Source: a virus
DNA: 34,267 nt
Virus record (IMG/VR): IMGVR_UViG_3300035209_000026
Coordinates: 1 to 34,267 of that record
Strand: one strand, 5' to 3'
Numbering within the stretch: position 1 is the first letter of the stretch; each line of letters starts with the position of its first letter. Below are positions 1 through 34,267 of the stretch, in pieces. Below the pieces are notes generated by a model. The model saw only the letters and a list, made by a program, of their open reading frames with translations. It searched no databases and was not told the DNA's origin. Both the position numbers and the translations under genes were made by a program.

Positions 1-219
1 AATCGAGATGGCGTAATTGGAATCAGCGATCCCAATGGTGATCTTCTGCCCGGTGACTGCGGCCGGGAAATCCACTTGGCCGAGCGCCGACATCGTGCTC
101 GGTGTCGGGAACCACGTATTGATGAAGTTCGCCAGCGCGTTGAAATTCTGATCCAGCGTGCTTGCAGGTTGAGTTCCTGAGAGCGCCGAGAACACGACTG
201 GCAGAGTAACCGCCGACAT
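1..219 (-). CDS. Partial phage tail fibre-like/virion protein (C-terminus outside window)
   Basis: The reading frame opens at an ATG at 219 and runs off the left edge; 73 residues are visible. It begins MSAVTLPVVFSALSGTQPAS and continues with a segment rich in Asn, Phe, Thr and Ala, the style of phage fibre or appendage N-termini that announce a set of repeats. The ATG overlaps the TAA of the preceding gene (TAATG), so translation is probably coupled. It lies at the downstream end of the late block after the ejection proteins, a usual place for appendage genes. Function is inferred from style and position only. Confidence 0.6.
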   Translation of the reverse strand, partial: MSAVTLPVVFSALSGTQPASTLDQNFNALANFINTWFPTPSTMSALGQVDFPAAVTGQKITIGIADSNYAISI

Positions 220-734
220 TACGCAATGTCCTCAGTCCACTCCAAGTCCACGTTGTAAAGCGCGCCTGCATTCGTGGCGGAGATATTGAGCGCGAACTGC
301 TCAGCCGCTCCCAAGAGCGTTGGGCACTGCTTCGGTCCGTCACCGAACTTCCACTCGACGGGAAGCGCGGAAGCGCCAGTGGCCGCCGCTCCAACCGAAG
401 CCTTCGCCGTTCGGATGGTGCCTACTACCGCGCCAGGGGTCGGCGCCACGGTGTAGGAAAGGGCCGAGGCGGATGCAGCCGAGGCATCTGAGCGGTGAGG
501 AACCGCCGTCATTCCGGCCGAAGTTCCGCCCGTGTCGGCGGCAGATCGTTTCACCAGAGTCAGGTCTGTCTCAGCCGCCGCCGTTGCGATGCCTGAGAAG
601 CTGACTCTCGTCAAGCGGATGACTTTTCCGGCAGCGCCCTTCAGCGTCACCATGTCGCCAGCGACGCCGACCAGGCCGGTGACGGACGCGGAGTAGGTCG
701 TTACCGCGCCGTCCTTGAGCTGAACCTCGGCCAT
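219..734 (-). CDS. Hypothetical virion-associated protein, 171 aa
   Basis: A 171-residue protein rich in Ala, Thr, Ser, Val and Gly with few charged residues and an alternating, beta-strand-like pattern; the C-terminus ends in an acidic stretch (DLEWTEDIA). No signal peptide or membrane helix is visible. A GGAG sequence lies 8 bases before the ATG, supporting the start. It is one base from the upstream gene and overlaps the following fibre-like gene. The composition suits a structural beta protein, perhaps a fibre-associated or decoration protein. I do not recognise the family. Confidence 0.7.
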   Translation of the reverse strand: MAEVQLKDGAVTTYSASVTGLVGVAGDMVTLKGAAGKVIRLTRVSFSGIATAAAETDLTLVKRSAADTGGTSAGMTAVPHRSDASAASASALSYTVAPTPGAVVGTIRTAKASVGAAATGASALPVEWKFGDGPKQCPTLLGAAEQFALNISATNAGALYNVDLEWTEDIA

Positions 735-735
735 T

Positions 736-1077
736 TCAGTATCTCCCCTTGTCGTCGTCTCCAGATCCGACCACGATTCCGGGCAGGCAGTGAGCTGGCT
801 TCCCGCTCTTGTTGGTCGTGCCCCTCCCTTCTGGGCCGCCCGTCTTGGTCGGTCCGAAGAAGCGAGCAGGGATCACGTCTTTCTGCTGCGTGTAATCAAT
901 GGCCATGTTGGTCATGCAGTTCGCGACCTTGGCGTTGCTCGGGTCAGCACGGCGGTAGGTTGTGATGCTGGAGAGCCTGAAACTCTCCTGCCCCCGCTGC
1001 TCTCCTTGACGGACGAACTGACCAGGACTCGGCACCTTCGGTTGCCGCGCCTTGCCTATCGGTTCCTTGTGCTTCAT
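736..1077 (-). CDS. Hypothetical basic phage protein, 113 aa
   Basis: The frame extends further upstream, but the ATG at 1077 is chosen because it forms an ATGA overlap with the stop of the preceding membrane-protein gene and has GAGG six bases ahead. The product starts MKHKEPIGKARQPKVPSPGQ: Lys, Arg and Pro-rich and probably disordered at the N-terminus. A middle segment has a Cys and TNMAIDYTQQ, and the C-terminus is Gly-rich with a DDDKGRY end. No membrane segment. Located late in the virion operon; function not recognised. Confidence 0.65.
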   Translation of the reverse strand: MKHKEPIGKARQPKVPSPGQFVRQGEQRGQESFRLSSITTYRRADPSNAKVANCMTNMAIDYTQQKDVIPARFFGPTKTGGPEGRGTTNKSGKPAHCLPGIVVGSGDDDKGRY

Positions 1078-1292
1078 GGATCGCCTCGCTTGTTGCCGCC
1101 CCAAAGGATCGGCAGGAATATCAAGACTCCGAACGCGACCGCGGCTCCAAGGTGAACCCAAGTTGCCAGCGCCATCGCCCAAGCGAACAGGCCGAAGGTC
1201 ATCAGCAGGCTCAGCAGAACGATCAGCCGAGCCGCCAGAATCCTCATTCCTACCTGAATCGCCGTCGTCACCCTCACCAGATCATCTTCCAT
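1074..1292 (-). CDS. Small two-helix membrane protein, holin candidate
   Basis: The 72-residue product has a short charged N-terminus (MEDDLVRVTT), two strongly hydrophobic helices at about residues 19-41 and 44-64 separated by a very short turn, and a charged tail (GGNKRGDP). Size and hairpin topology are compatible with a class II holin or a small virion membrane protein. AGGGGG lies about six bases before the ATG. No endolysin or spanin was found next to it inside the window, so lysis function is unproven; it could equally be an accessory of the ejection machinery encoded just upstream. Confidence 0.7.
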   Translation of the reverse strand: MEDDLVRVTTAIQVGMRILAARLIVLLSLLMTFGLFAWAMALATWVHLGAAVAFGVLIFLPILWGGNKRGDP

Positions 1293-1322
1293 ATTGCCCC
1301 CTTGTACCCGATCAGGATTGTG

Positions 1323-1535
1323 CTATTCGTCGTCATTCTCGTCAAATCCGGTTCCGAAATCACCATCTCCGAGCTTGGCTTTCAGCGCCTCGTTCTTGAT
1401 CGCTCTGTCGAGGATCTTCAGCTTCTCATCGACGGACATCGCGCCTTCTCCAGTGAGCGGCGCGAGCTTCGCCTTCTTCAGCAGCGACGCGATCAGGTCG
1501 TCGATGTCCTTGTTGCCGGCTTGCTTCTTGCTCAT
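1323..1535 (-). CDS. Small hypothetical phage protein with acidic C-terminus, 70 aa
   Basis: Start taken at the ATG at 1535, which overlaps the TGA of the upstream ejection protein as ATGA. The 70-residue product is helical and highly charged: a Lys-rich N-terminus (MSKKQAGNKD), a helix with the sequence VDEKLKILDRAIKNEALKAK, and a Gly/Asp tail ending GFDENDDE. Several phage genomes carry short proteins of this kind next to virion proteins, but no biochemical role is known to me. No membrane or zinc motif. It may act in assembly or regulation of the ejection proteins. Confidence 0.7.
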   Translation of the reverse strand: MSKKQAGNKDIDDLIASLLKKAKLAPLTGEGAMSVDEKLKILDRAIKNEALKAKLGDGDFGTGFDENDDE

Positions 1536-3673
1536 TGCTGCGGCCCCTGCTGCCCTTGCTGACCGATGAGAGCCGCCTGAGCGGGCAAGTATCCGGCGCG
1601 AACGGCCTGCTCGATGAGCTGACGGTTGAATGCGTTCTGATCCTCCGGCACAAGCCCCTTGCGAAGCTCGGCAGCGGTCTTTTTCGGATCGAACAACGTA
1701 TCTGTCAGGTGCGACTGAACTCCCTCCTCCAGCGCCTTGCGACGACCTCCGAGGAGCCAATTGAACGACGATGCCTTGCGAGACATGATGTGCGGAGCCT
1801 CGTCATACGGGCCGCTGATCGCAGAGCCCATCTCACCGAGCCTGGAGTTCTGAGTCTCGGGTTTGTACTTCCCGCTGCTGCGGGCCTCGTCCATCTCTAT
1901 CGCCTTGGAAATGCGAGAGTACGTACGGAGGTACGGCTTCCACTTCCCGCCGCTCGCTTGATCCAGCTCGTCGTCGAACGCGCGCTGAAGGTTCCTCTCC
2001 AGAGATCCGGTGAGAGCCTTGTCCCAATTCGCGTTCTCTTTCGCAGCGGACTCGATGTACGTACCGAGTTCCCTGCGGACGGTGTACAGGCTCTTTGCGT
2101 CGATGCCTCCGTCCTTGGCCGCCAATGATTCCAGCTTCGTCTGGATGGAAGCCATTGCCTTCACGACAACATCGCTGGCACCGAGTGCGGGGTCTTTCAG
2201 GATGTTGTCGATCTGCCCCATGACGGAGTTGATCGTGGCTGGCTTGGCTCCGCTGGCCTCAAGCTCTTTCAGGCGAGCTTCGGCGCTGGCGAGCTGCTTC
2301 TGCCGCATCTCTATGACCGGCTTCATCTCCTTGCTCGCGGCTCCCGCCTCCTCGGCTCGCTCAGCATGTGGCGTGTACCGGGCAGGGGCGCGCGGAGCCG
2401 CGCCGGACTTCAGCGGGATCTGCGCGTCGCGGCTTGGGCTGCTGAACCCCGGGCCTGATGCGCGAGGGGTTCCTGGACCGGCATTGGCCGCATCTGCGGC
2501 CTCACGGCTCAGCGGTCCACCGCTGCTGATGTCCGTGGCGGGGGCTTTCCCGCCACCCTGACCAGCGGATCTCTCTGCGAGAGAGGAGCCTACCGGCCCG
2601 GGCTCCGGCGCCTGGTCGATGGCGCGTGCCTCCTGCTGCGACTTCATCGTGTCGAACCGCCCCTCCTCCTGCAACGCCGACGCCTTGGAGCGGAAGCGAT
2701 CTGTGATGGCACTCGTGACGCGAGCGAACGTTCCTCCGGTCTTGTTGGCGGCCTCTAGCGCGCCTAGGCGCATGTTCTCACCAATCTTGTCGCGCTTCTC
2801 TTTCAGCGCGGCTCGGGCCCCTTCCTGCTCCTTCTCGTTCCGGCCGAACTTTCCTGGAGCGCCCGCTGGCCCCGCCATCTCGGCAACTCGGCGCTGAAGT
2901 TCCTGCACCGGAGCGCCTTCAGGGATCGCGCTCGCTGCCTCGGCCGCGGTCGGCTTGCTTCCCTGAACGTAGATGCGGGTTTTCTCCAGCTCATCGGCCA
3001 GCTTGGCGCGCTGCTCAGCAGTACCGGCGACCTTGCGCAGATAGTTCCCGCCGACCTTATCGCCCGCCTTGCTTCCCCGAAGAACGTCCCAAAGGTTCGC
3101 GCCCTTGTTAGCCATCGGCGCGACCATCTTCTCTGGAGCGAGCGTTCTGGCTGCCGACTTCGGCAGCCCTGATCCCTCACCGAGAGCCATCGGCAGAGCA
3201 TTCAACCCGACATCCAGCGACGCTCCGACGCCATCGGGAATGTTCCCCTTGGCCGTCTGATCGACCAGGAAGTCCTCACCCTTCTTGAACGGGTAGGAGA
3301 TCGCTCCGGCAAGGGACTTTCCCGCTTCCGTCTGAGGCTCATAGGACGGGATGGCGTCAGCGGTTCCGCGCGCATCCTCGGCGCTTCCTCCAGACAACAG
3401 AGTCGCAGCAGACCCAAGTTGCTTCGGCAGCGCAGAAGCGCCTGCGGCTCCAACCTCGAATGGAGCGGCAAGGGGGCCGAACACCTTCCCAACCGCGTCC
3501 TTCGTCATCTCCATGCCCTTGTCGAGAGCTTGCCTGAACCGTCCAGGCTTCGGAGTTGCCGCGTCGGGGTACGCCTCCATCACCTTCGAGCGCACCTGCT
3601 CGTCGCTGGCACCTTCCGGTCCCTCGATGCTGTAGGTGTTGCCGTCAGGCGCTTTGATTGAATACTTCGCCAT
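1532..3673 (-). CDS. Putative internal virion / DNA-ejection protein, 713 aa
   Basis: A 713-residue protein. Residues about 4-38 (YSIKAPDGNTYSIEGPEGAS, then DEQVRSKVMEAYPDA) form a small beta-turn-beta plus helix module often seen at the N-terminus of phage internal virion and ejection proteins. It is followed by an Ala/Gly-rich amphipathic region, long Ala/Glu/Lys-rich helical and probable coiled-coil segments (about 260-350 and 440-560), a Pro/Ser/Gly linker near 370-420, and a Gln-rich tail. This is the third of three adjacent large helical proteins, like the ejection-protein sets of podoviruses that form a channel through the envelope. No lytic transglycosylase motif was recognised. Confidence 0.7.
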   Translation of the reverse strand: MAKYSIKAPDGNTYSIEGPEGASDEQVRSKVMEAYPDAATPKPGRFRQALDKGMEMTKDAVGKVFGPLAAPFEVGAAGASALPKQLGSAATLLSGGSAEDARGTADAIPSYEPQTEAGKSLAGAISYPFKKGEDFLVDQTAKGNIPDGVGASLDVGLNALPMALGEGSGLPKSAARTLAPEKMVAPMANKGANLWDVLRGSKAGDKVGGNYLRKVAGTAEQRAKLADELEKTRIYVQGSKPTAAEAASAIPEGAPVQELQRRVAEMAGPAGAPGKFGRNEKEQEGARAALKEKRDKIGENMRLGALEAANKTGGTFARVTSAITDRFRSKASALQEEGRFDTMKSQQEARAIDQAPEPGPVGSSLAERSAGQGGGKAPATDISSGGPLSREAADAANAGPGTPRASGPGFSSPSRDAQIPLKSGAAPRAPARYTPHAERAEEAGAASKEMKPVIEMRQKQLASAEARLKELEASGAKPATINSVMGQIDNILKDPALGASDVVVKAMASIQTKLESLAAKDGGIDAKSLYTVRRELGTYIESAAKENANWDKALTGSLERNLQRAFDDELDQASGGKWKPYLRTYSRISKAIEMDEARSSGKYKPETQNSRLGEMGSAISGPYDEAPHIMSRKASSFNWLLGGRRKALEEGVQSHLTDTLFDPKKTAAELRKGLVPEDQNAFNRQLIEQAVRAGYLPAQAALIGQQGQQGPQQ

Positions 3674-3674
3674 G

Positions 3675-5156
3675 TCAGTGCCTCACGACTTCTCCCCATC
3701 CGTCGCCCTTTGCTCCGCTGGATGACGATGGCTTGGCGGCACCGGCGAGTTCTTCTGGGGATGCGTCTGAATCCACTTTCCCGCGAAGTTCCGCCAGCGT
3801 TTCTTCGTTCGCGTCGTTGATGTTCGAGACGATCTTTCGAGCTTGGTCGATGACCGCCCTCATCTCTCGCACGCTCGATGTCTCGGGGAACATCCGGTCA
3901 GCCGCTTCGCGGACTTTGTTCGTCACGCCACCCGTTCGAGAGAGCACCTGCTGAACGTCGGCGCGAGTGTCCTCAAGCACCAGGATGTACTTTCGCAGGG
4001 CTGGGTCGTCTGTGATCTTCCCGGCTTTCCACTCACGGAATGCGTTGCTCCACTTCGCGCTCCCGAAGTTCACTTTCCCGGCCGTCTCGTTGAGCTGATC
4101 GAAGAACCCACCATCTCGGGTGAGCGCCTTCATGGCAGGCTTCACGACGCCTTCGCGCTTGGCGACGACATCGCTCTCTTTGTTCTCCTGCCCCGTTTTC
4201 ATCTGCAATTCGCGGATGTGGTCTATGGCCTCCTCGGGGGTGTACCCGAGTTCCTGACCATGCTTTGCCATCTCGGCAACTTGGCTGGAGATGGCCGCAG
4301 CAGACCGACTCCCTGAAGTCAGAGAAATCTTCCGCTCGTTGGCGATTGCCTGCATCCGCTTGGCGTAGTCATCCAAAGAAGCGCCGCTCGCCTTCCCGGC
4401 CGCGTTGGCGTGAACGCCAGCGGCGTCAACTCGTGACTTGGCATTGATGCGAGCAGACTCCAGCTTTTCCTGGTTGTCGTCGTACTGCTTCACAAGATCA
4501 GCGCGAATTTTCATCGCCTCGTGCATGTGCTTCGAGGCTTCAGCGATCTCCTTGTCATCGGTGCCGATGGCTCGAAGGCTTATCTCGTAAGCCTTCTGCT
4601 TGGCGTTCAGAGTGTTCCCGTATGCCTTGAGCATCGAGTTGTACACCTGATCCTGCAAGGCCCACCGCTCCTTCATGATCTGGAAGTTCTGCTGGTACTG
4701 CTTGTTGGCGTCGTCGTACTGCTGACGGTCGCCCTTCATGAGCCCCTGAACCATTCCATTCATGGCGCCGAGCGCATAGGTCGCGTTCTGCTTCGTGAGC
4801 CCGCCTCCGCCGATTGCTGCCATTGCCAGGAACAGCGGAGACATCCGCATCACATTGCCGATCTGATCCTTCGGCTGCTGGAGCTGGAAGTCATGGAGAT
4901 CCTGCTGGCGCTGGCCGGAGGAGTCGATCTGCTGATCCAGCACCCCCTGCATGTTGTCCATGACGCCCTGCTGACCCTTCAACTGGTCGTCAGCAGTACT
5001 TGAATCACTTTCGCGCTGCTTCTCCAGATCCTTGACCTTGGAAGCGGACTCGTCATACAGGGTAGACGCCTGCTTGTCGAGTTCTGACGCGGGACCGCTG
5101 AGCACGCCCACGGGCTTCTGCTCAAGGATCGAAGTGCTTGCGATCTGGTTCGGCAT
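3675..5156 (-). CDS. Putative internal virion / DNA-ejection protein, 493 aa
   Basis: A 493-residue, strongly helical protein with long coiled-coil-like stretches rich in Gln, Lys, Asp and Ala (about 20-95 and 125-235). A short hydrophobic segment, MSPLFLAMAAIGGGG, near residue 105-118 is glycine-rich and could insert in a membrane. The rest is charged helices, ending in a Ser/Gly-rich tail. It is one base from the next ejection protein and follows the 593-aa protein. Composition and order match podovirus ejection proteins stored in the capsid and released ahead of the DNA. Assignment rests on context and composition, not on a recognised domain. Confidence 0.65.
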   Translation of the reverse strand: MPNQIASTSILEQKPVGVLSGPASELDKQASTLYDESASKVKDLEKQRESDSSTADDQLKGQQGVMDNMQGVLDQQIDSSGQRQQDLHDFQLQQPKDQIGNVMRMSPLFLAMAAIGGGGLTKQNATYALGAMNGMVQGLMKGDRQQYDDANKQYQQNFQIMKERWALQDQVYNSMLKAYGNTLNAKQKAYEISLRAIGTDDKEIAEASKHMHEAMKIRADLVKQYDDNQEKLESARINAKSRVDAAGVHANAAGKASGASLDDYAKRMQAIANERKISLTSGSRSAAAISSQVAEMAKHGQELGYTPEEAIDHIRELQMKTGQENKESDVVAKREGVVKPAMKALTRDGGFFDQLNETAGKVNFGSAKWSNAFREWKAGKITDDPALRKYILVLEDTRADVQQVLSRTGGVTNKVREAADRMFPETSSVREMRAVIDQARKIVSNINDANEETLAELRGKVDSDASPEELAGAAKPSSSSGAKGDGWGEVVRH

Positions 5157-5184
5157 GTCAGCTACCCCACACGTTCATGGATGC

Positions 5185-6966
5185 CTACAGGCTTCCTCCG
5201 ACGTTTCCGTTCACTTGAGCTACCTGAGTGAGCCAAGTGTCGAAGTCTACGCCCCATGCCTGTTGGCCACCATTTTGGTCATATATTTGCTGCATCATGG
5301 GTCGCATTTGCTGCATCCCATTCTGAGCCATATCGTAGCCTGCGTGACCTCGGGACGGAGCCGTCCCTTTAGGCACCGCGGCAAGCTGAGAATAGGTTCC
5401 CATGCTGCTAGTTGCATCCTGTCCGAGCCACTGGACGCTTCCGTCCGGCTTCATCAGGAAGAACTCTCCCGATCCTTGGCTTCTGTCCGTTCCTGCTCCC
5501 ATTGCGAGATTGCCCTGCTGAAGTGCATACATCCCGCTTGGGAGCTTGGTGACGGTCTGCCCATCAGAAACATTCGTGATGCTGGCGTTGTGGCCACCAA
5601 ACGCTTGGCCAAGCGCTTCAGCGGCAATTCCAGCCATCGCTGCGTACCCCGCCCACGCCCCCAATGAGCTGCCTCCCGCTCCCGCTTCCGTGCTCCCGAG
5701 AGACGACGAATAGGCATCCAGAGATGATGCTGCTGCATCGCTACCAATAGAGTTCGCCAGCGCCGTCCCAGAAAGAGCTTCTGGAGCAGCGGCCGTGATT
5801 GTGACTTCCGGCAGTTCAGTGAGGCCGGTAGCGCCTGCCGCTTCGCTACCCCCCGAGAAAGTCGATGCGTCGAACCCGGAGAAGTCTCCGAGCTGACTCC
5901 CAATCGCGGAATCCGAGGCGGCGCCGAATGCGTCGGCCGCTCCGGTTCCAACGTCGGTCGCTATGGACGCGCTGTTGGCCACGGCATCCATGTTGAAGGC
6001 GTTGTCCGCCGTGAGCCCGTCGAGCGCACCTTGCGTCCCGGTGACTCCGGCTGAGCCGCCGTTCCCGAGCGCCTTTTGAAGCGCGGTATTCAGGGCCTTG
6101 CTTGCAGTGGAGTTCAGGCCCGATGAGTTACCGTTCGTGCCCGAAGTTCCAGTTCCGTTGGTGCCGCTTCCGTTGCTTCCACCGGCCATCTGGTACGCCC
6201 ACGCTTGGGCCAGCGTTCCCATGAGCTGAGTCATGGAGTTGCTGATCTGCGTGTCGGAGTTGAGGGTGTCAGAGATCGCCGTCGTGAGCGGCCCAAGCGC
6301 CGTGCTCTCCAGGTTCAGCGCGTTCGTGAGAGCCTGCTGCACGAACTGCTGACGCATGATGAGAGCGTTGTTGTCGATCTGCTGGTAGGCCGTATCGAGC
6401 GCGGTGCTGTCCACGATCCCGTTGGAGGATAGGCGCTGAGCGACCTGCTGCTTCTGCTGCTGCACGTAGGCGTCCATCTGCGCCTGCTGGCTGCCAGTGA
6501 GAGAGCCCTGGTTGAACTGGTTCAACTGCGTGTGAGCCGAGTCCAGAAGCGTCGTCGCCTCGTTCGTCAGCGGAGAAAGGGTCTGCTTGTTGGCTTCCTT
6601 CTGAGCATTTGCCGCACTCGAGGCGGCCGAATACTGAGCCGCGTAGGGAATTGAAGTCCCTATCGCTGTGCCAAGATCAGTGCCCAAGCTGTTGCTTCCG
6701 TTGCTCCCGAGAAGGCTGCTGAGCGCACTTCCTCCGAGATCCCCGAAGAAGCTGCTCAATGTCGAACCGAGCCCCGAGCTTGTGCTGGCGCTGGAACTTG
6801 CCGGCGCGCTGGATGCCGCCGTGTCAGTGGTGTTTTTCATCCCCTGGGAGCCGACATCGTACTCGGTCAAAGCGGGGGTGCTTCCGACGGTGCTGTCACC
6901 GAGCTGCAACCCGCCATCGTTGGCTTGGTACTTCGGGTCCATCAGGGCTGCGCTTCCGTCAGCCAT
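5185..6966 (-). CDS. Putative internal virion / ejection protein, low-complexity, 593 aa
   Basis: A 593-residue protein dominated by Ser, Ala, Gly, Thr, Asn and Gln. Residues about 40-85 are Ser/Ala-rich; 100-250 contain Gln-rich helices (for example VQQQKQQVAQRLSSNG); about 265-290 is a Gly/Ser/Asn/Thr linker; 390-460 is Ala/Ser/Gly-rich with a weakly hydrophobic helix; and the C-terminal 120 residues look folded (MYALQQGNLAMG, FLMKPDGSVQWLG). It is the first of three large proteins after the tail nozzle and a 114-aa protein, the place where podoviruses encode ejection proteins. The low-complexity character argues against an enzyme. Confidence 0.65.
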   Translation of the reverse strand: MADGSAALMDPKYQANDGGLQLGDSTVGSTPALTEYDVGSQGMKNTTDTAASSAPASSSASTSSGLGSTLSSFFGDLGGSALSSLLGSNGSNSLGTDLGTAIGTSIPYAAQYSAASSAANAQKEANKQTLSPLTNEATTLLDSAHTQLNQFNQGSLTGSQQAQMDAYVQQQKQQVAQRLSSNGIVDSTALDTAYQQIDNNALIMRQQFVQQALTNALNLESTALGPLTTAISDTLNSDTQISNSMTQLMGTLAQAWAYQMAGGSNGSGTNGTGTSGTNGNSSGLNSTASKALNTALQKALGNGGSAGVTGTQGALDGLTADNAFNMDAVANSASIATDVGTGAADAFGAASDSAIGSQLGDFSGFDASTFSGGSEAAGATGLTELPEVTITAAAPEALSGTALANSIGSDAAASSLDAYSSSLGSTEAGAGGSSLGAWAGYAAMAGIAAEALGQAFGGHNASITNVSDGQTVTKLPSGMYALQQGNLAMGAGTDRSQGSGEFFLMKPDGSVQWLGQDATSSMGTYSQLAAVPKGTAPSRGHAGYDMAQNGMQQMRPMMQQIYDQNGGQQAWGVDFDTWLTQVAQVNGNVGGSL

Positions 6967-6967
6967 T

Positions 6968-7312
6968 TCAGTTTACTCCCAGGGCAGAGTTGAGACGCGC
7001 GTGCATCGCATCATGCAACTGGTGCCAGTTATAGAAGCCCTGCTCACTCTGCCAATCATTCCCGAACAGAATAGATCCGGCTTGCGTGCTGCTCGGGAGG
7101 TACACCCTCGAAAGCGAGGAATGGGCTATCCCATGACGGGCAAACCAGTCGCCGTTCAGATCCTCGTCGTTCAACAGCGCCGACTGGAGATAGTACCCCT
7201 TGTCGCGCGCCGCGTTAAGGATCGAGCGGTGAGAAACGGCATGAGCCTGGAGCCACTGACGAAGGCCCTCGGGATTCTGGTAGTCGAGCTGTCCGAACAG
7301 TGAGACGAACAT
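6968..7312 (-). CDS. Hypothetical phage protein, 114 aa
   Basis: A 114-residue protein rich in aromatic residues, His and Leu (MFVSLFGQLDYQNPEGLRQW at the start), with no membrane helix or cysteine motif. The ATG at 7312 lies three bases after the TGA of the nozzle-like gene, and the gene ends one base before the ejection-protein gene, so it is translated within the virion set. Conserved-looking Trp/His content suggests a small globular protein; it may be an assembly factor or minor tail component. I do not recognise the family. Confidence 0.65.
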   Translation of the reverse strand: MFVSLFGQLDYQNPEGLRQWLQAHAVSHRSILNAARDKGYYLQSALLNDEDLNGDWFARHGIAHSSLSRVYLPSSTQAGSILFGNDWQSEQGFYNWHQLHDAMHARLNSALGVN

Positions 7313-7315
7313 GAC

Positions 7316-8857
7316 TCACCATCTCTTTGTGAGCTGAATGTCCATCGCAACCATGCTCAGCTCCATGTTCCACCCGTAGAACACGCCGCTCATTCCGACG
7401 TACTTGGTGAACATGCTTGGAGCGTCGCCGGCGATGAGCCCATAGCCGTTCTCGTAGAAATAGATCGGCGCGCCACCTGTTCCTGTGAACTGAAGCGTTC
7501 CGCCATCGGCCCCCTGGAATGTCAGATTCAGAGAGAACTGCGTCAGATTCATCGGGACGCTGGAGTTCGGTCCGTCCACGTTGAACGAAGCGGATCCGTA
7601 GTTCCCGAACACCTGAGTCTCTATGCCTGCCTTCAGCACCTTCTTGTCGCTGATCGGATCTCCCAAGTCCCACAGTGCGGTAATGAACTTGGAAGTAGGC
7701 GCGGAGTTCGTGTCGGAGAATAGCTGGTAGAGCTTGTTGCCGATCATCCCGAACAGGGTGGGCACGTTGCTCGCATACGCCGACATGACATAGGTGAGGC
7801 TTCCGAAGTTGCCGAACCACCACTTCTTGTCCCACCACAGAGCAAGCCTTGTTGCCGGACCAAGCACCGGATCATTGCCGCTCTTTACCAGGAACGCCGA
7901 AGTCAGGATGTTGTTGACGACGAACTGCCCGCCAGAGATCGACTGACTGAAGTCGAGCCACTGCCACGTCGTGTCGATGTCATCGGAAATCTTCTGAGCC
8001 GTGACTCCATCGAGAGCGAACGCTCCATACCGATTTGCCAGCATGAGCGAGCGGTTGTACGGGAACACCGACCACGGCTGATCGGTGCCAATGATCGCCT
8101 GCACGTTCAGGTTGGTGAAAACGGGGGTCGGAGGAGACGCGCCAGAAGGCACGTACACATCAGCGATCACGTTGATGCTGGTGCGCCCCAGGATGTACAG
8201 ATAGCCATTCGCAGCGATGAGCCGCTGCACGCTCGTTCTGAGCTGGCTATCTGTGATGCTGACGTTTCCGCCTCCATCCGCCGTCTGGAAGTCGCTCAGA
8301 GAGTCCGCGGCGCTGTAGTACAGCAGCCGATTCTGGGCGATCCACACCCGGCCTGCGTACACCGCGATAGCCTGACCGCTGCTCGGAGCGCCGGTCGTTC
8401 CGCCCCTGGTCGTGAACGTCGTTCCATCCCACGAGTAGTAGTTGGAGCCGTCCACGATGACGACGGCGGCATTCTTCCACTGATCCATCGAGGCGCCGGA
8501 TCCGGTGAGCCCCGAAGCGATCTGAGTCGTGGTGCCGTCGCTGATCTTGTACGAAAAGACCTTTCCGTTCGAGCTGAACATGATCAGGTAATCGACATTC
8601 ACTACGTTCGCGTATCCCGCGGCGTAGATGGAGTCGCCACCGAAATCATGAAGCGATGCGCTTATGTTTGGGACAGTGCGAGCGTTTGCCGATCCGATGG
8701 GCTGAAGATTCTCCAGGTAGTACCACTTGTCATGCGGACATGCGGTTCTTGCATTCCTGGTGAAGCAGCCGCCCCACTCTCGGAACACATGCTGGTATTG
8801 AGGGCGCTCGCCTTTCTCTGATTCTTTGCGAGCTTGCGTGACTGCCTGCTGAGCCAT
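7316..8857 (-). CDS. Tail nozzle / packaged-DNA stabilisation-like beta-propeller protein
   Basis: The 513-residue product has repeated strand-turn-strand units with motifs such as KVFSYKISDG, NYYSWDGTTF, RVWIAQNRLLYYS, YLYILGRTSI and FALDGVTAQK, the pattern of a six- or seven-bladed beta propeller. Propellers of this type form the distal tail nozzle of P22-like (gp10) and SU10-like podoviruses, closing the channel below the adaptor. The gene directly follows the adaptor gene, one base away, matching that assembly order. The C-terminal 100 residues contain a further beta-rich domain. Family assignment is by pattern and order; not tested by search. Confidence 0.75.
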   Translation of the reverse strand: MAQQAVTQARKESEKGERPQYQHVFREWGGCFTRNARTACPHDKWYYLENLQPIGSANARTVPNISASLHDFGGDSIYAAGYANVVNVDYLIMFSSNGKVFSYKISDGTTTQIASGLTGSGASMDQWKNAAVVIVDGSNYYSWDGTTFTTRGGTTGAPSSGQAIAVYAGRVWIAQNRLLYYSAADSLSDFQTADGGGNVSITDSQLRTSVQRLIAANGYLYILGRTSINVIADVYVPSGASPPTPVFTNLNVQAIIGTDQPWSVFPYNRSLMLANRYGAFALDGVTAQKISDDIDTTWQWLDFSQSISGGQFVVNNILTSAFLVKSGNDPVLGPATRLALWWDKKWWFGNFGSLTYVMSAYASNVPTLFGMIGNKLYQLFSDTNSAPTSKFITALWDLGDPISDKKVLKAGIETQVFGNYGSASFNVDGPNSSVPMNLTQFSLNLTFQGADGGTLQFTGTGGAPIYFYENGYGLIAGDAPSMFTKYVGMSGVFYGWNMELSMVAMDIQLTKRW

Positions 8858-8858
8858 G

Positions 8859-9497
8859 TCAGGCTCCAGCAGATTGCGGATTCGGGATCACCCTTGTTGA
8901 GAACGATCGCGCAATGTTCATCAGGTTCTTGCGGTACTCGCCCTCGAAGATCTTTGCCTCCCCCATCGCCTGCTCCTTGAACTTCGCAAGGTATGCGGCG
9001 TAGTACGGGACGGGAACTTCGAACGGAACCGGGATCTCATCGAGCGTGTCATCAGTGAGAGGAACGGGATTGACTGCCACGATCCAGTCAGTCAGGTACG
9101 CCTGATCCGGGACGGGGCCGAAGTAGACCGACAGCGCGCCCATGCGCGTGAAGGCAATCGGCTGCTGCAAGTAGTTCTGCCAGAATCGAAGCCGGGCAGA
9201 GAACACGGTCCAGGCCATGTAGCTCAGCGGATTTCGAGCATTCCCCCAATACAGGTCGATGCTCATTACGTCGATCACCCGGGTCGCGTAGTTAACCGGG
9301 AGGGCGGAGATCTGGTACTGCTCCTGCCCCGCCGTCAACGCATACCCGGAGATGATCTGACGCAGGCACTTCGTGTCCTGGGCCACCCGGTTACGGGCTT
9401 TGTTGATGTAGCTCGTCAGCTCCGCGTTCGACCAGAACTGACCGTTCAGGTCATGGAGGAGGAGCCTGACATCCGTAATGTAGGTGCTGAGGCGCAC
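8859..9497 (-). CDS. Head-to-tail adaptor protein
   Basis: A 212-residue protein starting at a GTG (MRLSTYITDVRLLLHDLNGQ). The N-terminal helices with W(S/T)NAELTSYINKARNRVAQDT and the C-terminal YYAAYLAKFKEQAMGEAKIF are typical of portal-ring adaptor proteins in podoviruses of the P22/SU10 kind, in which a four-helix core binds the portal and an intervening beta region contacts the nozzle. Genes before and after it (a head protein and the propeller nozzle) fit. No strong ribosome site precedes the GTG, so translation is probably coupled to the upstream gene, whose stop is four bases away. Confidence 0.8.
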   Translation of the reverse strand: MRLSTYITDVRLLLHDLNGQFWSNAELTSYINKARNRVAQDTKCLRQIISGYALTAGQEQYQISALPVNYATRVIDVMSIDLYWGNARNPLSYMAWTVFSARLRFWQNYLQQPIAFTRMGALSVYFGPVPDQAYLTDWIVAVNPVPLTDDTLDEIPVPFEVPVPYYAAYLAKFKEQAMGEAKIFEGEYRKNLMNIARSFSTRVIPNPQSAGA

Positions 9498-9501
9498 ACG
9501 C

Positions 9502-9921
9502 TCAGATCACATCACGGGGGGTTTCGGGGGGCGGCGAACCGCCCCCCTCATCCCCACCCGACTGACTGCGGGGGCCCACAGCGCCGGAGTCGTTGCCCGG
9601 AGCGGAGTCGCCCGCTGCCGGAGAGTCATCGTCGTCCACAACGGCCTGAGCCGTGACTACGATGTCCTCGAACTTGATTCTGCCGAGCTTCTGCAAGCCC
9701 TCGTCAACCATGTCGGACGTGGTGGCCCAACCGAGACGCGCGAGCACGGCCGCCTTGTCGGGTACGCCGAAGCCGAATACGTGAGCCGCCACCGGCTCGG
9801 GCACGTCCACAGGCTCCCCGTGAAGGAACTCGTAGTCCTCTCCATCGTATCGCCCGATGATCTTCTTTCCGGTCTGGTTCGTGATTCTCACGAACCCACC
9901 CATGCGTAGCGTTCCGTTCAT
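9502..9921 (-). CDS. Hypothetical head-associated protein with acidic, Pro/Gly-rich tail
   Basis: Start placed at the ATG at 9921, with AAGGGGG about nine bases ahead, rather than the in-frame TTG two codons earlier. The product is about 139 residues. Residues 1-75 look folded (RYDGEDYEFLHGEPVDVPEP, then HVFGFGV), resembling small head-completion-type domains. Residues 90-139 are disordered: DDDD, Ser/Gly/Pro-rich. The DNA for the disordered tail contains a perfect 9-bp GC hairpin (9526-9547). It lies between the 218-aa head protein and the adaptor. Role inferred as a head-completion or head-surface protein. Confidence 0.7.
   Translation of the reverse strand: MNGTLRMGGFVRITNQTGKKIIGRYDGEDYEFLHGEPVDVPEPVAAHVFGFGVPDKAAVLARLGWATTSDMVDEGLQKLGRIKFEDIVVTAQAVVDDDDSPAAGDSAPGNDSGAVGPRSQSGGDEGGGSPPPETPRDVI
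9526..9547 (-). other. Strong GC hairpin with UUCG loop at the end of a late gene
   Basis: On the minus (sense) strand, arms GGGGGGCGG and CCGCCCCCC form nine uninterrupted G-C pairs around a TTCG loop. It lies within the last 15 codons of the 9502-9921 gene, just before the adaptor gene. No T-run follows, so it is not an intrinsic terminator by the usual definition. It could stabilise upstream head mRNA or lower expression of the adaptor relative to the capsid genes. Confidence 0.75.
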
Positions 9922-9943
9922 GGTCAATTGCCCCCTTCAGACA

Positions 9944-10600
9944 TCACTCCAGGACCGAGATGCGGCTGGTGCCGGCCGAGCCCGACGCGAACAGCGCCAT
10001 CTGCGGGCCGTTCAGCCAGAGCTGGCCGGCGCCGGACGCCGCCACCAGCGTGCGGTACGTCGGCGCAACGGCCGGCGTGTTGCCGGTCGTGCCGTCGTAC
10101 ACGATGCTCGTGTTGTCCGGGTTGTACTGGATGGTGCAGTTCGGGCCCAAGGCCGCATTGATGAAGCTCGACTGAACCAGCGCACCAGGCACGCTCGTGC
10201 CGAGGTTGTTCAGGAACCCGACGAACACACTTCCCAGGATGGCGGTGAACGGCGCCAGGAACACCGGGACGATGGTGCCCGCCGTGAACGTGCCCGCCGT
10301 GACCGTCGAGTACACCTGGAGGGTCGTGGTCGAGGGGATCGCCAGGATGCGGAAGATCGGACCGACCAGCGTGCCGGTGCCAGCCTGACCGGTGATGCCG
10401 GTGAACTGGACGAAGAAGTTCGGCATGGTGCCCGCGGCCGGCGCCATCGTCAGGCCGTGCGCAGAGGCGGTCGTGACGGTCACGATGTTGTTGGCCGCGG
10501 CGATGGTGCCCGCGCCGGACGCCACCGGAACTTGGGTCGTGCTCAGCTCGGGCTGAATGAACTCCGCCCCACCGGGCAGAGTCAGTTTGGTATCGCTCAT
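9944..10600 (-). CDS. Putative capsid decoration or structural protein, 218 aa
   Basis: A 218-residue protein immediately downstream of the major capsid gene (12 bases). It is rich in Thr, Ala, Gly and Val with a beta-strand pattern (TIAAANNIVTVTTASAHGL, TTTLQVYSTVTAGTF) and has few charged residues and no cysteine motif except one Cys near residue 150. Such beta-rich proteins after the capsid gene often decorate or cement the head or form head fibres. Its N-terminus MSDTKLTLPGGAEFIQPELS is consistent with a cytoplasmic start. Function inferred from place and composition. Confidence 0.65.
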   Translation of the reverse strand: MSDTKLTLPGGAEFIQPELSTTQVPVASGAGTIAAANNIVTVTTASAHGLTMAPAAGTMPNFFVQFTGITGQAGTGTLVGPIFRILAIPSTTTLQVYSTVTAGTFTAGTIVPVFLAPFTAILGSVFVGFLNNLGTSVPGALVQSSFINAALGPNCTIQYNPDNTSIVYDGTTGNTPAVAPTYRTLVAASGAGQLWLNGPQMALFASGSAGTSRISVLE

Positions 10601-10612
10601 TTCGGCGCTCCC

Positions 10613-11620
10613 TCAGATCGTCAGGAAGGTGAAGTTGGTGACGCGGCCACAGGACTTCGGCTTCGTCACGACCATCTCGGCCAGCGTCAGCACTGCGCCG
10701 ATGTAGCCGATCTGGAAGTTCGAGAGCATCGACTCGAAGCCGCTGAAGGTGAAACACGCCTGCTCGTGAACGTAGAGGTTCAGGTAGTTCGTGTTCGCGA
10801 AGTAGACCGTGCCCTCCGGGCAGTACGGGTCGGCGTAGATCGGCACACCGGCCACATCGAGCGCTCGGAAGGCCGAGCGCGGGCGGTCAGCGTCCGAATC
10901 GAAGCCGTTGCCCGGCTGGATCTGGTACGACTCCGCACCGATGTAGTCGAGCCCGAGCTGAGCGAACGTGCCGAATCCGCAGACGCCGAAGGTCGGCATC
11001 TCGGCGCCGTTCTTGTTGACGCCGGCGAGGTACTGAAAGATCCTCGCGCGCGTCGGCGCAACGGAGCCGGCGTTGTACGACTTAGCCTGCCACCACGTAT
11101 TCGCGGTGCGGTTGATGTTGCCGTAGGTGACGAGGTTCGTGCCGTCGTCCAGCGCGCCAGGCAGACCGATGATCTGCTGGTTGTTGCTGAAGTTGTTGAA
11201 CAGCGATTGACCGAGCGCGTCGGACGCACTGTTGGTCGCGTCGTTCATGCGCGCCTCGATCAGCGGGATGATCGCATGATCGAGCTGGACCGCACCTTCC
11301 ATGCCCAGGAAGGGGATCGGCGTCACGAGCGCCTTCAGGTTGAACTCTGCCGGGAACGACCCCTGCTGAGTCTGCGGCTGCTGGAACGAACCGCTGTAGT
11401 CCGTCCACTGCGTGTTGACGAACGGCTGGCCCTGAACCGGGACCGTGATGCTCGACACGCCGCCATAGGCGGTCTGCGCGTTGGCAAGCAGGGCCGCGAC
11501 CAGCGGGCTCGTGTTGTAGATCTGCACGACCATCTTCGGGATGAACGCGCGGCGCGTGACTGCGACGAGTTCGTTGCCGATGGGGCCGCTTGGCATCACG
11601 CCTTGACCGAGAACGGGCAT
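10613..11620 (-). CDS. Major capsid protein (HK97-fold type)
   Basis: The 335-residue product has the size and pattern of an HK97-fold capsid protein: an N-terminal strand and helix (residues 1-50), a region with alternating strands (VSSITVPVQGQPFVNTQW), a long spine-helix candidate (QLDHAIIPLIEARMNDATNS) near 115-140, and a C-terminal A-domain-like part ending in CGRVTNFTFLTI. A perfect AGGAG lies six bases before the ATG, the strongest ribosome site seen in the window, as expected for the most abundant virion protein. It follows the scaffold-like gene. There is no apparent protease gene, so capsid maturation probably proceeds without a phage-encoded processing enzyme. Confidence 0.85.
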   Translation of the reverse strand: MPVLGQGVMPSGPIGNELVAVTRRAFIPKMVVQIYNTSPLVAALLANAQTAYGGVSSITVPVQGQPFVNTQWTDYSGSFQQPQTQQGSFPAEFNLKALVTPIPFLGMEGAVQLDHAIIPLIEARMNDATNSASDALGQSLFNNFSNNQQIIGLPGALDDGTNLVTYGNINRTANTWWQAKSYNAGSVAPTRARIFQYLAGVNKNGAEMPTFGVCGFGTFAQLGLDYIGAESYQIQPGNGFDSDADRPRSAFRALDVAGVPIYADPYCPEGTVYFANTNYLNLYVHEQACFTFSGFESMLSNFQIGYIGAVLTLAEMVVTKPKSCGRVTNFTFLTI

Positions 11621-11682
11621 GTGAGTCTCCTGTTGTCCTTTCTACTGTCTAGCGCCTATGCCCCGTCGGCGCTTTCCTGTTC

Positions 11683-12180
11683 CTACCGACGTGCGACCTT
11701 CGCTTCGTCGATGATCTTGTGAGCCTGATCCCGCGCCCATTGCGTCGGGTTCTTCATGATGTCCTTCACGTCAGTCGGAAGCGTCATCCGAGTGGTGCTC
11801 GCCGGTGAGGGCGCTGCCAGTCGTCGCTCCTGCTGCATGAACTTCACGGCGGTATCGTAACTGCCGATCCGATTTTCCGTCATCACTTTCTCGACATCCG
11901 CGATCTCGAAGCCGTCTTTGCTCAGCTTCTCCTCGATGGCGCGGCGCTGACTGGCGAGATCGCGCTCCTGGATGTCGTTTTGCAGCTTCTCGATGGTCTG
12001 CGCGTTCTCGGTTCGAACCGCTTCCATCCGGTCGTCGATTTCAAGCTCGACGTGAGTGAAGTTCGGATCGCGCTCTTTCGCCAGCTTGAGCGCCTGCTTT
12101 CGAGTTTTCGGATCGGATAGCAGATGATTGGCGAATGCCGCCAGCTTCTCGCGTTCCTCATCCGTCAATTGCTTTGCCAT
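11683..12180 (-). CDS. Scaffolding protein
   Basis: A 165-residue, highly charged, almost entirely helical protein directly upstream of the major capsid gene (62-base gap). Residues about 1-85 form a long helix or coiled coil rich in Glu, Lys, Arg and Gln; 85-125 make a second helical part (ADVEKVMTENRIGS); after a Pro/Ser/Thr linker near 122-133, the C-terminus carries a basic helix (HKIIDEAKVARR) like the capsid-binding helix of scaffolding proteins. GGAGAGGGGG precedes the ATG. Size, charge and gene order support a role as internal scaffold for procapsid assembly. Confidence 0.8.
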   Translation of the reverse strand: MAKQLTDEEREKLAAFANHLLSDPKTRKQALKLAKERDPNFTHVELEIDDRMEAVRTENAQTIEKLQNDIQERDLASQRRAIEEKLSKDGFEIADVEKVMTENRIGSYDTAVKFMQQERRLAAPSPASTTRMTLPTDVKDIMKNPTQWARDQAHKIIDEAKVARR

Positions 12181-12196
12181 GCCCCCTCTCCTTCAC

Positions 12197-12415
12197 TCAG
12201 CCTTCGCGGTTCCGCTGCGGCACCTTGCGGAGCGTGCTGCCGGGAGCCTGGACCGTCATTCCGTTCTTCTGCAACCCGCGCGGGCTGCCGCTCGACAAGC
12301 CGCCGAACTGCGCGAACCGCGGCGGGTTGATGATGTTCTTGTTTGCCTGCGTGTTCGAGGTCGGCTCTCGGACATCCAGACCGCTGTTCGGGCGAAAAAG
12401 GCGACTGCCAGCCAT
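12197..12415 (-). CDS. Hypothetical basic small protein, 72 aa
   Basis: A 72-residue protein of high Asn, Arg, Gly, Pro and Ser content without hydrophobic core (MAGSRLFRPNSGLDVREPTS), probably unfolded in isolation. AGAGGAAA lies about five bases ahead of the ATG, a good ribosome site, and the gene sits neatly between its neighbours (22 and 16 bases), so it is likely real despite its composition. It may be a small DNA- or head-binding virion peptide. No family recognised. Confidence 0.6.
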   Translation of the reverse strand: MAGSRLFRPNSGLDVREPTSNTQANKNIINPPRFAQFGGLSSGSPRGLQKNGMTVQAPGSTLRKVPQRNREG

Positions 12416-12437
12416 GTGCGTTTCCTCTTGTGGATCG

Positions 12438-12854
12438 TTAGCCGGGCATTCCCGGCATCATCGGTTTCGGCGCGCCACCGGGCGCACCGCCCGGAGGACC
12501 ACCGGGAGCGCCGCCACCGGGCGCACCCTGCATTCCCATCATCATCTGCTTCAGCTCGGCGGGCATCAGGCTCTCCGTGTCGCCTTCGGCCTTGCCGAAC
12601 GCTTTCGTGAGTGCCGTGATCGCCTTGAGAATCGCTTGGCCTTCGGGGCTTGAGCCGCCGTACACGCCGAGCGCCTGCTCGAGCTTCTTCTGAGCCAGAA
12701 GGCAGTCCACCTTCGCGCCTTCGATGGCTCCACCAGGGCGCTTCGGCGTCATCATCGGAGATGGCGCCGGGCTCGGCTGAGGAGCGCCACCGGGCGGCGG
12801 CTGAGACATCCCTTGGGGTACGACTCCAGGGGGAATTTGACCGGGCATTGGCAT
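12438..12854 (-). CDS. Met/Pro/Gly-rich head-region protein, 138 aa
   Basis: A longer frame begins at a TTG at 12896 inside a hairpin; the ATG at 12854 (MPMPGQIPPGVVPQGMSQPP) is preferred because it avoids the hairpin, although no strong ribosome site is visible. The protein has a Pro/Gly/Met-rich N-terminus (1-50), a central helical segment (KVDCLLAQKKLEQALGVYGG to KAFGKAEGD, about 55-105), and a Gly/Pro/Met-rich C-terminus with repeated GGAPGG. It is probably a portal-adjacent or core-associated structural protein. Function not recognised. Confidence 0.65.
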   Translation of the reverse strand: MPMPGQIPPGVVPQGMSQPPPGGAPQPSPAPSPMMTPKRPGGAIEGAKVDCLLAQKKLEQALGVYGGSSPEGQAILKAITALTKAFGKAEGDTESLMPAELKQMMMGMQGAPGGGAPGGPPGGAPGGAPKPMMPGMPG

Positions 12855-12893
12855 CGGTTGTGAGTCTGAGCAGTGGCCGGAATTTCTGTCAAG

Positions 12894-12913
12894 CAACTCC
12901 TCGAAAGGAGTTG
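12894..12913 (-). other. Hairpin with UUCG loop between portal and capsid gene sets
   Basis: CAACTCCT and AGGAGTTG form an 8-bp perfect stem around TTCG when read on the minus strand. It directly abuts the longer stem at 12913-12961. There is no T-run after it (the following bases are CTTGACAG), so it looks more like an mRNA processing or stability element than an intrinsic terminator. Confidence 0.75.
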
Positions 12914-12961
12914 GGGAGCCGGTGGAATCTCAGATTGAACTGAGGGAGTCACCGGCTCCCC
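12913..12961 (-). other. Long compound stem-loop downstream of the micro-ORF
   Basis: Arms GGGGAGCCGGTG (12913-12924) and CACCGGCTCCCC (12950-12961) make a 12-bp perfect stem. Its 25-base interior contains a second stem, CTCAG and CTGAG (12929-12933, 12940-12944), with a six-base loop. With the adjoining UUCG hairpin it forms a 68-base structured stretch between the 13-aa micro-ORF and the next gene. It is not a tRNA: the inner loop has six bases, there is no anticodon arm and no CCA-type end. Confidence 0.75.
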
Positions 12962-12981
12962 GTGTGGCCTAGAGCCAGCGC

Positions 12982-13023
12982 TTAGCGCTTGCTCTTACGA
13001 CCGCGCCGCTTGCGACGTGCCAT
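12982..13023 (-). CDS. 13-residue highly basic micropeptide
   Basis: An ATG-to-TAA frame encoding MARRKRRGRKSKR, in which ten of thirteen residues are Arg or Lys. AGGAG lies seven bases before the ATG (the sequence AGGAGAGCATC then ATG), and the frame fills part of the otherwise non-coding stretch between portal and head genes. Such peptides could bind DNA or RNA, neutralise charge in the capsid, or act only by being translated ahead of the hairpins that follow the stop. It is too short for domain evidence; the ribosome site and residue bias are the support. Confidence 0.55.
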   Translation of the reverse strand: MARRKRRGRKSKR

Positions 13024-13055
13024 GATGCTCTCCTGCGTTGATGGGCCGAGCCCCC

Positions 13056-14696
13056 TCAAGATCCGCCGCCCGCCTTGCCTTTCTGCTGTTGAGCTTCGCG
13101 CTCGGCCTGCTGCTTCTCTTGCGGTTCGATCTTAGTACGAAGATCGTCGATGAGCAACTGCTCCATCGGAACATGAAGAAGCTGGATGAAACGCTCCCTC
13201 GTGATCGCTTTCGCCTTCAGCAGCTCGGTCGCTTTCTGTTCCTGATCTTCCATGAAGATCGGGCTGTTGCTGTGAGCATCCACCTTGACCACGTAGTCGT
13301 CGGGGAATTGGTTGGCGGAGAATTTCACTCCGTCCTCGTCCATGTACTCGGCCTTGTCGTCGTAGTGCTGCATCATCTGCGCGTACAGAGTGGCAGACTT
13401 CTCCAGGGAATCCTCGACCACCAGCGCACGCTTCTTGGCGCGGCTCGATCCGAGTTTGGCGAGCTGATTCGCGTGACCGCTTGACCGAACTCCCGACTCT
13501 CCTCGACCGGAGAGCACGTTCGTCATGCCGCTCATCTCCTCGAACATATAGTCGATTTCCTTGATCTCCTTGAACAGATCATCAGGAATATCCGGCGCAA
13601 GATTCTCGACCTTGGCGCCTGGTTGCTCTGACTGAATGTAGCCGGCCGGAGAGTCGAGAGCCGCCGCCAGCTCGTCCGTGATACCAGGGAATCCACTGAA
13701 CGACTTCGGGGGCTTGGCCTGCTTGTCCATCATTCGCTGGATCTGATACATGCGCGTGTTGCGCATCATCTGAAGCGGAATCAGCCGCTCAACTTCGCTG
13801 ATCCCCCAGAAGTAGTCATGAACGGGAGTCGGGCAGATCTGAACGAACGGCTGCTCATCCTTCACGAACATTTTGTCGAGCGCCCGGTCGAAGATCGGAA
13901 CGCCAGGGGCCGCGATGGTGACGATTCGATACCCGTTGATCTTTGAGTCCCACAGGTACAGCTCGTACATTTCAACCATGTCGTCCGATGACTCGGGAAC
14001 GTACAGGTCGATCCCCGTCAGATTCGCTCCGACGTTTCCGGTGATAACGCCGTCGCTGATGCTGGAGGCGATCACCTGATTTATCATTCCGCCCGATCTG
14101 TCCTCTCTGTGAGGAGACGGGGCGAGGCTCTTGAGTATTGTCTCCAACGCCGGATGCTCGCATGACTTCAACTCATCCGAGAGTTGCGAGCTGGAGATCT
14201 GGTACACCTGACAGAAAGCCTCCTGCTTTGAAAGCTGAGATATGTCCTCCCTCAGAACTCCGAAGTTGTGCGGGTCGATGACGCTTGGATCGACTTGCTT
14301 TCCGTCCCAACGATGCTTCAGCAGCTCCGTTCCGTAGACGTGCGCCCACAACAGCGCGTTGCCGAACACGATGTCTCCGTTCGATGCGTGCCAATGATCG
14401 TTGATTGCCTGGCTGAAGCGCCCTACCTTCTTCATCTCTCCGGTGGGCACGGCTGCCCCGAGCTTCGACTGGAACGTGGTCGTCTCCTGCGAGTACATGA
14501 ACGACACGATCTGGTCGATGTGAGGATAGATCTTGTTGTAAGTCTCGTTCTGATCCGTGTCGCCGCCCGTTCCGTACAGGAAGAACTGCCGGAAGGTGTT
14601 GTACCGCTCGATGCGATCACCTCTTGATCTGAGGCAGGCATTGCGGACGTTCTGATAGAACGCCTCCCGGCTTTCCTGTGAATCAGGGATTTCCAT
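13056..14696 (-). CDS. Portal protein
   Basis: A 546-residue protein encoded after the terminase and before the head genes. It has the features of a podovirus portal: N-terminal helical region (YNTFRQFFLYGTGGDTDQNE), a central part with LLWAHVYGTELLKHRWDG and PHNFGVLREDISQLSK, the crown and stem region with GISEVERLIPLQMMRNTRMY, and a helical C-terminal barrel rich in Gln, Lys and Glu. The dodecameric portal forms the DNA entry vertex and docks terminase and later the adaptor. The ATG overlaps the upstream gene by 14 bases. Length fits the P22- and SU10-like range, without an appended protease. Confidence 0.85.
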   Translation of the reverse strand: MEIPDSQESREAFYQNVRNACLRSRGDRIERYNTFRQFFLYGTGGDTDQNETYNKIYPHIDQIVSFMYSQETTTFQSKLGAAVPTGEMKKVGRFSQAINDHWHASNGDIVFGNALLWAHVYGTELLKHRWDGKQVDPSVIDPHNFGVLREDISQLSKQEAFCQVYQISSSQLSDELKSCEHPALETILKSLAPSPHREDRSGGMINQVIASSISDGVITGNVGANLTGIDLYVPESSDDMVEMYELYLWDSKINGYRIVTIAAPGVPIFDRALDKMFVKDEQPFVQICPTPVHDYFWGISEVERLIPLQMMRNTRMYQIQRMMDKQAKPPKSFSGFPGITDELAAALDSPAGYIQSEQPGAKVENLAPDIPDDLFKEIKEIDYMFEEMSGMTNVLSGRGESGVRSSGHANQLAKLGSSRAKKRALVVEDSLEKSATLYAQMMQHYDDKAEYMDEDGVKFSANQFPDDYVVKVDAHSNSPIFMEDQEQKATELLKAKAITRERFIQLLHVPMEQLLIDDLRTKIEPQEKQQAEREAQQQKGKAGGGS

Positions 14697-15159
14697 ACGT
14701 CGCTCCCCTCACGCGCTCGCCGGTCGCGGCGGGCAGCGGCTTGATGTTGGCTGCTTTCATCATCCCAGGAACGTCGAATCCTTGCCCGTCGCTCCCGAGC
14801 GCCCTGGTGTCGAACTTCGGCGGCTCGCCGTTCACCTTCGTGTGATCCAGCTTCATCCAGGCGGACCCGCTTTCGGTCTGCTGGAACTGAGTGCTCCCGC
14901 CCTTTGACCTGCTGGCGGCTGCGCCTCCGAGATACTTGCTGACGCTTTCCCCGCCACGGTTCCCGAGGTTGGTCATTCCGTGCGCCGCCGCGAGATCCCG
15001 GATCGTTCGATCCGCTCGGCTGGTCCGGTCTGATTTGAAGCCTGGCGCCTTCAGGAATACTCGCTGCACGAATGACTTGGAGCACCCGTGAGGGCACTTC
15101 GCTGCCATCGCCTCGAATACGCCGTGCGCCTTGCACTCATAGTCATGTAGAACGGGCAT
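14683..15159 (-). CDS. Zinc-ribbon-like hypothetical protein, 158 aa
   Basis: The 158-residue product begins MPVLHDYECKAHGVFEAMAA with Cys9, His12, Cys22 and Cys26 (C-x2-H ... C-x3-C), a pattern close to the FmdB-type zinc ribbon. The rest is basic, Gly/Ser-rich and likely disordered. It overlaps the portal start by 14 bases and the preceding gene by 17 bases, so expression is coupled. Similar ribbon proteins recur next to portal and terminase genes in phages, with unknown role; it may help packaging or portal assembly. Confidence 0.7.
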   Translation of the reverse strand: MPVLHDYECKAHGVFEAMAAKCPHGCSKSFVQRVFLKAPGFKSDRTSRADRTIRDLAAAHGMTNLGNRGGESVSKYLGGAAASRSKGGSTQFQQTESGSAWMKLDHTKVNGEPPKFDTRALGSDGQGFDVPGMMKAANIKPLPAATGERVRGATYGNP

Positions 15160-15616
15160 TTTTCCTCTCCAAAACTTCAGCGAAGGTAGGCATCCGCGGA
15201 GCGTCTGACGGCTGAGCCGCGGGTATCATATTCAGTTTGAGCCCTTTTCGGCCAATGCTCATGAATCCAAGGGCCTTGGGCTTGTTCTCTATCAGCGGCT
15301 TCGGGCTGGCCGTGAGCTGGGCGACGCCACACTGCTTCCCTCGCTTCATGCTCGGGATCATGACCAGCTCCCCGATCAGGATTCTCCTCAACTGACGGCT
15401 TACCCGCTTCTGCAAGCTCAATGGGAGCGGCTTCCCGCCGAACACATAGCGCCGCAACTGCGACTGACCGACGAATCCGAGGGTCTTTGCAAGGCACATG
15501 GAGTCGAACCACCACCCGTACTTCGGCTCATCCATGAGCCTTTTGCACCACTGAATGATCTCGGTCGCCTCGATGACCTTCTCTCCGTCAGCGTCAACGT
15601 GCCTTGGCGATTCCAC
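15143..15616 (-). CDS. Hypothetical protein with helix-turn-helix-like region
   Basis: A 157-residue product from a GTG start at 15616 with GGAG six bases upstream; the frame overlaps the terminase 3' end by 23 bases. Residues about 35-85 (CLAKTLGFVGQSQLRRYVFG and the following KPLPLSLQKRVSRQLRRILI) resemble a helix-turn-helix with a basic recognition helix, and the C-terminal part is Lys-rich. A DNA-binding protein next to the large terminase could be the missing small terminase, although small subunits usually precede the large one. That alternative is speculative. Confidence 0.65.
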   Translation of the reverse strand: MESPRHVDADGEKVIEATEIIQWCKRLMDEPKYGWWFDSMCLAKTLGFVGQSQLRRYVFGGKPLPLSLQKRVSRQLRRILIGELVMIPSMKRGKQCGVAQLTASPKPLIENKPKALGFMSIGRKGLKLNMIPAAQPSDAPRMPTFAEVLERKNARST

Positions 15617-17426
15617 CGGATACTCCAGGTATGGTCTGCTTGATCGGCTGGATCAATCCGGCTCGCTGGAACATCGTGGTGATGATCCTGCTGGTCTGAT
15701 CGCCTCCACGCATCGCAACGTCCGAGTGCGACCGCTCGTAAGACATGCCTTCCATCATGAGCCTGGTGCGTACTTGGTCGTTCCACGCGATGATGGCGAG
15801 GCCAGCGGCGATCACTCGGTCGTCCTTGCTTCTGCTGTTCGCTCTCGGCTGACCGCCCTCCTCTCGAACCATCGACTTCATCTCGTCGATCAGATCTCTC
15901 GAGTGGACGACCGCAAAGCCTCTCTCGAAATAATCCTTGAACGCTCCGAGGTATCGCTCTTTGGTCAGATAGCTCGTCTGCGTGTGGATCGCCGTGGGCT
16001 GGTTGTACAGGCCGTCTCGACGCGCGTACAGGTAAGTCCTGATCGACTTCATGACGTTCTGCATTCCGGGACGCTCTGACACCGGTCCAACGAATCTGGT
16101 CCTGCTGATGTTCTGCAACTCGTTGAGCACCGCCTGGCCAGGGCCGTTCACTTCCAGGTTCCAGGTGCAGGGCTCATAGGCGCCGGCGAGATACACCATC
16201 ACCCATGCGAAGGCGTATGTGTCCATGTCCGTAGTGCAGAACTCAGCAACCTGCTCGATGCGGTCGGAGTAGCAGCGCCACACGCTTATCGCATACCTGT
16301 CCGCTTCCTCGCTGCTTCCATACGCCGGATCTGCGCCGAGTACGTAGACCCCTCCCGCAGCCGGTTCAAACCATACTTTGAGCGTTGCAACTCTTGAAGG
16401 GCAGTCGAGTAACTGCGTGTCTGCGAAGTTGGCTCCGACATGGACCTTGAAATAGTGAGGGGGTGACTGTTTGTGGAGCCCCTTGTAAGTCTCACCGAGC
16501 TTCCGAGCTGTGAAGAACTGAGAGCCAGATGCCACGAAAGCAGCGAACTCTGTAGCTGGGTATTCCTGATCCAGCATGATCTCGTTGCCATCTAACTTCT
16601 CCTTGAGCATCCACCGCCGCCATGCGATCTGCTCGTCATCCATCTCGACCTGATAGAGCGCCTTGCACTCCTTGAGCATCGCCCGCTCGTCGCTCGTCAT
16701 GCGACCGGCGCCTCCCCAATAGGCTTTCCAGACATCGCCGCCGCGCTTTGCGCGATACAGCTCGTTTGCCCAAAAGCCTATGAAAATAGCCCTTTTTGAT
16801 ACGGCGTCCTTCGAGGACATCCACATATCGTAGAAGTGATTGAACCCGTTCGCCGTGCTTTCCCAATGGAACAGGCGGTGTGGATTTTCCTGAGCGAAGG
16901 TCGCTATCAGGGAGTCGATGCCGGAGGGGTCTCCGTAGAACGCGCATTCGGTTGCATGGCAAAAAGAAAGAGCAGACGACCTACCGAGAGTTCCCTTTCC
17001 TTTCGCGGTCGTCCCCGCGACTTTGTACTGGAACCGGGATTTGTTTTTGAATACGAGCTGGTTCCTGTTGTGCTGGATGATCGGCCACTTGAGTTCTCGT
17101 GGGAGCGATTCATAGTACATTTCCAGCGTTGTTCGAAATTGATCTCTCGATGGCTCGTCGTGGACGATGAGAGCGCCGTTGATTCCCTTGTACTTCCCTG
17201 CCCAATACAGATCCATCGCCAGGGAGATTGTGCTGATGCCGAGCTGGCGGGCCTTCAGGGTGACGAACTCGTGAACGCCATCCTCCAAGCCCTTGACCAT
17301 CTCGTTGATGAGACGGCGCTGAGTGCCGAGCAGGCGAGTTCCTAGCTTTACTTGGCCTCGGTCCTTCGTTTCGACCTTCAAACGGTCGCAGAACTTCCAG
17401 AAGCCTGTTAGATCGAACTGTGACAT
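15594..17426 (-). CDS. terL: Terminase large subunit (packaging ATPase and nuclease)
   Basis: The 610-residue protein drives DNA into the procapsid and cuts the concatemer. Residues 57-66 (LKARQLGIST) are the variant Walker A of TerL proteins; residues 153-160 (LSFCHATE) carry the Walker B glutamate. The C-terminal RNase H-like nuclease shows the first acidic residue in VLGADPAYG (Asp366), a second in WNLEVNG (Glu425) and a third in SKDDRVIAAGLA (Asp535/536). GGGGG precedes the ATG. It lies after the PASTA gene (16-base gap) and before the portal. No adjacent canonical small subunit was recognised. Confidence 0.93.
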   Translation of the reverse strand: MSQFDLTGFWKFCDRLKVETKDRGQVKLGTRLLGTQRRLINEMVKGLEDGVHEFVTLKARQLGISTISLAMDLYWAGKYKGINGALIVHDEPSRDQFRTTLEMYYESLPRELKWPIIQHNRNQLVFKNKSRFQYKVAGTTAKGKGTLGRSSALSFCHATECAFYGDPSGIDSLIATFAQENPHRLFHWESTANGFNHFYDMWMSSKDAVSKRAIFIGFWANELYRAKRGGDVWKAYWGGAGRMTSDERAMLKECKALYQVEMDDEQIAWRRWMLKEKLDGNEIMLDQEYPATEFAAFVASGSQFFTARKLGETYKGLHKQSPPHYFKVHVGANFADTQLLDCPSRVATLKVWFEPAAGGVYVLGADPAYGSSEEADRYAISVWRCYSDRIEQVAEFCTTDMDTYAFAWVMVYLAGAYEPCTWNLEVNGPGQAVLNELQNISRTRFVGPVSERPGMQNVMKSIRTYLYARRDGLYNQPTAIHTQTSYLTKERYLGAFKDYFERGFAVVHSRDLIDEMKSMVREEGGQPRANSRSKDDRVIAAGLAIIAWNDQVRTRLMMEGMSYERSHSDVAMRGGDQTSRIITTMFQRAGLIQPIKQTIPGVSGGIAKAR

Positions 17427-17442
17427 GGGCCCCCATGTGCGC

Positions 17443-17928
17443 TCAGTGAACGAGCGGCACGGTCAGTGTACCGTCTTGCGGCCAACTGATCGAGGGCCCG
17501 ATTGAAACGGTGAGAACTACTTGCGTGTTCGGGGCCACAAGAGAGCCCGCTGCGACAGATTGTGAGATGACATAGGTCTGACGCACGGAGTTGTTGTGCG
17601 CCCACACTGGATTGACGGCCAGAAGCCCGTTGGAAGTGAGCAACCTCTGCGCATCCAGGTACATCAGGTTCGCCAGATTGGGCACCCCGATGGTTGATGC
17701 CGAGGGTGCAGGGCCCTTGCTCACGACCAGGTGCACCGGGGTTCCGTAGGGGACACCGGAACCGGATGCGGGAGACTGGCTTATTACATAGCCATAGGGA
17801 ACCGCGGGATCGAACTGCCACTGGATCGGCTGGACGACGATGAGCCCGGCGTTGACGCAGGCAAGGATCGCATCGTCGAGCGACACGTATCCGGCCACAT
17901 CGCCGCTCCAGAACGCGCTCGCCCACAA
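17443..17928 (-). CDS. PASTA-repeat virion protein, probable tail component
   Basis: A 161-residue frame with two PASTA-like repeats: residues about 14-73 (SLDDAILACVNAGL ... VISQSPASGSGVPYGTPVHL) and 80-146 (IGVPNLANLMYLDAQRLL ... VISQSVAAGSLVAPNTQVVL). PASTA domains bind peptidoglycan-like ligands or act as spacers; in phages they occur in tail proteins. The start given is a TTG at 17928 with AGGA five bases ahead. A better-placed ATG at 17948 (GAGG five bases ahead, just after the upstream stop) would give MAFFQDALWASAFW if one T were added to the T5 run at 17939-17943, so the true start may be there and a frameshift present. Confidence 0.75.
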   Translation of the reverse strand: MWASAFWSGDVAGYVSLDDAILACVNAGLIVVQPIQWQFDPAVPYGYVISQSPASGSGVPYGTPVHLVVSKGPAPSASTIGVPNLANLMYLDAQRLLTSNGLLAVNPVWAHNNSVRQTYVISQSVAAGSLVAPNTQVVLTVSIGPSISWPQDGTLTVPLVH

Positions 17929-17955
17929 GGCGTCCTGGAAAAAGCCATGACGGCC

Positions 17956-18942
17956 TCAGCTCGTCGCCCCGATGTTCTTGGTCCCGACTCCATTGTCCTG
18001 CAACTGGTGCCCGGCGACGTTCGTCACGGCGTACCCGGTCTTGTCGTTGTTGGTCCCCACTGTCACAGGGTTGGTCACGCTGGCAACAGATCCGGTGATG
18101 TTGCCCGAGAGGTTGGCCGAGAGCGCCACGCCTCCGGTTCCATCCGTCATCTTCTGAAGGTTGGTCGCGGAAGCCGCCACGCCGTTGATCTGTGAGATAT
18201 TCGCGTTGAGAGGAGCCGCGTTGCTGTAAGGCGCCGTAGGCACCAGCAGGTACGTGATCGTACCGGTTGGGGTGACGGCAAAGGCATCGACTGTCGCCGT
18301 CTTGGTTGATCCCACATAGGAGTTGATGGCCCTAGCCTGCCAATATCCCTGAGAGCTTCCGAACACCAGAAGCGTCATCCCGATGTCCGTGGAGTCAGCG
18401 CCGAACGGAGAGGCTGCGCGAAGCTGAACCGTCGTGTTGGTGGCTGCCTGGGCCGTACCCTGATCCACGATGCCGAGGCGTTGGAACACGCCGGCAGCGG
18501 TGAGGTCCGCGCCCTCCCAATACAGCACGTTCGCATCGGCCCGGCCGCCGCTGACGTTGAGCTGGTTCGCTCCAGTTCCAGTCGCCACCAGGCCGCCAGC
18601 CGAGCCGATGTTCACGTTCGGGAGTGAGGTGAGCCCGAGTCGAACCGCATCCAGCGGATCGAACGGAACCACCTGGCCAACGAACAGATCGCACGGATCT
18701 GCGCCAGCAGAAGTCGCGTGCAGCAGCAGCGGGCCGTTCGTTCCAGAGTCGGTCGCGTTGCCCGCTACCTGATACCAGCCGTTGCCGACCGCAGACACGG
18801 CCCCCGATGGGGACGCGAAGGCGCCGCCGTTCTTCGAGATCGTGACAGTGGGGGTCAGCCCGGTCTTGCCGGTGATGTGGTCCGCACTGTCCGTCATGAA
18901 GAACAGAATGTTCTGCGCGGTTGAGCCGTTCTTGATTAACAT
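17956..18942 (-). CDS. Tail fibre-like / receptor-region virion protein, 328 aa
   Basis: A 328-residue protein starting MLIKNGSTAQNILFFMTDSA and continuing DHITGKTGLTPTVTISKNGG, an N-terminal beta domain familiar from phage tail and fibre proteins, followed by GNGWYQVAGNATDSGTNGPL. The rest is Ala/Gly/Thr/Asn-rich beta sequence with little charge. It overlaps the upstream gene by seven bases, and its TGA stop is in the same frame as the following PASTA gene. The set of four proteins between terminase and the 898-aa spike is probably the host-recognition cluster. Confidence 0.75.
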   Translation of the reverse strand: MLIKNGSTAQNILFFMTDSADHITGKTGLTPTVTISKNGGAFASPSGAVSAVGNGWYQVAGNATDSGTNGPLLLHATSAGADPCDLFVGQVVPFDPLDAVRLGLTSLPNVNIGSAGGLVATGTGANQLNVSGGRADANVLYWEGADLTAAGVFQRLGIVDQGTAQAATNTTVQLRAASPFGADSTDIGMTLLVFGSSQGYWQARAINSYVGSTKTATVDAFAVTPTGTITYLLVPTAPYSNAAPLNANISQINGVAASATNLQKMTDGTGGVALSANLSGNITGSVASVTNPVTVGTNNDKTGYAVTNVAGHQLQDNGVGTKNIGATS

Positions 18943-19673
18943 TTCTGCACCTGCCTTGACCCGACGCGGCCACCGAGCATCGAGAGTGTCTTGCGATAGT
19001 TGACTGCGGTTGCTACCAGTTCATCGAGAACCATCAGCATCGAGAGAGCATAGTCCCCCGAGCTTCCGTTCGTCCATGTCGCCGCCTTCGCGGTCGTGGA
19101 TGTCGTTCTCAGATACTCCGTGACCCATGCGCCCGTATACCCGACACCGGCGATGGGGAAGTTGCCGCCGAACGAGTCGAAGTTGAATCCTGTTCCGATG
19201 CTCGTGCCGCCCGCACCCATGCACAGACCGAGCAGAAGATTCGGCTGAGAAACGATGGTCGCGTTGCCAGTCGTGATTCCGTCTGTCGTTGTGGGGCTTG
19301 GGCTCGGCTGATAGTTTGTGGATCTTGAGTCGAACGCGGACAACGCTTGCCCGCTGATCTCCTGAGTCAAAATCCACTGCATGTTCGAGCTTCCGCCGTA
19401 AGAGGCGGTGAGCGTGATTGATCCACCGATGATGTTGTCCGCAAGGAACTCCGTGACCTTCTGGTTGTAGAAGGTGTGTGTCACGTTCCCCTTCGCGTTG
19501 TACGTGTTGGGAGTCGATGCGTTGTCGGTGACGGTCGGAGTGAACGACGTGTCTCCAGCGACAAGAACCCTCAGCGCCCGTCCGCTGGTGGGAGTGATCG
19601 CATGAGTGATGGAGCTGGCTGCGGACCCGAAAGATCCGTTGCTCGACGCGGTAGTGACAAGCGCGATAGCCAT
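18936..19673 (-). CDS. Hypothetical beta-rich virion protein, 245 aa
   Basis: Start chosen at the ATG at 19673 (MAIALVTTASSNGSFGSAAS), two bases after the TAG of the preceding gene, with GGGA about eight bases upstream. The 245-residue protein is Thr/Ser/Gly/Asn-rich and resembles a phage-borne beta-sandwich of the 'GRALRVLVAGDTSFTPTVTD' type, with an FYNQKVTEFLAD segment and a compact hydrophobic end. Only the C-terminal 20 residues are basic. It is likely a tail or fibre accessory, perhaps a receptor-binding adaptor. Confidence 0.7.
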   Translation of the reverse strand: MAIALVTTASSNGSFGSAASSITHAITPTSGRALRVLVAGDTSFTPTVTDNASTPNTYNAKGNVTHTFYNQKVTEFLADNIIGGSITLTASYGGSSNMQWILTQEISGQALSAFDSRSTNYQPSPSPTTTDGITTGNATIVSQPNLLLGLCMGAGGTSIGTGFNFDSFGGNFPIAGVGYTGAWVTEYLRTTSTTAKAATWTNGSSGDYALSMLMVLDELVATAVNYRKTLSMLGGRVGSRQVQKC

Positions 19674-19675
19674 TC

Positions 19676-19867
19676 CTACACGTCCCTGGGGGAATCCTTG
19701 AGCTGTTCGAGAACCCACTCATTGTAGTCAGGGCTCGAGCGAGTCGCCCTTCTGAATGAGCGGTACTCCGCCTGAAGCCTGGCGCTGTCGTTCACGTTGA
19801 CGATCAGATCTCCGTCCTTGTTGAATCTGGACGGGCCCTCGAAGTCAATTTGGAAGTTGTGATACAT
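19676..19867 (-). CDS. Small hypothetical protein, 63 aa
   Basis: The product (MYHNFQIDFEGPSRFNKDGD at the start) is 63 residues, charged, with Arg-rich helices in the middle (SFRRATRSS) and a WVLEQLKD segment near the end. The ATG at 19867 follows GAGGGG closely; the longer frame from a GTG at 19879 lacks a ribosome site. It overlaps no neighbour substantially (the preceding stop is at 19873-19875). It may be a small chaperone or connector for the flanking tail proteins. Not recognised. Confidence 0.6.
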   Translation of the reverse strand: MYHNFQIDFEGPSRFNKDGDLIVNVNDSARLQAEYRSFRRATRSSPDYNEWVLEQLKDSPRDV

Positions 19868-19872
19868 GCCCC

Positions 19873-22569
19873 TCACCACTTGATCAGGATGTCGCCGTCG
19901 TTCGGGTTGACCGGTATGTTCACGCCGGCGTTGTAGACCGCGCCATTGAAGAACGGATCATCCCAGCAGGAGAGACGCTTCACTCGCATTGGCAGCGTGA
20001 CGTTCTGTTGGCCGCCCATTTCTGGCGACCCGCACAGGAAGTACGCATTGGCCGTCTCTCTCATGTAGACATTGTTCTGGTACGGAGCCGAGGCCGGCGT
20101 GTTGCTGACCACCGCACCGTATGCGGTGAGAGCGATGTAGTTCGCCGTGTACGGATTCGCCTCACCCGTCGCATTCTGGATGTTCGGGTTGTAGTACGAC
20201 ATGCGGACCTGCTGCTGGTCCATCGGCACGTAGTCCACAAGCGCGTCGATTCTCGGGCCGTAGTCCCAATTCGTCGTCACCACGCAGCGAGTGAGGTGGA
20301 AGCGGCGTCTTTGCAGCTCTGCCGCATCGACTGTCGAGCTTACCTCGTGGTCATAGATGATCTTTCCGGTCGCGTTCGCTCTTTGCGATGACGACACGTT
20401 GTTGATGGCCCTGTCGATCCAGTTTCCGGCGCCGGCGAAGTTCATGTTCACCGAGCCGATGTGCTCAGCGAGGCCGCCATCCAGAGATCCGGCGTAGCCT
20501 GCGATGCCTGCCGGGTCCATGTTCTGGAACCAGTTGGACACGTTGGCGTATTTTCCGCCGCTCGAGCCGACGAGCGTTCTCCACTCATCCCACGAGAGCT
20601 TGTATCCGGTCCTGATCGCGGCCGGCGCGCCGGTATTCCCCGGAGTCCAGACTCCAGGGGAGAGCCAGGGGGCGGCGAACACGTCGTCATCGTAGCTGAA
20701 CAGGACATACGCATTGGCTGAGAGGCCCATGCTTGCCAGCGGGTAGGCGACGACTGTGTTGCCCGCCCGGAATCCGTTCCAAAGGTACTGAGCGTAGGCT
20801 CGCTGCATGGTGCGGCTGGTGCCATCCAGGGCGGTTGCCGCGAAGTTGGCGACCAGCGTGTCACCGAAGCCATCGACCCAATGCTTGAGCGTGCCGTCAT
20901 CGAGCAGGACGGCCCAGCCGGAGCCGTAGGTTGCGTATCCCGACCAGCTTTGGACGATGTTGTTCCAGTTCGTCGATTGGCCGCGCGTTCCATCGAGGTA
21001 GGGGACGCCGTTCCAGTTCTGATTCTTCGCCTTGATCTGCGCCCACACCGACTGCATGGAGACGCCGTAGCGTTGCTCCCATGAGTTGATGTACGCCATG
21101 ATCGTGAATCGCTCTTGCGAGGCGAGCTGGATGAACCGAGAGGAGTTCAGGTTGTCGCTTGAGCCGCCGATGATGTATGAGCCCATGCCGAGCAGCAGGC
21201 CGGTCGAGACGTTCGGGATCGAGAGCACGAGGATCTGCGAGGCTGCTGACACGTTCGGCGTGCCGGTGTTGTCGCGTGCCTTGACCGAGATATTGAGTGT
21301 CTGTCCTGGCGAGACTGTCGGGGTGTAGGTGGGCTGCACGTCGTCGATGCTGACGGCGACCTGTTGGACGGCGCCGCTCACTGCGCTCACGCCGTCATCC
21401 GAGGCGATGCCCACCAGGAAGTAGGGGTTGCTGCCGAGGCTGATGCTGACTGCCGAGCCGACGGGGGAGAAGTTCTTGCCGTCGGTCGAGTAGATGGGCT
21501 GGACCGAGACGGCGTTGGTGATCTCGAAGCCGAACCAGACGGGGCCTTGCGGTGTACTGACCGTGGCGCCGTCGATGGACACGGCGCCGACGGTTTGGCG
21601 GTACTCGACCTTTGCCCCTTGCCCGAGGTTGAAGGGGAATTGCAGGAGCTTGATGTTGGCCGATCCCGCGCTCGTATCGGCGCGGAGCATGGCGAAGATC
21701 TTGGAGTAGAGCCAAGAGGCTGACCAGGTGGAGGGGATCTTCCAGGTGAGCCGGGTGAAGGTCGAGGCGCCGAGCGGGATGGTTGCGCCCATTCCCGGAA
21801 ATCGGTCAGCGGTACCGAAGCAGGTGCCACCGGTGCAGGCGAGGGAGAAGTCCGAGTTGGTCTGCGTCACCGTGACGCCGCTGAGGGCCGAGCCGATGGT
21901 GAGTGCGGCTGGTGTCCACTGGAAGCCTGCGGTCTGGGAGACGGATCCGAGGAGGCTCACGCCGTCGTAGAACTGCAAGTCCTTGCGTCCGCTCCACGCG
22001 GCGCCGGCCGGCGAGGGGTCTGCTGGCGGGAACACGGAGACGACTGGGGCGGCTTGGGAGCCTGTGTTGCGGAGGCCGACGGGGATGGTGGGAGCTGAGC
22101 TGTCGGCCGCGGCGCTGACGGAGTTGACCGAGAAGGAGTTGGAGTCGATGTTGACGCCGAGGTAGGTCGTTCTGGCGGTCAGGGAGCCGCTGCCGGCGCC
22201 GGAGCAGGTCAGGACCGTCCCGACCAGGGACCACCCGGCCACGGAGCCCACCAAGCTGATCGTGACCGTGTGGCCCCTGGTATCGAGGTAGGGTGCCAGA
22301 TCGAGTGTGAACCCGGCTGTCTTGTTGGTCGAGTCCGGGATGACTGACCAGATGGGGTTCGTGACGCTGCCTGGCGTTGTACCGAATGTCGGTCGTCTCA
22401 GCACACTCAAGTCCTCCGTGCCGATGACCCCCATTGCGGCCTGCATGGCGCGCCAGTCCGCGGCCGGCAGATAGTAGCGCGTGAGCGAATTACGCGCGAG
22501 GACGCGGCGGGTGACGACCGTGAGGTCAGTCAGCGCTTGATCGAGCTGCTGGTCGGTCGGTGCGCTCAA
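19873..22569 (-). CDS. Tailspike-like host-recognition protein, possible glycan hydrolase
   Basis: The 898-residue protein begins at a TTG with a strong AAAGGAG six to seven bases ahead. Residues 1-50 are helical; about 58-150 form an Ig/cadherin-like beta domain with TVTISLVGSVAGWSLVG; about 165-440 are beta-rich lectin-like segments; and about 455-760 contain alternating strands and helices with MAYINSWEQR, YVLFSYDDD, SWDEWRTLVG and IIYDHEVSS, suggesting a TIM-barrel hydrolase. Several Asp and Glu residues in these strands could be catalytic, but no known glycosidase family is claimed. It is the largest late protein; its place at the start of the late block is unusual. Confidence 0.65.
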   Translation of the reverse strand: MSAPTDQQLDQALTDLTVVTRRVLARNSLTRYYLPAADWRAMQAAMGVIGTEDLSVLRRPTFGTTPGSVTNPIWSVIPDSTNKTAGFTLDLAPYLDTRGHTVTISLVGSVAGWSLVGTVLTCSGAGSGSLTARTTYLGVNIDSNSFSVNSVSAAADSSAPTIPVGLRNTGSQAAPVVSVFPPADPSPAGAAWSGRKDLQFYDGVSLLGSVSQTAGFQWTPAALTIGSALSGVTVTQTNSDFSLACTGGTCFGTADRFPGMGATIPLGASTFTRLTWKIPSTWSASWLYSKIFAMLRADTSAGSANIKLLQFPFNLGQGAKVEYRQTVGAVSIDGATVSTPQGPVWFGFEITNAVSVQPIYSTDGKNFSPVGSAVSISLGSNPYFLVGIASDDGVSAVSGAVQQVAVSIDDVQPTYTPTVSPGQTLNISVKARDNTGTPNVSAASQILVLSIPNVSTGLLLGMGSYIIGGSSDNLNSSRFIQLASQERFTIMAYINSWEQRYGVSMQSVWAQIKAKNQNWNGVPYLDGTRGQSTNWNNIVQSWSGYATYGSGWAVLLDDGTLKHWVDGFGDTLVANFAATALDGTSRTMQRAYAQYLWNGFRAGNTVVAYPLASMGLSANAYVLFSYDDDVFAAPWLSPGVWTPGNTGAPAAIRTGYKLSWDEWRTLVGSSGGKYANVSNWFQNMDPAGIAGYAGSLDGGLAEHIGSVNMNFAGAGNWIDRAINNVSSSQRANATGKIIYDHEVSSTVDAAELQRRRFHLTRCVVTTNWDYGPRIDALVDYVPMDQQQVRMSYYNPNIQNATGEANPYTANYIALTAYGAVVSNTPASAPYQNNVYMRETANAYFLCGSPEMGGQQNVTLPMRVKRLSCWDDPFFNGAVYNAGVNIPVNPNDGDILIKW

Positions 22570-22927
22570 TGCGCGCTCCTTTCTTCAGGTTGCAGCGAGG
22601 GGCAAGGAGCTGGATGTTCTCGAGCCCATCCACCCCGCCGAGCGCCAGCGGCACCACATGGTCCACATGATACCCGGCGAACAGCGAGCGCCCGCACCCG
22701 CACGCGCACGTCCCGCCCTGGCGCCGGAACAAGCTCGCAATCTCGATCACCGAGTAGGGGATCCCCTTGACCGCCCCTCGGCGCTTCGCCGCGTGCGCAG
22801 CGTCAGCCGGCCGCCGACAATCCCGGCACCTCGTGTGCTTTTTCCCACCGCCCGCTGAACGGAACCAGCCAAGCGGCCTCACTCGATCACACCCTGTGCA
22901 GCGTCGAAGCAGCGGCGGAAGGACCAT
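22526..22927 (-). CDS. HNH endonuclease
   Basis: The 133-residue product (ATG at 22927, GAGG seven bases ahead) has an N-terminal four-cysteine zinc site (Cys10, Cys13, Cys34, Cys37) and a C-terminal HNH nuclease: His87-x-Asp89-His90 in YHVDHVVPLALGG, Asn104 in GLENIQLL and Asn113 in RCNLKKGAR. The CACGCGR segment may hold a second structural zinc. HNH proteins next to terminase genes can be needed for cutting packaged DNA; others are homing enzymes. The gene overlaps the spike gene by 44 bases. Confidence 0.9.
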   Translation of the reverse strand: MVLPPLLRRCTGCDRVRPLGWFRSAGGGKKHTRCRDCRRPADAAHAAKRRGAVKGIPYSVIEIASLFRRQGGTCACGCGRSLFAGYHVDHVVPLALGGVDGLENIQLLAPRCNLKKGARIERTDRPAARSSAD

Positions 22928-22936
22928 CGTCACCCC

Positions 22937-23614
22937 TCAGCTCCCATTTCCGTAGTCCACCCACATCGAGTCATCGAACTTGGAACTCGCACGGTCTAAC
23001 CGGTAATTCCCAAACTCCGACTTCAGCGGATCGAAGCGGTACGAAGCAAGCATCTCCTGGGCAATCCCGTGCAGCCGAATCGACTCACCGATCTTCCCCA
23101 TCACCTCATCCACCGAAGCGAGCTGCTGCATCACGAGCGAGGAGAAAAGATCCATCGGCGCCTCCTCACCCTCCTTCGCTACCGTCGAGCTGCGCCCCTT
23201 CACGCTCATCAACCGCTTCTTCACCTCTCCAATCTTCGAGAGCTGAGCCTCCGCTCCATTCTTCGACAGGATGATCACATCGTTGATCTGACCCTTCCAC
23301 TCCATGTACAGAGTACCGCTCTCAATGAAGCTCGAAAACGCCATGCACAAGATCCTCATGGCCTGCTGCTCATCGCTATTCAAAGGCTTGTCACGCCCCG
23401 TCTCGTCAAACGCAGCGCGCCTCTCCACATCCATCAGCAGCGCATAGGCCGCGTTCAATCGCTGCATCTTCTCGTGCGATCCGTCTGGACGATCCGGGTG
23501 CGCCTTCTTCGCCGCTCGCCGGAATGCAGTCTTGATCGCCGCTTCATCCGAATCCCGCGTGATGCCAAGCACCACGTAAGGATCCTCAACCTCAGCACCC
23601 TTCTCGCTCATCAT
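22937..23614 (-). CDS. J-domain (DnaJ-like) phage protein
   Basis: First gene of the late block, 225 residues from the ATG at 23614 (an ATG also at 23611), with GAGGGGG six bases ahead. Residues 11-75 form a J-domain: DPYVVLGITRDSDEAAIKTA, then His39-Pro40-Asp41 in KKAHPDRPDG, then LNAAYALLMDVERRAAFDET. The rest is helical and charged, without the Gly/Phe or zinc-finger parts of full DnaJ. The HPD triad is required to stimulate DnaK, so this protein may recruit host DnaK to a phage substrate such as capsid, terminase or the origin complex. The role is inferred. Confidence 0.88.
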   Translation of the reverse strand: MMSEKGAEVEDPYVVLGITRDSDEAAIKTAFRRAAKKAHPDRPDGSHEKMQRLNAAYALLMDVERRAAFDETGRDKPLNSDEQQAMRILCMAFSSFIESGTLYMEWKGQINDVIILSKNGAEAQLSKIGEVKKRLMSVKGRSSTVAKEGEEAPMDLFSSLVMQQLASVDEVMGKIGESIRLHGIAQEMLASYRFDPLKSEFGNYRLDRASSKFDDSMWVDYGNGS

Positions 23615-23724
23615 CTGCCCCCTCTGAAAGTGCTCCACAGCATGACGGAATTTTTTTTGGGGGGCAAAAGGGATGGCGGAGACCGAATTCACCGCCCCCG
23701 ACCCAATTGCCGGCTGCGCGCGCT

Positions 23725-23773
23725 GGCCGCCTGGCGAGCGGCGCGGCTGCCTGGCCGGGGCTGGCTGCCTGGC
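23725..23773 (+). repeat. Three near-identical 11-bp direct repeats
   Basis: GGCCGCCTGGC at 23725-23735, GGCTGCCTGGC at 23745-23755 and GGCTGCCTGGC at 23763-23773. Start-to-start distances are 20 and 18 bases, about two helical turns, so all copies lie on nearly the same DNA face, as in operator or iteron arrays. They end immediately before the sigma-54-like dyad. Confidence 0.7.
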
Positions 23774-23807
23774 TTGGCACGTCTTTTGCCGGCAAGGATT
23801 GTGCCAA
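23774..23807. promoter_or_regulatory. Symmetrical dyad matching sigma-54 -24/-12 on both strands
   Basis: TTGGCAC, five bases, the palindrome TTGCCGGCAA, five bases, then GTGCCAA. Read rightward, TGGCACGTCTTTTGC matches the RpoN consensus TGGCACG-N4-TTGC exactly, with GG and GC ten bases apart. Read leftward, TGGCACAATCCTTGC fits with one difference. Leftward transcription would start about 23780, around 165 bases before the J-domain gene. The symmetry means the two matches are not independent, and the dyad could instead be an operator or recombination core. Confidence 0.5.
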
Positions 23808-23874
23808 AACGCTGGCACGGCGAGCGGCGATCCCCAAAGGCCCGCCCAATTTGTCGTTACGCAGCATAACCCAT

Positions 23875-23923
23875 CTTGACACAACTTGACGGTTATAGCC
23901 GCAACGCAGCACAAACAGTCAAG
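23875..23923. repeat. CTTGAC elements, two direct and one inverted
   Basis: CTTGAC at 23875-23880 and 23885-23890 (exactly one helical turn apart) and its complement GTCAAG at 23918-23923. They flank and overlap the leftward promoter at 23892-23922, so they may be repressor or activator sites. Confidence 0.55.
23892..23922 (-). promoter_or_regulatory. Putative leftward sigma-70-like promoter for the late operon
   Basis: On the minus strand, TTGACT (23922-23917) and TATAAC (23897-23892) are separated by 19 bases. The -10 matches five of six positions; the spacer is two longer than ideal, so strength is uncertain or an activator is needed. It would produce a leader of about 270 bases before the J-domain gene. 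Confidence 0.45.
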
Positions 23924-23959
23924 ATCTGGTAGGACAAGAAAACAACAACATCCTGGAGG

Positions 23960-23979
23960 TTATCCACAGGTTGTTCACA
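23960..23979 (+). promoter_or_regulatory. DnaA box and second, weaker DnaA-like box
   Basis: TTATCCACA at 23960-23968 is an exact match to the strongest DnaA box; TTGTTCACA at 23971-23979 differs from TTATNCACA at one position and has the same orientation, 11 bases on. An AT-rich stretch follows directly, as in origins opened by DnaA. This suggests host DnaA helps start phage replication here, consistent with the primase and helicase genes elsewhere in the window. Confidence 0.6.
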
Positions 23980-23989
23980 TTTTTCTTAA

Positions 23990-24122
23990 CCTATGTCCGA
24001 GATAACCCAAAAAACCGCGTTTTCTAAAAAGGGGTCCGGGAGGCTACTGTTAAATAGCCTCTTCCCCCCCCTATATTCCTATTTACCTACTACTACTTAT
24101 GGAAGGTTATATAGGACATAGG
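23990..24122. repeat. 9-bp inverted repeat enclosing an AT-rich segment
   Basis: CCTATGTCC at 23990-23998 and GGACATAGG at 24114-24122 are perfect complements. They enclose 115 AT-rich bases that include the stem-loop at 24040-24061 and a pyrimidine tract (about 24058-24099). Confidence 0.6.
24031..24075. terminator. Stem-loop with flanking G/C runs, possible leftward terminator
   Basis: GAGGCTA (24040-24046) and TAGCCTC (24055-24061) make a 7-bp stem with an eight-base loop. GGGG at 24031-24034 and a C8 run at 24064-24071 can extend it past an internal loop. On the minus strand the stem is followed by TTTTT (24026-24030 as A5), the layout of an intrinsic terminator for any leftward transcript entering from the early region. 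It may instead be part of the origin. Confidence 0.4.
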
Positions 24123-24268
24123 GTGAGCTGCCGGGACGTATCAGTCACTTAGCCGCAACCGAGGCAACGGTTAATCAATGGACAATGGACAGCGTGCGGT
24201 GCTGGCGCTCCGGCAAGTGTAGCGGGGGTCGAGGTGCGCAGAATGCGGGATATATTCACGGAACAACT

Positions 24269-24296
24269 TTGACAGTCTGCGTCTGACTGTTAGAAG
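24269..24296 (+). promoter_or_regulatory. Early promoter with operator in its spacer
   Basis: TTGACA at 24269-24274 is a perfect -35; TAGAAG at 24291-24296 is a moderate -10, with a 16-base spacer. The spacer contains the inverted repeat ACAGTC (24272-24277) and GACTGT (24285-24290) with a seven-base centre, so a dimeric repressor bound here would block the promoter. Transcription would begin about 30 bases before the first early gene at 24330. Confidence 0.5.
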
Positions 24297-24329
24297 ATAG
24301 CGCCATACCGAAGCGGGAGTACAAAGACC

Positions 24330-24797
24330 ATGCACTACGAAGAAGCAATGCAATTTGCCACGGCGTCCGCCGAAATGGCATGGGACCAGCGCAACGATAA
24401 GACGTATGACAACGTGGAGGATGCACGCGATAGCTACCGCGAGAACGTCCGCGAGCGCTGGAGCAATCAAACCGACAGCGGGCAGAATCGCCTGTCACCT
24501 TCGGATGATCGCGCGCACCTGCGAGCCGTCACGTATCCGGGCATAGCTGCGGCAATGGCCGCTCAATGGAATTGTGGTGTCGCCATGAATGTACGCCATG
24601 AGATAGAGGCGCGATCTTCGGCGGATGACAAGCCTGTTTTGCTTTGGCTTTTCGATCGCTACCACATGGACTGGCAATGGCGATTTGTAGCGCGCTGCGA
24701 GCACGTTAGATACGGTCCTATGTCTTACGAAACACACCGCGTGTGGTTTCCGACTACGGAAGGTCGCGTGCTGTATGCGGCAATGGTGTCGCCATGA
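24330..24797 (+). CDS. First early-operon protein, unknown function, 155 aa
   Basis: A 155-residue soluble protein with GGGAG ten bases before the ATG, just downstream of the early promoter. It has a charged N-terminal half (MHYEEAMQFATASAEMAWDQ), a middle helix (YPGIAAAMAAQWNCGVAMNV) and a Trp- and Arg-rich C-terminal half (YHMDWQWRFVARCEHVRYG). Its TGA overlaps the next start as ATGA. As the first product of the early operon it may be a host-takeover factor. No known family recognised. Confidence 0.75.
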   Translation: MHYEEAMQFATASAEMAWDQRNDKTYDNVEDARDSYRENVRERWSNQTDSGQNRLSPSDDRAHLRAVTYPGIAAAMAAQWNCGVAMNVRHEIEARSSADDKPVLLWLFDRYHMDWQWRFVARCEHVRYGPMSYETHRVWFPTTEGRVLYAAMVSP

Positions 24798-24883
24798 CTG
24801 ACACTGACCGCATGGGCCTACTGGCTATCGCCTTCACACTGGCAATTCTGATTGCGGCAACGTGGCCGCGGAAAAGGGGTTAA
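24794..24883 (+). CDS. 29-residue single-helix membrane peptide
   Basis: A 29-codon frame starting within ATGA of the preceding gene and ending in TAA at 24881-24883. It reads MTDTDRM, then a hydrophobic stretch of about 17 residues (GLLAIAFTLAILIAATW), then PRKRG; the positive tail predicts an N-out, C-in helix. ATGA coupling and clear topology support a real gene. The early operon has one other possible membrane product, so interaction with the host membrane or an envelope complex is plausible. No family known. Confidence 0.65.
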   Translation: MTDTDRMGLLAIAFTLAILIAATWPRKRG

Positions 24884-24885
24884 CG

Positions 24886-25371
24886 ATGGACGCTGAAAAC
24901 TTCACACCAATCGCAATGCAGCTATTGGACGCGCATGTGGCGCAACGTGGCGGCATTGATCCGCGCAATTACGGGAGCTGGAAGGACTACCGCGCAGAGT
25001 CGCGCAGTGTCACCGCTGACCGGCGCAATTATGAGCGCATAGCGTCCGCCGTGCGCTGGCGCTCGTTCACCCTGGCGCAATGGCAGGACGCATTCAGGGG
25101 CGCTTTCTCCGGTCGGTTGTCGCTGACCGAGCGCCGGGGCGGATGGAAGCTTGAGTACTGCACGGGTGGCTATTTCCCTACCGAGTACCGCAAGGCCGCG
25201 TGCGCCGTCCTGGCGTCGCTGCTATGGGCGGATGCGCGGGAGAATATGCCAGTGAAGGACGATGGATCCGCTTATCAGACGTATGGTGGCGGCATGAGTG
25301 CTGGCGACTACTTGCGCCGCAACTTCTACCGCCAGTTCGGCCGCACCATTGCAAAGGGGTATTTCTCATGA
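24886..25371 (+). CDS. Early hypothetical protein, 161 aa
   Basis: The start is set at the ATG at 24886, with AAGGGG six bases ahead; the frame also opens upstream from a GTG without a good ribosome site. The 161-residue protein is basic and aromatic (RGGIDPRNYGSWKDYRAESR), ending RRNFYRQFGRTIAKGYFS, with no membrane helix. It is adjacent to the membrane peptide and coupled by ATGA to the next gene. Function not recognised. Confidence 0.72.
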   Translation: MDAENFTPIAMQLLDAHVAQRGGIDPRNYGSWKDYRAESRSVTADRRNYERIASAVRWRSFTLAQWQDAFRGAFSGRLSLTERRGGWKLEYCTGGYFPTEYRKAACAVLASLLWADARENMPVKDDGSAYQTYGGGMSAGDYLRRNFYRQFGRTIAKGYFS

Positions 25372-25535
25372 GCCGCGACACTGACAGCATGTATGACGAT
25401 CCGCGCTTGCTTCCGTCTGCCACATGGCAGACGCCAGCGCGCGGAACTAATGATGACGAATACGCAATATATGTCGAAAACGCGCGCGCTCTTGGCTGGA
25501 GCGTCAAGACATACGATGAATGGCTGTCATCGTGA
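25368..25535 (+). CDS. Early small protein, 55 aa
   Basis: A 55-residue acidic protein starting in an ATGA overlap (MSRDTDSMYDDPRLLPSATW), with an AIYVENARALGWS helix and an SVKTYDEWLSS end. Its first codons closely resemble those of the gene at 25780 (see repeated start segment). A longer frame with the same 3' end exists but is not supported by a ribosome site. Unknown role in the early phase. Confidence 0.65.
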   Translation: MSRDTDSMYDDPRLLPSATWQTPARGTNDDEYAIYVENARALGWSVKTYDEWLSS

Positions 25536-25777
25536 AAGCCTTTCCATTGCCTCAAGGTACGCACCTATGGAACCGCGCGCACTTAGGCGCATTCCGTAAA
25601 GGGTGCGAAGCCTTTGAGGCAGGGAAGGCAATATCAGATTGCCCTTACATTGATAAGCGCAAGCCTTCCGGGTGTCTATCTTGGTCGCGCTCTTTTATTT
25701 CAAGCTGGCGCGATGGCTTCAAGTGGGCACGGCAAGGTTACAGATACGTCACAAAATACCCCGTTGAGGAGGAATGA
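25520..25777 (+). CDS. Ribosome modulation factor-like protein
   Basis: An 85-residue protein. Residues about 28-43 (GCEAFEAGKAISDCPY) align gap-free with the Rmf core G-x2-A-x2-A-G-x5-CPY, and about 25 residues on is W-x2-GF-x2-A (WRDGFKWA), matching the Rmf/CrpP family ending. The spacing between CPY and the tryptophan is longer than in E. coli Rmf, so an insertion is present. Rmf binds the 30S decoding region and promotes ribosome dimers. A phage copy could reduce host translation. The start is uncertain: ATG at 25520 or the GTG at 25532, which overlaps the previous stop. Confidence 0.7.
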   Translation: MAVIVKAFPLPQGTHLWNRAHLGAFRKGCEAFEAGKAISDCPYIDKRKPSGCLSWSRSFISSWRDGFKWARQGYRYVTKYPVEEE

Positions 25778-25779
25778 TT

Positions 25780-26013
25780 ATGGATACTGACAACAGCATG
25801 TATGACTACGAAAAGGACCGCGCAGACGCAGCCGATCGCGCTGACCGGGCCTATGATGACGCAGTAGAGCGCGACATTCAGCGACGCATTGACGATGCGC
25901 CCCTCGATCCGCCTGGCTACGCTGCGCGCGTCGCCGCTCTTGAAGCCGAAGGATTGACGCGCAGCGATGCCCAAGGCGTCGCGGATGCGGAGTACATGCA
26001 CCGTGCTCGCTAA
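25780..26013 (+). CDS. Early small acidic protein, 77 aa
   Basis: Start chosen at the second ATG (25780), since AGGAGG lies seven to eight bases before it but only one to two bases from the first at 25774. The 77-residue product begins MDTDNSMYDYEKDRADAADR, is strongly helical, and ends LTRSDAQGVADAEYMHRAR; the SDAQGV-DAE pattern recurs in small phage proteins of unknown function. The N-terminal start segment resembles that of 25368. It may bind a host factor. Confidence 0.7.
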   Translation: MDTDNSMYDYEKDRADAADRADRAYDDAVERDIQRRIDDAPLDPPGYAARVAALEAEGLTRSDAQGVADAEYMHRAR

Positions 26014-26281
26014 GCATCGGCGCATCGCGGCCGTCCGCAAGCTGGGTCGCTACCGGTGCCGGTGCTCGAAGTGCGGGCACCGCTCAACAGAGCGGCGCTT
26101 GCCCTGGCTATGGCGCAAGGCTATCAGGTGCAAATGCGGATCAACGTCCTGGCGCGTCGATTGGTCGCGCACGTTGCGCCTGCACGGCGAGCGGCCGAAG
26201 TCATGTACATGCTCGCTTGGGATGTTTCCACACCGCCCGAATGGGTGCAACACTGCGAAAGTAAGGGGGCTATTGTCATGA
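25985..26281 (+). CDS. Early zinc-ribbon protein
   Basis: About 98 residues from the ATG at 25985, with AAGG eight bases upstream; a GTG at 26002 is an alternative. Cysteines in YRCRCSKCGH and RCKCGS form two CxC/CxxC-type knuckles, and a later CTCSLGMFPHRPNGCN segment resembles a recurrent phage zinc-ribbon ending with a PHR motif. The remainder is Arg/Trp-rich and could contact nucleic acid. It overlaps the preceding gene by 29 bases, typical of this tightly packed early operon. Confidence 0.72.
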   Translation: MRSTCTVLAKHRRIAAVRKLGRYRCRCSKCGHRSTERRLPWLWRKAIRCKCGSTSWRVDWSRTLRLHGERPKSCTCSLGMFPHRPNGCNTAKVRGLLS

Positions 26282-26463
26282 GGAAAAAGAATTTTGCCGT
26301 GCGCATCTTGCTGGCGTGTCGGCGCCGTCGATGGATGCGGGGGCGCCTGGACGGGGAGCCGCCGATGATCCCGCCAACAGGGGGATTTGTAGACTTGAAG
26401 CCTTACCAACTCTATTTTGGGTCCGCATGGCGCAACGAGCGCGAAGGAAAGAATGATGGCTGA
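26278..26463 (+). CDS. Early small basic protein, 61 aa
   Basis: A 61-residue protein in an ATGA overlap with the previous gene. The first 25 residues are rich in Lys and Arg (MRKKNFAVRILLACRRRRWM) with a hydrophobic core, so they could bind nucleic acid or a membrane surface; the remainder (PPMIPPTGGFVDLKPYQLYF) is compact and hydrophobic. Unknown family. Confidence 0.62.
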   Translation: MRKKNFAVRILLACRRRRWMRGRLDGEPPMIPPTGGFVDLKPYQLYFGSAWRNEREGKNDG

Positions 26464-26725
26464 GAAGAAACTGACGTGGGCCGCAGTGCTCGACATCCGC
26501 GCCGCTGCTGAGGAGCGTCAAGGCATGAAGATGCGGCAGAAGAACATCACGCGCGAAGCCCTGTGCAAGCGCCACGGCGTGTGCGTCACCACACTTCAGG
26601 CGGTGGAGAAGGGGCATCGTTACCTGACTCCGCAGGACTGTGTTCCTGAGCGGCCGGAGCCATCGCCAGTGGACGCTGAAGCGGGCGACGGTTCTCCGCC
26701 AGAATCCCCGCCGTGCGCGGATTGA
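26456..26725 (+). CDS. HTH-containing small protein, possible early regulator
   Basis: An 89-residue product from the ATG at 26456 (or 26453), with AAGGAAAG closely ahead. Residues about 6-55 form a helix-turn-helix region (LTWAAVLDIRAAAEERQG, then EALCKRHGVCVTTLQAVEKG), close to DNA-binding segments of phage regulators and homing nucleases. The C-terminal third is Pro/Ser/Asp-rich and disordered. The 3' end overlaps the convergent primase gene by 140 bases. Confidence 0.7.
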   Translation: MAEKKLTWAAVLDIRAAAEERQGMKMRQKNITREALCKRHGVCVTTLQAVEKGHRYLTPQDCVPERPEPSPVDAEAGDGSPPESPPCAD

Positions 26726-28979
26726 GCGCGAAGCCCTTCATCACCTTGCCGTCAATGGAGATTGTTTTCCTCACATAGCCCGCAGACTTCAGGATCGCGC
26801 TGATGCGTGTCTGCATCAGCCGGTCCTGGCGGCCGGGCTCCACATCGAGGCAGAACGTGAGCACATCGGCCGACGTGACACGATCCCGCGCCGCGCACCA
26901 GTCAGTGACTCGCGTGTACCACGGATCATCGACGCGCCGCGCCTCCTGGCGCTTGCGCGCAGCCTCCTCGGGAACGTTCCACCACGGCTCGCCCCGCTGG
27001 TAGCGCGCCACCGACTCCGCGAAAAGCTGGTCACGATGTTCCTTGATCCAATCGAGGTTGACTCGATGGCAGTACACCGGCCAGAAGCGCCGCGCGCCCG
27101 TCTCATCGGTGTTCCAGTCGTCCTCGTTGGTCGTGCCGGCGAACACGTTGGTGCGCGGCCAGTCCTCGGCGTGCCGCCCGTAGGGGCTGCGGAAGCGATC
27201 TATCCGGGAGCTGATTTTGCCCTTGATGGCCGTCTGTTCCGCTCGCCTGAAACTGTGCAGCTCGCTGATCTCGACCAGCATTTTACCTTGGATGTCAAGG
27301 CAGAAGTCTTTCGAGAGGATGCTACTGTGAACCGCCGTGTACCACTCCCCGCCGATCACCTCGAGCGCGCTGGTCTTGCCGGCGCCCTGGGTGCCTTCGA
27401 ACACGGGCATCGCGTCGGCCTTGCATCCTGGCGCCAGCACCCGGGCGACCATGCCGACCATGAAGCAGCGGCCGACCGCGGCCGAGTAGGTATTGTCCGT
27501 CGCCCCGAAGCCCTCGGCGCACAATCTGGGAAGCCGCTCCTGGCCATCCCACAGGATGCCGGTCAGCCACTCCTTGACGCAGTTCCGGGGGCTCTGGCGC
27601 GCGTAGGCGACCACCGCCCGGCGCATCGTGTCAACGCCCATGTTGGGCATCCCCATCGCCCGCTGGACCCATTGGGTGAGCCGGGTGTCCATGTCGTCGG
27701 ACCACTCGAGCGCCTTGCCGTCGTCTGCCCGGTACATGATGCGGCGCAGAAATTCGTCCCACCACAGGTCGATCTTGCCGGACACCCCCTCGGCGTAGCG
27801 CAGGATCCGGGCGGCGTTGTCGTCGTTGCAGTACGGCTCTCCGTTTGCCCTACAGGCCAGCCCGGCGTCCTCCCACAGATGCCGCTGCGCCATTGAGCCA
27901 ATATCCTTGCCCGGCCGCGAGGCTGCCTGAGCGGGCTCCGCGCCCGGATCTTTCTCGGGGGGTTGCCGCGGTCCAGGCCCGGTCGTCTGTAATGGCTTCT
28001 CCGTCGATCCTATGGGGGCAATATGCTCGGTGAGGAAAGTTCGAAATTCGTCCAGCGTCCAGCCGTCCTCGACCGCATCAGCGGCGTCCCACCCCTCGGG
28101 GAGATCGGCGTCGGGCGGGTAGACCATCTCGAGCGTACAGCCAAGGGCGAGAAGCGCATTCGCCGCCTCCTGCATGGCTTTGCGGCCGGGCTCATCTGCG
28201 TCCGGCCACAGAAGGCAGCGCCGCCCCTCCAGGGGCCTCCAGTCGGCGTGCTTGACGCCGGCGACGCCGCCGAAGGCTGAGATGACCGTCTGCCGCTTGA
28301 ACACCTGACGCAGCGCGTGCGCCGCCTTCTCACCCTCGACCACCAGCACGCGGAAGGTGGGGTCCACTGTGTAGAGCCGGTCCAGGCCATAGAGCGGGCG
28401 CGGCCGCGGGGGCGCCTTCATCCGCCAAGCGTCGGAGTGCCATGTCCAGGGGCAGAATTCCTTGTGAGGCTTGCCGTTCTTCTGAGTCTCGTAGCGGCAC
28501 TGCGCGAACAGCTTCCGGCCGTCCGTGTCGGTGTACCACCAGACTTGCGACGGCACGCCGTGCGTCGGGTGGATGAACTGCTGCACGTCGGTCGGCGCGA
28601 ACTCCGGGATCGGGGAGAGCTGCCACTCATCGTCCTTGCGCGCTGAGGGCGCAGGCGGCGCCGGCCCCGAGATCGGCGGGGAGTCAGCCCCCTCCCCGAA
28701 GTAGTGCAGGCGAATCTGCTTGTACGCCTCGCCTTGCTCGAGGCGGTTGATGCGCGCGTACAGCTCGATCAGGTCGCCGCCCGTGTCGCCGGCAGCGAAG
28801 TCGGCCCACACGCCGCCCTTGCGCCAATTGATCTTCAGGCTGTTGCCGGCCTCGCCGTTGATGCTGCCGACCACAAATTCGCCGGCATGGACTTTCCCGT
28901 TGGGGAACCACTCGGCCAGCAGATCGGGGCAACGGCCGATCAGACGGGCATTCAAGCCCTCGAAATCCAATACTCCCAC
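26586..28979 (-). CDS. TOPRIM primase fused to VapE-like (VirE) ATPase
   Basis: About 797 residues from a GTG at 28979 (MGVLDFEGLNARLIGRCPDL), preferred over a TTG at 29018 because it follows the upstream stop with GGGGG ahead. A primase half contains TOPRIM motifs VLVVEGEKAAHAL and LLWPDADEPGRKAM (about 210-262). After a Pro-rich linker (about 325-365), a VirE/VapE domain has the P-loop EGTQGAGKTSALEV (about 528-540), MLVEISELHSF and NVFAGTTNEDDW, as in phage replicative helicases. It is the likely replication initiator/primase-helicase and the last gene of the leftward replication operon. Confidence 0.9.
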   Translation of the reverse strand: MGVLDFEGLNARLIGRCPDLLAEWFPNGKVHAGEFVVGSINGEAGNSLKINWRKGGVWADFAAGDTGGDLIELYARINRLEQGEAYKQIRLHYFGEGADSPPISGPAPPAPSARKDDEWQLSPIPEFAPTDVQQFIHPTHGVPSQVWWYTDTDGRKLFAQCRYETQKNGKPHKEFCPWTWHSDAWRMKAPPRPRPLYGLDRLYTVDPTFRVLVVEGEKAAHALRQVFKRQTVISAFGGVAGVKHADWRPLEGRRCLLWPDADEPGRKAMQEAANALLALGCTLEMVYPPDADLPEGWDAADAVEDGWTLDEFRTFLTEHIAPIGSTEKPLQTTGPGPRQPPEKDPGAEPAQAASRPGKDIGSMAQRHLWEDAGLACRANGEPYCNDDNAARILRYAEGVSGKIDLWWDEFLRRIMYRADDGKALEWSDDMDTRLTQWVQRAMGMPNMGVDTMRRAVVAYARQSPRNCVKEWLTGILWDGQERLPRLCAEGFGATDNTYSAAVGRCFMVGMVARVLAPGCKADAMPVFEGTQGAGKTSALEVIGGEWYTAVHSSILSKDFCLDIQGKMLVEISELHSFRRAEQTAIKGKISSRIDRFRSPYGRHAEDWPRTNVFAGTTNEDDWNTDETGARRFWPVYCHRVNLDWIKEHRDQLFAESVARYQRGEPWWNVPEEAARKRQEARRVDDPWYTRVTDWCAARDRVTSADVLTFCLDVEPGRQDRLMQTRISAILKSAGYVRKTISIDGKVMKGFALNPRTAGILAENRRPLQRPLAMAPAAQEHSPAESGNDAPSPPPEVW

Positions 28980-28980
28980 T

Positions 28981-29190
28981 TCAGCCCCCGTCCAGGAAAA
29001 GGTATTCAGCGTACTCAAGCGTCGCGGTCGGAATCTCGTGCGTTCCGTTGCGCCATCGTCGCACCGTCACGGGGTGGACATGCAGCTTTTCTCCGACCTC
29101 CACACTGTCCATCTCGCACTCGCGCATCAGCTTGTCCAGCCGTGCGGACTTGACTCCGATGGGAGTGCGCTTGCCGGTTGACTTAGCCAT
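28981..29190 (-). CDS. Small Cro/XRE-type HTH regulator
   Basis: The ATG at 29190 lies inside the 3' end of the VRR-NUC gene. The 69-residue protein (MAKSTGKRTPIGVKSARLDK, then LMRECEMDSVEVGEKLHVHPV and TVRRWRNGTHEIP) has a canonical HTH around residues 28-50, resembling Cro-like regulators. It could bind the palindromic operator at 31473-31489 or the operator at 24272-24290. It is the only classical Cro-like candidate in the window; there is no long C-terminal protease-type repressor domain. Confidence 0.8.
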   Translation of the reverse strand: MAKSTGKRTPIGVKSARLDKLMRECEMDSVEVGEKLHVHPVTVRRWRNGTHEIPTATLEYAEYLFLDGG

Positions 29191-29533
29191 CGTCGCTCTC
29201 GATGATCGCAGCCGCTTCAATCGCACTATGAGCGACGCCGGCCAGCCCGCCGAACTGAATCACCATGTCACGCCATGCCGCCTGGTGCTTGGCGGCATCC
29301 TTTTTCCCAACCTTCACTTCCACACTGACGAACACGGCGAGGCGCTTCCCCACCATCTCCGGCGTGATGGTCACGGACTTGAACCCGATCAGATCCCCGC
29401 TCCCTGGGCACAACCCGTAGGCGACGTACTGACCGCGCACATCCTTGAGCACGCCGACATTGTTGCGGAACAGGCGCACGTCTCCCTTGCTCAGCTTCAG
29501 GCGGATGTCATCGCTGATCTCCGTCTCGCTCAC
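29183..29533 (-). CDS. VRR-NUC domain nuclease
   Basis: A 116-residue single-domain protein with VRR-NUC landmarks: an N-terminal RLFRNNVGV segment, GSGDLIGF (Asp47), VFVSVEVKVGKK (Glu72 and Lys74) and a Gln near residue 84 (AAKHQAAW), forming a PD-(D/E)xK-type active site. Stand-alone VRR-NUC proteins are common in phages next to SF2 helicases and probably cut branched or damaged DNA during replication or recombination. The gene overlaps its neighbours by four to eight bases, so the set is coupled. Confidence 0.88.
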   Translation of the reverse strand: MSETEISDDIRLKLSKGDVRLFRNNVGVLKDVRGQYVAYGLCPGSGDLIGFKSVTITPEMVGKRLAVFVSVEVKVGKKDAAKHQAAWRDMVIQFGGLAGVAHSAIEAAAIIESDDG

Positions 29534-29748
29534 GATTGGGTTCCCTGGAGATCAAGCTCAACCTTCTCGCAGTGCCTCACCGCCTGCGGGTAAGTGTCGA
29601 ACGAGATTCCGTTGTTCAGGTGCATCCAGCCGTCGTCGGTCAGCAGCAGCGGCATGAACACGTCGGCGTCGAACACGCGCAACCGCAATATCGCGTAGTT
29701 GCCGGCGCGACGGGTGCCGAAATCAACTTTTCTGAACTCCAATGTCAT
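29530..29748 (-). CDS. Small hypothetical protein, 72 aa
   Basis: A 72-residue protein (MTLEFRKVDFGTRRAGNYAI, LRLRVFDADVFMPLLLTDDGW) with a compact alpha/beta pattern and no cysteine or membrane motif. ATGA overlaps on both sides link it to the SF2 helicase and VRR-NUC genes, so it probably functions with them. The family is not recognised. Confidence 0.7.
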   Translation of the reverse strand: MTLEFRKVDFGTRRAGNYAILRLRVFDADVFMPLLLTDDGWMHLNNGISFDTYPQAVRHCEKVELDLQGTQS

Positions 29749-31148
29749 TGCGCTCTCCTGGATCTCGATTCCATCACATGCCTAGCCCACCCTTCCGGGT
29801 CTTTGTAGCCGCGCATCCTGCCAAGCTCGGTCAGCCCTTCGATGCCTTTGGTGGACGCGGCCATTCCGTTCTGGCGCCGCTTCTCTCGCATCGCCTTTAG
29901 CTCAGCGGCGCGCTCCGGCGTCAACTCCTCAAGCTCCCCCTTCCTCTCCTTCACCACACGCGGGGCAACGGGGAACGCGGCGCCGCAGTTCTCGCATTTG
30001 AGCCCGGACGCGCTGCTGGCCGCAAAGCACACGGGACAGGTGCGCGCCTTGCGCACCGCGCCCTCTTTCTTCACGACCGCCGCACCGTGCAGCGACCACT
30101 CGATTTCGTCGTCAGGCATCCCGTGCCTGAGCGTGTTGCCCGCATGATCGAGGATCACGGCGTGCGTCTTTCCGGGCGCGGTGCGCAGGCATCGGCCGAC
30201 CTGTTGCAGCCACAGGCCGAGGCTCTGTGTCGGGCGAAGGCTTATGCCGCACACGATGTCCGGCACGTCGAAGCCTTCGGAGATCAGGTCGCACGACGCC
30301 ATCCCCAGCAGCCTGTCGCTCCGGTAGTCATCCATCGTCTGCGCGCGAACCTCTCTGCTCATCCCGCCGTCAACGTGCGCGCATGGAATTCCAGCCTCGG
30401 TGAACTGCTGCGCGGCGTGCTTCGCGTGGTCCACAGAAACGGCGAACAGGACGAACTTCTTGCCGCTCGCGTGCCGCTTATAAGTATCGACCGCGTTGCC
30501 CGTGATGCTGCTCACGTCCATGATCTTCGCAAGCTGACCGCGAACGAACTCTCGCATGTTCGTTCGGACCTTGCTCAAGTCTGCTGTTGGCGGCGCGAAT
30601 ACCTTCGGTCGAGCGAGGAACCCGCGAGCGATCAGCTCTCTCGTAGTCGGCCCCATGACCATCTCATCGAAGCACTCGCTCAAGCCCTCGCCGGACTGGC
30701 GCGTCGGCGTCGCTGTCACGCCGAGTGTGTGGATACCCGCGTAGTAGGCGCCAATCTGCCCCCAAGTCGTGCGGCCTACCGCATGGTGGGCCTCGTCGAT
30801 GATGAGTAGAGTCGGCTTCGGAATCTGATTGAGGCGGCTGACCAGCGTGAACACGGATGCCACTTGCACGGAGCGAGCCAAGAACATCGGGTGCCCGCCA
30901 GCGATCACGCCGGGGTCGATGCCAATGCGCCGGAGCGCGCCGACAACCTGCTCGACCAGCTCGGCTCGATGCACCAGGATCATCACTCTGCCGTGCGGAC
31001 GGACCTTCAGATGCTTGAGCGTCATGTCCGCGAACACAACGGTCTTGCCGCTGCCGGTCGGGCTGACGGCCAGCACGCGACGGGTGCTGCGGAAGGCTTC
31101 GCGTATGCGATCCTCCAGGCTGATCTGAAAGTCGTGGAGCTGGATCAT
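29745..31148 (-). CDS. SF2 (DEAH-type) helicase with C-terminal zinc ribbon
   Basis: The 467-residue protein has Q motif/motif I VLAVSPTGSGKT (residues 25-36), motif II LIIDEAHH (about 115-122), motif III TATPTR (145-150), a motif VI-like QVGRCLR, then a four-cysteine zinc ribbon (CPVCFAASSASGLKCENCG, about 375-393) and a basic tail. RAD25/DEAH-type phage helicases of this form remodel replication forks or R-loops. Start at the ATG at 31148 overlaps the preceding stop. It is the second gene of the leftward replication operon. Confidence 0.9.
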   Translation of the reverse strand: MIQLHDFQISLEDRIREAFRSTRRVLAVSPTGSGKTVVFADMTLKHLKVRPHGRVMILVHRAELVEQVVGALRRIGIDPGVIAGGHPMFLARSVQVASVFTLVSRLNQIPKPTLLIIDEAHHAVGRTTWGQIGAYYAGIHTLGVTATPTRQSGEGLSECFDEMVMGPTTRELIARGFLARPKVFAPPTADLSKVRTNMREFVRGQLAKIMDVSSITGNAVDTYKRHASGKKFVLFAVSVDHAKHAAQQFTEAGIPCAHVDGGMSREVRAQTMDDYRSDRLLGMASCDLISEGFDVPDIVCGISLRPTQSLGLWLQQVGRCLRTAPGKTHAVILDHAGNTLRHGMPDDEIEWSLHGAAVVKKEGAVRKARTCPVCFAASSASGLKCENCGAAFPVAPRVVKERKGELEELTPERAAELKAMREKRRQNGMAASTKGIEGLTELGRMRGYKDPEGWARHVMESRSRRAQ

Positions 31149-31453
31149 CAGCTACTTTTTTTCGGCATCACGCTTACGCCATCCGCGAACCGCTCGAAGA
31201 AGCCGCTCCACTCGGGGAGCCCCATCGGCGTGCCGAACTGAGTCGCTGCCGCCTCGGCGTAGATCTTCAGCACGCAGATGCGGGCGATCAACCGGAGCAA
31301 ATCCTCGGGTGTCGAGAACGCTTTCTCCAGTGGCACCATCAGCCGGCCGTGGCGCTGGATGTCGAAGCACGCCTGACTGGCGGCATCGTTGAGAACTTGC
31401 ATTCTTCCGACGATCAGCTTCATATCGAAGTTCTGCGGATCACTCTCTGCCAT
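31148..31453 (-). CDS. First gene of the replication operon, hypothetical, 101 aa
   Basis: A 101-residue acidic-to-neutral helical protein (MAESDPQNFDMKLIVGRMQV) with Cys in ASQACFDIQRHG and an end rich in Phe, Ser and Lys (GFFERFADGVSVMPKKSS). AAGGGG lies six bases before the ATG. It is the first product from the divergent operator region and overlaps the helicase start by one base. Function unknown; placement suggests replication or control. Confidence 0.68.
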   Translation of the reverse strand: MAESDPQNFDMKLIVGRMQVLNDAASQACFDIQRHGRLMVPLEKAFSTPEDLLRLIARICVLKIYAEAAATQFGTPMGLPEWSGFFERFADGVSVMPKKSS

Positions 31454-31463
31454 AACGTACCCC

Positions 31464-31491
31464 TTGACAGCCTGTAGCGAGTCGCTACACT
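31464..31491 (+). promoter_or_regulatory. Rightward promoter of the recombination operon
   Basis: TTGACA at 31464-31469 is a perfect -35 and TACACT at 31486-31491 a moderate -10 (four of six), with a 16-base spacer. The 17-bp palindrome at 31473-31489 fills the spacer and touches the -10, so the promoter looks repressible. It precedes the exonuclease gene at 31527. Confidence 0.55.
31473..31489. promoter_or_regulatory. Perfect 17-bp palindromic operator
   Basis: TGTAGCGA, one base, TCGCTACA: perfect 8-bp arms around a single central base. It lies between two divergent operons and overlaps the rightward promoter; a dimeric repressor bound here could control both directions. The XRE-type protein encoded at 28981-29190 is the obvious candidate binder. 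Confidence 0.65.
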
Positions 31492-31526
31492 ACACGCCGT
31501 CACCAACAAACGCAAGGGGCCTTGCA

Positions 31527-32471
31527 ATGCTTCATTATCCCAAGGGCCGAGAGGACTGGCTGGCGCTTCGCCACCAGTTCGTGAGCAGCACTGAGTCTGC
31601 TGCCGTGTTCGGCCACAGTCCGTATCTCACGCCTTACGAACTGGCCGTCTACAAGTCCGACAAGGCGAAGGATGATTTCGCCGGCAACGAGCGGACGGAG
31701 TGGGGGCTCGCCCTCCAGCGTCCCATCGCAGACAAGTTCGCAGAGAAGCACGGGCTGAAGATCCGCGCGCTCAACGCCTACGCCGCTCGAGGAGCCATCG
31801 GCGCGAGCTTCGACTTCGAGATCGTCGGAGCAGAGGGGACTGGCGCGCTTGCGGAAATGTACCGCACGCATGGCGCGGGAGTGCTGGAGATCAAGAACGT
31901 CGATGCCTGGATCTACAAGCAGCAGTGGGTCGATGGCGAGGCACCCGCTCACATCGAGATCCAGGTGCAGCACCAGCTCGAGGCCATCGAGCGAGAGTGG
32001 GCCATCATCGGTGTGCTGGTCGGAGGCAACCGCATGGAGCACATCGTTCGCTGGCGCGACAAGGAAGTGGGCCGCGCCATCGACGTGAAATGCACGGAGT
32101 TCTTGGAGAACTTGAAGGCCGGCGTCATGCCGCCAATCGAGCTGCCTGCGGACGCCGAGATCATTCGCAAGGTGTACAGTTTCGCGGACCCCGGCAAGGT
32201 GCTCGACGAGTCGATCATGGCGCCCGACGTGACTGACCAGATAGTCGCGCTTTGCGGACTGTACGAGGAAGCTGGCAAGACCAAGAGGGCGGCCGAGGAA
32301 GCTCAGAAGTCCGCACAGGCTCAGCTCCTCCAGCTCATCGGCACGGCTGAGAAGGTCGTCACCAAGAGGTACGGCATCAGCGCAGGCATGGTCGCTGCCT
32401 GCCACATCGAATACGACCGAGAGCCGTATCGCCTGTTCCGAGTCACCGCCAAGAAGGAGAAGTCAAAGTGA
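31527..32471 (+). CDS. YqaJ-type (lambda-exonuclease-like) recombinase nuclease
   Basis: The 314-residue protein starts at the ATG at 31527, with AAGGGG ahead. It carries YqaJ features: WLALRHQFVSSTESAAVFGH near residue 11-30, TEWGLALQRPIADKFAEKHG with Glu58, an acidic SFDFEIV near 94-100, LEIKN (Glu121, Lys123) and QVQHQLEAIE (near 146-155), forming the PD-(D/E)xK core. It digests one strand from double-strand ends to make 3' tails for the RecT protein two genes on. A helical C-terminus (about 265-290) is rich in Ala and Lys. Confidence 0.9.
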   Translation: MLHYPKGREDWLALRHQFVSSTESAAVFGHSPYLTPYELAVYKSDKAKDDFAGNERTEWGLALQRPIADKFAEKHGLKIRALNAYAARGAIGASFDFEIVGAEGTGALAEMYRTHGAGVLEIKNVDAWIYKQQWVDGEAPAHIEIQVQHQLEAIEREWAIIGVLVGGNRMEHIVRWRDKEVGRAIDVKCTEFLENLKAGVMPPIELPADAEIIRKVYSFADPGKVLDESIMAPDVTDQIVALCGLYEEAGKTKRAAEEAQKSAQAQLLQLIGTAEKVVTKRYGISAGMVAACHIEYDREPYRLFRVTAKKEKSK

Positions 32472-32683
32472 GCCGAATCTATCTCGTTACCGACAGCGCC
32501 GAGAAGCCGCATCTGGTGCGCGCCGACAACCGCAGCCAGGCAATCCGGCGTATTGCCGAGATCACCATGATGTGCCACGTGGCGGACCAAGACACGTTGG
32601 TGAACCTCGTGGCCGCGGGAGAGCGCGTCATCAATGCCGGAGAGGCGCAGCAGGCGCTTCCAATCGAAGGAGAGGACGAATGA
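32468..32683 (+). CDS. Small hypothetical protein between exonuclease and RecT
   Basis: A 71-residue product from a GTG with AAGGAG eight bases upstream, overlapping the exonuclease stop (GTGA) and the RecT start (ATGA). It reads MSRIYLVTDSAEKPHLVRAD, an alpha/beta-type start, with an acidic end (LPIEGEDE). Such proteins between exonuclease and annealing protein are seen in phage recombination sets and may control their activity. Not identified by family. Confidence 0.72.
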   Translation: MSRIYLVTDSAEKPHLVRADNRSQAIRRIAEITMMCHVADQDTLVNLVAAGERVINAGEAQQALPIEGEDE

Positions 32684-33624
32684 GCGTGTCAACGGAAGTC
32701 GCGCGCATGGATGTGATTCTGAGCACGCTGCGCTCGGAAGGCATTCAGACGCACCTGAAGAACAACCTGCCGCCAGAGATCTCGGTGGACAAGTTCACGA
32801 GCGTCACCATTGCCGCTCTGAACAACAACCCGGAGCTTGCCACGGCGGACAGCCAAAGCCTTTACAGCGCCATCATCAAGGCAGCGCAGGACAATCTGTT
32901 GCCGGACGGGCGGGAGGGTGCGCTTGTCATCTTCAACACGAACGTCGCCGGCCGGGATCAGCCGCCGATGTGGGTGAAGAAGGTGCAGTGGATGCCGATG
33001 ATGTACGGGCTGCGCAAGCGCTTGGGAGAGATCGGCATTCTCATCGACGCGCAAGTCGTTCACGAGAACGATGACTTCGTGTACGAGTTCGGTGACAACC
33101 CCACCATCGCACACAAGCCGCCGAAGCTCGGCAAGCCGCGCGGAGAGATCATTGGCACGTATGCCGTCGCTACGCTCAAGGACGGATCCAAGATGCGCGA
33201 GGTCATGGACAAGGACCAGGTGCAGGCAGTCCGCGCGCAGTCGCGTGCGGCAAACTCGCTCATGTGGACGAAGTTCGAGAGCGAGGGGTATCGCAAGACT
33301 GTTGCGCGCCGGCTCGTGAAGTCCCTTCCGATCACCGATCAGAAGGTTCTCAACATGCTCAAGGCCGATGACGAGCAGTTCACGTTCGAGCAAGAGGGGA
33401 ATGGTCAGCCAGATCCCGCCGCGCAGACGGAGGCGAGTGCGCCGCCGCCAGCAGCGGACGCTCCCAAGCCGCCGCGCCCGAAGGCGCTGGAGGCGGTTGT
33501 GCAGGCGACGAAGCCCCTCCCCACTCAGCCTGAGAAGGTCGCCGTGACGCCGGCACCGAAGGCTGCGGCGAAGCCCGTCACTGCGGCGCCGGCTCCTTCA
33601 GGAGACGAAAGTGAAGTGTTCTGA
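32680..33624 (+). CDS. recT: RecT-family single-strand annealing protein
   Basis: The 314-residue protein has the RecT core in about residues 10-230: PEISVDKFTSVTIAALNNNP, SLYSAIIKAAQDNLLPDGRE, VQWMPMMYGLRKRLGE and SRAANSLMWTKFESEGYRKT, a fold that anneals and pairs single strands. The C-terminal 70 residues are Pro/Ala/Lys-rich and disordered, ending PSGDESEVF, like the acidic-hydrophobic tip of SSB proteins. It overlaps the preceding gene by four bases. Together with the YqaJ nuclease it forms a lambda Red-like exonuclease-annealase pair. Confidence 0.92.
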   Translation: MSVSTEVARMDVILSTLRSEGIQTHLKNNLPPEISVDKFTSVTIAALNNNPELATADSQSLYSAIIKAAQDNLLPDGREGALVIFNTNVAGRDQPPMWVKKVQWMPMMYGLRKRLGEIGILIDAQVVHENDDFVYEFGDNPTIAHKPPKLGKPRGEIIGTYAVATLKDGSKMREVMDKDQVQAVRAQSRAANSLMWTKFESEGYRKTVARRLVKSLPITDQKVLNMLKADDEQFTFEQEGNGQPDPAAQTEASAPPPAADAPKPPRPKALEAVVQATKPLPTQPEKVAVTPAPKAAAKPVTAAPAPSGDESEVF

Positions 33625-33823
33625 TTTCTGGGTGATGAGTCTTATGAAGATATTGGCCGCAGTGGGAATCGGCGCAACAATTTTGTTGGCTTTTCGCTTT
33701 GTCCGTGACTACTTGGACATGCGGGCCTTCGTTAGAGAGTCCAGGCGCGACGCGGAGCGACGGAGTAAAGAGATCGAAAAGACTGATTCATCGTTGAGCG
33801 AGGGAGAGAAACATGCTGACTGA
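33611..33823 (+). CDS. Single-helix membrane protein, 70 aa
   Basis: A 70-residue protein from a GTG at 33611, supported by GGAG about six bases upstream; it overlaps the RecT stop. A hydrophobic helix lies at about residues 12-29 (MKILAAVGIGATILLAFRFV), followed by a charged, helical, probably coiled-coil tail rich in Arg, Glu and Ser. It may tether a recombination or replication complex to the membrane, or belong to a host-membrane modification. No family recognised. Confidence 0.65.
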   Translation: MKCSDFWVMSLMKILAAVGIGATILLAFRFVRDYLDMRAFVRESRRDAERRSKEIEKTDSSLSEGEKHAD

Positions 33824-34166
33824 ACCAATCGGCACCCCGCCGCCAAAGACGCCGACGCACGTCGATGACTGGGTATCGAGTTCCTACCCGCAGCCAACGC
33901 CAGCTGAAGCCTATGCACAGTGGGTCATGCTGCACATGCGCCTGCCTGCCGTGATGAAAAGCAAGTTCCGGCCTTTCATGCAGGACCACAAGCTGTTCTG
34001 CACTTTCGAGGACAAGCGCTGGCGCGTCACTGGCGGATCGAGGCTGGGCGATGTATGGCTGGCAGAGGACTTCGAGCTAGATACCGGCTACGACAAGCGC
34101 GTGATGCTGGACGACTGCTCAGAGTGGTCGCCCTCCGCACTGACAAAGAGGGAACAGCATGAATAA
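33813..34166 (+). CDS. Hypothetical protein, 117 aa
   Basis: A 117-residue soluble protein with GAGGGAGAG about six bases before the ATG at 33813, overlapping the previous gene by 11 bases. It starts with a Pro/Thr-rich segment (MLTEPIGTPPPKTPTHVDDW) followed by a compact alpha/beta region with several Trp and Phe (KFRPFMQDHKLFCTFEDKRW). Part of the plus-strand recombination operon; function unknown. Confidence 0.68.
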   Translation: MLTEPIGTPPPKTPTHVDDWVSSSYPQPTPAEAYAQWVMLHMRLPAVMKSKFRPFMQDHKLFCTFEDKRWRVTGGSRLGDVWLAEDFELDTGYDKRVMLDDCSEWSPSALTKREQHE

Positions 34167-34267
34167 TGCTTACGATGCGATTGAATTGCTGGCGAGTGAG
34201 TTGAGCCACCGCTCGCCGAATATGACGGGCGATACGCACGAGGCGCTTGATGCGGTGGAGGCGGCTT
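34159..34267 (+). CDS. Partial small protein, C-terminus outside window
   Basis: The frame opens at an ATG at 34159, with AGAGGGAA just upstream, and continues to the window edge (36 complete codons). It overlaps the previous gene by eight bases. The visible sequence, MNNAYDAIELLASELSHRSP and then NMTGDTHEALDAVEAA, is helical and acidic. No domain is apparent. Confidence 0.55.
   Translation, partial: MNNAYDAIELLASELSHRSPNMTGDTHEALDAVEAA

Follow-up and report, generated by a model that had tools for sequence, protein, structure and literature searches.

A 34-bp tripartite dyad, TTGGCACGTCTTTTGCCGGCAAGGATTGTGCCAA (positions 23774-23807, no strand assigned), is present in the window (the whole 34,267-base stretch of phage DNA that was analyzed, an IMG/VR virus record) and is best described, judging from its sequence and from related phages, as a real feature, a lineage-variable 34-bp operator-like site. 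Dyads with the same size and pairing layout occupy the same place in relatives, and their letters differ. The chances are about even that the element, placed where late and early genes would be controlled, is an operator-like site bound by a regulator protein whose specificity has diverged. The comparative result displaces a tempting reading of the dyad as a sigma-54 promoter since some members of this phage group have tripartite dyads of 34 bp where the late and early genes meet, and the letters of these dyads vary with the lineage. If confirmed, the dyad would provide a handle toward its regulator.

The dyad reads TTGGCAC-N5-TTGCC|GGCAA-N5-GTGCCAA. The outer arms (23774-23780 and 23801-23807) surround a central 10-bp perfect palindrome, TTGCCGGCAA (23786-23795), and both 5-base spacers lack complementarity, which gives the pairing mask |||||||.....||||| (7 outer and 5 inner perfect pairs with 5 unpaired positions). 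When a class of dyads is defined by at least 5 inner and at least 7 outer perfect pairs and a spacer of 0 to 8, this is the sole member in the window. No intrinsic terminator was predicted at the dyad, and it has no match in Rfam as an RNA element.

The dyad is located in a 715-bp divergent intergenic region (23616-24329, delimited by gene positions), with the late start 160 bp away and the early start 523 bp away, where "late" and "early" are labels inferred from gene content and not from expression. The first late-side gene (22937-23614, minus strand) encodes a J-domain (DnaJ-like) protein of 225 amino acids (Pfam DnaJ, E 1.8e-15, residues 11-70), and AGAGGGGG is found just before its ATG on the minus strand. 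On the same strand, the late block also includes an HNH endonuclease-like gene (22526-22933; Pfam HNH, 6.8e-9), which is conserved in the syntenic relatives, and the terminase (15594-17426), portal (13056-14696), and capsid (10613-11620) genes assigned by gene calls and family searches. The first early-side gene (24330-24797, plus strand) encodes a protein of 155 amino acids with a short conserved domain of about 40 residues that was found in 56 otherwise varied viral loci, mostly at 52-82% identity. This gene opens a short plus-strand early block that is followed by a replication/recombination block encoding a VapE-type primase, a VRR nuclease, and a ResIII helicase (minus strand) and YqaJ and RecT (plus strand). 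The first-pass annotation had described symmetric elements with five-base spacers at 23774-23807 lying between divergent late and early operons; the elements and spacers are exact in the sequence, and the gene starts at 23614 (minus) and 24330 (plus) bear out the setting. TTGACA-16-TAGAAG (24269-24296, plus strand), which could serve the early genes as an ordinary sigma-70 promoter, was read by eye and is absent from a stricter scan. No DNA similarity to the gap region was detected among named phages, and searches of viral contigs by peptide patterns returned no relatives of the first late gene or the primase. The phage-encoded J-domain gene lies upstream of terminase, and a similar protein (27.5% identical) is encoded near the start of the late block in the viral record G013 (23248-23784, minus strand).

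The phage belongs to a large, mostly uncultured group, with more than 500 viral records encoding a related capsid protein. Three relatives have dyads of this kind: IMG/VR 3300047170_000031 (G002), 3300009500_000003 (G003), and the fragment 3300009787_000054 (L057). The window, G002, and G003 have a common gene order (HNH, divergent gap, early genes, VapE, ResIII, YqaJ, RecT). The pattern AAATCG-N22-CGATTT occurs twice in the homologous gap of G002, once in that of G003, and once in L057 upstream of the HNH region, and a degenerate form of it was found only in these three among 2.9 million viral contigs. All four of these dyads are exactly 34 bp and even-centered, with a G+C-rich inner palindrome inside six outer pairs. 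Their masks over 17 pairs are |||||||.....|||.| (G002a) and ||||||.||.|.|.||| in G002, ||||||..|..||||.| in G003, and ||||||.|.|...||.| in L057. The gaps of G002 and G003 are mostly without a match to each other, and the longest conserved stretches are the dyad halves and short flanks. The window dyad resembles these sites in its length, its even center, an outer arm of 6-7 pairs, a mostly unpaired spacer, a G+C-rich inner palindrome, and its place in the late/early divergent gap, whereas it differs in its letters and in the presence of two copies in G002. Across 88 records (1.1 Mb), these sites make up most of the dyads that reach a similar strength outside long open frames.

G002, G003, and L057 form one close lineage (major capsid proteins 96-99% and TerL 88-95% identical) and therefore amount to one independent comparison, at roughly p 0.01; this lineage and the window are more distant, with capsids about 76% and terminases 53% identical. 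The window dyad and those of the relatives may be the same element; the statistical weight of this match is modest, given that chance alone produces a comparable 34-bp dyad about once per 70 kb. The sequence of the window dyad itself was not found in other viral contigs. Its sole match among 84,980 genomes was put down to chance: it falls in an unrelated Pricia antarctica coding sequence whose product, from its motifs, reads as lipB-like.

Symmetric phage operators are bound by dimeric or tetrameric repressors. Like them, the window dyad has two-fold symmetry and lies between divergent gene blocks, but it is longer than typical lambda-type operators. Binding of a protein to the dyad and the resulting control of transcription are inferred from these features and from the layout kept in relatives, which also favor the operator that the first-pass annotation had offered as a fallback. 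In the proposed mechanism, a two-fold symmetric regulator from the phage or the host, acting as a dimer or tetramer, would contact both the outer arms (TTGGCAC/GTGCCAA) and the inner palindrome (TTGCC|GGCAA), which would serve as four half-contacts. The bound regulator would control the late operon, whose start is 160 bp from the dyad, and perhaps the early genes as well, and divergence of its DNA specificity among lineages would yield the same layout in different letters. In G002, the half-site AAATCGACCTA occurs again near the start of the first late gene, which encodes a ribbon-helix-helix-like protein; this recurrence resembles an operator set and thus supports the operator reading. A similar kind of protein occupies the first-late slot in L057, with its own repeats. 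No counterpart of this ribbon-helix-helix-like gene was found in the window, where the J-domain gene occupies the slot.

Several other observations concern possible regulators and repeats in these genomes. An early protein of the window (26453-26725) has a weak HTH-like match (HTH_3, E 0.025) with no link to the dyad. Both G002 (L076 865-1131, minus strand) and G003 (L079 12422-12628, minus strand) encode a small conserved helix-turn-helix-like protein in the stretch that separates the early genes from VapE; it is Fis-like by eye, falls below Pfam HTH_8 detection, and has weak matches to other HTH families. Repeats of a CTAGGAC type in L057 (80-92, 141-155, and 281-320) lie on either side of its dyad and occur again upstream of the ribbon-helix-helix-like gene.

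Next after the operator comes the reading, itself unlikely, that a phage initiator binds the dyad within a replication origin. It ranks next because TTATCCACA (23960-23968, plus strand, from a consensus scan), the single match to the DnaA-box consensus anywhere in the window, lies in this gap beside A+T-rich stretches, and because the gap also has a strongly folding segment. This segment (23985-24127) folds very stably (z -4.7, with no shuffle as stable), lies some 200 bp ahead of the first early gene, and is a candidate origin hairpin or early leader structure. Comparable A+T-rich inverted repeats occur at the same place in G002 (38141-38197) and G003 (L079 9738-9804), and a VapE-type primase/helicase is common to the window and the relatives. 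However, about 150 bp separate the dyad from the DnaA box, the dyad occupies the G+C-rich portion of the gap, neither G002 nor G003 has a DnaA box in its syntenic gap, and one or two dyads are fewer than the usual iteron arrays.

It is likewise doubtful that the dyad is a functionless chance palindrome with a coincidental likeness to the layout in relatives. Findings of this kind are picked from much sequence, and about one in ten Markov-simulated windows contains a dyad of the defined class somewhere (10.5%, mean 0.115). The window dyad, however, lies in a gene-free control region, where the chance is about 1% or less: among simulations of the late/early gap, 1.15% held a 34-bp dyad that had five outer pairs and reached a total of 12 or more out of 17, and 0.05% held one with six outer and four inner pairs. 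Its 34-bp size and nearly identical mask also match the dyads conserved there in the relatives.

A sigma-54 promoter or promoter pair, in which host RpoN polymerase would use the plus or minus site and be fired by a host enhancer-binding protein, is improbable. Transcripts would start near 23800 from the plus site (toward the early genes) and near 23781 from the minus site (toward the late genes), and if this reading were true, phage development would be tied to the nutrient state of the host. Sigma-54 (RpoN) -24/-12 promoters have the consensus TGGCACG-N4-TTGC (PMC3224663, PMC3844500). The plus-strand string TGGCACGTCTTTTGC (23775-23789) matches it at 11 of 11 positions and the mirror string TGGCACAATCCTTGC (23792-23806, minus strand) at 10 of 11, so that the dyad has the GG-N10-GC core of these promoters, with TGGCAC and TTGC, on both strands. 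The pattern TGGCAC-N5-TTGC occurs twice in the window, once per strand and both times within the dyad of the gene-free region, against an expectation of 0.065. The first-pass annotation had called the plus site an exact RpoN consensus and the mirror site one change away. The latter holds (A in place of G); the former holds for TGGCACG-N4-TTGC and fails at the next base, a C at a position usually filled by A or T.

The two sites were scored with a position matrix whose training set was 28 intergenic Salmonella sites, mapped by ChIP and taken from PMC3844500. The plus site scored 13.7 and the mirror site 10.8, both below all 28 training sites (16.4-25.5), although the matrix comes from a single A+T-richer species and may penalize the window sites a little too heavily. 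Across 20 simulated (shuffled) windows, the highest scores ranged from 11.4 to 17.1, which places the plus site within the shuffled range and the mirror site below it. The low scores follow from the symmetry of the core, which imposes CGG after TTGC; in mapped sites that position is almost always A or T. Unlike sigma-54 promoters, the window dyad is symmetric, has this C, is accompanied by no phage activator gene, and is not kept as such in syntenic relatives. The sigma-54 activator domain PF00158 is absent from the phage-encoded proteins (a host activator could still act), as is HTH_8. Between 23500 and 24400 only two IHF-like sites were found, each with one mismatch (23961 and 24139), and none lies in the 120 bp adjoining the dyad. 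No literature on a sigma-54-dependent late or early phage promoter surfaced, which is not proof of absence.

The late/early gaps of nine relatives were also scored. The best scores in the syntenic gaps of G002 and G003 were 5.6 and 3.0, and their dyads scored negative. The dyads of G002, G003, and L057 keep the symmetry and lose the GG/GC spacing, the outcome that had been named in advance as counting against a sigma-54 promoter, and the conserved feature appears to be the symmetric site and not the spacing. With scores below those of ChIP-mapped sites, no encoded PF00158 activator, and no GG/GC spacing in syntenic relatives, the promoter claim was not sustained, and the resemblance is read as incidental to the sequences of the arms. 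Some probability is retained mainly because of a distant relative, MW202825, whose late/early gap contains the sole strong sigma-54-like site among the nine (TGGCACACGTATTGCATT / ATGGCACACGTATTGCA, record positions 32308-32324, plus strand, score 21.4), which points toward the early genes and lies within a short dyad, CACACGTATT-GCATT-AATACGTATG. The chance seems remote that host sigma-54 controls an early promoter in some members of this uncultured group, from inside a symmetric operator in the present phage and from the corresponding place in MW202825. A second sigma-54-like site in MW202825 (14458-) was rejected since it lies inside an unannotated open frame; the unannotated gap of about 1 kb there (approximately 13525-14521) appears to be an open coding frame from a TAATG junction. 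Two further sites, in the viral records L088 and L102, were rejected as well, since inspection by eye gave uninterrupted coding sequence there.

A site-specific recombination or dimer-resolution site is also improbable. The loxP and FRT cores are 34 bp with inverted arms, and the dyad matches them in size and arms, but its fully symmetric center is unusual among recombination cores, no integrase or resolvase was found among the window proteins scanned, and the window contains no dif-like site. In favor of this reading, L057 has a perfect dif-like Xer site, TTCGCATAATGAGCCTTATGTTAAAT (44-69), 37 bp from its 34-bp dyad, an indication that Xer recombination may integrate that phage or resolve its dimers.
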